From Acinetobacter pittii (GTDB taxonomy: Bacteria > Pseudomonadota > Gammaproteobacteria > Pseudomonadales > Moraxellaceae): DNA of 64,000 nt. Shown in pieces: positions 1-64,000 of the stretch. Position numbers and translations under genes: made by a program. The stretch lies in assembly GCF_034067285.1 (NCBI RefSeq), contig NZ_CP139286.1, positions 2,790,001-2,854,000 on the forward strand, in the 5' to 3' direction. Below the pieces are notes generated by a model. It searched no databases. It worked only from the letters and a program-made list of their open reading frames with translations, and had not been told where the DNA came from. How positions within the stretch are numbered: the first letter of the stretch is position 1; the number at the start of each line of letters is the position of its first letter.

Positions 1-11
1 AAAAGAAAAAA

Positions 12-33
12 CCCCGAAACTTTCGTTTCAGGG
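12..33 (-). terminator. Rho-independent terminator of ssrA
   Basis: On the minus strand a stem CCCTGAAAC / GTTTCGGGG with a GAAA tetraloop is followed by a T-rich tail (TTTTTTCTTTT). It lies 14 bases beyond the CCA end of the tmRNA, which is the expected position for its terminator. Confidence 0.85.
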
Positions 34-47
34 CTTTTCACGAATCT

Positions 48-407
48 TGGTGGAGATGGCGGGAGTTGAACCCGCGTCCGCCAGCACTACGCTCGAGAAT
101 ACTACATGCTTAGATATCGTCTATTATTTTAACACCAAGTGACCCGACGAACAGGGTACAAGGTGCGATCCTCTAAGTTTGGTATAAAGCCCCGAGGCTT
201 GACTCTATACGGACTTGTGTGCGTGCGCTACGGTCGGGTTCCTAAACCACAAGTATTCTAGGAAGCGGACAAACTGCCCTTAGGCAGCTAGAGCGTAAGT
301 TTCGTCGTTTGCGACTATTAAAATGCAAATTTTATTTACGAGAGAAAATGCGCTCTCGGCATGCATCTATGAGTTTCATCACCGGCGTCGAAGCCAATAA
401 CATCCCC
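48..407 (-). ncRNA. ssrA: transfer-messenger RNA (tmRNA)
   Basis: tmRNA enters ribosomes stalled on broken mRNAs and, with SmpB, adds a degradation tag to the unfinished protein. On the minus strand the 5' end starts GGGGATG followed by TTGGCTTCGACGCCGG, the conserved acceptor-stem and D-arm region. The 3' end carries a T-arm with GTTGAACCC-type sequence on the plus strand and an encoded CCA end at 48-50. The two ends pair as in the tRNA-like domain. The length of about 360 nt is normal for gammaproteobacteria. The internal tag frame reads ANDETYALAA. Ends were read by eye and may be off by one or two bases. Confidence 0.96.
280..312 (-). other. tmRNA proteolysis-tag reading frame
   Basis: Within the tmRNA, the frame GCA AAC GAC GAA ACT TAC GCT CTA GCT GCC TAA encodes ANDETYALAA, starting at a GCA resume codon. 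The LAA end is the usual ClpXP degradation signal. The sequence before the resume codon is AT-rich and single-stranded-looking, as expected. Confidence 0.93.
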
Positions 408-426
408 ATGAATGTCTGAACATCAT

Positions 427-454
427 AGCATAACTAAAATAAAATGCTGTGCAA
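427..454 (-). promoter_or_regulatory. predicted ssrA promoter
   Basis: Reading the minus strand, TTGCAC (-35) and TATGCT (-10) are separated by 16 bases. They lie about 20 bases upstream of the mature tmRNA 5' end, which fits a short 5' precursor. This is a prediction by eye. Confidence 0.5.
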
Positions 455-526
455 TTTATCAACAGTCTGCTACTGATGAACATATTTACATAATGGAGAG
501 CCTTTTGCTTTTTTCAAGGGCTACAT

Positions 527-555
527 AAAAAAGCTGCCAAAAATGACAGCTTTTT
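527..555 (-). terminator. terminator after ggt
   Basis: A stem made of AAAAAAGCTG and its complement, with a short A/T loop, is flanked by A and T runs on both sides. It can therefore stop transcription on the minus strand (ggt) and could also work in the other direction. It separates ggt from the ssrA promoter. Confidence 0.75.
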
Positions 556-568
556 TTTAAAGTGTGGT

Positions 569-2551
569 CTATAAGGTTCCATTGCCTAACACAATACCTT
601 CACGGCGTGGGTCTACTCCACCTGCGTATTTAGTTTGATTATTAATATTTACTTTCATAATCGTTGAAATACCGCTGGTTTGCGCAGTGTTCGATATACC
701 ATGCCCTTTTGCTTTTAAACCTTCAATCAGGTCAACTAAAGAAAGCTGTACATTCGAGCTATCCACATTGGTGTTTTTACTATTGGTCGCGCCAAAGTTT
801 ACAAGCGAGGTAGCCTGCTGTGCATTTAAGTTCCAGTCCAATGCACCTACCAAAGTTTTAACTACATATTGAATGATCGTACCGCCACCTGGTGAACCTG
901 TTGCCATATAAAACTCATCTGGCGTGGTGCCTTTAAACACTAAGGTTGGCGCCATGGTACTACGTGGGCGTTTGCCCCCTTCTACACGGTTAGCAACCAG
1001 TGCCCCAGTGCTGTCATAAGGGTTCGCGCTAAAATCAGTTAACTGGTTCGATAGCAAGAAACCATCCACCATGTGGAATGAACCCATGCTCGATTCAACA
1101 GTCGATGTCATTGAAACCACATTGCCATAGGCATCTACAATCGTGAACTGCGTTGTGCCATGTTCAACAGTGGTGTCGACGCCTGCAGCCGTATTGAAAT
1201 TACCTGCTGGTGCAACGCCCATACTTTGGTTAGGGTTAATCAGTGCTGCACGTTGTTTTAAGTAATTTTTATCAATAAGACTTGGAATGCCCTGTGCTGG
1301 TAAAGCTACAAAGTCAGTGTCTGCGACATATTTGTCACGGTCAGCATAGGCCAAACGCTCTGCTTCAGACACTAAATGCACGCCCATCACATCTGGCACA
1401 CCGCCTTCATTTTCAGGGTTTTTAGGTGGATAGAGCGACATATCAAAGTTTTCTAAAATACCCAGCGTTTGAGCAACTGCTATCCCTCCCGAAGATGGAG
1501 GTGGCATGGTACATACATAGAAACTGTCACGGTAAGTGGTACAAATTGGAGTACGCTTTTTCACTTCATAGTTTGATAAATCCTGTAAGGTCATCAAACT
1601 TGGCGTAATTGGAGTTCTTGCTGGGTCATCCCCAACCGTTTGGCCTGCTTTTGCCACAATCGCTTGGGCAATCGGCCCAGTGTGCAATGCATTTGCCCCT
1701 TGTACAGCAAGTGCTTCAAGCGTTTTTGCATATTCTTTATTGGTCATGATTTCACCCACTTTGCGTGGTGAACCATCTATATAGAAATAGGTTTTCATTG
1801 CATTTGCATCGAGCGCCAAGCTATTTGCATTACTTGCAATCGCATCTGCCAAACGTCCCGGAATGCGGAAACCGTTGTCAGCTAAACCAATGGCTTCATC
1901 AAACAACTGGTTCCACTTGAGTTTACCATGCTCTTTTTGTGCTTGTTCAAGCAAACGCATTACACCCGGCACACCAATCGAGCGACCACTACGTCGCGCA
2001 CTTGGTACAGGTGCTGGTGAATTTGGGTCATCCATATTCTGGCGAATTAAATAATATGGATTAGCTGCGGCTGGTGCGGTTTCACGACCATCATAAGCCG
2101 TGACCTGTTTAGTCTTGGCATCGTAATACATCATAAAACCGCTACCAGCAATGGTACTCGACTGTGGCTCGACCAAACCAAGCACTGCTTGTACCGCAAC
2201 CGCCGCATCGACTGCACTACCGCCTGCTCTTAAAACATCACAACCAGCTTTTACCGCAAGTGGCGTGTTTGCCACCACCATATATTTATCTGAATATTTA
2301 ACCGTGTTACCAAGTCTATAACCTGATGCACCTTCAGGCGCGGCTGGGTCACCATTTTGGTTTGAGCCCACCACCACGCTTGAACCGTCTTGTGCCAGTT
2401 TGCTACAACTGGTCGGGTCATTATCTACAATTAAATTGGGCGGAGTTGTATTTGAGTCATCCTTGGGTTGATCTGAAGAATCATCTCCACATCCTTGTAA
2501 TAAACCGACTGCTAATAAACTACTGAACAAAAATGAATATTTTATATTCAC
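569..2551 (-). CDS. ggt: gamma-glutamyltranspeptidase, lipoprotein type
   Basis: Cleaves the gamma-glutamyl bond of glutathione and related compounds, and is expected at the outer face of a membrane. I start it at a GTG at 2551, which has GGAG seven bases upstream. This gives 660 residues beginning with a signal peptide that ends in the lipobox LLQGC, followed by a Ser/Asp-rich linker. An ATG 45 bases further upstream would put 15 non-signal residues in front and is less likely. Family signatures are visible: YDGRETAP, PPPSSGGI, ERLAYADRDKYVAD, the autoprocessing and catalytic threonine in GTTQFTIVD (about residue 466), LSNQLTDFS and ATGSPGGG. By family knowledge the proenzyme self-cleaves before that threonine into large and small subunits. 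It is a single-gene unit with its own terminator. The lipid anchor is inferred from the lipobox only. Confidence 0.93.
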   Translation of the reverse strand: MNIKYSFLFSSLLAVGLLQGCGDDSSDQPKDDSNTTPPNLIVDNDPTSCSKLAQDGSSVVVGSNQNGDPAAPEGASGYRLGNTVKYSDKYMVVANTPLAVKAGCDVLRAGGSAVDAAVAVQAVLGLVEPQSSTIAGSGFMMYYDAKTKQVTAYDGRETAPAAANPYYLIRQNMDDPNSPAPVPSARRSGRSIGVPGVMRLLEQAQKEHGKLKWNQLFDEAIGLADNGFRIPGRLADAIASNANSLALDANAMKTYFYIDGSPRKVGEIMTNKEYAKTLEALAVQGANALHTGPIAQAIVAKAGQTVGDDPARTPITPSLMTLQDLSNYEVKKRTPICTTYRDSFYVCTMPPPSSGGIAVAQTLGILENFDMSLYPPKNPENEGGVPDVMGVHLVSEAERLAYADRDKYVADTDFVALPAQGIPSLIDKNYLKQRAALINPNQSMGVAPAGNFNTAAGVDTTVEHGTTQFTIVDAYGNVVSMTSTVESSMGSFHMVDGFLLSNQLTDFSANPYDSTGALVANRVEGGKRPRSTMAPTLVFKGTTPDEFYMATGSPGGGTIIQYVVKTLVGALDWNLNAQQATSLVNFGATNSKNTNVDSSNVQLSLVDLIEGLKAKGHGISNTAQTSGISTIMKVNINNQTKYAGGVDPRREGIVLGNGTL

Positions 2552-2822
2552 GTGATAACTCCAATATATACGCTTGCCTATCCATGCAATTGCCATGCAA
2601 GCTTCTCTAGTTTTCAGGTATTAAGTTTTTTTAATCTTTGATAAAAATAAGATTTTATAATAGTAAATGTTTGAGGGCGTTTTATCCTGTGCCCTGTATT
2701 ATGCCTCCTTGCTTGATATCACACGCTTTTATAACTGATCTGCCCGATTCTGGCATGCTTTATTCAACTAAATACAGGCAAAATCTACCATTTACGATCC
2801 TAACCTATTTTTTAATAGCGCT

Positions 2823-2853
2823 AAAAAAAGCACCTTCGAAAAGATGCTTTTTT
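2823..2853 (-). terminator. terminator after emrB
   Basis: On the minus strand AAAAGCATCTT TTCG AAGGTGCTTTT forms a stem with one G-U pair and a T-run tail, immediately after the emrB stop codon. Confidence 0.8.
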
Positions 2854-2857
2854 GTCT

Positions 2858-4384
2858 TTAGTGGGATGGCATACCGCCTGTATTTCCTTTGGGTTTTGGA
2901 CATAGCCAAATCACCAGCCCCGCAAAGACAAATACCATCGCAAACAGCAAAAACACATGGTTCGCCGACATGGTAATGGCTTCTTTATCGACGAGGTTTG
3001 AAATAATTCCGAGCGTCGAGTCAGCCGAAAAACCATTTTGCATCAGGTTATTTTGAACTTCGGTTGTGTTTAAGTTTGACACCATTTCGCTACGTGCAAC
3101 TTTGGCATGATCGTCCCACACGGTCACTGCAATTGAAGCACCAATCGCCCCTGCCATGGTTCTTAAAAAGTTCATGAGACCCGCAGCAGAGGCAATTTCT
3201 TGCTGGAGTACCGAACCAAGTGCAATGTTGGACAGTGGAATAAAGAAGAACGGCACAGCAAAACCTTGTAGGATTTGCGGCCAAGCCAGTGCCATAAAGT
3301 CAGCATCTGTGGTCCAGAATGCCCGCATTAAGGTCACACCACCGAGCAAGATCAAACCGAAACTCGCCAGCGCCCGTGGGTCATGTTTGGTCGAAAGCTT
3401 TGCCACAATCGGTGACATGGTCAAACTACCAAAGCCCATGGTTGCGGTTAAATATCCGGCCCATGTTGCGGTATAGGAAAGGTTCATTTGCAGCCACTGC
3501 GGAATCAGTACAATGCTGCCAAAGAATGCTCCAAAACCAAGCGATAAGGCCAGTACCGATATAGCAAAGCCCCTATGCCGGAATACTTTCACATCCACCA
3601 CGGGGTGTTTGTCGGTGAGTTCCCATATGAGGAACACCACAAAACCAATGGCGGCAGTTAAACCTAAAACGATAATGCTCGTGCTATTAAACCAGTCGCG
3701 TTCGTGCCCTAAGTCGAGCATGAGCTGTAGCGCACCAATCCAGAGAATTAACAGACCTAAACCGACAGTGTCGATTCTTAAAGAAATTGTTTCTGTTTCA
3801 GCTACTCTTAATAAGCGCATTGCTGCTAAAACACAAATAATCCCAACAGGTAGGTTAATAAAGAAAATCCAGTGCCAAGACAGGTTATCACTAATCAGAC
3901 CACCCAAAATTGGCCCTAAAATTGGCCCAACGACGGTCGTCATTGCCCATAGGCCCATCGCCTGTGCATGCTTTTCTTGAGGGAAAATACGCATCAGCAA
4001 GGTTTGGCTGAGCGGCATGAGGGGGCCACCGCATAGACCTTGTCCAATACGGAAAAACACCAGCATGCCTAATGAGTTTGCTAGACCGCACAAAAAAGAA
4101 AAAATGGTAAAACCAATCAGGCCAAAAATAAAAACCCGAACGGTTCCAAAGCGGCCTGCCAGCCAACCTGTTAAAGGTACACAAATCGCTTCTGCAACAG
4201 CATATGACGTAACAACCCATGTGCCTTGTGTACTTGAAACAGCAAGGTTACCGGTAATATGCGGTACAGATACGTTGGCAATGGTCGTATCGAGCACGAC
4301 CATAAAGTTCGACAAGGCAATAACAAACGCTGCCAGTAATAAACGGCCACCGCTTAGTTCGGCAAAAGGTGTTTGCGTTTTCAT
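2858..4384 (-). CDS. emrB: DHA2-family MFS drug efflux transporter EmrB
   Basis: Inner-membrane proton-driven exporter, 508 residues, the usual EmrB length, with about 14 hydrophobic segments. The DHA2 signature VLDTTIANVSVPHI lies in the first transmembrane helix (about residues 30-43). FGTVRVFIFG and GQGLCGGPLMP match the motif A and C regions of the major facilitator superfamily. It follows emrA by six bases and is surely co-transcribed. With EmrA, and an outer-membrane channel not encoded here, it would form a tripartite pump for hydrophobic drugs. The exact substrate cannot be read from sequence. Confidence 0.92.
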   Translation of the reverse strand: MKTQTPFAELSGGRLLLAAFVIALSNFMVVLDTTIANVSVPHITGNLAVSSTQGTWVVTSYAVAEAICVPLTGWLAGRFGTVRVFIFGLIGFTIFSFLCGLANSLGMLVFFRIGQGLCGGPLMPLSQTLLMRIFPQEKHAQAMGLWAMTTVVGPILGPILGGLISDNLSWHWIFFINLPVGIICVLAAMRLLRVAETETISLRIDTVGLGLLILWIGALQLMLDLGHERDWFNSTSIIVLGLTAAIGFVVFLIWELTDKHPVVDVKVFRHRGFAISVLALSLGFGAFFGSIVLIPQWLQMNLSYTATWAGYLTATMGFGSLTMSPIVAKLSTKHDPRALASFGLILLGGVTLMRAFWTTDADFMALAWPQILQGFAVPFFFIPLSNIALGSVLQQEIASAAGLMNFLRTMAGAIGASIAVTVWDDHAKVARSEMVSNLNTTEVQNNLMQNGFSADSTLGIISNLVDKEAITMSANHVFLLFAMVFVFAGLVIWLCPKPKGNTGGMPSH

Positions 4385-4390
4385 AAGCGT

Positions 4391-5542
4391 TTACTTCGCA
4401 GATAAGTCGACTTTTGCTTCCATCGACAAGCCAACACGCAGTGGGTGTTCAGCAAGTTCTTTCGGGTCAAGTGCAATACGAACTGGTAAGCGTTGAACCA
4501 CTTTAATCCAGTTACCTGTTGCGTTTTGAGCCGGAATTAAGGCAAAGGCAGAGCCTGTACCACCAGAGAAGCCCATCACTTTGCCGTGATATTCAACGTC
4601 ATCACCATATAAATCTGAAGTTAGCGTGACAGCCTGACCCGGACGGACTTTTTTCAACTGACTTTCTTTAAAGTTCGCATCTACATATAAATCGTTAAGC
4701 GGCACAATCATCATCATGCTCGTGCCCGGCGCAACACGTTGACCGACTTGAATATTACGGCGCGTAACCACACCATCGACTGGTGCACGAATCACGGTAC
4801 GCTCTAAATCAAGCTGAGCTTGTTCAACATGCGCTTGTGCAACTTGTACATCCGGAGTCGAAGTTTCGCTTACACCTTGAATTAACGCTTCGTTTGCAGC
4901 TAAGGTACTTTCAGCAGCTTTACGACTTGAAGACGCTTGTGCTAAACCAGCTTTGGCAAGCTCTAAGCCTGCTTTGGCTGTTTCAACAGCACTTTGTGCT
5001 TTAGTGAGTTCTTCTTTAGACACTGCACCAGAGGCAGCAAGTTGCGCACGGCGGTTAAGCTCTAAAGCAGCTTTGTCATAGTCGGCCTGTGCTTGAGCAA
5101 CTTGTGCTTTGGCACTGTTAATTTCATCAGCACGAACCACAACTTGAGAGTTTAAAGAGCTACTGTTTGCCGCAGTTTGTTTGTATTGGCGTTTTGCTTT
5201 GGCAAGCTCTGCCTCAGCTTGAGCCAATGCAATTTTGGCATCACGGTCATCAATACGAACCAGCACGTCACCACGATGTACCGTTTGAGTATCTTTTACA
5301 GCAACCTGAGCGACCTGTCCGCTCACCATTGAGGTAATTTGCGCGGTTTCTGCACCGACATAAGCATTATCCGTACTCACCGAGTGATTTAAAAATAATG
5401 CCCAGATTGCATATAAAATAGCGGCAATCAATAAAATCAGCGCAAAAAAACCAAGAAATTTCTTGCGCTTGTTTTGGTTGTTGTCATCCGAGGCAGATGT
5501 TGTTGGCACTGTTTCTTGTACATTGCTTTGTGCATCAGTCAT
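4391..5542 (-). CDS. emrA: EmrA-type membrane fusion (periplasmic adaptor) protein
   Basis: Adaptor that links the EmrB transporter to an outer-membrane channel. Residues 1-27 are polar and cytoplasmic. Residues about 28-52 are a single membrane anchor. The start of the periplasmic part, STDNAYVGAETAQI, is the classic HlyD/EmrA beginning. Then follow the first half of the lipoyl domain, a long alanine- and glutamine-rich coiled-coil hairpin (about residues 110-240), the second half lipoyl motif (VIRAPVDGVVTRR) and the beta-barrel. The length of 383 is typical. It is first in the emrAB unit, behind an inverted repeat that may be an operator. Confidence 0.93.
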   Translation of the reverse strand: MTDAQSNVQETVPTTSASDDNNQNKRKKFLGFFALILLIAAILYAIWALFLNHSVSTDNAYVGAETAQITSMVSGQVAQVAVKDTQTVHRGDVLVRIDDRDAKIALAQAEAELAKAKRQYKQTAANSSSLNSQVVVRADEINSAKAQVAQAQADYDKAALELNRRAQLAASGAVSKEELTKAQSAVETAKAGLELAKAGLAQASSSRKAAESTLAANEALIQGVSETSTPDVQVAQAHVEQAQLDLERTVIRAPVDGVVTRRNIQVGQRVAPGTSMMMIVPLNDLYVDANFKESQLKKVRPGQAVTLTSDLYGDDVEYHGKVMGFSGGTGSAFALIPAQNATGNWIKVVQRLPVRIALDPKELAEHPLRVGLSMEAKVDLSAK

Positions 5543-6931
<1,389 letters not shown>

Positions 6932-6956
6932 GTTCGCAGAGAAAGGATAACACTGC

Positions 6957-8072
6957 ATGCATATTGCAATCATTGGCGCGGGCATAAGTGGATTAATGTC
7001 TGCGCTGGAGTTGGTTGAACAAGGCTGCACAGTCAGCATTTTTGATCAACAACAAGCGGGACAAGCAGCCTCTTGGGCTGGCGGAGGTATTCTCTCTCCG
7101 ATGTATCCGTGGCGCTATGTGCATGCAGTGAACCAACTTGCTCAATTTGGTAAAGCCTCTTATCAAGCATGGAACCAAAAGCTCTACCCTGTTACAGGGA
7201 TTGATTTTGAAATTCATGACACAGGTATGCTGATTTTTGATGAAGAAGATTTTGACGTTGGGCTTTCCTACGCCGAGCAGCATCAAGAACCGATGCAGCG
7301 CTGTGAATATTTACAGCGAGATGCGCTAGAGCAAGTCAACCCGCATATTTCTGATCAGTTTCAAGAAGCGATTTATTTCCCTGAACTGTCTAATATTCGC
7401 AACCCGCGCGTATTACAATCCCTCATTAGCTATTTAAAACAACATCCAAATGTTGATTTTTTTGAGCACTCGGCTGTTAAAAAACTGATTCAACAAGGTG
7501 ATGTGATACAAGCTCTACAAACCGAGGATGGTCGCAAACATACAGCAGATCATTTTGTAATAACTTCGGGTGCTTGGAGCCATTACTGGAACTCACAATT
7601 ACAACTCGAAATTCCAGTCGAACCTGTTCAAGGTCAAATGCTGCTATTTAAAACCCCTGCTCACTGGCTACCAACCATGTGCATGAATCGAGTGATGTAT
7701 CTTATTCCTCGTATGGACGGTCATATTGTTTGTGGGTCAAGCATGGCACATCGTGGTTTCGACACCTCTACCGATGAAACCACCCAGCACAATATTTTAG
7801 AAGCATGTTTGGAAATGGTGCCTGAACTGGCCGATTTCCCGATCGTACAACGCTGGGCAGGCCTCAGACCAAGTTCACCAAATGGTGTTCCCTATATTGG
7901 CAAAATGCCTGAAATGGATAACCTATGGGCAAACTTTGGTCATTTTAGAAATGGCTTATGTATGGGCGCAGGCTCTGCGCAATTGCTCCGTCAGCTTATG
8001 CTGGGTCAACCGACCTTAGTTGATGCCAAAGCATATTCACCAGAGCGTTTGCAAAATAAAATCTTAGCCTGA
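6957..8072 (+). CDS. thiO: glycine oxidase ThiO, FAD-dependent
   Basis: Oxidises glycine to the imine used to build the thiazole ring of thiamine; soluble flavoprotein of the D-amino-acid oxidase (DAO) family. The FAD-binding fingerprint IIGAGISGLMSALELVEQG is at residues 4-22, followed by the family's SWAGGGILSPMYPW. The C-terminal FAD loop RWAGLRPSSPNGVPYIG is also present. Length 371 is normal. It sits close behind hemB. Its last nine bases overlap the convergent epimerase gene. Other thiazole genes are not in this window. Confidence 0.9.
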   Translation: MHIAIIGAGISGLMSALELVEQGCTVSIFDQQQAGQAASWAGGGILSPMYPWRYVHAVNQLAQFGKASYQAWNQKLYPVTGIDFEIHDTGMLIFDEEDFDVGLSYAEQHQEPMQRCEYLQRDALEQVNPHISDQFQEAIYFPELSNIRNPRVLQSLISYLKQHPNVDFFEHSAVKKLIQQGDVIQALQTEDGRKHTADHFVITSGAWSHYWNSQLQLEIPVEPVQGQMLLFKTPAHWLPTMCMNRVMYLIPRMDGHIVCGSSMAHRGFDTSTDETTQHNILEACLEMVPELADFPIVQRWAGLRPSSPNGVPYIGKMPEMDNLWANFGHFRNGLCMGAGSAQLLRQLMLGQPTLVDAKAYSPERLQNKILA

Positions 8073-8969
8073 CGCCAATATATTCTCTAAAGCCATTTTT
8101 AATTGTGGATAAGCAAACTCAAATCCTTCTGCTTGCAGGGCTGCGGGCTTAACAAATTGACCATTTAAGATCAATTGCGACTGCTCCCCTAACAAACAGC
8201 GAAAAACTGTGCTTGGTGCCGACAATAGTGGTTTCTTATTGAGCACCGCGCCAGCTTGTTCAACAAAAGCTTTTTGAGTCACGTTTTCAGGCGCTACGAC
8301 ATTATGAATTTGAGCAGATTGAGGATGCTGAAATATAAACTCGATAGCGTTTAATACATCTTCAATATGTACCCATACTACTGGCTGACGCCCATGACCA
8401 ATTTGACCCACTAAATTGAGTCGAATCGGAAGCAACATTTTAGGCAAAATGCCACCGCCCTGCCCAAACACTACGCCTAAGCGAATAATTTTAGTATTTT
8501 GCTGAGGATCTGCCAAAGCTGCGTGTTCCCACTCTTGGCAAAGCTCGGACATAAAAATAGGCTGTGGCGTGCTTTGTTCAGTGCACACTTCTGTCCACTT
8601 TTCCTGGTCATCAATCCCGTAATAACCAATGGCTGAACCAGACACAATCACTTCCGGAAAAATTTCAGACTGCTTGAGCCATGCATACAGTTTTCGGGTC
8701 GTGTTTACTCGGCTTTCAATGAGTTGTTTTTTACGTGACTCGGTCCAACGTTTTTCGCCAATATTTGCACCGGCCAAATTCACCACATAGTCAATTTGAC
8801 GTGTCGAAATATCTTCAAACTGTTGTACCCATTGCAAGGCAGGATGGTCAGATTCCTTTCCAGCCTGCCGTGTCACAGCAATCACGTTATAATTTTTTTG
8901 TAGTAGGAACCTAATTAAATGCGTGCCAATAAAACCGCTGGCACCCGTAATTAATACATTCTTATTCAT
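8064..8969 (-). CDS. TIGR01777-family NAD(P)-dependent epimerase
   Basis: Extended short-chain dehydrogenase-like protein of the YfcH/SDR39U1 group; substrate not established. The cofactor fingerprint TGASGFIGTHLIRFL is at residues 8-22. The family signature follows: YVVNLAGANIGEKRWTESRK (about 61-80), SGSAIGYYG, LRLG-type IIRLGVVFGQGGGILPKML and PVVWVHIEDV. The C-terminal domain (PLLSAPSTVFRCLLGE) is typical of the TIGR01777 group. A strong GGAGG precedes the ATG by six bases. It is convergent with thiO with a nine-base overlap. Confidence 0.88.
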   Translation of the reverse strand: MNKNVLITGASGFIGTHLIRFLLQKNYNVIAVTRQAGKESDHPALQWVQQFEDISTRQIDYVVNLAGANIGEKRWTESRKKQLIESRVNTTRKLYAWLKQSEIFPEVIVSGSAIGYYGIDDQEKWTEVCTEQSTPQPIFMSELCQEWEHAALADPQQNTKIIRLGVVFGQGGGILPKMLLPIRLNLVGQIGHGRQPVVWVHIEDVLNAIEFIFQHPQSAQIHNVVAPENVTQKAFVEQAGAVLNKKPLLSAPSTVFRCLLGEQSQLILNGQFVKPAALQAEGFEFAYPQLKMALENILASG

Positions 8970-9052
8970 ATTTCCTCCTAGGCTGAGGATTCAAGTTTTA
9001 TTTAATTGTATAAGACTCATTTATATTTAAACGTATGAGTTTTCATAGTGAT

Positions 9053-9505
9053 CTATTGCACGTTAAACATTTTGTCAGCCATGCGCTGTGCCTGTTTGCC
9101 ATAAAACCAGTAAGTAATTAAATAAAGCGGAATAGCTAACATTAAAAGCATGATCACCATAATACTTAAGAACTGAGGCTGTTTGAGGTAAAGCATAAAG
9201 TTTTGCAAAATCTCAGGGTCTTTTCTGGCAAATAAAAATAGGCCAAATAAAACACCACACAAGTTATAGCCCCAAAAAATCAGACTAAAACCTAAAGTAA
9301 ATTTCTTTTTTTCTTGTACAGTCGGAGCACGGCGTTCTTTCTTTAAAAATTTAAATAAGACAAAAATCATTGCGCCTAAATATGGAACGGCTGTTAAAAT
9401 ACCGCCTACACTCGCTGGTAATACTGCTGCAACCACACCTACAATTAAGGTAAGCACAATGCATAAAGCAAAAAACCAGAGATAGTAAGAACGTAATTTG
9501 GTCAT
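9053..9505 (-). CDS. small multipass membrane protein (ABZJ_00895-like)
   Basis: 150 residues with four hydrophobic segments at about 9-31, 40-55, 72-92 and 110-132, separated by a basic loop (KFLKKERRAPTVQEKKKF). There is no recognisable catalytic motif. It resembles the uncharacterised proteins that Acinetobacter annotations group under the name ABZJ_00895 family, but I place it from memory of its general look and could be wrong. A short AGG element precedes the ATG. No function can be proposed. Confidence 0.7.
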   Translation of the reverse strand: MTKLRSYYLWFFALCIVLTLIVGVVAAVLPASVGGILTAVPYLGAMIFVLFKFLKKERRAPTVQEKKKFTLGFSLIFWGYNLCGVLFGLFLFARKDPEILQNFMLYLKQPQFLSIMVIMLLMLAIPLYLITYWFYGKQAQRMADKMFNVQ

Positions 9506-9599
9506 ATTTTTGCCTAATTTATGGGTTCAAAAAATAATTATAAATTTTTTTCGATTTTTTTTCATTTTTCTGTCAACCAATCCTGATCTCTTGACGTTA

Positions 9600-9783
9600 T
9601 ATAGGGTAATAAGGTCGCAGCAACCGAATACTTCCTTTGCACGGCATCCGCAAAATTGTTTCGGTGACCTTTCATTACGACTCTTTCCTTCCTTCGGATT
9701 AGGTTTTGTTAGCAGCCGAAACCCTTGATGAAGCTTTTGACCGACGATTCTCTCATCACTCGAATCGTCGGTTTTTATTTTTT
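9600..9783 (+). ncRNA. candidate intergenic small RNA
   Basis: About 180 bases between two genes end in a strong Rho-independent terminator and have no good reading frame. The segment GTTTCGGT at 9658-9665 can pair either with ACCGAA at 9623-9628 or with CCGAAAC at 9716-9722, so two folds compete. A run of 15 pyrimidines (9681-9695, CTCTTTCCTTCCTTC) is complementary to purine-rich ribosome binding sites, a feature common in Hfq-type regulators. TATATA at 9598-9603 may be the -10 element, but no good -35 is visible, so the 5' end is a guess. I do not recognise a known RNA family. Confidence 0.45.
9741..9783 (+). terminator. strong terminator of the candidate small RNA
   Basis: A perfect 10-bp stem CCGACGATTC / GAATCGTCGG (9741-9750 and 9762-9771) with an 11-base loop is followed by TTTTATTTTTT. 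It points along the plus strand and lies about 100 bases before the next gene, so it closes a separate transcript. Confidence 0.85.
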
Positions 9784-9824
9784 AGCACTTTTATTTATTT
9801 TACGCTCACCATACACAATAGTTC

Positions 9825-9854
9825 TTTCGTGGCTATAAAGGCTATGCGTATACT
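9825..9854 (+). promoter_or_regulatory. predicted promoter of the VOC-family gene
   Basis: TATACT at 9849-9854 matches the -10 consensus in five of six positions. TTTCGT at 9825-9830 with an 18-base spacer is a weak -35. A start near 9861 would leave about 23 bases before the ATG at 9884. Confidence 0.4.
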
Positions 9855-9883
9855 TTTTGCACCATAAAAATGATTTAAATAAT

Positions 9884-10261
9884 ATGAACAATATTGCCTA
9901 TTTTGAAATCCAGTCTTCAAACCCTGCCCGCGATGCGCAGTTTTATCAAGCTGTGTTTGGCTGGCAATTTAAACTCGATGAAAGCCTACCGATTGAATAT
10001 TACCGTATCGAAACGCCTTCAATCATGGGTGGACTATTAAAACGCCCAGCCCAAACGCCGCCAATGGAATATGGCACCAATGCATTTACCTGTTCGGTTC
10101 AAGTCGAAAACTTCGATGAAGTGGCTGCAAAAATTTTAGCGCAAGGGGGCATTGTCGCGATGGATAAATTCGCCATTCCCGGCCGCGCGTGGCATGGTTA
10201 TTTTGTCGATTTAGACCATAACGTTTTTGGTATTTTCCAAGTCGATGAAAATGCAGCTTAA
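9884..10261 (+). CDS. VOC (glyoxalase/bleomycin-resistance fold) family protein
   Basis: Small soluble protein of 125 residues with the typical vicinal-oxygen-chelate repeat: FEIQSSNPARDAQFYQAVFGW at the start and GRAWHGYFVDLDHNVFGIF near the end. Members are metal-dependent enzymes or binding proteins, and the substrate is not predictable here. I chose the ATG at 9884. The frame extends to a TTG at 9857, but a predicted -10 box at 9849-9854 would put the transcript start after it. No clear ribosome binding site precedes the ATG. Confidence 0.85.
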   Translation: MNNIAYFEIQSSNPARDAQFYQAVFGWQFKLDESLPIEYYRIETPSIMGGLLKRPAQTPPMEYGTNAFTCSVQVENFDEVAAKILAQGGIVAMDKFAIPGRAWHGYFVDLDHNVFGIFQVDENAA

Positions 10262-10297
10262 AGATTTTATTTAACGACTCTATTTATTTTTTAATGT

Positions 10298-10326
10298 ATA
10301 GCCACCGTCTTTTTATCGGTGGCTAT
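10298..10326. terminator. shared hairpin between convergent genes
   Basis: Perfect 10-bp stem ATAGCCACCG / CGGTGGCTAT with a nine-base loop, between the convergent VOC and OsmC genes. The T-run after it is short on both strands, so termination efficiency is uncertain. Confidence 0.6.
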
Positions 10327-10336
10327 TTCATATTGA

Positions 10337-10810
10337 TTATTCGGCAAAGCTAAAAGTGGCTTCACATGTAATTGGGAAATTCACCGAATTGGCAATCATG
10401 CATTCGTGATGTGCTTCTTCATGTAATTTTGCTGCAAGTTCTTGATCGGCACCTTTTTCTAAAACAATTTCTGGTCTTAAATTAATTTGAGTAAAGTGAC
10501 CACGTTTGACTGGATCTGTATCTTCCATAAAGCCCAGTGCGTGATCGACATAACTCACAACGTGAATATGATTGACTGCACACAGGTGTAAATACCAAAG
10601 CTTATGACAAGCTGAAGCAGATGCGATCAATAAATCTTCTGGGTTCCATCTGGTCACATCACCTAAATAGGCAGGGTCTGATGAACCTTGAATTGTGGCT
10701 TTTTGCGGATGCTGAATACTAAAGTCTCGTTTATATGAACGATAAGATGAAGTGCCTGTACCTGTATTGCCTTCCCACTGTATTTTTACTTCGTATTCAT
10801 GAAGGGTCAT
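10337..10810 (-). CDS. OsmC family peroxiredoxin-like protein
   Basis: OsmC/Ohr-fold protein that, by family knowledge, reduces organic hydroperoxides through two cysteines. Both are present: SASACHKLWYLHLC in the first half and EAHHECMIANSV in the second. WNPEDLLIASASAC is the standard OsmC core motif. The start at 10810 gives 157 residues and has GAGA six bases upstream. A longer frame adds 13 residues without family similarity. The sequence resembles the YhfA-like or SACOL1771-like OsmC branch more than Ohr. Physiological substrate unknown. Confidence 0.87.
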   Translation of the reverse strand: MTLHEYEVKIQWEGNTGTGTSSYRSYKRDFSIQHPQKATIQGSSDPAYLGDVTRWNPEDLLIASASACHKLWYLHLCAVNHIHVVSYVDHALGFMEDTDPVKRGHFTQINLRPEIVLEKGADQELAAKLHEEAHHECMIANSVNFPITCEATFSFAE

Positions 10811-10919
10811 TTTATTCTCAAAGTTCACTGTTTGACTTGATAGTAACAAAGCAAAGTTTAAAGTGAAAAATTAATTTAAGTTTCAACTTAGGCTTAAATA
10901 ACGAGCACTTTAAAATGTC

Positions 10920-10947
10920 TTGATAAAATCTCCTGCCAATTTATGCT
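10920..10947 (+). promoter_or_regulatory. predicted sbcDC promoter
   Basis: TTGATA (10920-10925) and TATGCT (10942-10947) with a 16-base spacer lie just upstream of sbcD. A start near 10954 would give a leader of about 20 bases. Confidence 0.5.
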
Positions 10948-10973
10948 AACGTATCTGTGTTTATTTTGGCTTG

Positions 10974-12242
10974 ATGTCTGTTTCTATGTCCGTACATTTT
11001 TTACATACTTCTGACTGGCATTTGGGGCAGTTTTTTTATAATCACTCACGACACTATGAACACCAACAATTTTTAAGCTGGTTGCTCACTCAAATCCAAG
11101 AAAAACAACCGCATGCCCTGCTCATTGCTGGCGATATTTTTGATGTCATTAACCCAGGTTCTCAGGCACAAAAACAACTCTACCAATTTTTAGCAGATGC
11201 ACATCGCATCGCACCGCACATGCAAACGCTCATGATTGCGGGTAACCATGACTCAGGCTACCGTATTGAACAGGTCGAACCTCTTTTAGAAAAATACAAT
11301 GCAAAAACCGTGGGCGTAGTTCGCTGGAATGAAGATAAAACTTTAGATTTCGATCGACTACTTTTACCTATTTATAATCAAAATCAGGATATTGTGGCGT
11401 GGTGCCTTGCCCTACCTTTTTTACGCTCGGCCGAAATTACGGGCTTTAATGAACATACCACCAATAGCAAAAATGCTATTGCCTATTTGCACCAGCAACT
11501 CATTGCAGAAGCCAAACGTCGTAAAACGCCAGACCAAGCATTGATTTTGATGTCACATGCGCATATGCAAGGTGGAGAAACATCTGACTCTGAACGCCCA
11601 ATCATTATTGGTAACGAAGAGGCACTTTCAACAAATTTATTTGAAGATGCTGTCGACTATGTCGCTTTAGGGCACTTACATAAACCACAAAAAGTGGGTC
11701 AGCCGCACATTCGTTATAGTGGCTCGCCTATTCCACTGTCTTTTAGTGAAATTAACTATAAACACCAAGTGGTTGAGGTCAAAATTGACCCGACTCAAGA
11801 GGCAGACAGCCGTTTGCAGTTTGAAGCTGTAGAAATTCCGCGTTGCATACAATTGCACCGCATTCGTGGTGAGTTAAATGAAGTGCTACAACAACTTAAA
11901 GCCTTGCCTCATGGCGTGATTGAAAATATTGACCACCGTGAATATGTCGATATTGAATATTATAGCTTAACGCCGCCACAGCCTAATCTACGTCAGCAGT
12001 TTGAAGCGGCCCTACCACCTGACCGCTATCGTTTAGTACGTATTTCACGTCAATATGTGAATAAAGACTCGACCGACTCAAATACTACTCAGAAAATCGC
12101 ACTTGAACCACCAACACCAGAAAAACTCTTTCAAAATATCTGGGAAAAACAAGGTTACAACGCCGATGATGCAGTCTTAAAAGATTTTCTAAGCCTAGTA
12201 CAAGAAGCACAAAAACATCTTGAAAATGATGCAACCCCTTAA
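10974..12242 (+). CDS. sbcD: nuclease SbcCD subunit D (Mre11-like)
   Basis: Metal-dependent nuclease subunit that, with SbcC, cuts hairpins and trims DNA double-strand ends. The phosphoesterase metal-site motifs occur in order: TSDWHLGQ (N-terminus), AGDIFDV, IAGNHDSGY, SHAHMQGGE and ALGHLHKPQ. Length 422 is in the family range. Two ATGs are possible, 10974 and 10986. The second matches the usual SVxFLHTSDWHLG beginning and neither has a good ribosome binding site, so the start is uncertain by four codons. The stop is nine bases before sbcC, forming a two-gene operon. Confidence 0.93.
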   Translation: MSVSMSVHFLHTSDWHLGQFFYNHSRHYEHQQFLSWLLTQIQEKQPHALLIAGDIFDVINPGSQAQKQLYQFLADAHRIAPHMQTLMIAGNHDSGYRIEQVEPLLEKYNAKTVGVVRWNEDKTLDFDRLLLPIYNQNQDIVAWCLALPFLRSAEITGFNEHTTNSKNAIAYLHQQLIAEAKRRKTPDQALILMSHAHMQGGETSDSERPIIIGNEEALSTNLFEDAVDYVALGHLHKPQKVGQPHIRYSGSPIPLSFSEINYKHQVVEVKIDPTQEADSRLQFEAVEIPRCIQLHRIRGELNEVLQQLKALPHGVIENIDHREYVDIEYYSLTPPQPNLRQQFEAALPPDRYRLVRISRQYVNKDSTDSNTTQKIALEPPTPEKLFQNIWEKQGYNADDAVLKDFLSLVQEAQKHLENDATP

Positions 12243-12251
12243 GGATATGTC

Positions 12252-15200
12252 ATGAAAATTTTATCCATTCGAATAAAAAATCTGGCATCTCTTTCTGATG
12301 AACATTTTATTGATTTTGAAAGTGCGCCTCTTGCCCATGCAGGTCTCATTGCGATTGTAGGGAAAACTGGTGCTGGTAAGTCGACCATTTTAGATGCCAT
12401 GTGTCTGGCTTTGTTTAATCGGGTTCCTCGCCTTAAAGACAGCGATGGTAAATTAAAAGATGTCGATGGTTCTGAGTTACTGACCAATTCACCACTCACT
12501 GTCTTACGCCGTGGTACAGGACATGGTTTCGCTGAACTTTGCTTTGTCGCACAAGACCAAAAACGCTATTTGGCACGTTGGGAAATTAAACGTGCACGTG
12601 AAAACCCAAATGGCAAATTACAAAGTGTGCAGCGCCATTTAAAATGCCTGACCGACGGTGTCGTACTTGCCGACAAAGCCAAAGCGGTTGATGAAAAAGT
12701 TAAACAAATTACCCAGCTTTCTTTTGAACAGTTTACTCGTGCCGTGTTACTTGCCCAGTCAGAAGTAACTGCATTTTTAAAAGCACGAGACAGCGAACGC
12801 GGTGAGTTACTTGAGTACCTGACCAACTCCAGCATTTTCGCCAAAATCGGTGAATTGGCCTTTCGTAAAACTGCCGATATTGCAAAGCAGCGTAAACAGC
12901 TTGAAGAGTTCTTAGGCCATATTGAAATTTTGTCTGATGAAGAAATTGCGGCATTTACCGAACATTATCAGCAGGCCGAACAAAACCATCAAAAGTTGGA
13001 ACAACATAAAAATGTCTTAGACAAACAGCAACAATGGTTTGAACGCAAAGCGAAACTTGAGCAAGAAGTTCAAGCTAAACAGCAACAGTTTCAAACCCAG
13101 CAAAATCACCATCAACAATTGGCTGGTGAACGTGAGCAATTAAAACGACTCGAAATTTTCTCTGAAATACGCCCACAAGTTTTTCAGCAAGCCCAAAATT
13201 TACAAACCCTACAACAACTTGAGCCTCAAATTCAGCAAGCTCAAAGCAAGTTTAATGAGTTGTTGCAAGTGTTCGAAACGGGTCAAAAACAATATCAACT
13301 TGCAGAACAACAGCTCAAACAGACACTCGATTTTGAGCAGCAGCATCAACAAGCTTTAAATCAAGTTCGACAGTCCATTCAAGAACGTGCCTTTATCGCC
13401 GATGAATATAAAAAGTGCAAAGAAAAGAAAAATGTATTTGAGCAAAAACTCGGTCCATTGCAACAACAGCAAAACATTGTGCAGCAGCATATTACACAGC
13501 TTCAACAAGACCAAGTTCATCTACAACAGCAGCTTACCCATACTCAGCAATACGCTGTATTAGACAAAGGCCTCTCAGCACATCTACATCAGCTCGGGCA
13601 ATTTATTCAAAACTATGAAGCAATTGAACAACAGCTTGGCAATCCTACCCTTGCTCGCCAAAAATTATCGGAAGCTAAAAGTGAACTCGAACAACTGACA
13701 GCTTCACTCGGCACAGTTGAACAAATTGAGTTAAAGCTTGAACAGCAACGTAAAGACAAAGAACAAAAGCTTGCTCAAATCACTCAGCTAGATCTGACTC
13801 AACAGAAAGTTAAAATTTATCATGAGTTATATGCTGAGCTTCAGCAATTCACTGAAAAACAAACTCAAGTATCAGCCCAAGAACAGCAACTTAAAACCGT
13901 TTGCCAGTTAGCTGAACAAGAATACCAAACAGCAAAAACTGAGCGTGAAAAGTTACAGCACATCCTGCAACAGCAACGTTTATTACATACTGAAAATATT
14001 GAACAATTACGAGCCAATCTTAAAGACGGCGATGCGTGTTTAGTATGCGGAAGTACACATCACCCCTATCGTGTTGACAACAGTGCAGTCTCTAAAGCTT
14101 TATTCGATTTGCAGCAACAACAAGAGCAGCAAGCTGTTGCACTAGAGCAAACTAAGTTTAATGCATGGCAAACCCAGCAACATGCACTTACCCAGTGCCG
14201 TGCTGAGCTTGAGCAAGTTCACAAATATCTAGCTCAACTTCAAACAAAACAATCAAGCTTGCAGCAAGAGCTTGAGCAAACGTTTAAGCTCAATCAATTA
14301 CATATTGAGCTTAATCAAGCTCCTGAGCAGATCTTGCAAACGCTGAACGAACTCAGACAAGCCGCGCAAACTGCTATAAGTTCATTTGACTCAGAAAACT
14401 TGCGTTTAGTCCAAGCGATTAAACAACATAGTCAACTCGTTCAGTCTATTCAGCGTAATGAAAGCTTGCTTAATACTGCACAGCAATGGCAACAACAGGT
14501 TCAACATATTGTTGAGTGCTTATCTGAAACAGAACAGCAAGCGTGGCAGCAATCGAGTAGCCAAACAGCTAAGCAAACTTGGACTATTCTTGATGCACGC
14601 GCTAAGCAGCTTGAGCAACAAGAACAGCTTGCACAACGTTTTGAACAGCAGCAACAAGACCTTAAAATGTTGACTGCTAACCTTGAACAAATAGCGAAGC
14701 AAATTGATGAGATTGACCAAAATCTCCAAGAAATTACGCTCAAAGGCCAACAAAATAATGAAAAAGCGGTGTCGCTCATTCAGCAAATGACGGGCCGTGC
14801 CGATATTAAACCGCACGAATGGCTAATTGAGCATGACGCTAAACGTCAGCAACAACAGACGGCGTATCATGAGGCTAAACAGCGTTTTGAACAAACCAGA
14901 CAGCACTTTGAGCAGCAAAAACAGGCGCTCGATCAGCTTAAGCATCAACATCAACACACTGCGGGGCATCAGCAGCAGATTGATGAACAAATTCAAAACT
15001 GGTTAAAAACCCATACTGATTTTGAGCCACATGATCTTACGGCGCTCATACAGATCAATTCAGCCCAAGAGCAAGACATTCGTAACCGACTTAATCATGC
15101 CGAGCGTTTATTAAGTGAAGCCTCGTCTGCACTTAAAACCATGCAAGAGCAATTGAGTGAGCACTTACAAACTCAGCCAGATATTGAATATGAAAAGCTT

Positions 15201-15848
15201 GTTAACCTTATTCAAGACAATATTGCAGAGCTTAAAGCACAACTTGAAGTACGTGATCGGCTTAAACTTAAGCTCGAAGTACATCAACAAAACCTTGCGA
15301 AGCAGCAACAATATGCCGAGCAAATTCAGAATATTCAGCAAGAAGAACATCGCTGGAGCAAAATTTCAGGTTTGATTGGCGATGCTAAAGGTAAAGAGTT
15401 CCGCGACTACGCCCAGCAATATCATTTAGATATTTTAGTAGAACATGCAAACCAGCAACTGGCGATGCTGTCTCAGCGTTATACGCTAAAACGTCTTGAT
15501 CAGTCCTTAAGCCTTGCCATTATTGACCACGATATGGATGGAGAAACTCGCTCTGTTGCCTCTTTGTCTGGCGGTGAGTCATTCTTAACTGCCCTTGCTT
15601 TGTCTTTAGCGATTGCCAATATGGCTTCGGGTTCAATGAAAATTGAATCGCTATTTATTGATGAAGGCTTTGGTACTTTGGATGCTTCTTCTTTGCATAT
15701 GGTCATGAATGCTTTAGATCAACTGCAAAATCAGGGACGTCAGGTCATTCTCATCTCACACATTCAAGAAATGCATGAGCGTATTCCTGTACAAATTCAG
15801 GTAAAACCACTCGGTGCAGGTGCAAGTACGATTGAAGTGGTAGGTTAA
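12252..15848 (+). CDS. sbcC: nuclease SbcCD subunit C (Rad50-like SMC ATPase)
   Basis: ATPase arm of the SbcCD nuclease. The 1198-residue protein has the expected layout. Walker A GKTGAGKST is near residue 37. Two very long coiled coils, extraordinarily rich in Gln and Glu, flank a zinc hook CLVCGSTHHPY (C596, C599). The ABC signature SLSGGESF is near residue 1104 and Walker B LFIDEGFG near 1134. The zinc hook joins two heads so the complex can bridge DNA. The glutamine-rich coiled coil is composed of CAA/CAG codons and gives local repeats that are coding, not a separate element. Followed by a terminator. Confidence 0.95.
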   Translation: MKILSIRIKNLASLSDEHFIDFESAPLAHAGLIAIVGKTGAGKSTILDAMCLALFNRVPRLKDSDGKLKDVDGSELLTNSPLTVLRRGTGHGFAELCFVAQDQKRYLARWEIKRARENPNGKLQSVQRHLKCLTDGVVLADKAKAVDEKVKQITQLSFEQFTRAVLLAQSEVTAFLKARDSERGELLEYLTNSSIFAKIGELAFRKTADIAKQRKQLEEFLGHIEILSDEEIAAFTEHYQQAEQNHQKLEQHKNVLDKQQQWFERKAKLEQEVQAKQQQFQTQQNHHQQLAGEREQLKRLEIFSEIRPQVFQQAQNLQTLQQLEPQIQQAQSKFNELLQVFETGQKQYQLAEQQLKQTLDFEQQHQQALNQVRQSIQERAFIADEYKKCKEKKNVFEQKLGPLQQQQNIVQQHITQLQQDQVHLQQQLTHTQQYAVLDKGLSAHLHQLGQFIQNYEAIEQQLGNPTLARQKLSEAKSELEQLTASLGTVEQIELKLEQQRKDKEQKLAQITQLDLTQQKVKIYHELYAELQQFTEKQTQVSAQEQQLKTVCQLAEQEYQTAKTEREKLQHILQQQRLLHTENIEQLRANLKDGDACLVCGSTHHPYRVDNSAVSKALFDLQQQQEQQAVALEQTKFNAWQTQQHALTQCRAELEQVHKYLAQLQTKQSSLQQELEQTFKLNQLHIELNQAPEQILQTLNELRQAAQTAISSFDSENLRLVQAIKQHSQLVQSIQRNESLLNTAQQWQQQVQHIVECLSETEQQAWQQSSSQTAKQTWTILDARAKQLEQQEQLAQRFEQQQQDLKMLTANLEQIAKQIDEIDQNLQEITLKGQQNNEKAVSLIQQMTGRADIKPHEWLIEHDAKRQQQQTAYHEAKQRFEQTRQHFEQQKQALDQLKHQHQHTAGHQQQIDEQIQNWLKTHTDFEPHDLTALIQINSAQEQDIRNRLNHAERLLSEASSALKTMQEQLSEHLQTQPDIEYEKLVNLIQDNIAELKAQLEVRDRLKLKLEVHQQNLAKQQQYAEQIQNIQQEEHRWSKISGLIGDAKGKEFRDYAQQYHLDILVEHANQQLAMLSQRYTLKRLDQSLSLAIIDHDMDGETRSVASLSGGESFLTALALSLAIANMASGSMKIESLFIDEGFGTLDASSLHMVMNALDQLQNQGRQVILISHIQEMHERIPVQIQVKPLGAGASTIEVVG

Positions 15849-15852
15849 AACT

Positions 15853-15883
15853 AAAAAGCCCCGACATCCTATCGGGGCTTTTT
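15853..15883 (+). terminator. terminator of sbcDC
   Basis: A 12-bp stem AAAAAGCCCCGA / TCGGGGCTTTTT with a seven-base loop and T tail lies four bases after the sbcC stop codon. It could also act on the minus strand for transcripts reading out of yggS. Confidence 0.85.
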
Positions 15884-16048
15884 TAGATTCTGCGTTGGTA
15901 TAACTCCTGTCGTACCTGTATGCATCCATTCATCACTGTTTATTGTTATTCTTAGAAACATCCTGTTTCCTGATGAGTTCATAGTACGAAAAAAGCGTTG
16001 TCTGCCATAGCCGCAAAAGGCCGCAATTTCTGTAAGATAAAGCTTACA

Positions 16049-16741
16049 TCACCCTTTCTGCGAATAGTCTCTAGCACCAAACAATGCTGTTCCTATACGA
16101 ACCATCGTTGAACCAGCAGCAATTGCAGCTTCTAAATCACTCGACATTCCCATGCTTAAAGTATCCCAATCTTTTGGGTGGGCATGCTTTTCTTTCACCG
16201 CATCAAACAAGGCTTTAGCATCTGCAAAAGCGGCAGTATTGTCAGGGGCTGGAATGACCATTAAACCGCGTAATTTGATTTTTGGTAATTGACTGATTTG
16301 GGCAACCAGCTCGGCAACTTCATCTGGTGCACAACCATCTTTACTGTCTTGCCCATCAATATTCACTTGCAAACAAATATTCAGAGCAGATTGATCATCG
16401 CCACGTTGGTTAGATAGCCGCTCAGCAATAATTAAACGATCTACACCATGTACCCAATCAAATTTCTCGGCCAAATGTTTAGTCTTATTACGTTGAACAT
16501 GACCAATAAAATGCCATTCAATGTCTAAGTCTTGTAAAGCTTCAATTTTTTCTAAAGCTTCTTGCAAATAGTTTTCGCCAAATGCTCTTTGCCCTGCTGC
16601 ATACATTTCACGCAAACTTTCACTTGGATGTGTTTTTGATACGGCTAAAAGTTGCACGGTTTCAGGCGCACGTTGAGCATTCTCACAAGCAGTTTGGATT
16701 TGCTGTAATACGTGCTGCCGCGCATCTTGCGGGTAATTCAT
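16049..16741 (-). CDS. yggS: pyridoxal-phosphate homeostasis protein YggS
   Basis: PLP-binding protein of the alanine-racemase-like TIM-barrel family (YggS/PROSC) that buffers free vitamin B6 and affects amino-acid pools. The PLP lysine is K36 in LLAVSKTHP, as in E. coli. GENYLQEALEK, WHFIGHVQRNK, INIDGQ-type NIDGQDSKDG and LSMGMSSDLEAAI follow in the family order. I start at 16741, giving 230 residues. A frame seven codons longer exists. It faces away from pilT, a neighbourhood seen in many gammaproteobacteria where yggS lies beside pilT. Confidence 0.92.
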   Translation of the reverse strand: MNYPQDARQHVLQQIQTACENAQRAPETVQLLAVSKTHPSESLREMYAAGQRAFGENYLQEALEKIEALQDLDIEWHFIGHVQRNKTKHLAEKFDWVHGVDRLIIAERLSNQRGDDQSALNICLQVNIDGQDSKDGCAPDEVAELVAQISQLPKIKLRGLMVIPAPDNTAAFADAKALFDAVKEKHAHPKDWDTLSMGMSSDLEAAIAAGSTMVRIGTALFGARDYSQKG

Positions 16742-16867
16742 TGACAAGGTTCTCATTTTCAAAAAACTTTTTTGCTTTTCACCTAAAGCGAGGTGTTGGT
16801 AAGCCTCGGTGAAAGCCGTATATTATTCTACAAAATAATGACATATTTTGATTTACTTGGGGAAATT

Positions 16868-17905
16868 ATGGATATTACAGAGCTACTCGCCTTCTCTGTG
16901 AAAAATGGCGCGTCCGATTTACACTTGTCTGCTGGCATGCCACCAATGATTCGCGTTGATGGTGAGGTTCGTCGCATTAACTTACCAGCTCTAGATCATA
17001 AAGATGTTCACCGTCTGGTCTATGACATCATGAATGATAAACAGCGTCGTGACTACGAAGAAAAACTTGAAACCGACTTTTCTTTTGAAGTGCCTAATGT
17101 TGCGCGTTTCCGTGTTAACGCATTTAATCAAAACCGTGGTGCTGGTGCAGTGTTTCGTACCATTCCTTCCAAAGTACTTACCATGGAAGATTTAGGCTTA
17201 GGTCAAATCTTTAAAGATATTTGTGACTATCCACGCGGCATTGTACTGGTTACAGGCCCAACAGGTTCAGGTAAATCCACCACACTTGCAGCGATGATGG
17301 ACTACATTAATGAAAACCGTTATGACCACATTTTAACGGTTGAAGACCCTATCGAATTTGTACACCAGTCTAAGAAATGTCTCATCAACCAACGTGAAGT
17401 GCATCGTGATACACACGGCTTTAATGAAGCGCTACGTTCAGCACTGCGTGAAGACCCAGATATTATTTTGGTCGGTGAGATGCGTGACCTTGAGACTATT
17501 CGTTTAGCGCTTACTGCTGCCGAAACAGGCCATTTGGTGTTTGGTACGCTCCATACCACTTCTGCTGCGAAAACCATTGACCGTGTGATTGATGTATTCC
17601 CAGCCGAAGAAAAAGACATGGTTCGTGCCATGTTATCAGAATCTTTACAGGCTGTTATTTCACAAACTCTGCTTAAAAAGAATGGCGGCGGTCGTGTGGC
17701 AGCCCATGAAATCATGATTGGTATTCCTGCCATTCGTAACTTAATTCGTGAAAATAAAGTCGCGCAAATGTACTCAGCTATTCAGACTGGTGCGAATCAT
17801 GGCATGACCACCCTCGACCAAAGCTTAAAAGGTTTAGTCGCTCGCGGTGTAATCAGCCCACAAACGGCTCGTACTGCTGCTAAACAGCCTGAATCATTCC
17901 TATAA
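16868..17905 (+). CDS. pilT: type IV pilus retraction ATPase PilT
   Basis: Hexameric ATPase at the cytoplasmic base of the type IV pilus that powers retraction and thus twitching and DNA uptake. The ATG at 16868 has GGGGA six bases upstream and gives 345 residues, the standard size; an upstream in-frame start is not supported. Visible motifs are SVKNGASDLHLSAG (N-terminal domain), Walker A GPTGSGKSTT, the Asp-box region TVEDPIEFVH, Walker B DIILVGEMRD, the His box HLVFGTLHTTSA and the C-terminal AIRNLIRE retraction motif. pilU follows after 19 bases. Confidence 0.96.
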   Translation: MDITELLAFSVKNGASDLHLSAGMPPMIRVDGEVRRINLPALDHKDVHRLVYDIMNDKQRRDYEEKLETDFSFEVPNVARFRVNAFNQNRGAGAVFRTIPSKVLTMEDLGLGQIFKDICDYPRGIVLVTGPTGSGKSTTLAAMMDYINENRYDHILTVEDPIEFVHQSKKCLINQREVHRDTHGFNEALRSALREDPDIILVGEMRDLETIRLALTAAETGHLVFGTLHTTSAAKTIDRVIDVFPAEEKDMVRAMLSESLQAVISQTLLKKNGGGRVAAHEIMIGIPAIRNLIRENKVAQMYSAIQTGANHGMTTLDQSLKGLVARGVISPQTARTAAKQPESFL

Positions 17906-17924
17906 AAATAACTAGAGAATAAAT

Positions 17925-19043
17925 ATGGATTTTAATGACCTGCTCAACCTGATGGTTGAAAAAAAATCATCCGACCTCTTTATTACAGATGGCGTTGCAC
18001 CATCGATGAAGATTAACGGGCAAATTGTTCCCATTTCAAAAAATAGTCTTTCAGGTGAAATTATTGGTCAACTATTACATTCCATCATGAGTGAAAAACA
18101 GCGCGAAGAATTTGCAGACACTCGTGAATGTAACTTTGCCATTATGAACCGTGATAAAACTGCCCGCTTTCGTGTGAGTGCTTTTCAGCAACGTGACATG
18201 CCGGGTATGGTACTCCGTCGAATTGAAACTAAAATTCCTTCAATTGATGACTTGCAGTTACCGCCTGTACTTAAAGATTTATCAATGACCAAACGCGGTA
18301 TCATTATTTTTGTAGGTGCAACAGGTACAGGTAAATCAACCTCGCTGGCTTCAATGATTAGCTATCGTAACCATAACTCTAAAGGTCACATCATTACCAT
18401 TGAAGACCCTATCGAGTTTATTCATGAACACGCTGGCTGCATCATTACCCAACGCGAAGTCGGGATCGATACTGATTCATTTGAAGTAGCTTTAAAGAAT
18501 ACTTTGCGACAAGCACCCGATGTAATCTTGATTGGTGAGATTCGTACGCGTGAAGTGATGGACTATGCAATTGGCTTCGCCGAAACGGGTCATTTGGTCT
18601 TAGCCACAATGCATGCCAACAACGCCAACCAAGCACTTGATCGTATTATTCACTTCTTTGAAAGTGACCGCCATAGCCAGCTTTACATGGACTTATCGCT
18701 CAACTTAAAGGCCATGATTGCACAGCAACTTATTCCAACGCCAGATGGTAATTCACGCCGTGCCGCAATTGAGATTCTAATTAACTCACCATTAATTTCA
18801 GACTATATTCGTAAAGGCGAAATTCATGAAATTAAAGATTTAATGAAACGCTCACGTGAACTTGGTATGCAAACCTTTGATCAAGCACTCTTTGATCTTT
18901 ATAAGTCAGGCCAAATTACCTATAAAGATGCATTAAAACATGCTGACTCACCAAACGATTTACGTTTAACAATTAAGCTTGCCGAAGAAGGTCCTGATCA
19001 AATTGCAGGCACAAATCAGCATTTAACCTTCGACAAACAGTAA
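17925..19043 (+). CDS. pilU: PilT-dependent retraction ATPase PilU
   Basis: Paralogue of PilT that assists pilus retraction under load. It has 372 residues with Walker A GATGTGKSTS, DPIEFIHEHAG, Walker B DVILIGEIRTRE and the His box HLVLATMHANNA. The N-terminus KKSSDLFITDGVAPS matches the PilU form of the N-terminal domain, and the C-terminus is longer than in PilT, as usual. Its own ribosome binding site (AGAG) and the 19-base gap to pilT indicate an operon. A symmetric terminator separates it from convergent fur. Confidence 0.95.
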   Translation: MDFNDLLNLMVEKKSSDLFITDGVAPSMKINGQIVPISKNSLSGEIIGQLLHSIMSEKQREEFADTRECNFAIMNRDKTARFRVSAFQQRDMPGMVLRRIETKIPSIDDLQLPPVLKDLSMTKRGIIIFVGATGTGKSTSLASMISYRNHNSKGHIITIEDPIEFIHEHAGCIITQREVGIDTDSFEVALKNTLRQAPDVILIGEIRTREVMDYAIGFAETGHLVLATMHANNANQALDRIIHFFESDRHSQLYMDLSLNLKAMIAQQLIPTPDGNSRRAAIEILINSPLISDYIRKGEIHEIKDLMKRSRELGMQTFDQALFDLYKSGQITYKDALKHADSPNDLRLTIKLAEEGPDQIAGTNQHLTFDKQ

Positions 19044-19052
19044 TTTCTTCAT

Positions 19053-19088
19053 AAAAAAAGGAAGGTTAAACGTAACCTTCCTTTTTTA
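19053..19088. terminator. bidirectional terminator between pilU and fur
   Basis: A stem of about 16 bp, AAAAAAAGGAAGGTTA with its complement and an AACG loop, flanked by A and T runs. It can serve both convergent genes. Confidence 0.88.
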
Positions 19089-19112
19089 TTTGTTTTCTTT
19101 GTGTGAAAACGA

Positions 19113-19550
19113 TTATTTCTTACGCAGTACTTCCTGACACTCAGGTTCGTTACAGTAACCGTAGAGGTTTAATGAGTGACCCGTTAAAGTAAACCCATGT
19201 TGCTCTGCTACAGCATGCTGTTCCTTCTCGATAATATCATTAGTAAATTCAATAACTTTGTTGCAATTATGGCAAACCAAATGATCGTGATGATCTTCTT
19301 GCATAATTTCGAAAACAGAATGATTATTTTCGAAATGATGGCGCTGAATGATACCTGCAGCTTCAAATTGTGTTAACACACGGTAAACTGTCGCAAGACC
19401 GACATCTTCCCCTTGTTCTAACAAAGTCTTGTAAATATCTTCAGCGCTAAGATGATGTTGTTTTGAATTTTCTAATAATTCCAAAATCTTAATTCGTGGA
19501 AGGGTAACTTTAAGTCCAGCTTTGCGCAAATCTTGATTGGAAATAGGCAT
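19113..19550 (-). CDS. fur: ferric uptake regulator Fur
   Basis: Iron-responsive repressor. Starting at the ATG at 19550 gives 145 residues, with MPISNQDLRKAGLKVTLPR as the usual beginning and GAGA upstream; nine extra in-frame residues upstream are unlikely. The winged helix contains LEQGEDVGLATVYRVLTQF. The metal and dimerisation part has HHFENNHSVFE, HHDHLVCHNCNKVIEF and a second cysteine pair CNEPEC near the C-terminus. It lies back to back with bamE, the common gammaproteobacterial arrangement. I could not make out a convincing Fur box in the 111-base gap. Confidence 0.95.
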   Translation of the reverse strand: MPISNQDLRKAGLKVTLPRIKILELLENSKQHHLSAEDIYKTLLEQGEDVGLATVYRVLTQFEAAGIIQRHHFENNHSVFEIMQEDHHDHLVCHNCNKVIEFTNDIIEKEQHAVAEQHGFTLTGHSLNLYGYCNEPECQEVLRKK

Positions 19551-19661
19551 GAAAAAAGGTCTCTCAACAAATCTCAAGTTGGAATAGGCAATAGAATTTA
19601 GATGAAGTATGATCTATCCTTTGATCAAATGCATCATAATTTATTGGGATAGTGTAGCAAA

Positions 19662-20060
19662 ATGCAAAAACTCGTGCTGACGTTATTAGTCACTTCACTC
19701 CTTGCCGGTTGTTCAATCTTTGGTGTATATAAGGTTGATATTCCTCAAGGGACTCCATTGACCAAAGCTCAGGCCTCTCAAGTACAAGTCGGCATGAATT
19801 TCCAGCAAGTGCGTTTTTTGCTTGGTAGTCCAACTGTGACTGATCCCCTCAATCCTCTACGTTGGGACTACATTTACAACTATATCCCGGGAACTTATGC
19901 GAAAAAAGCAAAAATCCCCGCAGCACATGGTCAGCATTTAAAAATTTACTTTGATGGAACTGGCACAGTAACTAAAATTGAAGGTTTAGAAACTATTCCA
20001 GAATCGCAACCAGGTTTACCTGCTTCTAAAGAAGCGATTTTAACTGCACCACCACTATAA
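19662..20060 (+). CDS. bamE: outer-membrane assembly lipoprotein BamE (SmpA/OmlA)
   Basis: Accessory lipoprotein of the BAM complex that inserts beta-barrel proteins into the outer membrane. The signal peptide ends in the lipobox LLAGC with lipidated C17. The SmpA/OmlA signature follows: VQVGMNFQQVRFLLGSP, then DPLNPLRWDYIYNY and LKIYFDGTGTVTKIEG. It has 132 residues; the Pro-rich tail after residue 110 is variable in the family. Divergent from fur and followed by a terminator. Confidence 0.94.
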   Translation: MQKLVLTLLVTSLLAGCSIFGVYKVDIPQGTPLTKAQASQVQVGMNFQQVRFLLGSPTVTDPLNPLRWDYIYNYIPGTYAKKAKIPAAHGQHLKIYFDGTGTVTKIEGLETIPESQPGLPASKEAILTAPPL

Positions 20061-20080
20061 TCGTTTTTTCTAATAAAAAT

Positions 20081-20112
20081 AAACCCCTCAAGTGAAATAC
20101 TTTGAGGGGTTT
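20081..20112. terminator. bidirectional terminator between bamE and rnfH
   Basis: An 11-bp stem AAACCCCTCAA / TTGAGGGGTTT with a 10-base loop sits between two convergent genes, with T-rich sequence on the plus side. Confidence 0.82.
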
Positions 20113-20124
20113 TGTTTATGGGGC

Positions 20125-20439
20125 TTATTGCTTAAAGCGATTACTTTTAATATATCGCCCCACAGGGTTTTTCTCGGCGCGTTTACGGCGTATATCTTTA
20201 GGATTAATGGTTAAAGGTCGATAAACCTCAACTCGATCACCCGCTTGTAAAATCGCATGTGCCTCAACTTTTGCACCGAAGATGCCAAGTTGTAATGGCT
20301 CAGGCAAACTCACTTGCGCTTGCAACCCACTCGCCTCAACTGCTTGTAATGCAGTCATACCAGCTTCAAATGGAATAGCAACTAAAAACTGTTGCTCTGG
20401 GGCTGCAAAAGCAACCCACACTTGCTGAGCTTTTTCCAT
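20125..20439 (-). CDS. rnfH: RnfH/UPF0125 family ubiquitin-fold protein
   Basis: Small protein of 104 residues with a beta-grasp (ThiS/MoaD-like) fold; role unproven. The ATG at 20439 overlaps the stop of the upstream gene as ATGA, indicating translational coupling, and VWVAFAAPEQQFLVAIP follows directly. LGIFGAKVEAHAILQAGDRVEVYRPL and DPKDIRRKRAE-type sequence (INPKDIRRKRAEKNP) are the family signature. In many genomes rnfH neighbours bamE and the ratA toxin gene; here the partner is an unrelated membrane protein and no ratA is seen in the gap. Confidence 0.88.
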   Translation of the reverse strand: MEKAQQVWVAFAAPEQQFLVAIPFEAGMTALQAVEASGLQAQVSLPEPLQLGIFGAKVEAHAILQAGDRVEVYRPLTINPKDIRRKRAEKNPVGRYIKSNRFKQ

Positions 20440-21521
20440 CAGATCATTTGTCCAATTACCGCAACCATGGCAATGATAATTGAAAGCGGTAATACAATAC
20501 GCACCGCAATACGCCATAAGTTATAAAATAACTCATTGCTAAAATTCATCGATTTACGCAAATGGCTAATTTTCATAATCCAGCCAGCAAAAATGGCATA
20601 GATCAGGCAAATGAGTAATCCCCAAAGCATCAAAATCAGTGTAAAGATACTATGAAGCTCAGGTACAGCCCAAACCGCAATCGCTACAACAATAATCACC
20701 CACTGTAAAACAGGCATAAGCTGACGCTGAGCAAGCTGTTCTCTAGCCAATTGTACAAATAACGCTGTGGTCATGACTGCGGTAAAGATCCAAGTAAAAA
20801 CAGGGAGCTGCGCTTGTAAAGAAAAGAAACCAAAGGCAATCACAGCGATGAGCTGAGCTAACCAGATTGGAAGAACCGTTTTGGTTGCGCCTTCTTGCGT
20901 CTGCACAGCACCTACACTATTTTGCCAGTAAAGCCCTAAACCTAGCCCACTCGCAACAAGCGCAAGAACAGTCGCATTACCCCACTCTTTAAACTCAACA
21001 TTTGTCCAGTGCCAAGGCTGTAAAGTCGTTCCCAGTGTGTTAGCTAAAACAAGAGAAGCAATTACCCCAATCGTCATGAGCAAAACTAAAATCTGACGTG
21101 GAATAAAGGATAAAATTAAGCTCACAACAGCAAGACCTGCGAAAACAAGCTGCCCAGAAACGCTATTATTAAGTTGTGTAGCGAGTAAATTGCCAGCGGT
21201 ACTTAATACATTACCCGCTAAAAATGGAATAAAAATAACTGCAAGCCAGCCAACCAAACGCCATTTCGGGGAACTATCTGCTTCACGAGTTAAACTTGAT
21301 AACGCATTTAAGGCTGTAGTCTTCGACCGTTTTGCTAAAGCAATTTCCAAATAACAAACTGGGAGTGCCAATAGCAACATTGTGCCTAACCACAATAACC
21401 AGAAATCGAGTTGACGATCAATCTGGATGCCCATTGTGGGTGCCAATGTCGCCATAATGATGAAAGATAAGCAAAACGCCATCAGGGGCGATAACCATCG
21501 TGACATAGGTATGTCCTGCAT
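20439..21521 (-). CDS. multipass membrane protein, distantly SNF-transporter-like
   Basis: About 360 residues with ten or eleven hydrophobic helices. The segment LLLALPVCYLEIALAKRSKT followed by WRLVGWLAVIFIPFLAGNVL resembles the region after the second helix in neurotransmitter:sodium symporters (SNF family), but the usual N-terminal sodium-site sequence is not clear. I therefore regard it as a diverged relative and assign no substrate. Starts at 21521 or 21506 are both preceded by purine-rich sites. It ends ATGA-overlapped with rnfH. Assignment is tentative; the gene itself is secure. Confidence 0.7.
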   Translation of the reverse strand: MQDIPMSRWLSPLMAFCLSFIIMATLAPTMGIQIDRQLDFWLLWLGTMLLLALPVCYLEIALAKRSKTTALNALSSLTREADSSPKWRLVGWLAVIFIPFLAGNVLSTAGNLLATQLNNSVSGQLVFAGLAVVSLILSFIPRQILVLLMTIGVIASLVLANTLGTTLQPWHWTNVEFKEWGNATVLALVASGLGLGLYWQNSVGAVQTQEGATKTVLPIWLAQLIAVIAFGFFSLQAQLPVFTWIFTAVMTTALFVQLAREQLAQRQLMPVLQWVIIVVAIAVWAVPELHSIFTLILMLWGLLICLIYAIFAGWIMKISHLRKSMNFSNELFYNLWRIAVRIVLPLSIIIAMVAVIGQMI

Positions 21522-21659
21522 TATGCATTCCTTGAAAAAGACTATAGATATTTTGCCCGTGTCATGCTTGAAAATCAAAGTTTGCTCAATAAAAAAAGCA
21601 AACTACCGAATCGATAGTTTGCCGCGCTAACTGAAATTATAAGTTATTTTTATTTCAGG

Positions 21660-22115
21660 TTATGAGAAAAACCGAGCAAACCAGTTTTTCCCTTTCTTTT
21701 TTTCTTTTTCTCTAATAATTCCCATCATATTTTCTTTTACTGCCCCCACATAATCGGCATCATCATGTTGAATATGGTTAATTAACCATTTAGCTAAAAT
21801 TTCTTGTAATTCCGCTTCAATCGTGTGACCCATTTCAAAACGTTCACGATATAACTCTATTTTTTTAATAAATAAGTCATGTACTCGTTTATGAGGTACA
21901 CGATATTTATAATCAGCTTCCTCTTGCAAACTTTCTTCGAAAGTAAAATGTGATTGTGTATAATCGATAATATTATCTAAAACATCTTTAATACGACGTC
22001 TATCCTCTTCATCTTTTACATCATCAATCTCATTAATATAATCAAGTATTCGTTTATGTTGCTCATCAATAACATCAATACCCGTATTATATTCTGAAGC
22101 CCATTTCATTTTCAT
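21660..22115 (-). CDS. bacteriohemerythrin
   Basis: Oxygen-binding di-iron four-helix-bundle protein, 152 residues from the ATG at 22115 (GGGGAG four bases upstream). The iron ligands are all visible: H20 in DVIDEQHKRIL, H56 and E60 in SHFTFEE, H75 and H79 in VPHKRVHDLF, and H114 and D119 in WLINHIQHDDADY. The last 20 residues are strongly basic, with five consecutive alternating K/E then KKKGKNWFARFF, and may bind membrane or nucleic acid; this tail is longer than in typical members. It stands alone. Confidence 0.93.
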   Translation of the reverse strand: MKMKWASEYNTGIDVIDEQHKRILDYINEIDDVKDEEDRRRIKDVLDNIIDYTQSHFTFEESLQEEADYKYRVPHKRVHDLFIKKIELYRERFEMGHTIEAELQEILAKWLINHIQHDDADYVGAVKENMMGIIREKEKKKGKNWFARFFS

Positions 22116-22366
22116 ACATCTCCCCAATGATGCTTAATGATTGTTGCATAAACTGCATGATATATTTAAAGAATATAAATAAAAACAAACCTATTTTGTC
22201 GGCTTTAGCATATAAAAATTATATTTAACACAAGTTATTGTTTTTATATATTTTAATTAAAATTAACCAACTAAAATAATAAAGTATTTTTTAAACAAAA
22301 TATTTTATTATTAACTGATTAAAATATATAAACTTCCTTATTCATATATTTTAAATGTATTTTATA
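22116..22366. other. very AT-rich intergenic stretch
   Basis: About 250 bases between hemerythrin and the amidotransferase, with by eye well over 80% A+T from 22140 onward and many TATA-like hexamers. No reading frame, hairpin terminator or recognisable operator stands out. It must hold the hemerythrin promoter, but the AT richness makes any -10 call meaningless. Confidence 0.5.
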
Positions 22367-23215
22367 TTAATACTGATCTGCACGCGTAATACGTTTAAGT
22401 TCAGGATTTTCCTGTTCACGTTTTAATCTTTCTACAAAAGTAATTGCCTTTTTAATTGGTTTACCATGTTGAAATAAAATCATTTCACCAGGTTGATACG
22501 CTGTCCAATTTTCATTATGTGTTAAAGGTTCAGTCGTTATAACTGCCACACGATCTTCAGGTGTTGTTACCTGACTAAAGTCAACTTCAACATCTAAATC
22601 AATTAAGTGAGCATGATTAAATGGATATTCACGAACCAACCAATGTAATTTAGTAATGGCATAACTAAATAATGCTTTGCCATTAGATAGACAATAATTA
22701 AATGTGCCGTATTCCGCAATTTGTGGCGAAATTTTTTCTAATACTTCAAAGATTTGTTCAAGACTTGGCTCTTCATAACCAAATACTTCCACGAGTTGAT
22801 CGAGCAAGTAGCAAAATGCACGCTCACTATCCGTATTGCCTACTGGTGTGAAACGTCCACTTAACGGCGGATTAAAGTCATGTAAATCGCCATTATGAGC
22901 AAAAATCCAGTGTCGCCCCCACAACTCACGAATAAAGGGATGCGAATTTTCTAAAGTGATTTTGCCTTGAGTAGCTTTGCGAATGTGTGCAATCACATTG
23001 CGTGATTTAATAGGATAATTACGAATAAGATCGGCAATTGGAGATTCAACTGCCGACTGGTTATCAACGAATAAACGGCACGCCTTATCTTCGAAAAATG
23101 CAATACCAAATCCATCGCTATGATCTGAGGTAATTCCTGCACGTTGTGAAAAACCACGGAAAGAAAAAGTAATATCCGTTGGTGTTGCACAATTCATTCC
23201 TAATAGCTGGCACAT
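22367..23215 (-). CDS. class II glutamine amidotransferase, YafJ type
   Basis: Predicted N-terminal-nucleophile amidotransferase. After removal of the start methionine, Cys2 of MCQLLGMNC becomes the nucleophile. HSDGFGIAFFED, NVIAHIRKATQG, NSHPFIRELWGRHWIFAHNGDL and the PVGNTDSERAFCYLLDQL motif follow as in YafJ. In some bacteria related proteins (DUG3 group) act in glutathione breakdown, but the substrate here is unknown. At 282 residues it is a free-standing domain without a synthase partner. Single gene. Confidence 0.88.
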   Translation of the reverse strand: MCQLLGMNCATPTDITFSFRGFSQRAGITSDHSDGFGIAFFEDKACRLFVDNQSAVESPIADLIRNYPIKSRNVIAHIRKATQGKITLENSHPFIRELWGRHWIFAHNGDLHDFNPPLSGRFTPVGNTDSERAFCYLLDQLVEVFGYEEPSLEQIFEVLEKISPQIAEYGTFNYCLSNGKALFSYAITKLHWLVREYPFNHAHLIDLDVEVDFSQVTTPEDRVAVITTEPLTHNENWTAYQPGEMILFQHGKPIKKAITFVERLKREQENPELKRITRADQY

Positions 23216-23322
23216 ATCGCTTTTAAACTACTTTTAATTACCCCATCTGCTCTATTGTGCATGAGAGTAAAATGGCTTGCAAATCTCAATATGTGCTGGC
23301 TATTACAAAATAGGAAATATGA

Positions 23323-24105
23323 TTAACGCTGCACCATTTTATTCATTACAAATGAGGTCGCGACTTTATTCACTTCAAGAAATACAAAATAATCTAAACA
23401 GTTAAATTCTTCATCAAAAAATGCCTGTTTCGATAGTTTTGACTGCATGCTCAAATACATTTGAAATAGTTTTGGCATACGTTCATCTTGTGGAAAACTA
23501 AACTCCGGATATTCAGGTTCATAGATTTTTTTAGACCGAATATCAATTGTTTTGTTTTCAGATAACTGTTGAATCTGGCGATGTGTGTAATACGCTCTAG
23601 CTAAATTATCTTGCAAATGAATACTGACACAGCCCATTAAATATTTAGCGCGCATTGACCAGAGCACTTTCGGTGCAAGGTTTAACCATAACATTGACAA
23701 TGCTTTACCATTACGAAAGCGAGGATGTACACAAGTACGGCCTATTTCTAACACATTTGGAAGATGGGATAACTGAGGAACAATATCAAACTCATGGGCA
23801 CTGTAGCTTTGTGCTATTTCGTGGCCTTGAAATAGCTTTAAACGAGTATACGCTACAATTTCTCCAGTCCATTTTTCACGCAAGACCGCATGTTCACAAC
23901 CAAAATCGTAAATATCTTGGTCTAAATTATCTTCAAACTTGATTCCGAATTGTTGGCTAAATTGCTGTGCACGAAACCGTTGTACATCTTGTAATTCTTT
24001 TAAATTATCAACCCATTCAAAACGAAATTGCGTCTGATTTATTGCTTTATGACGATTTAAAGGTAAAGTCCAGGTTTGGCGATATTGATTAAATTTTTCC
24101 AGCAT
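23323..24105 (-). CDS. GNAT-type acyltransferase, OlsB-like
   Basis: 260 residues in the autoinducer-synthase/OlsB branch of acyltransferases (Acetyltransf_5 type), which use acyl-ACP. FRAQQFSQQFGIKFEDNLDQD is the LuxI/OlsB-like beginning. VAYTRLKLFQG, LEIGRTCVHPRFRNGKAL and LMGCVSIHLQDN follow. It may make the first acylation of ornithine for ornithine lipids, or acylate another amine; there is no olsA beside it. The ATG at 24105 has AGGAG eight bases upstream; a start 21 bases earlier has no spacing for its purine run. Confidence 0.72.
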   Translation of the reverse strand: MLEKFNQYRQTWTLPLNRHKAINQTQFRFEWVDNLKELQDVQRFRAQQFSQQFGIKFEDNLDQDIYDFGCEHAVLREKWTGEIVAYTRLKLFQGHEIAQSYSAHEFDIVPQLSHLPNVLEIGRTCVHPRFRNGKALSMLWLNLAPKVLWSMRAKYLMGCVSIHLQDNLARAYYTHRQIQQLSENKTIDIRSKKIYEPEYPEFSFPQDERMPKLFQMYLSMQSKLSKQAFFDEEFNCLDYFVFLEVNKVATSFVMNKMVQR

Positions 24106-24180
24106 AATGAACGCTCCTAGTGACATCCCCTACACTAGTCAAAGCTCATGACAAAAAAATGACCAAATTAAAATAGTATA

Positions 24181-24208
24181 AAAAAAGACCACCTAGAGTG
24201 ATCTTTTT
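24181..24208 (-). terminator. terminator after argB
   Basis: On the minus strand AGATCAC TCTAG GTGGTCT with one G-U pair is followed by TTTTTTT, 20 bases after the argB stop codon. Confidence 0.7.
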
Positions 24209-24227
24209 ATTAAGAATAACGGATTTC

Positions 24228-25148
<921 letters not shown>

Positions 25149-26567
25149 TTAGGCCTCTGAAAGTTCTTGTGCAATTTGCGGATAGTGTTCTTGTAACATA
25201 TCTACAAATTTTTGCTGGATTTCCTTTAATCGTAAAGGATTATCCGCATCAAATCGTACTGTGAAGTATTCACCAGTATTTGATGCTCGAATAATGCCAA
25301 AACCATCATCAAAATCAAGACGTACGCCATCGATTTTACTAATACGTGCCCCTAAACGATGACTTAAAATCTCAATATCTTGTAATACATACTTTGGATC
25401 GGACTGATACGTACCAATATAAGTATCTTCTGTACAACATCTTTCTGGATATGAGGCAAATAATTCAGAAATGGTTGTAGCACTTGATTGGGTAAAATAT
25501 TCCATTACACGTAATGCAGCATACAAACCATCGTCGTAGCCAAAACCACGGCCATCATTAAACACATAATGACCTGCATATTCTCCACCAAAAATGGCAC
25601 GTCCACCCGACTGAGACAAATAAGCCCGCAGGAAACTACTTCCCGTACGGATCATTTTTGCTTTTCCACCGAGTTTTTCGACAGTCTCTTGAACCATACG
25701 TGAACATTTCACATCAAAAACAATTTCTTGCTCTGGGTGCTGCTCAAGGCACATTTGCGCGAAAAGCGACAATAAACGGTCTGCTGTCAATATTTGGGCT
25801 TTTTCATCGACTAAAACAACACGGTCTCCATCACCATCCAAAGCAATACCAATATCAGCCTGTTGCTCAACTACAGCTTTTCGCAAGCTAGTTAAATGAG
25901 CTGCATGTGACGGATCTGGTGCATGATCTGGAAATTCTCCATTTGGATCGGTACGTAAAGCAATGACTTCACAACCCATTTTTTCCAAGATTAGCTTTGA
26001 ACAATGCCCAGCTGAACCATGTAAACCATCTAAAACAACTTTTAAAGGGCGTTTTAAATGAATATCTTTAAAAATAGCTTGTTGGTATTTTTGGCAAAAT
26101 TCAGCTTTAAATTGAGGTAAGGTTAGCTCAAGTACAGAAATTGAATGGTTGGGTACATAAGTTTGGGCTTCTTCACCCACCTGCTGAATCATTTCTGGAG
26201 ACGGTGGTTCACCTTTTAAAATCCACTTAATACCATTATCCGATTTTGGATTATGACTTGCGGTCACCATAATACCGTTGCCACCAAAATCTCTAGCAAT
26301 GTAGTACATCATCGGGGATGAGCAGCAGCCGATATTGGTAACGTTTAAGCCTTGTTCTATTAAAATTTCTTCAATTAAGTGCGCATAAGCCGGGCTAGTG
26401 AGACGGGCATCATAGCCAATTACTAATTGAGTTTGTTTTGCTTGTTTGTATTGCTGTGCCAATCCGTAGGCAATTGAACGGACAACGTCCGTGGTTAAAT
26501 AAGAAAGTTTGCCTCTAATATCGTAAGCACGAAAAATACTTTTAGGAAATGAGTGTCTTACATTCAT
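25149..26567 (-). CDS. algC: phosphomannomutase/phosphoglucomutase
   Basis: Interconverts the 1- and 6-phosphates of mannose and glucose, feeding surface polysaccharide and lipopolysaccharide synthesis. The four family signatures are present in the 472-residue protein: the phosphoserine loop VTASHNPKSDNG (about 100-111), the metal loop LDGDGDRVVLVD (about 242-253), the sugar-ring loop FGGEYAGHYVF and the phosphate-binding RASNTGEYFTVRFD near the C-terminus. Forms a unit with argB. A terminator separates it from dut, so it probably has its own promoter in the 150 bases upstream. Confidence 0.93.
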   Translation of the reverse strand: MNVRHSFPKSIFRAYDIRGKLSYLTTDVVRSIAYGLAQQYKQAKQTQLVIGYDARLTSPAYAHLIEEILIEQGLNVTNIGCCSSPMMYYIARDFGGNGIMVTASHNPKSDNGIKWILKGEPPSPEMIQQVGEEAQTYVPNHSISVLELTLPQFKAEFCQKYQQAIFKDIHLKRPLKVVLDGLHGSAGHCSKLILEKMGCEVIALRTDPNGEFPDHAPDPSHAAHLTSLRKAVVEQQADIGIALDGDGDRVVLVDEKAQILTADRLLSLFAQMCLEQHPEQEIVFDVKCSRMVQETVEKLGGKAKMIRTGSSFLRAYLSQSGGRAIFGGEYAGHYVFNDGRGFGYDDGLYAALRVMEYFTQSSATTISELFASYPERCCTEDTYIGTYQSDPKYVLQDIEILSHRLGARISKIDGVRLDFDDGFGIIRASNTGEYFTVRFDADNPLRLKEIQQKFVDMLQEHYPQIAQELSEA

Positions 26568-26710
26568 AGCGTATCTTCTATTTAAAGATCAATTCGATCT
26601 ATCGCAAAAACATAGATTATTCAAAATTTTTGAAAGGTTTGTTTGCTAAAAAAGTTAAAAGAATATTAGTAAAGCGTGTTGTAATATAATCTATTGTAAC
26701 ATTCAAGATG

Positions 26711-26740
26711 CAAAAAGAAACGCCTGACCAGCAGGCGTTT
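26711..26740 (-). terminator. terminator between dut and algC
   Basis: On the minus strand AAACGCCTG CTGGT CAGGCGTTT is followed by CTTTTTG. It stops rep-dut transcripts before algC. Confidence 0.8.
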
Positions 26741-26766
26741 GATTTTCGTTAATATTCTCAAAAAAC

Positions 26767-27219
26767 TTATTGTTTACCTGTGTGACCAAAGCCACCAGCC
26801 CCACGTAAAGTTTCTTCAAATTCTTCTACTTGTTCAAATTCAGCTTGTACGACTGGCACTAAAACATACTGTGCCAAGCGCTCACCAGGTTCTAAACGGA
26901 ATGTCGTTTGACCTCGGTTCCAAACTGAAACCATCAATTCACCTTGATAATCCGAATCAATCAAACCAACCAAGTTACCAAGCACGATACCGTGTTTATG
27001 ACCTAGACCTGAACGCGGTAAAATTAAACCAGCAAAATTGACATCATGAATATAAATTGCCATACCTGTTTTAACTAAAACAGTTTGTCCTGGTTCAATA
27101 TCAATTGCTTCATCTAAACAGGCACGTAAATCTAAACCCGCTGAACCTGCTGTAGCATATGAAGGTAAAGACCATTCTTTACCTAAACGCGGATCGAGCA
27201 ATTTCACTTGAACTTTCAT
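26767..27219 (-). CDS. dut: dUTP diphosphatase
   Basis: Hydrolyses dUTP to dUMP, keeping uracil out of DNA. The five trimeric-dUTPase motifs occur in order in 150 residues: [10 protein letters not shown], the second motif in the middle strand region, [32 protein letters not shown] and [10 protein letters not shown] at the C-terminus. It starts 24 bases after the end of rep and belongs to the same transcript. Confidence 0.95.
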
Positions 27220-27243
27220 GGGATTTCCTAAAAATTAAAAAAA

Positions 27244-29283
27244 TTAACGCTTTAATAAAGCTTTTAAATTTGCCAGATATTGTTGAGCCTGTTCTTTAGG
27301 ATCAACATTAGCCGCAATTTTCTTTTTACGCCCTAACCACTCGAGCTCATCTTGCGGAAGTTCATCAAGGAAACGACTAGGCGTCATCTGTTTCATCTGC
27401 CCGCCATTTTTACGCTGCTCGGCCAAGGTTAATGTTAAACCTTGGCGTGCACGGGTAATTCCCACGTACATGAGACGGCGCTCTTCCTCAATGGTTTCTG
27501 CTGCAATCGAGTTTTTATGCGGCAATAGCTCTTCTTCAAGACCCATAATATAAACATATGGGAATTCCAGACCTTTTGCTGCATGCAAAGTTAGTAGGTT
27601 AACTTTGTCTGTATCTTCTTCTTCCTGCTGTTGTTCTAACAGATCAAGTAAAACCAGTTTGCGAATAACGCTTTCAATGTTCTTTTCATCAACATCTTCT
27701 GCACGGTTAATCAGATTTTGAATACTGGTAAATAAGTTCTCGATGTTATCGAGCTTACTTTTCTCTTGTGCAGGTGTAGCGGACTGTTCACGAACGTAAT
27801 CCATATAACCCGCTTCATTCATCATTTGACGAACTTTAGGCACAGGTTCGTCATCTTCCAAGAGTTCACGAGTAAATGTCGCAATAAAATCGGCAAACTC
27901 ATGAAGTTGTGTTTCCGCCTTTTTAGGCAGCACCATGCTTAAACGCTGGTCAGCAGAAGCACCGAGTAAAGACAAATTATTTTCTTGTGAGAATAAACCT
28001 AACTTCTCAAGAGTAACTGGTCCAATTGCACGTTTAGGCGTATTAATAATACGTAAGAAAGCACTATCATCTTCTGGATTAATAATAAGACGTAAATAAC
28101 TCATCACATCTTTAATTTCTGCACGCGCGAAGAACGATGTACCGCCAGAAAGTTTATATGGAATTTGCATTTGGCGAAGTTGGGTTTCTAGTACACGAGC
28201 CTGAAAGTTCCCGCGATACAACACAGCATAATCTTTCCAGTTCTTACCGTTCATCAGTTTATGAGTCAGTAGGTCTTTAACCACGCGCTCTGCTTCATCG
28301 TCATCATTACGACATGTAATGATTCGGATGACTTCACCATGTCCTTTATCACTCCACAATTTCTTATCAAAAATATGTGGGTTATTTTGAATCACACAGT
28401 TCGCTGCTTTTAAAATACGACTGGTCGATCGATAATTTTGTTCTAATTTAATGATATGTAGATTAGGGAAATCCTGTTTAAGCAAAGCCATATTTTCAGG
28501 CTTAGCACCACGCCATGCGTAGATCGATTGGTCATCGTCACCCACCGCGGTGAACTGCCCCATTACCCCAACTAACAGTTTGACCAGAATATACTGAGCC
28601 GTGTTGGTATCTTGATATTCATCGACCAATAAATAGCGTACACGGTTTTGCCATTTATCACGTACTTCAGCGTTTTCTTGCAATAAGCGTGTTGGCATAA
28701 CAATCAAGTCATCAAAATCAACGGCATTGTATGCGCGTAAATTACGTTCATAAAGTTGATAGAGATGTGCAAACTGTACGTCTTCTGGTGTTTCACAAGT
28801 TGAGTGTGCTTGTTCTGGCAAAATCAGATCATTTTTCCAATCTGAAATTTTTTTCATTGCCTTGGCAATTAACTCTTTACTCTCTGCACCCGACAAATTA
28901 TCGCGATGCATCAAATCCATCAAAATACGTTTACAGTCATCTGCATCCAAAATCGAAAAATTAGCTTTTAAAGGTAAATTTTTAAGTTCTAAACGTAAAA
29001 GGTTTAAACCAAAAGTATGGAAAGTAGAGACGGATAAACCTTTTGCTTCTTCACGCGACAAAAGCTTGGTCACACGCTCTTTCATTTCACGTGCAGCTTT
29101 GTTTGTGAAGGTCATCGCGGTTATACGATGCGCTGGAATACGGCAGTGTTGCACCAAATAGGCAATTTTACGAGTAATTACCGATGTTTTACCTGAACCA
29201 GCGCCAGCAAGCACCAATAAAGGGCCCTGAGTATATTTCATGGCTTCTTCTTGCTTGTTGTTCAATTGACTGGCAGATGACAT
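27244..29283 (-). CDS. rep: ATP-dependent DNA helicase Rep
   Basis: Superfamily 1 3'-5' helicase that removes proteins ahead of forks and aids replication restart. 679 residues, close to the usual Rep length and shorter than UvrD. Motifs: Walker A LAGAGSGKTSVIT (about 25-37), FTNKAAREMKER (Ia), LVDEYQDTN (II), VGDDDQSIYAWRGA (III), LEQNYRST (IV), LTLHAAKGLEFPYVYIMGLE (V) and EERRLMYVGITRA (VI). The VRYLLVDEYQDTN and GDDDQSIYAWRGAKPEN wording favours Rep over UvrD. Followed closely by dut. Confidence 0.93.
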   Translation of the reverse strand: MSSASQLNNKQEEAMKYTQGPLLVLAGAGSGKTSVITRKIAYLVQHCRIPAHRITAMTFTNKAAREMKERVTKLLSREEAKGLSVSTFHTFGLNLLRLELKNLPLKANFSILDADDCKRILMDLMHRDNLSGAESKELIAKAMKKISDWKNDLILPEQAHSTCETPEDVQFAHLYQLYERNLRAYNAVDFDDLIVMPTRLLQENAEVRDKWQNRVRYLLVDEYQDTNTAQYILVKLLVGVMGQFTAVGDDDQSIYAWRGAKPENMALLKQDFPNLHIIKLEQNYRSTSRILKAANCVIQNNPHIFDKKLWSDKGHGEVIRIITCRNDDDEAERVVKDLLTHKLMNGKNWKDYAVLYRGNFQARVLETQLRQMQIPYKLSGGTSFFARAEIKDVMSYLRLIINPEDDSAFLRIINTPKRAIGPVTLEKLGLFSQENNLSLLGASADQRLSMVLPKKAETQLHEFADFIATFTRELLEDDEPVPKVRQMMNEAGYMDYVREQSATPAQEKSKLDNIENLFTSIQNLINRAEDVDEKNIESVIRKLVLLDLLEQQQEEEDTDKVNLLTLHAAKGLEFPYVYIMGLEEELLPHKNSIAAETIEEERRLMYVGITRARQGLTLTLAEQRKNGGQMKQMTPSRFLDELPQDELEWLGRKKKIAANVDPKEQAQQYLANLKALLKR

Positions 29284-29432
29284 CGCGTATTACCTCTTAA
29301 TTTTTCGAGCATGATTATAGTCATCTCTGTTTTAGAATCCCAATAGTAAATCTATGGATATGTATAAATGATGTCTAATAATGCAATTTGTGCGCCGCAG
29401 AATGTCGTGATTATTTCTTGTACTGCACCCAT

Positions 29433-29458
29433 AAAAAAACCACCCGAAGGTGGTTTTT
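29433..29458 (-). terminator. terminator of the OmpA-like lipoprotein gene
   Basis: On the minus strand AAAAACCACC TTCG GGTGGTTTTT with a T tail, 18 bases after the stop codon. Confidence 0.88.
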
Positions 29459-29476
29459 AACACAATAATTTAAATC

Positions 29477-30130
29477 TTATTGTTTAGCATAAATGCTGAT
29501 TTCTACACGGCGGTTTTGTTCACGGCCAGATGCAGTTGAGTTGTCTGCGATCGGGTTAGAAGAACCATAACCTTGTGCATCGATACGGCTAGATGGAACA
29601 CCGCGGCCAGCTAAATAGTTTTTAACTGATTGTGCACGTGATTGAGATAATGGAATGTTGATAGAGTCATTACCAGTATTATCTGTATAACCCGTTACCA
29701 AAATCGCGCTCTTGTTATCTTCAGCCAATGTTTGAGCTACTTTGTCTAAAGTTGCATAGAAGTTTGGCTTGATGTTTGATTTGTTTGTATCAAAAGTGAT
29801 GCTACCAGGCATGATCAATTGAACAGAACCATCTGGGTTACGGCCAACGTCTACACCAGTACCCGCCATTTGTTGACGTAGTTTTTTCTCTTTTTGATCA
29901 AGATATACACCACCAGCCGCACCAAGAACTGCACCAATTGCTGCAGCACGGTTATTTTGACGGCTAGAGTTTGCATTTGATTTAGAAATACCATAACCAG
30001 CTGCTGCACCAATTAAAGTACCTAATGCAGCTTTATCGTATTCAATGCCACCAAGATTATTACCAGTTGTTTGACAACCAGAAAGTACTACTGCTGCCCC
30101 TACCACTGTTGAAATAACTAATGCACGCAT
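29477..30130 (-). CDS. OmpA-family outer-membrane lipoprotein
   Basis: Lipoprotein of 217 residues. The signal peptide ends LSGC (C19), followed by two glycine-zipper segments (LGTLIGAAAGYGIS and AAIGAVLGAAGGVYL) and a C-terminal OmpA-like peptidoglycan-binding domain. In that domain VTGYTDNTGNDSINIPLSQ, RAQSVKNYLAGRGV and GREQNRRVEISI are the hallmark sequences. The start at 30130 has GAGGAGG six bases upstream; an earlier GTG lies inside that site. It resembles the YiaD/YfiB type. Probably tethers the outer membrane to peptidoglycan. Single gene. Confidence 0.9.
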   Translation of the reverse strand: MRALVISTVVGAAVVLSGCQTTGNNLGGIEYDKAALGTLIGAAAGYGISKSNANSSRQNNRAAAIGAVLGAAGGVYLDQKEKKLRQQMAGTGVDVGRNPDGSVQLIMPGSITFDTNKSNIKPNFYATLDKVAQTLAEDNKSAILVTGYTDNTGNDSINIPLSQSRAQSVKNYLAGRGVPSSRIDAQGYGSSNPIADNSTASGREQNRRVEISIYAKQ

Positions 30131-30376
30131 TGCATGCCTCCTCACTTTGTGTGTTTTGTTGTCTGAATGAATAATGAAACAAAAAGGGAGTATAAAACAT
30201 TGATATTTTGTTAATAATAAACAGTTTAGTTATTTTTTTGTAATATTTTGATGCACTTTCAGATGCCAGCTCATCACAATTTCTTCATTGTTGTCTAAGA
30301 TGTCGTTGTATTTCATATTACGATAGTTATAGTTAAACAACTTTTCTATGGATTTTAGACATTCGGGGTCATTTAT

Positions 30377-31303
30377 ATGTCAACTGCACCCAATAAGCAA
30401 TCTGCGCTAAAAAAAATTACACGTGGACTCACTGTAGGTACAGTCATTACAGGAAGTACTTTTTTTCATGGCCCACCTGTTCTTGCACTAGGTCTAACCA
30501 AGCTATTAAAAAAGTCATCAAAAGTAGACGAAACTAATATTCAAATTACAAATAGCTGGTTAGGGGTAAATAATTGGCTCATTGATCATATTTTACCAAA
30601 TCTAAAATGGGACATTACCATTGATGAAGGGCTTGACCTGAATATGCAAGGTCGTTATCTAATGACCTGCAATCATCAAAGTTGGGTAGACACGACTGTA
30701 AACCAATATTTTGGTTTAACCCGTATGCCCCTCACCCGTTTCTTTACCAAATGGGAACTCATCTTTATTCCTTTTGTTGGGCAAGCATTTAAAATTTTAG
30801 GCTTCCCGATGATGAAGCGTCACACCAAAGAACAAATTGCCAAAAATCCTGAACTTAAAGATCGTGACATGATGGAAGCACGTAAAGCTTGCGAACAGCT
30901 TTTAAGTCAGCCATTTACATTATTAAATTATTTGGAAGGTACGCGCTTTACCCAAGAAAAACACGACCAACAAAAATCGCCATATAAGCATTTGCTTAAA
31001 CCAAAAGCAGGTGGCTTAGCACTTGCCTTAAATATTTTAGGCGACAAAATCGATGCCTTGGTTGATATGACTATTGTCTATCCTGATGGCGTACCGGGAT
31101 ATAGCGATTTCTGGCTCGGGGACGTTTCAAAAATTGCGGTCAACTTACGTAAAATTGAAATTCCAGAATGGGTGCTTGGCGGCAACTACGAAGATGACGC
31201 AGCTTATCGTGAACGTTTCCAGCAATGGGTTCATGAAATTTGGACCGAAAAAGATCAACTTATTGAGCAAATGAAATCTCAATATACCACTGCAAATATT
31301 TAA
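30377..31303 (+). CDS. 1-acylglycerol-3-phosphate acyltransferase-like protein (YihG type)
   Basis: Membrane-associated acyltransferase of the PlsC superfamily, 308 residues. The catalytic H-x4-D motif reads TCNHQSWVDT (about 96-105). MPLTRFFTKWELIFIPFVG and the acyl-acceptor motif LEGTRFTQEK (about 190-199) follow, as does the KAGGLALALNIL block. This long form resembles E. coli YihG. Phospholipid remodelling is the likely role. The N-terminus has one hydrophobic segment (about 20-40). A voltage-sensor-like gene starts 16 bases later, so the two are probably transcribed together. Confidence 0.85.
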   Translation: MSTAPNKQSALKKITRGLTVGTVITGSTFFHGPPVLALGLTKLLKKSSKVDETNIQITNSWLGVNNWLIDHILPNLKWDITIDEGLDLNMQGRYLMTCNHQSWVDTTVNQYFGLTRMPLTRFFTKWELIFIPFVGQAFKILGFPMMKRHTKEQIAKNPELKDRDMMEARKACEQLLSQPFTLLNYLEGTRFTQEKHDQQKSPYKHLLKPKAGGLALALNILGDKIDALVDMTIVYPDGVPGYSDFWLGDVSKIAVNLRKIEIPEWVLGGNYEDDAAYRERFQQWVHEIWTEKDQLIEQMKSQYTTANI

Positions 31304-31319
31304 GAAAGCACTCGTTATT

Positions 31320-32366
31320 ATGCAAAACAGTTCTGGGAAAAAAACCAAATACCATCATGTAGACCCAAGCAGCCTGTCCTTTAAGCTGTTTTTGGTCTAT
31401 GACATCTTTATGGTGTTTATTATCATTTTTAACCTGTTCTGTCTTGCTAGTAATTTCTTTTTAATGAGCAGCATTGGGGCATGGTTCTTTGAACATATTC
31501 ACTTGCCCCAAGTACTCAGCTTTTATCGTACTTCACTCCATCCGTGGGTGATCACATCAGAAGCGTGGTTTATTGGTTTTTTAATTGTTGAGTTGCTTGT
31601 CCGCTGGGCCATTGCGATCATCAATAAACACCATAAGCGTTGGTTCTTTTTCCCGTTTATTCACTGGTATGAAATTTTAGCCATTATTCCTCAGCTCCGT
31701 TTTTTACGTTTATTCCGTGCTGGGATTATTGCCTATCGCTTACATGAGTTAGGTTATCCAGTTGTTCCGGAAAGCTGGCGAAAAACTGGTTTATTTTACT
31801 ATCGCGTTGTAATGGAAGAGTTGTCCGACCGTGTTGTAATTACCGTGATTGATGGTATTAGATATGAACTTGAAACCAGTTCTAGCCATAAACAGATTAT
31901 TCACGACTTAGTTAATCATCATCGTGAACAATTTACTGCTACCCTAACAGCATTATTACAAGAATCTTTAGCGACTGCTTTAAAAGAACAAAAGCCTGCC
32001 ATTACAAAAGGCGTTGGGAAAATTGTAGATCAGGCCATAGTAGATACGCCCGAGCTAACTCAATTATTACGCTTAATTCCTTTAGTCGGCGGTCGCATTG
32101 AACAGCAAATCCAAAGCATTGGTCAAAGATTGGGTGAGAATATTAGCGCAGGTCTAATTGAGCCTTTAATTGAGGGATCACCAAATAATCCGAACCCTAC
32201 TTATCAATTAATTTCTCAAAGAGTAAGTGAGATAAATATTAATAATCGTCAGCTTGAGCAATTGGTTGAATCTGTCGTATTCGAGACACTGGAGTCTGTA
32301 CGAAAACAAGTCAAGGTCAAACAGTGGCAACAAACGCTTGCGGAGTATGATCGAATCAAAGAATAA
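31320..32366 (+). CDS. voltage-sensor-like membrane protein without pore
   Basis: 348 residues. The first 140 contain four helices that look like an ion-channel voltage sensor: S1 near 20-45, S2 near 80-100 with an acidic residue (GFLIVELLVRW), S3 near 112-125 (HWYEILAIIPQ) and an S4-like stretch with arginine at every third position (RFLRLFRAG). No pore helix or selectivity filter follows. Instead there is a 200-residue soluble part predicted to be helical and amphipathic, with REQFTATLTALLQES and a QQIQSIGQRLGENI segment. Similar genes are usually labelled ion transporter. Function unknown. Ribosome binding site is weak (AAGAAAG-type), and coupling to the acyltransferase is likely. Confidence 0.72.
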   Translation: MQNSSGKKTKYHHVDPSSLSFKLFLVYDIFMVFIIIFNLFCLASNFFLMSSIGAWFFEHIHLPQVLSFYRTSLHPWVITSEAWFIGFLIVELLVRWAIAIINKHHKRWFFFPFIHWYEILAIIPQLRFLRLFRAGIIAYRLHELGYPVVPESWRKTGLFYYRVVMEELSDRVVITVIDGIRYELETSSSHKQIIHDLVNHHREQFTATLTALLQESLATALKEQKPAITKGVGKIVDQAIVDTPELTQLLRLIPLVGGRIEQQIQSIGQRLGENISAGLIEPLIEGSPNNPNPTYQLISQRVSEININNRQLEQLVESVVFETLESVRKQVKVKQWQQTLAEYDRIKE

Positions 32367-32486
32367 GCATTTATTTAATTTTTTATGAATCACGCTAGAG
32401 AATTGGCACAAATTGTTCTAGCATTTGCCCTATTTACAATAAACTTAACGATATTACAGCTCGTTTAACGCCTTGAAGGAAGACTT

Positions 32487-33215
32487 ATGGCTGATATACG
32501 GATTACCGGCAGAATGGTTAACTTTAGCAGGATAACCTTCGATACCAATGATCATGATGTGATCCGCCAGCAATTATCAAATATTTTAAATGAAGGTTCC
32601 TATCAGGGAACTTTAGTGATTATTGACAGTACAGTTGAGCAAGAATTAATTGCATTAATTCAACTTCTGGTGAGCTTAGGTTTACAGCCAATGGCGGTAA
32701 TCGACGGTATTTTAGGAGATGAAGCTCGCGCTATTCAATTCCCTGTTTTACCGGCAGATCAACCCTTACAGCGCATTAAAGCGACAGCTGAACAAGTTGC
32801 TATTGTGGAAAAACCTGCTACCGCCCCTGCCTCGTCTTCAGAAGAAACAAAAAAACCACTAAACAAGATAGCGGTCGCTCATATTACCTCTTATCATGAT
32901 GAAATTTTGCGTACAGGCCAATCCCTTGTACAAGATAACGGCGATATTATTTTAAAGGCTGGCATGAATAGTGGTTCCGAGGTGATTGCATCAGGAAATA
33001 TACATATTTATGGCACAGTTCGTGGTAGAGTCATTGCTGGTGCGGGCGGGCACGCAGCTGCACGCATTTTTTGCCAATCTTTAGAGGCTGAGCTCGTTTC
33101 CATTGCCGGAACGTATTGCGTCGCAGATGATATCCCTAAACATGTGGTAAAAAAGCCAGTACATATTTATTTAAATGAAAAGCAAGAGCTTGAATTTGAA
33201 GCTCTAGAACTTTAA
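32487..33215 (+). CDS. minC: septum site-determining protein MinC
   Basis: FtsZ-polymer inhibitor that prevents septa at the poles. The 242-residue protein has the N-terminal FtsZ-binding domain (about 1-105), an Ala/Pro/Ser linker ([13 protein letters not shown]) and the C-terminal beta-helix that binds MinD, with [31 protein letters not shown] and [23 protein letters not shown] lies seven bases before the ATG. First gene of minCDE; minD follows after 66 bases. Confidence 0.95.
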
Positions 33216-33281
33216 TTTATTAAGCAAATCACCAAAAAACAGCCCTTTTAAGGGTGTATGACCATAATAGGAGTGGATTCG

Positions 33282-34094
33282 GTGGCCAAAATTGTTGTCG
33301 TAACATCAGGCAAAGGTGGTGTAGGTAAAACTACAACGAGCGCATCTTTTGCAACAGGTTTAGCCCTTCGTGGTCATAAAACTGTTGTGATTGATTTTGA
33401 TGTAGGCTTACGTAACCTTGATTTGATTATGGGTTGTGAGCGTCGTGTTGTATATGATTTCGTTAATGTTATTAATAATGAAGCACGTCTGCAACAAGCC
33501 CTTATTCGCGATAAAGATATCGAAAACCTTTATATTTTACCGGCTTCACAAACACGTGATAAAGATGCGTTGAGCGACGATGGTGTTGCTCGTGTTATTG
33601 ATGAGCTATCTCAAGAATTTGATTACATTATTTGTGATTCACCTGCGGGGATCGAACGTGGTGCGATTTTAGCCATGTATCATGCAGATGAAGCAATCAT
33701 TGTAACAAACCCTGAAATCTCTTCAGTACGTGACTCTGACCGTATTATTGGTATGTTAGATAGCAAAACCAAGAAAGTTGAACACAACGAAGGGCGTATA
33801 CGTAAACATTTATGTATTACACGTTTTAACCCGGAACGTGCTGACCGTCAGGAAATGCTGACAATTGATGATATTTCTAAAGATATTTTACGCGTACCGA
33901 CATTAGGTGTTATTCCAGAATGTCCAAGTGTATTACAAGCATCAAACGAGGGTAAGCCAGTTATTCTGTATTCAGAAACTAAAGCTGGTCAGGGGTATGA
34001 TGATTTGGTTGCACGCTTCCTTGGCGAAGACCGTCCTTATCGACACATCACAGCTCAACCTAAAGGCTGGTTAGCACGACTATTTGGAGCGTAG
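33282..34094 (+). CDS. minD: septum site-determining ATPase MinD
   Basis: Membrane-cycling ATPase that carries MinC to the poles. I use the GTG at 33282, preceded by AGGAG at eight bases, because it gives 270 residues starting VAKIVVVTSGKGGVGKTT like other MinD proteins. An in-frame ATG at 33258 would add eight residues and has a poorer site. Deviant Walker A GKGGVGKT (with both lysines), DFDVGLRNLDLIMG and DSPAGIERGA are present. The C-terminal amphipathic membrane helix GWLARLFGA ends the protein. minE starts two bases later. Confidence 0.95.
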   Translation: MAKIVVVTSGKGGVGKTTTSASFATGLALRGHKTVVIDFDVGLRNLDLIMGCERRVVYDFVNVINNEARLQQALIRDKDIENLYILPASQTRDKDALSDDGVARVIDELSQEFDYIICDSPAGIERGAILAMYHADEAIIVTNPEISSVRDSDRIIGMLDSKTKKVEHNEGRIRKHLCITRFNPERADRQEMLTIDDISKDILRVPTLGVIPECPSVLQASNEGKPVILYSETKAGQGYDDLVARFLGEDRPYRHITAQPKGWLARLFGA

Positions 34095-34096
34095 AT

Positions 34097-34369
34097 ATGG
34101 CAGGATTCTGGAGTAAATTATTTAGCAGTGAAGAAAAACCATCAAGTGCTCAAACTGCCAAAGATCGTTTGAAAGTTATTGTTGCTTCTGAACAAGGTTT
34201 AGGCCGTCGTTTAAGCCAAGACAAGATTGATCAGATGAAAAAAGAAATCATGCAAGTGGTTAGTCGTTATGTTAGCGGTGTAGGTGAACAGCATATTCAA
34301 ATGCAGGTTCGCTCTGAAGCTAATATTGAAATGTTAGAAATGAATATCAATTTACCTGAAGAACGATAA
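34097..34369 (+). CDS. minE: cell division topological specificity factor MinE
   Basis: Stimulates MinD ATP hydrolysis and sets the pole-to-pole oscillation. 90 residues: an N-terminal membrane-targeting helix (FWSKLFSS), the MinD-binding stretch with ASEQGLGRR and a C-terminal topological-specificity domain (DQMKKEIMQVVSRYV, IEMLEMNINLPE). Its ATG comes two bases after the minD stop codon. A terminator follows. Confidence 0.95.
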   Translation: MAGFWSKLFSSEEKPSSAQTAKDRLKVIVASEQGLGRRLSQDKIDQMKKEIMQVVSRYVSGVGEQHIQMQVRSEANIEMLEMNINLPEER

Positions 34370-34401
34370 TTCTATTTCTGACTATTCAATAAATCAGAAT
34401 C

Positions 34402-34436
34402 AAGGCAAAATAACGCAAGTTATTTTGCCTTTTTTA
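34402..34436 (+). terminator. minCDE terminator
   Basis: A 13-bp stem AAGGCAAAATAAC / GTTATTTTGCCTT with a GCAA loop and T tail lies 33 bases after the minE stop codon. Confidence 0.9.
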
Positions 34437-34452
34437 AAATGAGGAGATTGTC

Positions 34453-34740
34453 ATGGCATTATCACAGCCAGCAACTTTCAATGAAGAATGGTCCGATGAG
34501 CGTGTTTTTGCCTACCTCAACCAACTTCCTCCAAGTGGTGTGAATGCAGATTTTCATGTGCTCTACCATGCTTTCAAACATATGCGTCCAACAGACTATG
34601 AGCGTCTATTAACGCAATTTATTGCAGACGGACGTGATATTAATGCCAAAGACCCTGAAGGCCAACGCATCCACGACGTAATTGCTAAGTTTCCGCGTCA
34701 ATCGGCACCATTTTTAGAAGTTCTGGCAAAGTTTGCTTAG
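34453..34740 (+). CDS. PA4642-family small protein
   Basis: 95 residues without membrane segments. FNEEWSDERVFAYLNQLPPSGVN-type sequence, DFHVLYHAFKHMRPTDYERLL and GRDINAKDPEG match the uncharacterised family named after Pseudomonas PA4642; the KHMR..DYERLL core is the recognisable part. GAGGAG lies eight bases before the ATG. It has its own transcription start or depends on read-through past the minE terminator. No function known. Confidence 0.78.
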   Translation: MALSQPATFNEEWSDERVFAYLNQLPPSGVNADFHVLYHAFKHMRPTDYERLLTQFIADGRDINAKDPEGQRIHDVIAKFPRQSAPFLEVLAKFA

Positions 34741-34884
34741 TTTTTCTATTGAATAAAACTGCATAATTTATTTTAGTAAAACTTAAGAAATAGATTATGT
34801 GGTTTATTCAATTACCTAAATTATTTACATTTATTACAAATAATCTTAAAGTCATCAACACCATTTAATTCTAAATATAAATTT

Positions 34885-35424
34885 ATGAACCCAGAATCTG
34901 TTAATTTAAAACAAACTCAACCCATCCAATCAAATCATATAGAAAATTTAAAAATTATTAGTGTTAATAAGTTTATCTTTCTATCCATAATTTCCTTTGG
35001 CTTATACCCAATTTGGTGGATGTTTAAAGCATGGCGATTTTTTCTAATCAAAGATAATTTAAATATTATGCCCGCTGCTCGTGCAATTTTTTCTATATTG
35101 TTTTTATATTCACTATTTAATCACATAAAAATCTATGCAAAAGAACAAGGGTATACTAATAATTTCTCTTCAGGTTGGATGTTTTTAGCATATCTAATTA
35201 CATCCTTATTAGTTAGCCTACCTGATCCTTACTGGCTCATTTCTCTCTGCAGTATTATATTTTTAATACCAGCATTTAAAGCGCTTAACTATGCACAAAA
35301 ACAATTAGAAACGACAATTGAACAAGAAAAATTCAATACACCTCAAATTATTCTAATTATTATAGGATCTATCATGTGGCTGCTGATTCTTTTTAGTTTT
35401 GCTATATTATTCCTATATAAGTGA
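34885..35424 (+). CDS. small AT-rich membrane protein of unknown function
   Basis: 179 residues with four hydrophobic segments at about 30-46, 66-78, 98-132 (two in tandem) and 152-177. The part SFGLYPIWWMFKAWRFF is reminiscent of the short motif in DUF4234-like proteins, but I would not assign it on that. Codon use is markedly more AT-rich than the neighbours, with many ATT, TTA and AAA codons, which may mean recent acquisition. No ribosome binding site is clear. Terminator follows. Confidence 0.62.
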   Translation: MNPESVNLKQTQPIQSNHIENLKIISVNKFIFLSIISFGLYPIWWMFKAWRFFLIKDNLNIMPAARAIFSILFLYSLFNHIKIYAKEQGYTNNFSSGWMFLAYLITSLLVSLPDPYWLISLCSIIFLIPAFKALNYAQKQLETTIEQEKFNTPQIILIIIGSIMWLLILFSFAILFLYK

Positions 35425-35473
35425 TCTTAAATTTAGATTATTACCATTTTAACAATACTCAAATCTAACAATT

Positions 35474-35500
35474 AAAAAAGCCTTTAAAAGAGGCTTTTTT
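35474..35500. terminator. bidirectional terminator before the LysE-type gene
   Basis: A 10-bp stem AAAAAAGCCT / AGGCTTTTTT with a seven-base loop lies between convergent genes and can serve both. Confidence 0.85.
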
Positions 35501-35511
35501 CTTATCTAAAC

Positions 35512-36132
35512 TTATCGATTACCGATCAGGAAAATACCAAATACGGTGAAAATACCACCTGAAATACCATCAATCCATTTTGAAAAATTACGATAAGCTG
35601 CTCTAAAACTCGGTAACGAGAAAATAAAGGTCACAAAGCAAAACCATAAAATTGTTTCGACTGTGACAATAATAAAGAGTAGCCAGTGGACCTGATCAAG
35701 TTGAGGATTGGCTAAAAATAAAGAGAAAACACTACCAAAATAAATAACAGCTTTCGGATTTGAGAGATTGGTTATCAAACCTTTAATAAAAAATAAGTAA
35801 GGTGCTTTGGGAAGTTCAACAGCAACATTGCCCTCTTGCTGATTTTTTGAAAAAGCTGACCGTAGCATCTGATAACCCAACCAACACAGATATAAACCAC
35901 CGGCAAGCAGTAAACCTTGCTTTAACCAAGCCATTTTTTCAAATATAAGATTTAATCCCATTAGTGCCAGACAAGCCCAAAACATCACACCTGCAGTTAT
36001 ACCGGCAACAACCAGCATAGCGTCTTTACGAGACCGGCTAATGGCAGTTTGAGATACAAGGAAAAAATCAGGCCCAGGAGTAATAAGTGCGCAAAAGTGA
36101 ATAAAGGCTAAAGTAATCAGAGCTAATAACAT
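35512..36132 (-). CDS. LysE/RhtB family amino-acid exporter
   Basis: Inner-membrane exporter of 206 residues with six hydrophobic helices. The family signature begins at residue 15: ALITPGPDFFLVSQTAIS, followed by LLLAGGLYLCWLGYQMLR and the FIKGLITNLSNPKAVIYFGSVF block typical of RhtB proteins. Substrates in the family include threonine, homoserine, leucine and arginine, and cannot be distinguished here. A good AGGAG precedes the ATG. Single gene. Confidence 0.88.
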   Translation of the reverse strand: MLLALITLAFIHFCALITPGPDFFLVSQTAISRSRKDAMLVVAGITAGVMFWACLALMGLNLIFEKMAWLKQGLLLAGGLYLCWLGYQMLRSAFSKNQQEGNVAVELPKAPYLFFIKGLITNLSNPKAVIYFGSVFSLFLANPQLDQVHWLLFIIVTVETILWFCFVTFIFSLPSFRAAYRNFSKWIDGISGGIFTVFGIFLIGNR

Positions 36133-36248
36133 GTCTTTCTCCTGATTTAATTCATTGTTCTTTATTTAGGGAAAATACATTAGCATTTTTTACTAGACGA
36201 TAAAATCTTTAAGTCATTTATAAAATAGGTTCACTTTTATTTTGTTTA

Positions 36249-36272
36249 TAAAAAAGCCTCCGAAGAGGCTTA
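36249..36272 (-). terminator. ftsK terminator
   Basis: On the minus strand AAGCCTC TTCG GAGGCTT is followed by TTTTTATAA, 12 bases beyond the ftsK stop. Confidence 0.82.
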
Positions 36273-36283
36273 AATTATACGTA

Positions 36284-39200
36284 TTAAACTAGAATATCTC
36301 GCTTACCATTAGGGCCCATTGAGCTCACAATGCCGTTCTCTTCCATTTGATCAATGATACGAGCAGCACGGTTATAACCAAGGCTAAATTTACGCTGTAG
36401 CGAAGATGTAGAAGCTTTCCGAGTTTCTAATACGAATGACACACATTGATCATAGAGAGCATCTCGGTCAGAACCACCCTCACCCTCTTCAAAACCACGT
36501 GATGCTGGCTCTTCATCAAATGGAGTCAAAATTTCATCAATATAATCAGGCTCGCCTCGCTCACGCCAAGCATCACAAATACGGTTTACTTCATCATCAC
36601 TAATAAAAGCACCATGTACACGTTCTGGCTCAATTTTACCTGGTCCTAAGAACAACATATCACCATGACCTAACAAGTCTTCTGCACCACCAGCATCCAA
36701 AATAGTACGCGAGTCAATTTTACTGTTTACACGTAATGCGACACGCGTTGGAATATTGGCTTTAATCAAACCGGTAATAACATCAACAGATGGACGTTGA
36801 GTTGCAAGCAATAGGTGAATACCAGCAGCACGAGATTTTTGCGCCAAACGGGTAATCATTTCTTCTGCTTTTTTACCCACCTGCATAATCATGTCGGCAA
36901 ACTCATCCGCAACAATCACAATAGATGGTAATGGGGTTAAACGAGGGGCGCGTTCTTGTGTCGCCGAGTCACTCGGTTTCCAAGTCGGATCAATTAGGTC
37001 TTCACCATTCGCAATCGCTTCTTCAACTTTACGGTTGTAGTCACTTAATTTACGAATTTTTAAGAACGACATAAGCTTATAACGACGTTCCATTTCATTC
37101 ACACACCAGTTCAAAGCACTTACCGCATCTTTCATGTCAGTAACGACTGGAGTTAATAAATGTGGAATATCATTATAGTTTGCAAGTTCTAACTGTTTTG
37201 GATCGATTAAAATTAAACGTAATTGGTCAGGCGTATATTTAAGTAACATCGATAAAATCATCGAGTTTACTGCAACCGATTTACCTGAACCTGTCGTGCC
37301 AGCAACCAACATATGCGGTGCTTTCGCTAAGTCTGTTAATACCGGATTACCTGAAATATCTTTACCCATCGCCATACTAATTAATGCACTTGGGTCGCGA
37401 TATGTTGGTGTTTCTAATAACTCAATCAAACGTACCATTTCACGGGCACTGTTTGGCACTTCAATACCAATATATGGTTTACCAGGAATGACTTCCACCA
37501 CACGAACAGAAGCCATCGACATTGAACGCGCTAAGTCACGCGAGATATTCGTTACCTTAGAGGCTTTTACGCCCGGTGCTAAATCTAACTCAAAACGAGT
37601 AACAACTGGTCCTGGTTGAGCCTCTACCACCTGAGCTTTAACGTTAAATTCTTGCAATTTAATTTCAAGTAACTCAGACAAACGTGACAGTTGCTCTTCA
37701 GTAAAATTGACTTTCTTATTTGGGTCGACCTTATCAAGTAAATCAAGTCCAGGCAAAGTTGGCAAATCCAAACGCTTTTTGGCAACTTGCATTGCACGTG
37801 ACATTGGTCGGCCTGATGCATCTGTTAATGGTGCATCAAAATCGAAATCGTCTTCATCAAAATCAGAATTTTCCTGCGGTTTTCCAGCAGTCTCTTGCCA
37901 AGCCTCAATAAACTCTTCTTTTGAAAGTTTGTCGGCCTGAATAGTCGTTTGAATAGGAGCTTTTACAAATGCTGAAGACTGGGCATAACTACTTGCTCTT
38001 ACAGGCTCTGCTGGAGCAATGTCTTCATCTATTAATAAATCATCAAAATCTTCAAAAACTTGTTCGTTTGCTAAATTTTTAGGTGACTGATTTAAATTGG
38101 AAACAGGTGAAGACGTTTCACTCGCATTATTAAACGATTGCGAAGTTGATTCTATTTCTACATGTTGATCTTGAACAAACGGTGTATGCACATCTGTTGC
38201 AGTTTTACTGTTTGGAACAGCAGCAAGCAATTCATCAAAAATCTCATCATCATTCCAATCAAGACCATGTAAGTCTTGTTTAGGTGTAGGCTGATTCTGA
38301 TTCACTTGAGAAATGGTTTGCTGGAATTGTTCACGAGCAGGCACTTGCTCAGTTGAGTCGTCAGCTGCTCTTAAAAGCGCATCAATTTCTTGCTTATGAC
38401 TTGCATCATCACGCTGTAAAGCACGCCATACTTCGCCAGTCGCAACTAAACGCTGACTATCTTTTTCAAGTTTATGGGCTTGCTCAAGCGTATGCTCAAA
38501 GTTTTGAGTATTAACAACTGGCGCCTCTGCTACAGGTTCAGGGCGGCTCTGCTCTTTCGCTAACACATCTGCAAATAAACGCTCAGCAACAGCATCATGT
38601 CGTGTTGTTGCTTGAGGTTGAGCTGTTTCAGATGGAGCTGATATCTCTTTCTCATCTGAAGCATTAGCATTTGTCTCTGCATTTTGTGCAACTTTAACAG
38701 CTGCTGCTTTGTTGGCAGGTTGAGTTGTTAAGTCATAATCCGACTCACTCGGAGATACATTCTTATAAAATAAATCTTGTAAATAACTTGGTGTCGCTTT
38801 GAGCGTAACCCATGTTTTACTCCATTGCACCCCAAATGCAAGCGTAAACAAGACTACCCCGAAAACCAGTAAAAAGAAGGTCGCACCGTAAATTGTTAAC
38901 AATTGAGATAGGCTTTGACCTAACTCGTAACCAATAATTCCTCCAGCTGCATTATCTAAAGTATCTGCCGGCACATTCCAGTGTAAATAAAGCAGGCTAG
39001 ACACAACTAGAATTAAGAAGAATTGTGCAGCATAACGAAATGGGCGGTTTAAGAAACTACGTGGCCACCAAACCTGAATTGCTTCAATGAAAAGGAAAAT
39101 TGGAATAAGCAAACTTGCCCATCCTAAAAAACCAAACAGCAAATCTGCAATCCATGCGCCAGCAATACCGCTTGCATTGGATACTTGCTGAGTATCACTG

Positions 39201-39328
39201 GAAATATGCATCCAGCCCGGATCAAATGGTGTATAGGTTACTGTTGCCAGAAACATATAAATACCAAAAGAAACCAAGAATAATGTCATCAATAAGCGCT
39301 GTGCATAAACACTTGACACCGCAGTCAT
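36284..39328 (-). CDS. ftsK: DNA translocase FtsK
   Basis: Septal DNA pump that aligns chromosome termini and activates XerCD recombination. In 1014 residues: four N-terminal membrane helices (about 10-30, 65-80, 98-115, 140-165); a low-complexity acidic and Gln/Ser-rich linker (about 200-480); then the RecA-like motor with Walker A VAGTTGSGKSVAVNSM and Walker B IVIVADEFADMIM; and the C-terminal gamma winged-helix that reads polarity motifs (SSLQRKFSLGYNRAARIID to SSMGPNGKRDILV). The linker is about 280 residues, which is moderate. Divergent from trxB. Confidence 0.94.
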   Translation of the reverse strand: MTAVSSVYAQRLLMTLFLVSFGIYMFLATVTYTPFDPGWMHISSDTQQVSNASGIAGAWIADLLFGFLGWASLLIPIFLFIEAIQVWWPRSFLNRPFRYAAQFFLILVVSSLLYLHWNVPADTLDNAAGGIIGYELGQSLSQLLTIYGATFFLLVFGVVLFTLAFGVQWSKTWVTLKATPSYLQDLFYKNVSPSESDYDLTTQPANKAAAVKVAQNAETNANASDEKEISAPSETAQPQATTRHDAVAERLFADVLAKEQSRPEPVAEAPVVNTQNFEHTLEQAHKLEKDSQRLVATGEVWRALQRDDASHKQEIDALLRAADDSTEQVPAREQFQQTISQVNQNQPTPKQDLHGLDWNDDEIFDELLAAVPNSKTATDVHTPFVQDQHVEIESTSQSFNNASETSSPVSNLNQSPKNLANEQVFEDFDDLLIDEDIAPAEPVRASSYAQSSAFVKAPIQTTIQADKLSKEEFIEAWQETAGKPQENSDFDEDDFDFDAPLTDASGRPMSRAMQVAKKRLDLPTLPGLDLLDKVDPNKKVNFTEEQLSRLSELLEIKLQEFNVKAQVVEAQPGPVVTRFELDLAPGVKASKVTNISRDLARSMSMASVRVVEVIPGKPYIGIEVPNSAREMVRLIELLETPTYRDPSALISMAMGKDISGNPVLTDLAKAPHMLVAGTTGSGKSVAVNSMILSMLLKYTPDQLRLILIDPKQLELANYNDIPHLLTPVVTDMKDAVSALNWCVNEMERRYKLMSFLKIRKLSDYNRKVEEAIANGEDLIDPTWKPSDSATQERAPRLTPLPSIVIVADEFADMIMQVGKKAEEMITRLAQKSRAAGIHLLLATQRPSVDVITGLIKANIPTRVALRVNSKIDSRTILDAGGAEDLLGHGDMLFLGPGKIEPERVHGAFISDDEVNRICDAWRERGEPDYIDEILTPFDEEPASRGFEEGEGGSDRDALYDQCVSFVLETRKASTSSLQRKFSLGYNRAARIIDQMEENGIVSSMGPNGKRDILV

Positions 39329-39582
39329 ATACTGTCCTGTAACCCATTTAATTATTGGTTTAGAGATGTGAAGAACTACATTTTAGATCTTCAACGAATG
39401 AACTTTATATTATGCACTTGTTCTTACAAAAAAGGTGCATGATTCTTTACAGTTGTTGTTAACATAAGGCACTTCTATATTGTTATATAACTTAATTCGA
39501 TTGTCCTGATCAATATTATCCACATTGATTTCACGCTATTGGTCAGTAAATTCACGTATAATTTTCAAAATTCTCGAAATAA

Positions 39583-40545
<963 letters not shown>

Positions 40546-40565
40546 ATCATAGATTTCTAGAATTT

Positions 40566-40598
40566 AAAAACAGCCGTTCTTATAACGGCTGTTTTTTT
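40566..40598 (+). terminator. trxB terminator
   Basis: A 13-bp stem AAAAACAGCCGTT / AACGGCTGTTTTT with a five-base loop and long T tail, 20 bases after the trxB stop. Confidence 0.9.
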
Positions 40599-40667
40599 AG
40601 AATAATGACTAGCTGACATATATTAATTTTTATAGCATAACCTTAAAGCTGATCTTATTTTGTTTTT

Positions 40668-41399
40668 ATGAATACACTTCCACTTTCCCAATTCATTTTT
40701 CCTGACCCTATTGAAGCCGATCCAGATGGGCATGGTTTAATTTGTATCGGTGCCGACCTCTCCCCTTCTACATTATATGAAGCTTATACGCATGGTCTTT
40801 TTCCATGGTTTAATGAAGATGAACCCATTTGTTGGTGGAGTCCAGAACCACGTTGCGTGATCTACCCTCAAAACTATAAACCAAGTAAATCGCTCATTCG
40901 GAATATGAAAAAGTACGATTACACCATTACGGTAAATCATGCCTTTGAACAAGTTATTCGCTCTTGCTCTCTACCAAGAAGTTATGCAGATGAAACATGG
41001 ATTAGCGAAGATATTATTCAAGGTTACTGCGAGATGTTTAACGCGGGTTACGGTTACAGTATTGAAGTTTGGCATGAAGAGGACCTTGTAGGAGGTTTAT
41101 ACGGTATTACAATTGGTAAAGGATGTTTCGGTGAATCAATGTTTAGCAATGAAACCGATGTTTCAAAAATGGCTTTTTATGCATTAATGCTCATAGGACA
41201 AGAAAATCAGCTACCATGGATAGACTGCCAACTCGTCAATAGTCACCTAATTAGTCTGGGAGCCAGTACACTTTCTCGTCAAGACTACTTAAAATCGTTA
41301 CAAGATGTAATTATTCACCCCTCTATCAATTGGAAAAAGTATCAAGAACGTGTATTTTCAAGTAAAACAATAGCATTAGATGCAAAATTAATGGAATGA
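40668..41399 (+). CDS. aat: leucyl/phenylalanyl-tRNA--protein transferase
   Basis: Adds Leu or Phe to N-terminal Lys or Arg of proteins, creating an N-degron for ClpS/ClpAP. 243 residues. The N-terminal block [20 protein letters not shown] followed by [17 protein letters not shown] is diagnostic, and [20 protein letters not shown] and [14 protein letters not shown] follow. The ATG has no obvious ribosome binding site (run of T before it). bpt starts 18 bases downstream, so both N-degron enzymes share a transcript. Confidence 0.95.
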
Positions 41400-41417
41400 T
41401 AACAGGAGGGACCAATC

Positions 41418-42233
41418 ATGAAATCATATCACCCGAAGTCCCTTTTAAATGATCTGCAGTATTATATTACTCCGCCTCATGATTGCAGCTACTTAGAAAA
41501 TAAATCTGCACGCATGGTGTTTTTAGACCCCATCCATCGAATTGATGTGGTCACGCTTTCAGAACTTTCTCGTTTAGGCTTTCGCCGTAGTGGCGACTTT
41601 GTTTATCGCCCTGAATGTCACTTATGTCGACAATGTTTGTCTTGTCGTGTTCCTGTGGCCGATTTCCAAATGAATAGCATGCAGAAAAAAGCATGGAAAC
41701 GGAATCAAGATCTCACCATGACTGTTCTGCCTACGCGACAAGCAGCACAAATTCATTATGATTTATACGAACGCTACATTAATGAACGCCATGCAGATGG
41801 CGATATGTTTCCACCTAGTTTAGATCAGTTTGAAAAGTTTTTAGTACATAGCTGTACAGATAGTTTTTTTCTTGAGCTTTGGAAAGACAATCGTCTCATT
41901 AGCGTTTCTACTTGCGATTTAATGGATGATGGACTATCGGCTGTCTATACGTTTTTTGATCCAGACGAGCATCGTAGATCACTTGGTGTGTATTCTATTC
42001 TTAACCAAATTGAATATGTTAAATCGCTCGGTTTAGAGTACCTTTATTTAGGCTATTGGGTACCACACTCAGCCAAAATGAACTATAAGTCGCAATATAC
42101 ACCTTTAGAACTTCTACTTGATGGACAATGGCGTCGTTTAAACCGATCATTGTCACCAGAAGAAATTCAACAGCTAGGTACTTCTCTTATGACAACGTTA
42201 CCTTCTGAATGGAACAATTTAATCATTAAATAA
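41418..42233 (+). CDS. bpt: aspartate/glutamate leucyltransferase (arginyltransferase family)
   Basis: Adds Leu to N-terminal Asp or Glu of proteins for the N-degron pathway; bacterial ATE/Bpt family, 271 residues. The conserved N-terminal cysteine cluster reads YRPECHLCRQCLSCRVPV (about 68-85). RNQDLTMTV, YERYINERHADGDMFPP, LSAVYTFFDPDEHRRSLGVY and YLYLGYWVPHSAKMNYKSQY are family blocks. AGGAGGG precedes the ATG. The last 15 bases overlap the convergent rimI gene. Confidence 0.93.
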   Translation: MKSYHPKSLLNDLQYYITPPHDCSYLENKSARMVFLDPIHRIDVVTLSELSRLGFRRSGDFVYRPECHLCRQCLSCRVPVADFQMNSMQKKAWKRNQDLTMTVLPTRQAAQIHYDLYERYINERHADGDMFPPSLDQFEKFLVHSCTDSFFLELWKDNRLISVSTCDLMDDGLSAVYTFFDPDEHRRSLGVYSILNQIEYVKSLGLEYLYLGYWVPHSAKMNYKSQYTPLELLLDGQWRRLNRSLSPEEIQQLGTSLMTTLPSEWNNLIIK

Positions 42234-42680
42234 AGATGCGAAATCATCTGTACAGGTTTTTACCATAATGACTGCATGTTCCCGTCCGCCTTCTTGAGTA
42301 GGATAATAATTGCGGCGCAGGTCAATTTGGTGAAAGCCTGTTTTTTCATATAATCCGATAGCAGCTTTGTTACTTTCCCGAACTTCTAGAAATATTTGTA
42401 CGGGCTGATTTTTTAATTTTTCAATCGATGAGTTTAATAACTTATATCCTAAACCCTGCCCTTGCATTTTAGGATCAATTGCCATGAGTAATAAATTCGC
42501 TTCATCTAAAACAGGCTGTAAAATACAAAAACCCACCACTTTGTTTTGTGACTCAATTACTGTGCATTGATAAGAATTCAAAGATTCAATAAATTGCTGT
42601 TTTGACCACGGATGTGTCTGAACTGATTTTTCAATTTGAACAACAATATCAACATCAGTATTTTGCATAATACGAATCAT
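42219..42680 (-). CDS. rimI: ribosomal protein S18 alanine N-acetyltransferase RimI
   Basis: GNAT enzyme of the RimI type that acetylates the S18 N-terminus. I start at 42680 for 153 residues: IRIMQNTDVDIVVQIEKSVQ is the usual beginning, then HPWSKQQFIESL. ANLLLMAIDPKMQGQGLGYKLL is the acetyl-CoA pyrophosphate loop. FLEVRESNKAAIGLYEKTGF and LRRNYYPTQEGGREHAVIM complete the RimI signature. A longer frame of 18 residues upstream lacks similarity. Convergent with bpt. Confidence 0.9.
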   Translation of the reverse strand: MIRIMQNTDVDIVVQIEKSVQTHPWSKQQFIESLNSYQCTVIESQNKVVGFCILQPVLDEANLLLMAIDPKMQGQGLGYKLLNSSIEKLKNQPVQIFLEVRESNKAAIGLYEKTGFHQIDLRRNYYPTQEGGREHAVIMVKTCTDDFASLFND

Positions 42681-42746
42681 GAGTCTCAACGCAATGAAGA
42701 TTCTAAAGTAGTGCGTATTATAAAAACTTCCCAAGAAAAAACGAGC

Positions 42747-42778
42747 AAAAAAAAGGACAATTGATTTGTCCTTTTTTT
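42747..42778. terminator. terminator after the first PF10118 gene
   Basis: A 14-bp stem AAAAAAAAGGACAA with its complement (one mismatch near the loop TTGA), flanked by A and T runs, ten bases after the minus-strand stop codon. Confidence 0.85.
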
Positions 42779-42787
42779 AAAGTAATT

Positions 42788-43663
42788 TTAAAGACCTAAT
42801 TTTTCACGCCACGTTGCCAACAATGCTGTGGTATCCGAATCATTTGGATGAAATTTTGGTCTTAAAAAATCAAGTAGTTCTGGAATTTGACGAGTCATAA
42901 AACCTTTACGACCATACATGAACTTAAGCATGTACTTCGTATCTTTCCAAGTTAATTTATCATCAGTCTTGAGTAACTTCGCAGTAAAATAAGATTGAGT
43001 TGCGAAGATTAGTGCCATTGCAATAATCAAGGCTGTTGAACGCATAAAATAAGCTTTCGGACCTTGTCCATACATGCTTGTATAAACATCAAATGCCACA
43101 GCTTTATGTTCATTTTCTTCAACTGCATGCCACATCCACAAATGATACATAGTGTCATCTTGGAACATAGCCTGAATTTCAGGGTTTTGTAAAAGTTCAG
43201 CGGCAATCGTCGATGTAAAATGCTCTAGCGCACATGTTCCTGTCAAATCAATCATTTCTTTGGTATAGCCAAAAGGTTTCATTAATTTGGTTACAACAGC
43301 TGTACCCATCTTAATGACTTTTCCTGTTTGCTTTTCCATATGACGCACATCATAACCATAAGCCTGTGCAGAAGCATTAAATGCTAAATGCTCTTTCGAA
43401 TGCATCGCTTCTTGACCAATAAAAGCACTAATTTCTTTTTGAAGATCTGGATCAGCAAGCTTTGGATCATTTCGAACAGCACGCGTACTATTTACAAAGA
43501 ACTGCTCACCCTCCGGAAAAAGGGCTGATAATGCTGTCATAAAATGTGTTAATGCTGCATCATAATTCGCCCAATAGCGTGGGACCTGAGCAAATTCAAA
43601 GTCCATACGACGCACAGGAAAACTAGCACCAGCACGATTGGAAATATTTACCTTAGCATTCAT
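42788..43663 (-). CDS. PF10118-type predicted metal-dependent hydrolase (copy 1)
   Basis: 291 residues, a family usually named metal-dependent hydrolase without biochemical proof. What I see is a set of residues like a ferritin-fold di-metal site: E in EISAFIGQEAMHSKEH with an ExxH, E in CALEHFTSTIA, and a second ExxH in HAVEENEHKAVAFD. A hydrophobic helix near 205-228 (STALIIAMALIFATQ) suggests membrane association. AAAGGAG precedes the ATG at eight bases. A second full-length relative lies upstream, with its own terminator between, so the two are tandem duplicates transcribed separately. Confidence 0.83.
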   Translation of the reverse strand: MNAKVNISNRAGASFPVRRMDFEFAQVPRYWANYDAALTHFMTALSALFPEGEQFFVNSTRAVRNDPKLADPDLQKEISAFIGQEAMHSKEHLAFNASAQAYGYDVRHMEKQTGKVIKMGTAVVTKLMKPFGYTKEMIDLTGTCALEHFTSTIAAELLQNPEIQAMFQDDTMYHLWMWHAVEENEHKAVAFDVYTSMYGQGPKAYFMRSTALIIAMALIFATQSYFTAKLLKTDDKLTWKDTKYMLKFMYGRKGFMTRQIPELLDFLRPKFHPNDSDTTALLATWREKLGL

Positions 43664-43853
43664 CTCAGACTCCTTTTAAGTGAATAGCTAATTCACATAT
43701 AACTTTATTTATTTTCTTAATATTTATAATCATACGTCTTTCGATGTACCAATTAAGTGCAGATGAGGACAGAGAAATATCAGATGAGGTCATTCATAGA
43801 CGCATAAAGGTGCAAAACCTAAGATATCTCTCGTTGAACTCGACATAGAAAAT

Positions 43854-43880
43854 AAAAAAGGACCAATATTGGTCCTTTAT
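43854..43880. terminator. terminator after the second PF10118 gene
   Basis: An 11-bp stem AAAGGACCAAT / ATTGGTCCTTT with essentially no loop bases beyond the central pair; the folded form would open a four-base ATAT-type loop. Flanked by A and T runs. Confidence 0.78.
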
Positions 43881-43896
43881 AAATCATGAATTGAAA

Positions 43897-44778
43897 CTAT
43901 AAACCTAATTTTGCCTTCCAGTTTTTCAATAGGCCCACGGTATCTAGATCATTTGGATGAAAACCAGGTTTAAAGTAAGCTAACATTTCCTTAGCCATAC
44001 CACTAATAATGCCTTTAGATGGACTATATCCATATTTATAAATTACTGATAGTTCAGCTAAATTTAACTTATTGTCTTGCTTTAATAAACGAAGTACAAA
44101 AGATGACTGGATCAAAAAGATTAAAGTCATAGCAAACACTAAAGAACTGGTTCGTAAAGCATAAGCTTTTACACCTTTACCAAATACACCTTCGTATACA
44201 TCAAAAGCTACTGCTTTATGCTCATTTTCTTCAATAGCATGCCAATACCACATGGTAGACATCGTCTCATCGGTCATAAGCTCTTGAATATGCTTATTGA
44301 CTAATAATTGAGAAGCAATAGTAGCGGTAAAATGTTCAAGAGCCGTCGTAGCAGTCAGGTCAACCATTTCTTTCGTCATACCGAAAGGTTTAACAATTTT
44401 TACGAAAGCTTTAATTGCTGTTTGAATCGCCGTATCGGTAAACTTCTCTAATGTTTCTATATCGTGACCAAACTTTTGAGCAGAAGCATTAAAGTTCACA
44501 TGCTCTTGAGTATGCATTGCTTCTTGTCCGATAAAAGCACTAATTTCTTTTTGTAGTGCTTCATCATCTTTAATCGCTGGGTGATAACGTACTGCTCGTA
44601 CACTATCTATAAAGAATTTCTCACCAGCTGGAAACAATGCTGACAATGCAGTCATAAAATGTGTGAGTCCAGCAGAACCATTCATCCAATATTCTGGTAC
44701 ATCATTAAAGTCAAAATTCATACGACGTACTGGAAAGCTTGCACCGGCACGATTCGTAATATTCACTTTAGCATTCAT
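43897..44778 (-). CDS. PF10118-type predicted metal-dependent hydrolase (copy 2)
   Basis: 293 residues from the ATG at 44778, which has AAGGAG eight bases upstream; a TTG two codons earlier is in frame. It aligns with copy 1 along its full length: NRAGASFPVRRM, GLTHFMTALSALFP, EISAFIGQEAMHTQEH, TTALEHFTATIAS and HAIEENEHKAVAFDVY. All putative metal residues are the same. The middle (130-145) and the C-terminal third differ more. The pair arose by duplication. Substrates and regulation unknown. Confidence 0.83.
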   Translation of the reverse strand: MNAKVNITNRAGASFPVRRMNFDFNDVPEYWMNGSAGLTHFMTALSALFPAGEKFFIDSVRAVRYHPAIKDDEALQKEISAFIGQEAMHTQEHVNFNASAQKFGHDIETLEKFTDTAIQTAIKAFVKIVKPFGMTKEMVDLTATTALEHFTATIASQLLVNKHIQELMTDETMSTMWYWHAIEENEHKAVAFDVYEGVFGKGVKAYALRTSSLVFAMTLIFLIQSSFVLRLLKQDNKLNLAELSVIYKYGYSPSKGIISGMAKEMLAYFKPGFHPNDLDTVGLLKNWKAKLGL

Positions 44779-44939
44779 ACCCAAAGCTCCTTGATAAGTA
44801 ACCCTAGTTACTCAAACTTTATTGTTCGTTTTCTTGATTCTTATCATACAAAGTTAATAAAAAGGATTAAGGGTAAATAAGGACATTGAAATATCAGTTA
44901 AGGCCAGCTTTTAGAGTAATTGTTAGACAATCAAGTATA

Positions 44940-44971
44940 AAAAAAGCGCTCTAAAAAGAGCGCTTTTTTTT
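44940..44971 (-). terminator. str operon terminator after tuf
   Basis: A 13-bp stem AAAAAAGCGCTCT / AGAGCGCTTTTTT with an AAAA loop, long T tail on the plus side and A/T tail on the minus side, 12 bases after the tuf stop. Confidence 0.9.
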
Positions 44972-44983
44972 CACTGAAAGTGA

Positions 44984-46174
44984 TTATGCAGTTACTTTCG
45001 CAACAACACCAGCACCTACAGTACGACCACCTTCACGGATCGCAAAACGTAGACCTGGGTCCATTGCGATTGGGTGGATTAATTCTACTGACATTTCAAC
45101 GTTGTCGCCTGGCATAACCATTTCAACGCCGTCTTGTAATTGGATTGCACCAGTTACGTCAGTTGTACGGAAGTAGAACTGTGGACGGTAACCATTTAAG
45201 AATGGAGTGTGACGACCACCTTCTTCTTTAGAAAGTACGTATACTTCTGCGTCGAATTTAGTGTGCGGCTTGATTGTACCTGGTTTAGCAAGTACTTGAC
45301 CACGTTGTACGTCTTCACGCTTAGTACCACGAAGTAAGATACCACAGTTCTCACCTGCACGGCCTTCGTCAAGAAGTTTACGGAACATTTCTACGCCAGT
45401 TACAGTTGTTTTAACTGTATCTTTAATACCAACGATCTCTACTTCTTCACCAACTTTAACGATACCAGCTTCTACACGGCCTGTTACTACAGTACCACGA
45501 CCAGAAATTGAGAATACGTCTTCGATTGGCATTAAGAATGCTTTGTCGATAGCACGTTCTGGTTCTGGGATGTAAGAGTCAAGCGCTTCAACAAGAGCAA
45601 GAACTGAAGGCTCGCCATATTGACCAGCATCACCTTCCAACGCTTTAAGCGCAGAACCACGGATAACTGGAGTGTCATCACCTGGGAAGTCATAAGTAGA
45701 AAGAAGTTCACGAACTTCCATTTCTACTAATTCAAGTAATTCTTCATCATCAACAAGGTCACACTTGTTCAAGAATACGATGATGTAAGGTACACCAACC
45801 TGACGAGAAAGAAGGATGTGTTCACGAGTTTGTGGCATTGGACCGTCAGTCGCAGCACACACAAGGATCGCGCCGTCCATCTGAGCAGCACCAGTAATCA
45901 TGTTTTTAACGTAATCGGCGTGGCCCGGGCAGTCAACGTGCGCGTAGTGACGAATTGGTGAATCGTATTCTACGTGTGAAGTATTAATTGTAATACCACG
46001 TGCTTTTTCTTCAGGTGCTGAGTCGATTTGTGAGTAATCTTTCGCTTCACCGCCGTAAGTTTTTGCACAAATAGTTGCAATCGCAGCAGTTAAAGTTGTT
46101 TTACCATGGTCAACGTGACCGATTGTGCCCACGTTTACGTGTGGCTTATTACGTTCAAACTTGGCTTTAGCCAT
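44984..46174 (-). CDS. tuf: elongation factor Tu
   Basis: GTPase that delivers aminoacyl-tRNA to the ribosome. 396 residues. G-domain motifs are [11 protein letters not shown] (G1), [12 protein letters not shown] (G2), [13 protein letters not shown] (G3), [12 protein letters not shown] (G4) and GSALKALEG (G5). Domains 2 and 3 are full length with the C-terminus [16 protein letters not shown]. Last gene of the str operon, 95 bases behind fusA. A second tuf gene is common in the genus but is not in this window. Confidence 0.98.
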
Positions 46175-46269
46175 GATGATCTTCCTTTATAAACTACTCA
46201 TAGAGGGTCACCCCATGAGCACTTGGTTTTTAACTAAGAAATTAGTTTGGGCTTATAGTAATCGAAAGA

Positions 46270-48408
46270 TTACTCGTCGTCACCTTTTTTACCGCCAGAT
46301 TGGAATTTAGCGATAATGCCTTCAGCCACGTTACGTGGAGTTTCAGCGTATTTAGCAAATTCCATAGAGTAAGTCGCACGACCTTGAGACATAGAACGCA
46401 TTTGAGTCGCGTAACCAAACATCTCAGCAAGAGGAACTTCAGCTTTAATTGCTTTTGTTCCACCAGGAAGATCGTCCATACCTTGAACCATACCACGACG
46501 ACGGTTTAAGTCACCCATGATATCGCCCATGTAGTCTTCTGGAGTTTCTACTTCAACTTTCATGATAGGTTCAAGAAGGATAGGATCCGCTTTCATGAAA
46601 CCATCACGGAAGGCATAAGAACCTGCCATTTTGAACGATAATTCGTCAGAGTCGACGTCATGGTAAGAACCATCGAATAATGTCGCTTTAATACCAACAA
46701 CAGGGTAACCAGCCAATACACCATTCTTCATACGCTCTTGAATACCTTTGTCAACCGCGCCAAAGAATTCTTTAGGTACTACACCACCAACAACTTCTTC
46801 AACGAATTGGTATTCTTTACCAGCTTCTTCAACATCAAGCGGCTCAAGACGTACATATACGTGACCAAACTTACCTTTACCACCAGTTTGACGTACGAAT
46901 TTACCTTCTTGTTCAACAGACTTTTTGATCGTTTCACGGTAAGCAACCATTGGTTTACCAATGTTAGCTTCAACACCGAATTCACGCTTCATACGGTCAA
47001 CAATGATGTCAAGGTGAAGCTCACCCATACCAGCAATAATTGTTTGACCAGATTCTTCGTCTGTACGTACGCGGAACGATGGATCTTCTTTAGCCAAACG
47101 ACCTAAAGCGATAGACATTTTTTCTTGGTCTGCTTTAGTTTTTGGTTCAACAGCCAATGAAATTACTGGCTCTGGGAATTCCATACGCTCAAGAGTAATG
47201 ATGTTTTTCTCATCACATAATGTATCACCAGTTGTAACGTCTTTAAGACCTACACACGCTGCGATATCACCTGCACGGATTTCATCAAGATCTTGACGTT
47301 CGTTCGCATGCATTTGCACGATACGACCGATACGTTCACGCTTAGCTTTAACTGGGTTATAAACCGGATCACCTTGTTTAAGAACACCAGAGTAAACACG
47401 TACGAATGTTAAGTTACCTACGAATTTGTCGTTCATGATTTTGAACGCAAGCGCAGAGAACGGAGCTTCGTCAGATGCTTCACGAGACGCTTTAGTTTCG
47501 TCTTTGTCGTCAAGGATACCTTCGATCGCTTTAACTTCTGTAGGTGATGGTAAGAATTCAATTACAGCATCCAACATACGTTGAACACCTTTGTTCTTGA
47601 ATGCAGAACCACAAAGCATTACTTGAATTTCAGAAGCTAATGTACGAGCACGTAGACCTGCAATGATCTCTTCTTTAGAAAGATCACCTTCTTCAAGGTA
47701 CTTGTCCATTAATTCTTCAGAAGCTTCAGCCGCAGCTTCAACCATTTTTGTACGCCATTCTTGAGCAGTATCAACTAGGTCAGCTGGGATATCAGCATAT
47801 TCAAACTTCATACCTTGAGATGCTTCATCCCAGATAATCGCTTTCATTTCGATAAGGTCAACAACACCCTGGAATGTATCTTCAGCACCAATTGGCACAA
47901 CGATAGGTACAGGATTACCACCTAAACGAGTTTTAACTTGCTCAACAGCACGGAAGAAGTTTGCACCAGTACGGTCCATCTTGTTCACGAATGCTAAACG
48001 AGGCACTTTATATTTGTTCGCTTGACGCCATACAGTTTCAGACTGAGGTTGTACACCACCTACAGCACAGTAAACCATGCACGCACCGTCAAGAACACGC
48101 ATAGAACGTTCAACTTCAATTGTGAAGTCTACGTGTCCCGGGGTGTCAATTACGTTGATACGGTGTTGTTCGAATTGGTTACCCATACCAGACCAGAAAC
48201 AAGTTGTAGCAGCAGAGGTAATTGTAATACCACGCTCTTGCTCTTGTTCCATCCAGTCCATTGTTGCTGCACCGTCGTGTACTTCACCAATTTTGTGAGA
48301 TACACCTGTGTAGAACAAAATACGTTCAGTTGTAGTTGTTTTACCTGCGTCAATGTGCGCAGAAATACCGATGTTACGGTAACGAGTAATTGGGGTTTGG
48401 CGAGCCAT
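46270..48408 (-). CDS. fusA: elongation factor G
   Basis: Translocation GTPase. The start at 48408 gives 712 residues beginning [20 protein letters not shown]; fifteen more in-frame residues upstream are not part of the family. G1 [16 protein letters not shown]2 [15 protein letters not shown]3 [11 protein letters not shown] and G4 [12 protein letters not shown] are present, with full domains II-V. Before it lies a 177-base spacer from rpsG, much longer than usual for this operon, holding a 20-codon frame and complementary repeats that may control EF-G synthesis. The immediate ribosome binding site is weak (AGGA at 12 bases). Confidence 0.97.
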
Positions 48409-48437
48409 GATGTCTACATTCCTAAATGTTATATTTA

Positions 48438-48578
48438 AAACAGGACGCACCAATTAAATTGATGCGCGCGAATATCCAAACAGGCAACTTAAATACCTGC
48501 AAAGCCCCCACTTTGATAAAGAGCAATGTTGAATCGAGCTGCTGTACGCATGAATATTCTCCTGAATAAGGCCTGTTT
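48438..48578 (-). promoter_or_regulatory. candidate attenuation or translational leader of fusA
   Basis: In the transcript, AAACAGG (48578-48572) just upstream of a small reading frame is complementary to two later copies of CCTGTTT, at 48484-48478 and 48444-48438. Only one can pair at a time. The second copy extends to TCCTG, which can also pair with the CAGGA of the small frame's ribosome binding site. A 9-bp hairpin (48446-48466, CGCATCAAT TTA ATTGGTGCG, one G-U) lies between them. The layout looks like a switch coupled to translation. It has not been tested and I know of no named family. Confidence 0.4.
48489..48551 (-). CDS. putative 20-residue leader peptide between rpsG and fusA
   Basis: The frame ATG CGT ACA GCA GCT ... 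GGT ATT TAA encodes MRTAARFNIALYQSGGFAGI. Its ribosome binding site AGGAG sits seven bases before the ATG and is better than that of fusA. It starts 34 bases after the rpsG stop and ends 80 bases before fusA. Complementary repeats lie on both sides. It may be a leader peptide whose translation controls fusA, or simply a ribosome-loading site. No homologue is known to me. Short length means chance cannot be excluded. Confidence 0.5.
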   Translation of the reverse strand: MRTAARFNIALYQSGGFAGI

Positions 48579-48585
48579 TATCCGC

Positions 48586-49056
48586 TTAGAAACGGTAGTG
48601 AGAGAAGGCTTTGTTAGCTTCAGCCATACGGTGCACATCTTCACGTTTTTTGATTGCTGCACCTTTACCTTCAGCTGCATCAAGCAACTCACCAGCAAGA
48701 CGTAAAGCCATCGTTTTTTCAGAACGCTTAGCAGCAGCATCTACTAACCAACGCATAGCTAAGGCAGTACGACGGGATGGGCGTACTTCCATAGGTACTT
48801 GATAAGTAGCACCACCAACACGGCGTGCTTTTACTTCAACCATAGGACGAACTTTTTCAAGAGTAGTCTCGAAAAATTCAACTGGGTCTACTTTGTTTTT
48901 TTCTTGAACGCGTTCTAAAGCACCGTAAACGATACTTTCTGCAATCGATTTTTTACCATCTTGCATTACGTGGTTCATGAATTTAGCGATTGTTTGGCTG
49001 CTAAATTTTGGATCTGGAAGGATCTCACGAGCAGCGACTACGCGACGTCTTGGCAT
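48586..49056 (-). CDS. rpsG: 30S ribosomal protein S7
   Basis: Primary 16S rRNA-binding protein of the small-subunit head. 156 residues starting [18 protein letters not shown] and ending FSHYRF, full length. [20 protein letters not shown] and [23 protein letters not shown] (read in two parts) are family blocks. In E. coli S7 represses its own operon by binding the rpsL-rpsG spacer; the spacer here also has hairpins. Second gene of the str operon. Confidence 0.98.
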
Positions 49057-49076
49057 TTTAATACACCTAATAATAT

Positions 49077-49144
49077 GACACTTCAGGATGATCCAGCAGT
49101 TTGTACAAGTGTCATGTACACGACGCTGGCCTTACTATACGTCG
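49077..49144 (-). promoter_or_regulatory. hairpins in the rpsL-rpsG spacer, possible S7 feedback site
   Basis: The 160-base spacer contains a 7-bp stem GACACTT / AAGTGTC (49077-49083 with 49107-49113) close to the rpsG ribosome binding site. A second, weaker stem CGACG / CGTCG (49121-49125 with 49140-49144) lies further upstream. In E. coli S7 binds a structured rpsL-rpsG spacer and represses translation. Analogy is by position only; the sequence of the site is not shown to match. Confidence 0.35.
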
Positions 49145-49216
49145 CTTGAATTACAAATCTATGAAGAATTCAAACAAGCGAAACGCTAAAGGGCTTATTC
49201 GACTAGTTTCCTAGAA

Positions 49217-49591
49217 TTACTTCTTAGGACGCTTAGTACCGTATTTAGAACGTGATTGATTACGATCTTTAACACCAGCACAGTCTAATGAGCCACGAAC
49301 GGTATGGTAACGTACACCCGGTAAGTCTTTAACACGACCACCACGGATAAGAACAACACTGTGCTCTTGTAAGTTATGGCCTTCACCACCGATGTAGCTA
49401 GATACTTCAAAACCTGAAGTTAAGCGAACACGGCAAACCTTACGCATAGCTGAGTTAGGTTTTTTAGGTGTAGTTGTATAAACACGTGTACAAACACCAC
49501 GACGTTGTGGACAAGCCTTCAACGCAGGAACTTTGGATTTTTCAACCAAAGTCGTACGACCCTTACGGATCAACTGATTCGTTGTTGCCAT
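49217..49591 (-). CDS. rpsL: 30S ribosomal protein S12
   Basis: Decoding-centre protein of the small subunit. 124 residues. The streptomycin-relevant loop reads [14 protein letters not shown], with both lysines (43 and 44 counting Met), and the second loop [11 protein letters not shown] keeps its lysine, so no classical streptomycin-resistance change is present. First gene of the str operon, with a strong promoter 63 bases upstream. Confidence 0.98.
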
Positions 49592-49653
49592 ATGGCAATT
49601 CTCCCGTTATTAAAAAACCTTAAAAAGAAAATACCTCTTTTTAAGGGCACATA

Positions 49654-49682
49654 ATTGTAAGCCAAGATGCAAAAATGGTCAA
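49654..49682 (-). promoter_or_regulatory. str operon promoter
   Basis: On the minus strand TTGACC and TACAAT are separated by exactly 17 bases. This is a near-consensus sigma-70 promoter and gives a leader of about 55 bases before rpsL. Confidence 0.8.
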
Positions 49683-49792
49683 CACGGCAATACATTACCA
49701 AATGTTGACCATATCAATGTTTGACAGGACGATTTACAAATTTAAATGGAGGTTAGTTTCACTTTTTAAACCTTCTCTTTGTAAGGGTATTG

Positions 49793-51112
49793 TTAAGAGT
49801 ATTTCTTATCTTCCAATATCTCGTCATCATCTTCAGGAGTTAAAGCTGGCTTTTGCTCAGTATGCTCATGCTCTGCTACATGCTTGTCGGCAAGTTTTTC
49901 GAGACCCTGATGAACATTTTCCTGAATTTTTTCTTCACTCTTTGTGCCTTCGGTAGGCTTTAACACAATAGAAACTTTTGAAATCACATCATGATTTTCT
50001 ACTTTATGATGATGAGCAGCATGAATATTGCCATCCTCACCTACATTTAAAAGTCTTGGGCTAGCTTTTTGGATGAGTGTAACCGCAGCATAATAAGCCT
50101 GTAACGGAGATAAATGCTCACTTGGGTGTTCATTTAAATAATGTCTTGCAGCTCCGAAAATTGCTTGAGCTTTATGACCTACATCCTCTTGTAATTTCCA
50201 GCTATACACTGCGCTTAAAACAGCTCCGGCAACTGGTGTAAATTTACTAAAAGCAGACAGTTTAGGAATACGGTTTAACCAATCCCATTTAAACTCCCCA
50301 TCTTCATTTACCAGCCAGTTTTTTAAAGTGTCTATATCTGTGGTTGAACCCAACACTTGCTGAAATTGATGAATATCTTGAGTTTCCAACATGTTTCGTA
50401 AGGTTTTCAAAGCCAACAAAAGAGTTTGCTTTTCAGCGATGAGACTAATATCAACTTCTTTAAAAATAAACTCTACAACATCTTGATCAGTAGCTTCTAA
50501 AAGATCAAACCCATGTGATCTTCCTGTTTGATAAATAGTTCTTAAAACCAAAACTAATGAAACTGGAATATCTACAGCTGCACCAACAACACCAGAGATA
50601 CCTGTAATAGCACCTTGTACAGTCGCAATAAGCTTGTTTTGTTCAATAAGTGCCTGACTTAAACGTTGAGAACGGCTGGTATCTTTAGTTAATTCAAATA
50701 AATCTTTGGCTCCCGCTTCTTCTAGGATTTTTTCAGTTAAGGTACTTTTTGAACTAAAGTCATTTAGCCAATCAAATAAATAGCCTGAGATTTTTTCATC
50801 CCAATCCGGTGAAAGAAAAGTAGCAACGCCATTTACTTTTTTAAAATGTCGGCCAAACACCTGACGTGTGACTTTTGGTAAATGTTCTCTTAGCATTTGT
50901 TGAGGACTTTCATATTGCTCAACTTCAAATGGGCTTTTTGTTCTCGATCTACCTTCAACAGTTTTTCCAGTTGGGATGGGTTCAATTACCTTACTGACGT
51001 CACCTGATTGGTTTTGTTGCAAGATACTCAATCCTGTAGAACTGAGCTTTTTAGCCACTCCGAAGACCTGAGAAAACAAATTGTCAGATTGATTATTATT
51101 AAATTTTGTCAT
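49793..51112 (-). CDS. EcsC-family protein
   Basis: 439 residues. The central part (about 130-330) matches the EcsC domain: IATVQGAITGISGVVGAAVDIPVSLVLVLRTIY and SHGFDL are the recognisable stretch, read in two parts, with helix-forming GAAVDIP. After residue 350 the tail is low-complexity: His-rich (HAAHHHKVENHD) then Glu/Lys/His and acidic (PEDDDEILEDKK). EcsC proteins occur with transporters or alone, and their role is unclear. The ATG at 51112 follows GAGGT at six bases; a TTG one codon earlier is in frame. Unlinked to the str operon, sharing only the strand. Confidence 0.75.
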   Translation of the reverse strand: MTKFNNNQSDNLFSQVFGVAKKLSSTGLSILQQNQSGDVSKVIEPIPTGKTVEGRSRTKSPFEVEQYESPQQMLREHLPKVTRQVFGRHFKKVNGVATFLSPDWDEKISGYLFDWLNDFSSKSTLTEKILEEAGAKDLFELTKDTSRSQRLSQALIEQNKLIATVQGAITGISGVVGAAVDIPVSLVLVLRTIYQTGRSHGFDLLEATDQDVVEFIFKEVDISLIAEKQTLLLALKTLRNMLETQDIHQFQQVLGSTTDIDTLKNWLVNEDGEFKWDWLNRIPKLSAFSKFTPVAGAVLSAVYSWKLQEDVGHKAQAIFGAARHYLNEHPSEHLSPLQAYYAAVTLIQKASPRLLNVGEDGNIHAAHHHKVENHDVISKVSIVLKPTEGTKSEEKIQENVHQGLEKLADKHVAEHEHTEQKPALTPEDDDEILEDKKYS

Positions 51113-51411
51113 CAAGTACCTCGATTTTTTAATTTATCTAATTAGAGATAAATACTAGGTGGAATGTGGATTTATCTCAACTTGAATGTGTGTATTTTAG
51201 TTAACCCTAAATGCAACATACTATGTATTTGGTTATTTTTTTTAAATGTAAAATTGTCATAAAGATTTGCCATAAGAAATAAAAAACCTTTCTGCTATCA
51301 TGTTAACAACGAAAAACATGAGTCTCGTTTTCTTACAGCTATATTCTCCTATTCATTTTCATAGCTGTTGAACACGATAGACTCTTAATATCACCATAAA
51401 GGGACCTGTAG

Positions 51412-52641
51412 ATGAAACGTGTTGTAATCACTGGTATGGGTATTAACTCATGTATCGGTAACTCTTTAGAAGCAGTTACTCACTCACTTCAAAATGGAAT
51501 CTCCGGGACACGTTTTAACCCAACTTATGCTGAACTCAATTTTAAAAGTCATGTTAGCGCTGCTGCAGACCAAGAATTTGATAATATCGATCGTAAATTA
51601 AAACGCTTTATGGGCGTATGTGCGATGTATGCCTACAACGCTGCTGTAGCTGCAGTTGAACATGCAGGACTTACTCCTGAGCAACTTAGCGGTAACCCAC
51701 GTTATGGTATTGCTGGTGGCTCAGGTGGTGGCTCAACTGCTTCTGTTGTTGAAATGACAGAATTATTAGAAACTAAAGGCGCACGTAAAGTAGGCCCATT
51801 CTTCGTGCCACGTAACATGTCAAACACCATTACTGCGAACGTCGGTGTTGCATTTAAGCTACAAGGTATTTCTCATACTATTACAAGTGCTTGCGCAACT
51901 TCTGCTGACGCAATTGGTTATGCGTACAACTTGATTCAACTTGGCAAACAAGATCTTATGCTTGCTGGTGGTGGTGAAGAAGATCACTGGTCTCAAAGTT
52001 TATTGTTTGATGCAATGGGCGCACTTTGCTCAAAATATAATGACACTCCAGAAACAGCATCTCGTCCATATTCAGCAGACCGTGACGGCTTCGTTATTGC
52101 TGGCGGTGGTGGTTTCGTAGTACTTGAATCACTTGAGCATGCACAAGCACGTGGCGCGAACATTTTAGCTGAAGTTGTTGGTTATGCTGCTAACAGTGAT
52201 GGTGCAGACATGGTTGCTCCAAGCGGCGAAGGTGCTACACGTTGTGTATTAATGGCACTTGAAGAAGCTAAGCAACATGGCGTAGAAAAAATTGACTATG
52301 TAAATACACATGGTACTTCTACTCCAGCGGGTGACATTACCGAACTTAAAGCAATGGAACGTGCATTTGGTGAAGGTAAGGTACCTCCTCTTAGTTCAAC
52401 CAAATCGATGACAGGCCATAGCTTGGGTGCAGCTGGTGTACAAGAAGCTATTTACTCTGTACTAATGATGCAAAATGACTTTATTGCACCAAACATCAAC
52501 GTAACTGAACTTGATGAAGGCGCAAAACCTTTTGATATCGTACTTGAAAAACGTGATGCAAAATTGAATACTGTAATGAGTAACAGTTTTGGCTTTGGCG
52601 GTGTTAACGCTTGCCTTATTTTCAAGAAGTGGGATGCATAA
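51412..52641 (+). CDS. fabB: beta-ketoacyl-ACP synthase I
   Basis: Condensing enzyme of fatty-acid elongation needed for unsaturated fatty acids. 409 residues, FabB length. The catalytic triad is C in TSACATSADA (about 163), H in DYVNTHGTSTPAGD (about 300) and H in KSMTGHSLGAAG (about 335). AGGSGGGST and NSFGFGGVNACLIF are also conserved. The replacement of the FabF-type GxGG pattern and the length point to FabB. AAGGGA precedes the ATG by seven bases or so. hemJ follows after 18 bases. The 299 bases upstream are AT-rich; I see no clear operator. Confidence 0.93.
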   Translation: MKRVVITGMGINSCIGNSLEAVTHSLQNGISGTRFNPTYAELNFKSHVSAAADQEFDNIDRKLKRFMGVCAMYAYNAAVAAVEHAGLTPEQLSGNPRYGIAGGSGGGSTASVVEMTELLETKGARKVGPFFVPRNMSNTITANVGVAFKLQGISHTITSACATSADAIGYAYNLIQLGKQDLMLAGGGEEDHWSQSLLFDAMGALCSKYNDTPETASRPYSADRDGFVIAGGGGFVVLESLEHAQARGANILAEVVGYAANSDGADMVAPSGEGATRCVLMALEEAKQHGVEKIDYVNTHGTSTPAGDITELKAMERAFGEGKVPPLSSTKSMTGHSLGAAGVQEAIYSVLMMQNDFIAPNINVTELDEGAKPFDIVLEKRDAKLNTVMSNSFGFGGVNACLIFKKWDA

Positions 52642-52659
52642 TCCCACGTAGGATTATCG

Positions 52660-53112
52660 ATGGATGCACCTTCTGATGCTTTTTTGTGGGTAAAAGCATT
52701 ACATATTATTGCCGTGGTTTGTTGGTTCGCTGCTTTGTTCTACTTACCACGTCTATATGTTTATCATGCTATGAGTGAAGATGCTGCAAGTCATCAACGC
52801 TTTGAGGTAATGGAACGTAAGTTGTATCGCGGAATTATGTGGCCTTCGATGATTGCTACATTAATAACCGCGCATTTCCTAGTAGATTGGGGTGATGCAA
52901 CTCGACATTATCATCAAGCCACATGGTTTTACCTCAAAGTTGGATTAGTGGCTTTATTAGTGATTTACCATTTGGTATGTGGCTATTATCGTAAAAAGCT
53001 CATCGGAAATGCTCACTATAAATCACATAAGTTCTGGCGATTCTTTAATGAAATGCCAACCTTAATTTTATTTGCTGTTGTGATTTTAGTTGTTGTAAAG
53101 CCTCAGTTTTAA
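52660..53112 (+). CDS. hemJ: protoporphyrinogen IX oxidase HemJ
   Basis: Membrane enzyme that oxidises protoporphyrinogen IX to protoporphyrin IX, the form used by Acinetobacter and cyanobacteria that lack HemY and HemG. 150 residues with four helices. The conserved N-terminal histidine helix WVKALHIIAVVCWFAALFYL, PRLYVYHA, FEVMERKLYRGIMWPSMI and KVGLVALLVIYHLVCG fit the HemJ (UPF0093) family. The final segment FFNEMPTLILFAVVILVVVK is also typical. Follows fabB closely and shares its transcript. Confidence 0.93.
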   Translation: MDAPSDAFLWVKALHIIAVVCWFAALFYLPRLYVYHAMSEDAASHQRFEVMERKLYRGIMWPSMIATLITAHFLVDWGDATRHYHQATWFYLKVGLVALLVIYHLVCGYYRKKLIGNAHYKSHKFWRFFNEMPTLILFAVVILVVVKPQF

Positions 53113-53273
53113 CTGGGGCTTTTGCTTTTCTTATCTAAGCATTCTTTTATTTATCCTAATAAAATGCACAATCTATTCAAACAATTATAATTCTCAAAAC
53201 AGAACTATAAAATTAATCAATACCCTATCTCTTTATTTAGCAAGACCCAACCTATACTATGCTAAACAAATAG

Positions 53274-53834
53274 ATGAACTCATTTAATGGCAAAGCTATG
53301 TTAACTTTTAATGCCTTTAAACGCTTAATTCATACTCCATTTATTCTGATTACACTTTTTATTTTCCGTCATTTAAAAAACTACCCGATTAGACATCTGA
53401 CTGCTCAAGAAAAAATATTAGCGCAAATGGTCTTTGGCGATATGCTTAATTGTGAAACACCTAAAATTATTGCTACTCGTTATCTCCCTTGGCAATCTTG
53501 CGGTATTTTTATGGCGCCAAATGGGAATATTTATGTCAATCCTTCTGATTACAGCGAAAACTACGCGCTAGAATCTAAGTTTATGCAAGGTATTTTTATC
53601 CACGAACTCACACACGTCATGCAATATCAAAAAGGGATTCATGTGTTAGTTAAAGGGGCGTTACTACAATCGGCCTATTACCTCAGTTTTAAAACTTATA
53701 ATCCTTATAAATACACCTATCATCCTCATAAAACATTTAGTGCTTATAATATTGAACAGCAAGGTGAAATTGCTCGTGACATTTGCTCAGGAAAAATCCC
53801 TAATATCATCTGTTCACCTCAACTTGATTTGTAA
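53274..53834 (+). CDS. HExxH-motif protein of unknown function
   Basis: 186 residues. A hydrophobic helix (about 18-31) follows a basic N-terminus, suggesting membrane attachment. The motif FIHELTHVMQYQKG carries H110-E-L-T-H114, the zinc-metallopeptidase HExxH pattern, and IARDICSG near the C-terminus could supply another ligand. Proteins of this look are often annotated as Vgr- or Rhs-related, but no type VI gene is near. The ATG at 53274 lies about ten bases from a likely promoter -10 (TATACT), so a start at 53298 is an alternative. Activity is inferred from the motif only. Confidence 0.65.
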   Translation: MNSFNGKAMLTFNAFKRLIHTPFILITLFIFRHLKNYPIRHLTAQEKILAQMVFGDMLNCETPKIIATRYLPWQSCGIFMAPNGNIYVNPSDYSENYALESKFMQGIFIHELTHVMQYQKGIHVLVKGALLQSAYYLSFKTYNPYKYTYHPHKTFSAYNIEQQGEIARDICSGKIPNIICSPQLDL

Positions 53835-54219
53835 CTAAATAATCAATTTAGCTTTGAACGTAACATTTCTTGCTTAATGTAAATGAGAATTCTTATAAAT
53901 CAGAAATACTTATCTAAACTATAAAAGTAGGCTTACTTAATTCAAATTATTGAAAAAAATAGAACAGACTTATTCCAAATTAGCTTGTGATAAGGCAGTA
54001 TACAAACAATAAAAATAATGAAGCCTGTTTCTATTCTATACAGAAAATCTCGTTATTTTTACGCAGAAAATATGGGATTGGTATATATTATTGATCTTGA
54101 CATTTTTGTTTACTATTTTAATTGTTTACTATCGTATCATACACATCGTTGAAAAATTATATCCATAAAAATCAACACTGTGTGTATCTATATTCGTTAT
54201 GATCTAGGATTAGGTTTGA
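53835..54219. other. AT-rich intergenic region upstream of nadE
   Basis: 385 bases. A perfect 11-base direct repeat TTGTTTACTAT occurs at 54106-54116 and 54122-54132, sixteen bases apart, which would be a plausible regulator target. TTGACA (54097-54102), TATCAT (54135-54140) and TATGAT (54197-54202) are possible promoter elements but none pairs cleanly at 16-18 bases. A 44-codon frame at 54018-54152 has no ribosome binding site. No terminator hairpin is obvious after the previous gene. Confidence 0.4.
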
Positions 54220-55845
54220 ATGAAAAGTTTTAAAGTTGCCCTTGCTCAGTTTTCTCCGCATATTGGCAATATTGACTCAAACACCCAAAAGATGATTGAG
54301 CAAGTAAATCAGGCGAAAAAACAAGACGCTGACCTGATTATTTTTCCCGAGCTTTCTGTTATTGGTTATCCGGCTGAAGACCTATTGTTACGTCCAAATT
54401 TAAATAAACGTATGCAAAAGGCTTTTGCACAACTTGCCGAAGTTAAAGATATTGTTATGGTTTTCGGATTTGTGAACCAGACAGAAGATGGCCAACGTTA
54501 TAATTCTGCTGCTGTTATGAAAGACGGCCAAGTTTTGGGTGTTTTTAATAAACATAATTTACCAAACTATGGCGTTTTTGATGAAAAACGCTATTTTCAA
54601 AAAGGCCACCAGCATCTGGTGTTTGAATATCTTGGGCATAAGTTTGGTGTATTAATCTGTGAAGATATCTGGTCAATTAATACTGTCAAACAGTTGAGCC
54701 AATTAAATGTTGATACAGTCCTTGTACTCAATTCATCACCATATGAAGTCGGCAAACCACAGCACCGCACACAGACCTTGAGTGAACTTGCAAAACAACT
54801 TCACCTAAATATCGTGTACGTTAACCAAGTGGGCGGACAAGACGATTTAATTTTTGATGGCACAAGTTTTGTCAGCAATCAAAATGGTGAGATTGCTTTA
54901 CAAGCACCGAGCTTTAAAGAAGACATTTATATTGCTGAATTTGACCGTGATACAAAGTTATATAAAGTCACTGAGTCTGCTCCTGCATTAGAAACGTTTG
55001 CCGAGATCTATCAAGGTTTAGTCATGGCAACTCGTGATTATGTAGAACGTTCAGGATTTCCTGGTGTAATTTTGGGTCTTTCTGGTGGTATCGACTCTGC
55101 CCTCACACTCGCAATTGCTGTTGATGCGATCGGTGCTGAAAGAGTCCAAGCTGTAATGATGCCTTACACCTACACCTCTCAGATTAGTGTAGAAGATGCA
55201 GCAGAACAAGCCCGTCGTATGGGTGTAACTTTCGGTATTGCTGAAATTCACTCAATCGTAAATAGCTTTATGCAAACCTTGTATCCTTTCTTTGGTAATT
55301 CACCAGCTGACGCAACGGAAGAAAATTTACAAGCGCGTGCTCGTGGCACATTGCTTATGGGTTTATCAAACAAGTTTGGTAATTTAGTCCTTGCTACAGG
55401 GAATAAATCTGAACTTTCAGTTGGCTACTGTACGCTTTATGGTGACATGGTTGGTGGCTTTGCGGTTCTAAAAGATGTTTATAAAACAATCGTGTTTGAA
55501 TTAGCAAAATACCGTAATAGCTTAAGCGAAACGCCTGTGATTCCTGAGCGTGTTATTACTCGTCCACCTTCAGCAGAACTTCGCCCAGATCAAAAAGACC
55601 AAGATTCTTTACCAGCTTATGATGTATTGGATGCCATCCTGTACGCATACATTGAAGAAGATTTAGGTCAGGCCGACATTATTGCCAAAGGTTTTGATAA
55701 AGAAGTTGTTGAAAAAGTCATCCGTTTAGTTGATCGTAATGAGTACAAACGTCGTCAAGGTGCGATTGGCCCGAGAATTACTTCTCGCGCATTTAGTCGC
55801 GAACGACGTTATCCGATTGTCAACGGTTGGACAGCGAATGACTGA
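54220..55845 (+). CDS. nadE: glutamine-dependent NAD+ synthase
   Basis: Last step of NAD synthesis: amidates nicotinic acid adenine dinucleotide with glutamine. 541 residues in two domains. The N-terminal nitrilase-like glutaminase has E (LIIFPELSVIGYPAEDLLL), K (NKHNLPNYGVFDEKRY) and C (GVLICEDIWS). The C-terminal synthetase has the PP-loop LGLSGGIDSALTLAI, then LATGNKSELSVGYCTLYGD, and GAIGPRITSRAFSRERR-type sequence ending the protein. The stop overlaps the start of the next gene by eight bases. Confidence 0.95.
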   Translation: MKSFKVALAQFSPHIGNIDSNTQKMIEQVNQAKKQDADLIIFPELSVIGYPAEDLLLRPNLNKRMQKAFAQLAEVKDIVMVFGFVNQTEDGQRYNSAAVMKDGQVLGVFNKHNLPNYGVFDEKRYFQKGHQHLVFEYLGHKFGVLICEDIWSINTVKQLSQLNVDTVLVLNSSPYEVGKPQHRTQTLSELAKQLHLNIVYVNQVGGQDDLIFDGTSFVSNQNGEIALQAPSFKEDIYIAEFDRDTKLYKVTESAPALETFAEIYQGLVMATRDYVERSGFPGVILGLSGGIDSALTLAIAVDAIGAERVQAVMMPYTYTSQISVEDAAEQARRMGVTFGIAEIHSIVNSFMQTLYPFFGNSPADATEENLQARARGTLLMGLSNKFGNLVLATGNKSELSVGYCTLYGDMVGGFAVLKDVYKTIVFELAKYRNSLSETPVIPERVITRPPSAELRPDQKDQDSLPAYDVLDAILYAYIEEDLGQADIIAKGFDKEVVEKVIRLVDRNEYKRRQGAIGPRITSRAFSRERRYPIVNGWTAND

Positions 55846-56866
55846 GCAGAAAAACTCATCAAAAACTACAGCACTTGCTCAAGCACTTTTGCTTGAGCAG
55901 GTGGAATTTTTCAAAAAACAATTATCTATAGAAAACTCACCTATTTATTTCCAGCAGTTCATTCAACTGTTTATGCAACATGCCGATGAAATCAAGCTTC
56001 ATGAGGTTGTTGATTTAGAACAACTACAAGCCGTTGTAAAACGATATGCTTTTGAAATGCAGCTAGGGGCCGGTTTACTTGAGTTTATTGGGGAAATTGC
56101 GCAACGTATCTATCTATCTGCCATGAAGTCTCCAATTCAGCTACAGGACTTGGTCTCTGACCACCAGTTTGAAATGTGGCTATCCAAATTTTTGGAAATG
56201 GAACATATTCCTCATTATCTCAATCAGTTTTTAAGAACCAGCCCTTCTGTACAGCAACTTTGCCAATACATTGCAACTTCCACCTTAGAACAAAAATTAC
56301 CTAAATTTCTAACAGCATCTAGAGTGGATGACTACCATTTTGAATGGCAGCATAAGCTCAAAAAATTCTCATTTTTACAACAACAACGCCTTGAGCATAA
56401 ACTTGAAACTTGGATTGCCGGCTTTATTCACGAGCAACTTACAGAATTAAGTCTTTTATCGAGCGAAGATTTAGAAAGTCTAGTGCGCCATGTTTGGGAA
56501 GATATTAGATATAAAAAAATGTATGAGTTTATGAAACAGCTCACTCCTCTCGATGTTGAGGAGTTCTTTGTTTTAATTTATGAGTACTGGAAAGAGCTAC
56601 GCCAGTCGCAATTTATGCAAGATCTGATTTTGTATGGCGTAGAAGTTTTTTATGACTTTTATAAAGATCAGAGTTTATTTGAAGTATTAAGTGAGATTGG
56701 TTTAACCGAAAGCGACTTACAAACTGAAGCTTTACGTTTTTATCCGAAGGTGATGGATGCCTTTAATGAGCACGGTATTTTAGAACCATTACTTCAAGCG
56801 CTTTTAGCTCCGTTTTATCAAAGCTCCAAAACACTCGATATGATTGAAAAACATTTCAATGAGTAA
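55838..56866 (+). CDS. conserved hypothetical protein coupled to nadE
   Basis: 342 residues, predicted almost wholly alpha-helical, with many aromatic and acidic residues (HLNQFLRTSPSVQQLCQY region, EFFVLIYEYWKELRQSQ). No membrane helix, signal peptide or motif is recognised. The ATG at 55838 overlaps the nadE stop by eight bases, so translation is coupled, and a terminator closes the pair. A longer upstream frame is inside nadE and is not credible. No function can be given; coupling to nadE hints at NAD metabolism or mere linkage. Confidence 0.75.
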   Translation: MTEQKNSSKTTALAQALLLEQVEFFKKQLSIENSPIYFQQFIQLFMQHADEIKLHEVVDLEQLQAVVKRYAFEMQLGAGLLEFIGEIAQRIYLSAMKSPIQLQDLVSDHQFEMWLSKFLEMEHIPHYLNQFLRTSPSVQQLCQYIATSTLEQKLPKFLTASRVDDYHFEWQHKLKKFSFLQQQRLEHKLETWIAGFIHEQLTELSLLSSEDLESLVRHVWEDIRYKKMYEFMKQLTPLDVEEFFVLIYEYWKELRQSQFMQDLILYGVEVFYDFYKDQSLFEVLSEIGLTESDLQTEALRFYPKVMDAFNEHGILEPLLQALLAPFYQSSKTLDMIEKHFNE

Positions 56867-56881
56867 AAAATAGATAAAAAG

Positions 56882-56905
56882 AAACCACGCAGGAGCGTGG
56901 TTTTT
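56882..56905. terminator. terminator between the nadE unit and tRNA-Met
   Basis: A 9-bp stem AAACCACGC / GCGTGGTTT with an AGGA loop, T run on the plus strand and A/T tail on the minus strand. It can end both the nadE transcript and the convergent tRNA transcript. Confidence 0.85.
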
Positions 56906-56909
56906 AAAA

Positions 56910-56986
56910 TGGTGGCTATGACGAGACTTGAACTTGTGACCCCCGCATTATGAGTGCGGTGCTCTAACCAACTGAGCTACATAGCC
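56910..56986 (-). tRNA. tRNA-Met (CAT), elongator type
   Basis: On the minus strand the 77-base sequence starts GGCTATGTAGCTCAGTTGG, has anticodon CAT (56952-56950) in the loop CTCATAA, a T-arm GTTCAAGTC and an encoded CCA end. The acceptor stem GGCTATG / CATAGCC is perfect. The body resembles the E. coli elongator tRNA-Met, with GTAGCTCAGTTGGTTAGAGCAC and no initiator 5' mismatch, so it is not the initiator. A lysidine-modified tRNA-Ile with CAT is a less likely alternative. Confidence 0.95.
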
Positions 56987-57001
56987 GTAAACTGTGTGCG
57001 C

Positions 57002-57030
57002 ATTATCTATAGTTCTGTATAGCAGGTCAA
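57002..57030 (-). promoter_or_regulatory. tRNA-Met promoter
   Basis: On the minus strand TTGACC and GATAAT lie exactly 17 bases apart, about 15 bases upstream of the mature tRNA 5' end. Confidence 0.75.
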
Positions 57031-57143
57031 TAGGTAAAAACCTTTAATGCCCATCAATTGAACAAATAAGATTCAGATCATCATTATTTGTTCTTTTTTT
57101 AGCATTTTTTTGCTTTAAACAATTGATCGGCCACAGAAATATA

Positions 57144-58100
57144 TTAAAGATCTAATACTAATTTTTTACCTTTAGCTCTCGATACACAAATCATCATGCT
57201 CTTTTGTGAAGCTTTTTCGGCATCACTTAAGTATTGATCAAAGTGATCTGCTTCACCTTCTAAAATGGCAGTTTCACATGTACCGCATACGCCTTCGCGA
57301 CATAAGCATTCCACATCAATATTTAACGTTTCAATGGCTTGTAAAATCGTCTGATTACTTTGTACTTCAATTTCCTGATTAGACTTAGCAAGTACAACCG
57401 TAAAAGCTTCCCCATCTTCAGGAACTGTTGACGCAAATTGTTCCCAATGAATGTACTCGTCGCGATAACGATGCTTATTACAACAGTCAATTACCGCATC
57501 TATCATAGGTTTAGGCCCACATACATAAACATGTGTGCCTTTAGGTTGCGATGAAATCAATTCATCCAAATTCAATGTGCAACCTTCTGAGTCAACATAG
57601 CTAAATACATGCTCGGCATGTTTCTGCTTTAGCTCATCTAACAAAGCGGCATGTTCAGGCGAGCGATAAGCATAATGTAGCTCAAAATCAACACCGCGTG
57701 CTGCAAGCTCATCCATTTGGGGTAAGAATGGTGTAATGCCAATTCCACCTGCAATTAAAATATGTTTATTGCCTGTTTCGGCTAATGGAAATAAATTTTT
57801 TGGTTCTGAAATCTGAATTTCACAGCCTTCATTACACTGATCATGCATAAAAACTGACCCTCCCTTACCTTCCACATCTTTACGAACGCAGACTTGGTAA
57901 GTCGATAGGTCTTGTGTACAACTCATCAATGAATATGCATTTGAAAGCTGTTCATTCATTTTGACAATAATATGGCTTCCCCCACTAAATCGAGGAAAGT
58001 TCTGCCCATCTTGACGTTTGAACGTAAACCGTTTTATTAAAGGGGTTAGCTGCTCCACATGAGTAACAACCGCCGGGAACATTTCATAATGACTCGCCAT
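57144..58100 (-). CDS. cntB: carnitine monooxygenase reductase subunit
   Basis: Electron-transfer partner of CntA. 318 residues in the phthalate-dioxygenase-reductase layout. An FMN-binding domain (SGGSHIIVKMNEQLSNAYSLM) is followed by an NAD(H) domain (LIAGGIGITPFLPQM, VYVCGPKPMIDAV) and a C-terminal plant-type [2Fe-2S] domain with CLCREGVCGTCETAI and a last cysteine in MMICVSRAKG. It lies last in a same-strand cluster with CntA and transport genes, so the role is taken from context as well as from the domain order. Related reductases such as VanB share the layout. Confidence 0.88.
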   Translation of the reverse strand: MASHYEMFPAVVTHVEQLTPLIKRFTFKRQDGQNFPRFSGGSHIIVKMNEQLSNAYSLMSCTQDLSTYQVCVRKDVEGKGGSVFMHDQCNEGCEIQISEPKNLFPLAETGNKHILIAGGIGITPFLPQMDELAARGVDFELHYAYRSPEHAALLDELKQKHAEHVFSYVDSEGCTLNLDELISSQPKGTHVYVCGPKPMIDAVIDCCNKHRYRDEYIHWEQFASTVPEDGEAFTVVLAKSNQEIEVQSNQTILQAIETLNIDVECLCREGVCGTCETAILEGEADHFDQYLSDAEKASQKSMMICVSRAKGKKLVLDL

Positions 58101-58147
58101 ATTAGAATCCTTCTTTTACCGCATATTCTTGTTGTTAGGGCTTATCC

Positions 58148-59599
58148 TTAAAGCCCTAAACACATGTATTTAATGGTCATGAACTCTTCAAGACCATACT
58201 TTGAGCCTTCACGCCCAACGCCTGATTGCTTCACACCGCCAAATGGTACAACTTCATTTGAAATTGCTGTGGCATTCATACCGACCATTCCATATTCAAG
58301 CTGTTCTGACACTCGCCATAAACGTGAAATATTTTCGCTATAAACATAAGCAGCCAAACCAAAGATAGTGTCATTGGCTTGAGCAACGACATCTGCTTCA
58401 TCTGTAAAACGAATGAGTGGTGCAACTGGACCAAAAATTTCTTCTTGGACAATTTCCATCGTACGGTCAACGTTAGTTAAAACTGATGGTTCATAGAAGG
58501 TTTGCCCTAAAGCATGCTGTTTGCCACCACAAGCCACCTTAGCGCCTTTACTTAACGCATCATCAATTAACTGTTGTGCTTTCAAAACTGCTTTTTCATT
58601 AATTAACGGACCAATTTGCACGCCATCTTCAAGTCCATTACCGACTTTAAACTTTTGTACTTCTTGTACAAACTTCTCGGCAAAAGCTTGATAAATATTA
58701 TCGTGGACATAAATGCGATTAGCACAAACACAGGTCTGGCCCGCATTACGGAACTTGGCAAAAATCGCACCTTGTACAGCTTTATCCAAATCGGCATCGT
58801 CAAACACAATCAGTGGTGCATTACCGCCTAACTCAAGCGCCAATTTTTTAATGGTGCTTGAACACTGCTGCATCAATAAGCGGCCCACTGGCGTTGAACC
58901 AGTGAAAGTCAACTTCTTCACTTTTTCATGTGAAGTAAATACAGAGCCAATTTCTTGAGATTTACCGGTCACGACATTAAGCACACCAGCCGGAATACCT
59001 GCTTTTTCTGCAAGTTTCGCAATCGCTAATGCGCAGTAAGGCGTTTCATTTGCTGGCTTAATGACAACCGTACATCCTGCTGCTAAAGCGGGAGCTGCTT
59101 TACGGGTAATCATGGCGATTGGGAAATTCCACGGCGTAATCGCAGCCACAACACCCACAGGTTCTTTACTAATAATAAAACGCTGCTGATTATTGACGGT
59201 TGGAATCACATCGCCATAAATACGTTTGCCTTCTTCGGCAAACCATTGAATAAATGATGCTGCATAACGCACCTCACCTTTCGCTTCTGCCAAAGGTTTT
59301 CCTTGCTCAATGGTCATGATTAAAGCAAGTTCATCGGTATGATCGAGAACAAGTTTGTACCAAGCCAATAAAATATCTGCACGATTTTGAGCCGTTAAAG
59401 CTTTCCAACTTTGTAAAGCAGTATAAGCAGCCTCAACCGCTTGTGTAGCCTCAGCCGCTCCCATATTTGGAATTGTGCCAATTTCTTCGCCTGTTGCTGG
59501 GTTAGTCACTGGAACCGTTGCGTTTGACTGTGCAGCTAGCCATTGTCCGTTAATATAGGCGTGTTGCTGAAATAATTCAGTACTTTGTAAACTCGACAT
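58148..59599 (-). CDS. NAD-dependent aldehyde dehydrogenase (succinate/malic semialdehyde)
   Basis: 483 residues of the GabD-like branch. [14 protein letters not shown], the glutamate in [11 protein letters not shown] and the nucleophilic cysteine in [14 protein letters not shown] are present, followed by [12 protein letters not shown] and [15 protein letters not shown] [19 protein letters not shown] (read in part). GabD-type enzymes oxidise succinate semialdehyde; in this cluster malic semialdehyde from carnitine cleavage is the more probable substrate. It lies 47 bases before cntB and 63 bases after cntA. Confidence 0.88.
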
Positions 59600-59662
59600 A
59601 TCATCTTCCTAACTGAAGAATCAGGTGTAAGTCATCTTTACACCTGAATAAATCCATTTGTT

Positions 59663-60778
59663 TTATTTATGATGCTGCGCTACTAAATGTTGGAAGTAAG
59701 CAATACCATGTTCACTAATTCCAGAGCGTTGTTTATCAGTCATGATACGGCCTTGACCGCGATAACCACGTGATTTCAAACCACGTTGTACGCTTTCGAC
59801 CAAGTTCAAATCTTCAGGGCGGAATACATTGCGATACCACTCAATCAAATCTTTCTGATCTTGAGTAAGTTCTTCGTTCGTGAAGTAAATATCGTAATGT
59901 TGCAAAGTCGTTTCTGCATCCACTGGAAATTCATAGATCACAGTCATGAAGTTGCTGCCCGGTGGTACGTTGAACATTGTGCAAGGCCAAGTCCAGAAAC
60001 CATGAAACTCAGGATCAGTGACCGATGGATCAAGCTTAAATGACTTCTCAGATGAGCGAGCAAAGCCATATTGCAATGTCCAGTTTTGATGTGTTGTGTG
60101 CCAATATTTATCAACTTGTACCGAGTCAGCAAAGCCAGGATGCGCTGGTCCACAGTGATAGCACTCTAGATAGTTATCAACAATTACTTTCCAGTTTGCC
60201 GGCGTTTCTGTCACAAAACGTGCTGCCAATTTCAAATCTTTAATTACGCTACATGCTTGATTTAAACGCTCAGCAAATTCCGGAAGTTGGTCTTCTACAC
60301 AAGTCGCATTTTCATCCATATTAATGAAAACAAAGCCGGCATATTCCTCAACTTTTAAAGGCACCATGCTTGAGTTTTCTTTGTCAAAAGATTCAACATG
60401 GTCACAGTTACGTGCCAAAGCTAAACTACCATCTAGCTTGAAAGTCCAAGCATGGTATGGGCAAGTAATTACATTTTTGGCTTTACCACTGCCACTTAAA
60501 AGCTCGTGACCACGATGCGGACACACGTTATAAAACGCACGTAAAACGCTATCTTTACCACGAATGATGACAATATTTTCACCAATTACTTTACGGGTAA
60601 TATAGTCATTCGGTTGTGCCAATTCACTGCCATGTGCAACACAAATCCAGCTTTTAGCAAAGATTGCTTCTTTCTCATGCTCAAAAACTTGTGATGAAGT
60701 ATAGAAAACTTTAGGGAAAGTCCATGCAACATCTGGGTTTGCGCAAAAATCTTCAGGTAATTTTTCAACTGCACTCAT
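59663..60778 (-). CDS. cntA: carnitine monooxygenase oxygenase subunit (Rieske type)
   Basis: Splits L-carnitine into trimethylamine and malic semialdehyde. 371 residues. The Rieske [2Fe-2S] centre has CPHRGHELL and CPYHAWTFKLDG (about 86-110). The mononuclear iron site has DNYLECYHCGPAHPGFAD (about 200-217), where the two histidines and a later aspartate would bind iron. The CntA/YeaW identity rests on the overall similarity and on the cntB, aldehyde dehydrogenase and BCCT neighbours. Produces trimethylamine, which is of interest for host-associated strains. Confidence 0.9.
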   Translation of the reverse strand: MSAVEKLPEDFCANPDVAWTFPKVFYTSSQVFEHEKEAIFAKSWICVAHGSELAQPNDYITRKVIGENIVIIRGKDSVLRAFYNVCPHRGHELLSGSGKAKNVITCPYHAWTFKLDGSLALARNCDHVESFDKENSSMVPLKVEEYAGFVFINMDENATCVEDQLPEFAERLNQACSVIKDLKLAARFVTETPANWKVIVDNYLECYHCGPAHPGFADSVQVDKYWHTTHQNWTLQYGFARSSEKSFKLDPSVTDPEFHGFWTWPCTMFNVPPGSNFMTVIYEFPVDAETTLQHYDIYFTNEELTQDQKDLIEWYRNVFRPEDLNLVESVQRGLKSRGYRGQGRIMTDKQRSGISEHGIAYFQHLVAQHHK

Positions 60779-60820
60779 GTTATTACTCCATTAAATTCTT
60801 TTCGTCCAAATGACTCGATA

Positions 60821-61795
60821 TTAAATTGATGTCTTTTCGGTACTGCCAAACATGCGGCGTATCGCACTCAGCATGTTTTGATATAACTGTTGAACTTCAG
60901 GGCAATCACGCATGAGACGTAAACTGCCATGTAATAAACCTTTACCTAAATGGAACTCGTTAGGGATACCTGCTTGTTCCAATTTTTGGGTAAGGAAATA
61001 ACCGTCATCACCTAAAGGGTCGTATTCTGCAACGGCTACAAAACTGGCAGGCATATCTGAAAAATCCGTTGCCAATAAAGGCGCTAGACGTAAATCCTGC
61101 CAATCTTGTGAGTTAGGTGCATATTCCTTTAAATAAAAATGCATATCTTCGGTTGTTAATAACGGCGCATGGGCATGCTTTTGTGCGGCTGGTGTATCAA
61201 ATGCTGTAGTTAAACACGGATAAACCAAAGCCAGACCTCGAGCTTGCAAACCACTATGCTGTAGATGCACTGCAAGGGCTGCTGCTAAGTTACCGCCTGC
61301 ACTATCGCCTGCTAGAACGATATTCCCGCTATCAATCTGCCAGTCAGAACCATGTTGTTTAAGCCATTGATAGACTGCTAAACAATCTTCAAAAGCTGCT
61401 GGAAAACGATGCTCTGGTGCCATGCGGTAATCCACACCAATGACAACTGCATTTAAGTCCTGACATAAATAACTGGTAATAAACTCATGTGAATCGAGTC
61501 CACCGACCATCCAACCACCGCCATGCAAATACAACACACATGGCCAACCAGTTTCAGGTCGTTTAGTTTTTGGTGAATAGATACGAACAGGTACAGAATG
61601 CTCCGCATTTGCAACAACTCGGTCTTCTACTTCAATCTTGCCATCACGAGGCAAAGTGTAGTGTCGGCACATCGCGTCATATGCTGCACGAATTGAGTCA
61701 ATATCTGCATCTGCTGGTGAATAAATGCTGCTCCAGTACACTAGGCTTTGCATTTCTTCACTTAAAACATACGTGGTCTGTTCACATGTAGTCAT
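60821..61795 (-). CDS. alpha/beta hydrolase (hormone-sensitive lipase family)
   Basis: 324 residues. The oxyanion motif YLHGGGWMVGG (about 90-100), nucleophile serine in LAGDSAGGNLAAAL (about 164-170), aspartate in AVAEYDPLGDDG and histidine in GLLHGSLRLM form the catalytic set. In the carnitine cluster such an esterase could release carnitine from acylcarnitines, but no direct evidence exists. The start at 61795 fits. It is 11 bases after the BCCT transporter gene and 42 before cntA. Confidence 0.85.
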   Translation of the reverse strand: MTTCEQTTYVLSEEMQSLVYWSSIYSPADADIDSIRAAYDAMCRHYTLPRDGKIEVEDRVVANAEHSVPVRIYSPKTKRPETGWPCVLYLHGGGWMVGGLDSHEFITSYLCQDLNAVVIGVDYRMAPEHRFPAAFEDCLAVYQWLKQHGSDWQIDSGNIVLAGDSAGGNLAAALAVHLQHSGLQARGLALVYPCLTTAFDTPAAQKHAHAPLLTTEDMHFYLKEYAPNSQDWQDLRLAPLLATDFSDMPASFVAVAEYDPLGDDGYFLTQKLEQAGIPNEFHLGKGLLHGSLRLMRDCPEVQQLYQNMLSAIRRMFGSTEKTSI

Positions 61796-61806
61796 TACCG
61801 TTCCCT

Positions 61807-63453
61807 CTAGCTGGTTTTTCTATCCAGTTTGATTGAGCTTGCTAGCTCAAGTTGCATCCGTTTTGCATGTTCATCTTGAGACTGGTTTAAACCAATTTCT
61901 GCATCATCATAACCTTGTTGCTCAATTAAATGCGATGGGACTTTGGCATAATCCTGAATCAGCCATTTCACTAAACCATAGGTTTGAATCAGAATAATCA
62001 CGATGAACGGTAAAGCCGTCACAATGGTTGCTGTTTTCATGGTGTCTAAAGGTGCCTTACTAAAGATCATGGCAATCGGAACTAAAGTCAGCATGACACA
62101 CCAGAACAGACGGGCATTTGGTGATGGATCTTGTCCTTCACTTAAACCACGTGTGCATGTTGCTGAAACCGCATACCCTACTGCATCCATGTGTGCTGCC
62201 AAGAACACCACCATAATGCCGAGGAAAATCCACATCATGAGTTTTCCGGCAGGTAACAGACTAAGCAATTGACCAATCGCAACCTCACCACCTTGTTGGC
62301 TTAAGATTTGCGGTACATTTACAGCCCCATGAATAAAGCTATAAACACTGTAGTTTTCAAATACACCAAAGATGAACCAAAGACCAACACTGCCACCAAT
62401 CACCATGGCAAAGATCACTTCTTTAATGGTACGGCCTTTAGAAACACGCGTTACAAACAGTGCCACACCCGGTGCATATGAAATCCACCATAACCAGTAG
62501 AAAACAGTCCATTCACGAGTAAACTTGCCATCGCCCATAGGGTCGGTAAACAAGCTCATGTCGACAAAGTTGGTTGCCATTAAGCCAAAACTCATTAATG
62601 AATTATTCAAAATAAATTGAGTCGGACCAAAGCAAAGTACATAAATCGCAAATAACACTACACCCAAGCACACCATGTGGCTTAAACGCTGCATACCCTT
62701 ATCCATACCGACATAAGAACTGAGAGCAAACAGAACCGAAACTGCCAAAATAATGATGACCTTGGTCATAAAAGTATTTGGAATACCTGTGAGCTGAGAC
62801 AAAATATTGGTAAATGTCACGGCGGTGAGTACTAATGAAATCGTCAATGCACCAAACATGCACAGCAAGAACATAAGGTCGACTAAACGTCCAACCACGC
62901 CGGTTGATTTAAAGCCTGTCACAGCTTCAATCACAGAAGCCAAACTTAAACCTTTATTTTTTCTCACATGATAGCTGTAGCACAAAGAAATTGATGCCAA
63001 AGCATAAATTGCCCACGCACTTAAACCTGAGTGAAAAAACGAGTAAGCCACGCTATATTTCAATGCTTCTGCCGACTCAGGCGGTAAGCTCAGACCCGGA
63101 GTTTGATAATAGTAAGCCCAATCCAAAAAGCCCCAGTACAATGTAGAAGACCCGATACCCGACAAGATGAACATAAAAATCCATGACATCGTAGTGTATT
63201 GAGGCTTTCCTTCACCGAGTTTAATTTTGCCGTATTTACTAAAAGCTAAACCAAAAGTAAAAATAATGGCTAAAAAAGCAAACAGTAATACTGGGGTTGT
63301 AAATACCGATGTCGTCCACTGCATCCATGTTGCAGCAATCTTTATCGACTCTTGCGAATAAATCGCCAAACCAGCAACTGAAATAAATACAAACAGTAAG
63401 CTGGTTACGGCAAGAACTTTATCCGTATAAATTTTTGTGTTTTGATTATCCAT
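61807..63453 (-). CDS. BCCT-family transporter, probable carnitine carrier
   Basis: 548 residues with twelve membrane helices, the betaine/carnitine/choline transporter size. YWGFLDWAYYYQTPG, WTVFYWLWWISYAPGVALF (the tryptophan-rich segment) and VIGGSVGLWFIFG are typical. The C-terminal soluble tail (about 500-548) is acidic then basic. Position in a carnitine operon makes carnitine the likely substrate; choline or betaine cannot be excluded from sequence. The D-malate dehydrogenase gene ends 26 bases upstream. Confidence 0.87.
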   Translation of the reverse strand: MDNQNTKIYTDKVLAVTSLLFVFISVAGLAIYSQESIKIAATWMQWTTSVFTTPVLLFAFLAIIFTFGLAFSKYGKIKLGEGKPQYTTMSWIFMFILSGIGSSTLYWGFLDWAYYYQTPGLSLPPESAEALKYSVAYSFFHSGLSAWAIYALASISLCYSYHVRKNKGLSLASVIEAVTGFKSTGVVGRLVDLMFLLCMFGALTISLVLTAVTFTNILSQLTGIPNTFMTKVIIILAVSVLFALSSYVGMDKGMQRLSHMVCLGVVLFAIYVLCFGPTQFILNNSLMSFGLMATNFVDMSLFTDPMGDGKFTREWTVFYWLWWISYAPGVALFVTRVSKGRTIKEVIFAMVIGGSVGLWFIFGVFENYSVYSFIHGAVNVPQILSQQGGEVAIGQLLSLLPAGKLMMWIFLGIMVVFLAAHMDAVGYAVSATCTRGLSEGQDPSPNARLFWCVMLTLVPIAMIFSKAPLDTMKTATIVTALPFIVIILIQTYGLVKWLIQDYAKVPSHLIEQQGYDDAEIGLNQSQDEHAKRMQLELASSIKLDRKTS

Positions 63454-63479
63454 ATCCCTACATCCATTTTTGGATGGCG

Positions 63480-64000
63480 TTATTCCATAGCGAACACGTC
63501 CATTTTAGTTTGGGCTACACACGATGCAATTGCATCTCCTACCTCATAAGTTTTTGCCTGACCGCCGATATCGGCTGTTTTTGGCCCATTAATTAATACA
63601 TTCTCAATCGCCTGCATAATGTCCTGACCTGCTTGAATGCAGCGTTCATCATCTTCGCCAAAGAACTCGAACATCATGGCACCCGACCAAATCGCAGCGA
63701 TTGGGTTGGCAATTTGTTTACCGTAAATATCTGGTGCTGAACCATGTACAGGTTCAAACAATGAAGGGAATTTTCTTTCGGGGTTTAAATTTGCAGAAGC
63801 AGCCAAACCAATGGTTCCTGTACATGCAGGACCTAAATCGGAAAGGATGTCACCAAATAAATTGGATGCCACAACCACATCAAAACGTTCAGGTTGTAAA
63901 ACAAAACGAGCCGCTAAAATATCAACATGCTGTTTATCAGCCTGAATTTGTGGATATTGTTTTGCCATCGCATCAACGCGTTCATCCCAGTACGGCATAC
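63480..64000 (-). CDS. D-malate/tartrate dehydrogenase, C-terminal part (cut by window edge)
   Basis: Isocitrate/isopropylmalate-type dehydrogenase that oxidatively decarboxylates D-malate. Only the last 170 or so residues are inside the window; the reading frame stays open to the right edge, and the internal ATG at 63998 is not the start. VVASNLFGDILSDLGP is the metal- and substrate-binding signature, and FEPVHGSAPDIYGKQIANP and FGEDDERCIQAG follow. It would take the malate made by CntA and the aldehyde dehydrogenase to pyruvate. First gene seen of the carnitine operon on this strand. Confidence 0.85.
   Translation of the reverse strand, partial: MPYWDERVDAMAKQYPQIQADKQHVDILAARFVLQPERFDVVVASNLFGDILSDLGPACTGTIGLAASANLNPERKFPSLFEPVHGSAPDIYGKQIANPIAAIWSGAMMFEFFGEDDERCIQAGQDIMQAIENVLINGPKTADIGGQAKTYEVGDAIASCVAQTKMDVFAME

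Follow-up and report, generated by a model that had tools for sequence, protein, structure and literature searches.

A conserved short reading frame in the structured rpsG-fusA spacer of Acinetobacter, a candidate leader of the EF-G gene

In Escherichia coli, translation of fus is coupled to that of rpsG and falls under the control of ribosomal protein S7 (PMC10931766). This autoregulation concerns the same operon, str, as the one described here, and the portion of that article available to us mentions no leader peptide (PMC10931766). The E. coli S7 site lies in the rpsL-rpsG gap, whereas the element described here lies in the rpsG-fusA gap. A candidate element in the rpsG-fusA gap, the Streptococcus rpsL-leader, was reported by Naville and Gautheret in 2010 (PMC2965389). 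Compared by description, it differs from the present element in having a predicted intrinsic terminator and in belonging to another phylum, and the accessible part of the report mentions no leader peptide (PMC2965389). The Pelagibacter rpsL motif of Meyer et al. (2009) is a three-stem junction that is occasionally found before rpsG or fusA (PMC2704228). By its description it resembles the spacer studied here as a junction-type fold that can precede fusA, but it is reported only from Pelagibacter and marine metagenomes, with no leader peptide mentioned in the available part of that source (PMC2704228). Neither fusA nor rpsG occurs in the main text, as available to us, of a transcription-start map of A. 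baumannii (PMC5094136). Among the literature matches listed, in which subscription journals are sparsely covered, titles and abstract openings describe no fusA leader peptide.

Arrest-type leader peptides include TnaC and SecM. Like the upstream open reading frame (uORF) considered here, they are short upstream frames whose residues stay conserved as far as an abrupt C-terminal limit; in TnaC a stop codon stands at this end, as it does in the uORF. The present locus differs from this type in that the downstream gene encodes EF-G, the leader lies inside an operon rather than at its 5' end, and the stalling is putative. In the autoregulated frameshift of prfB, a translation factor senses its own activity via a short upstream frame, and the boldest reading of our locus is alike in this respect. 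Unlike in the prfB case, no reading frame is conserved between the uORF and fusA: the length of the spacer, and hence the relative frame, varies between species, and a conserved uORF-fusA frameshift fusion was ruled out for this reason. EF-G is essential. At the present locus, sequence comparison reveals a conserved peptide, its C-terminus resembling that of arrest peptides, encoded immediately upstream of fusA; the incomplete gene table of one A. baumannii record does not list it.

We analysed a 64,000-nucleotide stretch of Acinetobacter pittii DNA (contig NZ_CP139286.1, positions 2,790,001 to 2,854,000), referred to below as the window. The gene order on its minus strand is rpsL, rpsG, the spacer, fusA and tuf (Table 1), rpsL and tuf being recognized by their sequences. 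The rpsG-fusA stretch of the window is 91.7-92.2% identical to six A. baumannii records, its closest named relatives within a plasmid collection. Each of the 37 genomes searched contained a single EF-G domain IV match, and therefore the leader apparently stands before the only EF-G gene. An initial annotation of the window had described a 177-base spacer, a 20-codon frame within it, an AGGAG seven bases before the ATG of that frame and a 9-bp hairpin, and each of these was found at the positions given; fusA itself has AGGA at 48423-48420, 11 nucleotides before its ATG. The spacer had also been called much longer than expected. This holds against the 34 of 80 loci from other genomes in which the spacer is 18-30 nucleotides long, but the full range is 13-209 nucleotides, with at least 100 in 13 loci. 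When positions 46000-51000 were searched against Rfam 15 to E 5, no family reached its gathering score, and the one match, below that score, lay within fusA.

Table 1. Features of the rpsG-fusA region, numbered as in the window and listed in the direction of transcription
Feature	Position	Strand	Remarks
rpsG (S7)	48586..49056	minus	
rpsG-fusA spacer	48409..48585	minus	177 nt; rpsG stop to fusA ATG at 48408
P0 5' strand, end of rpsG, GUUUCUAA	48586..48593	minus	predicted pairing with fusA ribosome binding site; tentative
P1 5' strand UAAAACAG	48573..48580	minus	100% of cells paired (8 pairs, 68 sequences)
Ph, 3-bp mini-hairpin over uORF ribosome binding site (48570-48568 with 48563-48561)	48561..48570	minus	97.5% of cells paired, no double change; weak
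AGGAG, uORF ribosome binding site	48559..48563	minus	7 nt before uORF ATG; five columns invariant in 68-spacer alignment
P2 5' strand GAAUAUUC, between uORF ribosome binding site and ATG	48552..48559	minus	pairing in 95.6% of cells; double changes in three pairs
uORF, 20 codons plus TAA, MRTAARFNIALYQSGGFAGI and stop	48489..48551	minus	mostly synonymous change; stop swaps; 78 of 175 Acinetobacter genomes
Palt 5' strand, uORF 3' end including stop codon	48487..48500	minus	pairs with 48481-48468
CCTGTTT copy 1	48478..48484	minus	not conserved, 4 of 68 distinct spacers
Palt 3' strand	48468..48481	minus	overlaps P2 3' strand
P2 3' strand GGAUAUUC, shortly 3' of uORF stop	48470..48477	minus	
P3 hairpin CGCAUCAAU...AUUGGUGCG, 9 bp	48446..48466	minus	pairing in 99.3% of cells; double changes in four pairs
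P1 3' strand CUGUUUUA	48436..48443	minus	overlaps CCTGTTT copy 2; CCTGTTTT in 68 of 68
P0 3' strand UUAGGAAU, contains the fusA AGGA	48418..48425	minus	tentative
fusA (EF-G)	46270..48408	minus	

Coding of the uORF was examined on a tree built for 64 of the 68 distinct carrier spacers, those from Acinetobacter; the four from genus g10, with too short a flank, were excluded from the substitution count, and two spacers (L235 and L237) were excluded from the codon table. Codons 2-20 accumulated 141 reconstructed substitutions, only 37 of them nonsynonymous, as against 97.2 (sd 5.3) expected if the changes were placed at random, and none of 5000 simulations reached 37 or fewer. The other two frames had 115 and 112 nonsynonymous changes, and they gained or lost stop codons 6 and 12 times, compared with no such event in the uORF frame. 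The uORF stop codon itself was exchanged from TAA to TAG twice and from TAA to TGA once. A rough omega is about 0.16, and the synonymous change that the initial annotation looked for in the frame indeed predominates. By these measures the coding signal exceeds chance and the small frame is a real, coding gene, under coding selection, on the same strand as rpsG and fusA and in operon position.

Amino acid changes cluster at positions 3, 4, 11, 13 and 16. Among 16 aligned peptides R6, F7, N8, A10, S14, G15, A18, G19 and I20 are invariant; one Acinetobacter spacer outside this set (L123) has G in place of R6. The last uORF codon is ATT in all 68 carriers, whereas codon 9 is ATT, ATC or replaced. 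The substitution pattern indicates that the peptide product of the uORF is conserved, most strongly at its C-terminus, and that change in the frame is largely synonymous.

A search of 175 Acinetobacter genomes with the spacer DNA gave at least 78 full-length matches, and the remaining matches listed cover only its fusA-side part. A 20-position profile of the peptide matched 78 of the 175 genomes (E <= 5.6e-12) at the same locus. Strong matches to the profile occurred once per genome, in the rpsG-fusA spacer; a partial match in a further genome (G019; E 6.7e-4, positions 1-11) was not counted, its contig being different from that of rpsG. The A. baumannii record NZ_CP043459.1 carries the frame in a spacer that translates to MHTVARFNIALYQSGGFAGI, and its incomplete gene table has only rpsG and fusA annotated at the spacer. 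Extending the search to 199 genomes of the family placed the uORF before fusA in three genera besides Acinetobacter: in all four genomes of g10, in three of the four of g12 (rpsG was not found in the fourth) and in the one genome of g16. The g16 copy, MRAANQYQVALYAAGYFAGI followed by a stop codon, lies 186 nucleotides before fusA, has an E value of 0.025 and differs at several positions that are invariant in the 16 aligned peptides; it was picked out by its position downstream of rpsG on the same strand. No convincing copy outside the family was found among 390 genomes of the order, at least 18 of which belong to the family itself, or among 274 genomes of the class, where the one match (E 0.006 per genome) could arise by chance; copies that have diverged to the extent of the g16 one may have escaped the profile.

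No full-length match to the uORF peptide or spacer was obtained in 97 of the 175 Acinetobacter genomes, and the uORF-less spacers of the genus are 100-152 nucleotides long (two loci, L229 and L379, gave no spacer, as fusA was not found). Loss of the frame in relatives, which the initial annotation had named as evidence against a leader, is seen in these genomes as the lack of a significant full-length match, but no frameshift or nonsense change occurred among the carriers compared. In a tree of the fusA and rpsG proteins (57 sequences) carriers and non-carriers are intermixed within Acinetobacter, with carriers also in g10/g12 and g16. From this distribution we infer that the uORF is an old element that was lost repeatedly, although gene exchange is also possible. 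One genome without the uORF (G041, L340) has rpsG and fusA proteins that group with a carrier's (98% support) and the window's (90%), which suggests recombination of the str operon or recent loss of the uORF.

The three g12 peptides are longer and end in FAGIQRA, FAGIQHA and FAGIQKLLF. Conservation stops sharply at FAGI, which is followed by a stop codon or by Gln and unrelated residues; because the g12 peptides run on into the diverging RA, HA and KLLF, the conserved part ends at FAGI(Q) wherever the stop codon lies. An end as sharp as this would be the signature of an arrest-type leader peptide, and the FAGI end with its unvarying ATT would be expected of a peptide that acts once its last codon is in the ribosome. 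The purifying selection might instead reflect a microprotein that acts in trans and is made from the str operon by happenstance. We consider this unlikely, since strong matches are found once per genome and at the rpsG-fusA spacer, and since conservation halts at I20 even where, as in g12, the peptide extends further. It is similarly improbable that translation of the uORF merely relays ribosomes across a long spacer, guarding it against Rho or mRNA decay, with the peptide sequence immaterial: the good ribosome binding site and the location between two genes of the translation machinery would fit such a role, but the amino acid sequence is conserved (see omega above), and Acinetobacter spacers of the lengths given above manage without a uORF.

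The RNA fold was examined in an alignment of the 68 distinct carrier spacers (64 from Acinetobacter and 4 from g10), and one further alignment took in 40 of them. Taken together, helices P1, Ph, P2 and P3 are paired in 98.3% of 1904 cells, compared with 95.2% in shuffled alignments and 34-44% when the helices were slid along the sequence, and none of 500 shuffles scored as high. Eight pairs show changes on both sides, whereas shuffles gave 3.1, again with none of 500 as high; further pair types (20, against 17.5 in shuffles) were matched by 31 of 500. Both strands of P2 lie outside the coding frames. The double change in P1 is confined to one pair, U-A to C-G, in g10. These alignment counts are inflated by shared descent. 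On the 64-tip tree we counted one double change in the main P2 pair, two in the innermost P2 pair (with a third via mispaired steps) and one in the P3 pair examined, a count that covers neither two P3 pairs nor two pairs that differ only in g10, outside the tree. Because independent double changes on the tree are few, we regard the structure as well supported rather than proven. With that grading, the aligned spacers point to a conserved fold of P1, P2 and P3 with compensatory changes. Folded by itself, the window sequence from 48389 to 48605 surpassed its shuffles by a small margin (z -1.89), with 7 of 200 doing as well, and it is the cross-species comparison, not the single-sequence fold, that supports the structure. 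By eye, we also noticed that AUGCG at the uORF start and CGCAU in an arm of P3 are a candidate pairing.

The initial annotation envisaged a different arrangement, in which AAACAGG (48578-48572) pairs with either of two CCTGTTT copies. All three sequences are present in the window, the second copy at 48444-48438 with CCTGTTTT found in every one of the 68 distinct spacers. Pairing with copy 1 is not conserved, and predicted folds place the window's copy 1 instead in a local hairpin that encloses the stop codon of the uORF. Because so few spacers contain copy 1 (Table 1), the mutually exclusive pairing was rejected as a shared mechanism. The suggestion of transcription attenuation, as in amino acid operons with P3 as the terminator, fares no better. 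P3 is a conserved hairpin with a U-containing stretch after it, as such a mechanism would have; the stretch, TCCTGTTTTA, is interrupted and contains no clean U-run, and its interruption is explained by its service as a P1 strand. Terminator-like sites numbered 2, compared with a mean of 2.0 (sd 1.7) in shuffles, which speaks against an intrinsic terminator before fusA. Runs of identical regulatory codons were absent from the carrier peptides compared. Together with the unconserved copy 1, these findings make a transcription attenuator very improbable. What stands of the leader proposed in the initial annotation is the conserved peptide with its mostly synonymous change and conserved C-terminus and the conserved RNA structure before fusA; what does not is the repeat switch and attenuation.

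The reading that we favor, at roughly even odds (a probability of about 0.5), is that a translated, peptide-dependent cis leader within a structured intercistronic RNA tunes translation of fusA. The nascent motif ALxxxGxFAGI would pause the ribosome at or next to the last codon, which is followed by a stop codon or, in one genus, by a Gln codon. The place of the ribosome on the uORF would then pick either P2, with the uORF closed and the rpsG-fusA junction compact, or an alternative helix, Palt, with P1 weakened. This choice of fold would set how well ribosomes coming from rpsG reach the fusA start, and EF-G synthesis would thereby follow translation capacity, possibly EF-G-dependent translocation or recycling. 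Arrest and regulation of fusA are inferences from these patterns, and the effect might go in either direction; the leader probably helps to set the amount of EF-G that is made.

Palt and P2 exclude each other because their 3' strands overlap. Palt is paired in 88.7% of cells, compared with 21-54% for slid versions, and across the 68 carrier spacers it displays no covariation beyond shuffles; it may be a by-product of the constraints of coding and of P2. We modelled ribosomes on the 68 spacers and took ensemble means of the expected pairs. P2 and Palt had 5.5 and 4.0 pairs with no ribosome, 0 and 10.5 with a ribosome at the uORF start, 4.4 and 0 with one at the stop, and 0 and 0 with the whole uORF covered, where the zeros follow from the imposed ribosome footprints. 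In the same models P1 had 4.9, 2.7, 5.2 and 2.5 expected pairs, respectively, and P0, a helix between the end of rpsG and the fusA ribosome binding site, had 4.0, 3.6, 4.6 and 6.9. It is possible, in these models, that the strand following the uORF stop pairs with the uORF start zone (P2) or with the uORF 3' end (Palt) depending on the position of the ribosome.

P0 is predicted in many species, the window's included, but not in all, and the prediction weakens where rpsG ends in CGC-TTC-TAA. Predicted access to the fusA ribosome binding site in 70 spacers was 0.12 in the free RNA, 0.12 with a ribosome at the uORF start and 0.11 with one at the uORF stop, and it rose to 0.26 when everything from the end of rpsG through the uORF start was blocked. 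Because access to the fusA site barely moves with the uORF ribosome, the output step from uORF to fusA is the weakest part of the cis-leader reading. In the models, a ribosome leaving rpsG matters more to this access than one on the uORF.

The strongest alternative to a peptide-dependent cis leader starts from the RNA: P1, P2 and P3 would themselves be the regulator, binding a protein (for example, S7) or shortening the distance from the rpsG stop to the fusA start so that coupling is kept, and the uORF would be accessory. Among 37 distinct uORF-less Acinetobacter spacers, both P1 strands are retained in 27, the 5' strand is shifted (TAGGTT type) in 8, and neither strand is found in 2; in 25 further uORF-less spacers, judged by eye, the corresponding numbers are 21 and 3, with a different arrangement in 1 (L394). 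For the later batch of 26 loci, of which a recount of P1 read 12, the figures by eye are used. The 37 spacers are also predicted to form P3 and, where P2 would be, a short local hairpin, with 15 of 25 predicted pairs changed on both sides in some sequence. Because most sampled spacers keep this scaffold while so many Acinetobacter genomes lack a full-length uORF match, the peptide is dispensable or replaceable. The 18-30-nucleotide spacers of other genomes are in keeping with a distance-shortening role, as P1 would bring the two ends similarly close, and the Pelagibacter rpsL motif is another structured element that occasionally precedes fusA (PMC2704228). On the other hand, RNAalifold skipped P1 in the uORF-less set and had the region of the P1 3' strand pair otherwise, UCCUG being matched to UAGGA of the fusA ribosome binding site. 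These UCCU/AGGA pairs never vary in that set and for this reason say nothing; as for a possible anti-Shine-Dalgarno role of UCCU on the fusA AGGA in carriers, a ribosome on the uORF makes little difference to modelled access to the fusA site. A regulatory scaffold leaves unexplained both the purifying selection on the peptide and the invariant ATT before the stop codon, and we regard it as possible, though clearly less probable than a peptide-dependent cis leader.

A bolder form of the cis-leader reading, which we put forward tentatively and consider doubtful, is that the uORF gauges EF-G itself. Under the influence of the nascent peptide, the final translocation, termination or recycling step would need EF-G to an unusual degree; with EF-G in short supply, ribosomes would linger there, keeping the rpsG-fusA junction in a single fold, and translation of fusA would change. 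If this is true, cells would be measuring EF-G by means of a leader peptide, to our knowledge the first case of its kind. Whether or not it gauges EF-G, a peptide leader before fusA would give a medically important genus a further point, based on translation, at which EF-G is controlled, beyond the S7 coupling known in E. coli, and the FAGI end would offer a new natural arrest motif for study.

Several observations were made at neighboring sites. In part of the genus (L141, L142, L145-L149 and others) ATGCAAGAAATCATG or ATGCTAGAAATCATG stands before fusA, placing an in-frame upstream ATG right after AGGA; the window has ATGTAG at that position. In g9, another genus of the family, rpsG-fusA spacers of 343-356 nucleotides in five genomes (L246, L247, L254, L255 and L256) have visibly common stretches, without a uORF of the FAGI type, and are perhaps a different leader. 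The rpsL-rpsG spacer of the window (49057-49216) is also long, at 160 nucleotides, and corresponds to the gap that contains the S7 site in E. coli. Just 5' of rpsL lies a terminator-like hairpin with TTTTTT (49646-49618, minus strand), preceded by a promoter-like site (49682-49654, minus strand; 10 of 12 matches). Sites of either type are no commoner than in shuffles, but as a pair (49618-49682) these two could form an rpsL leader.
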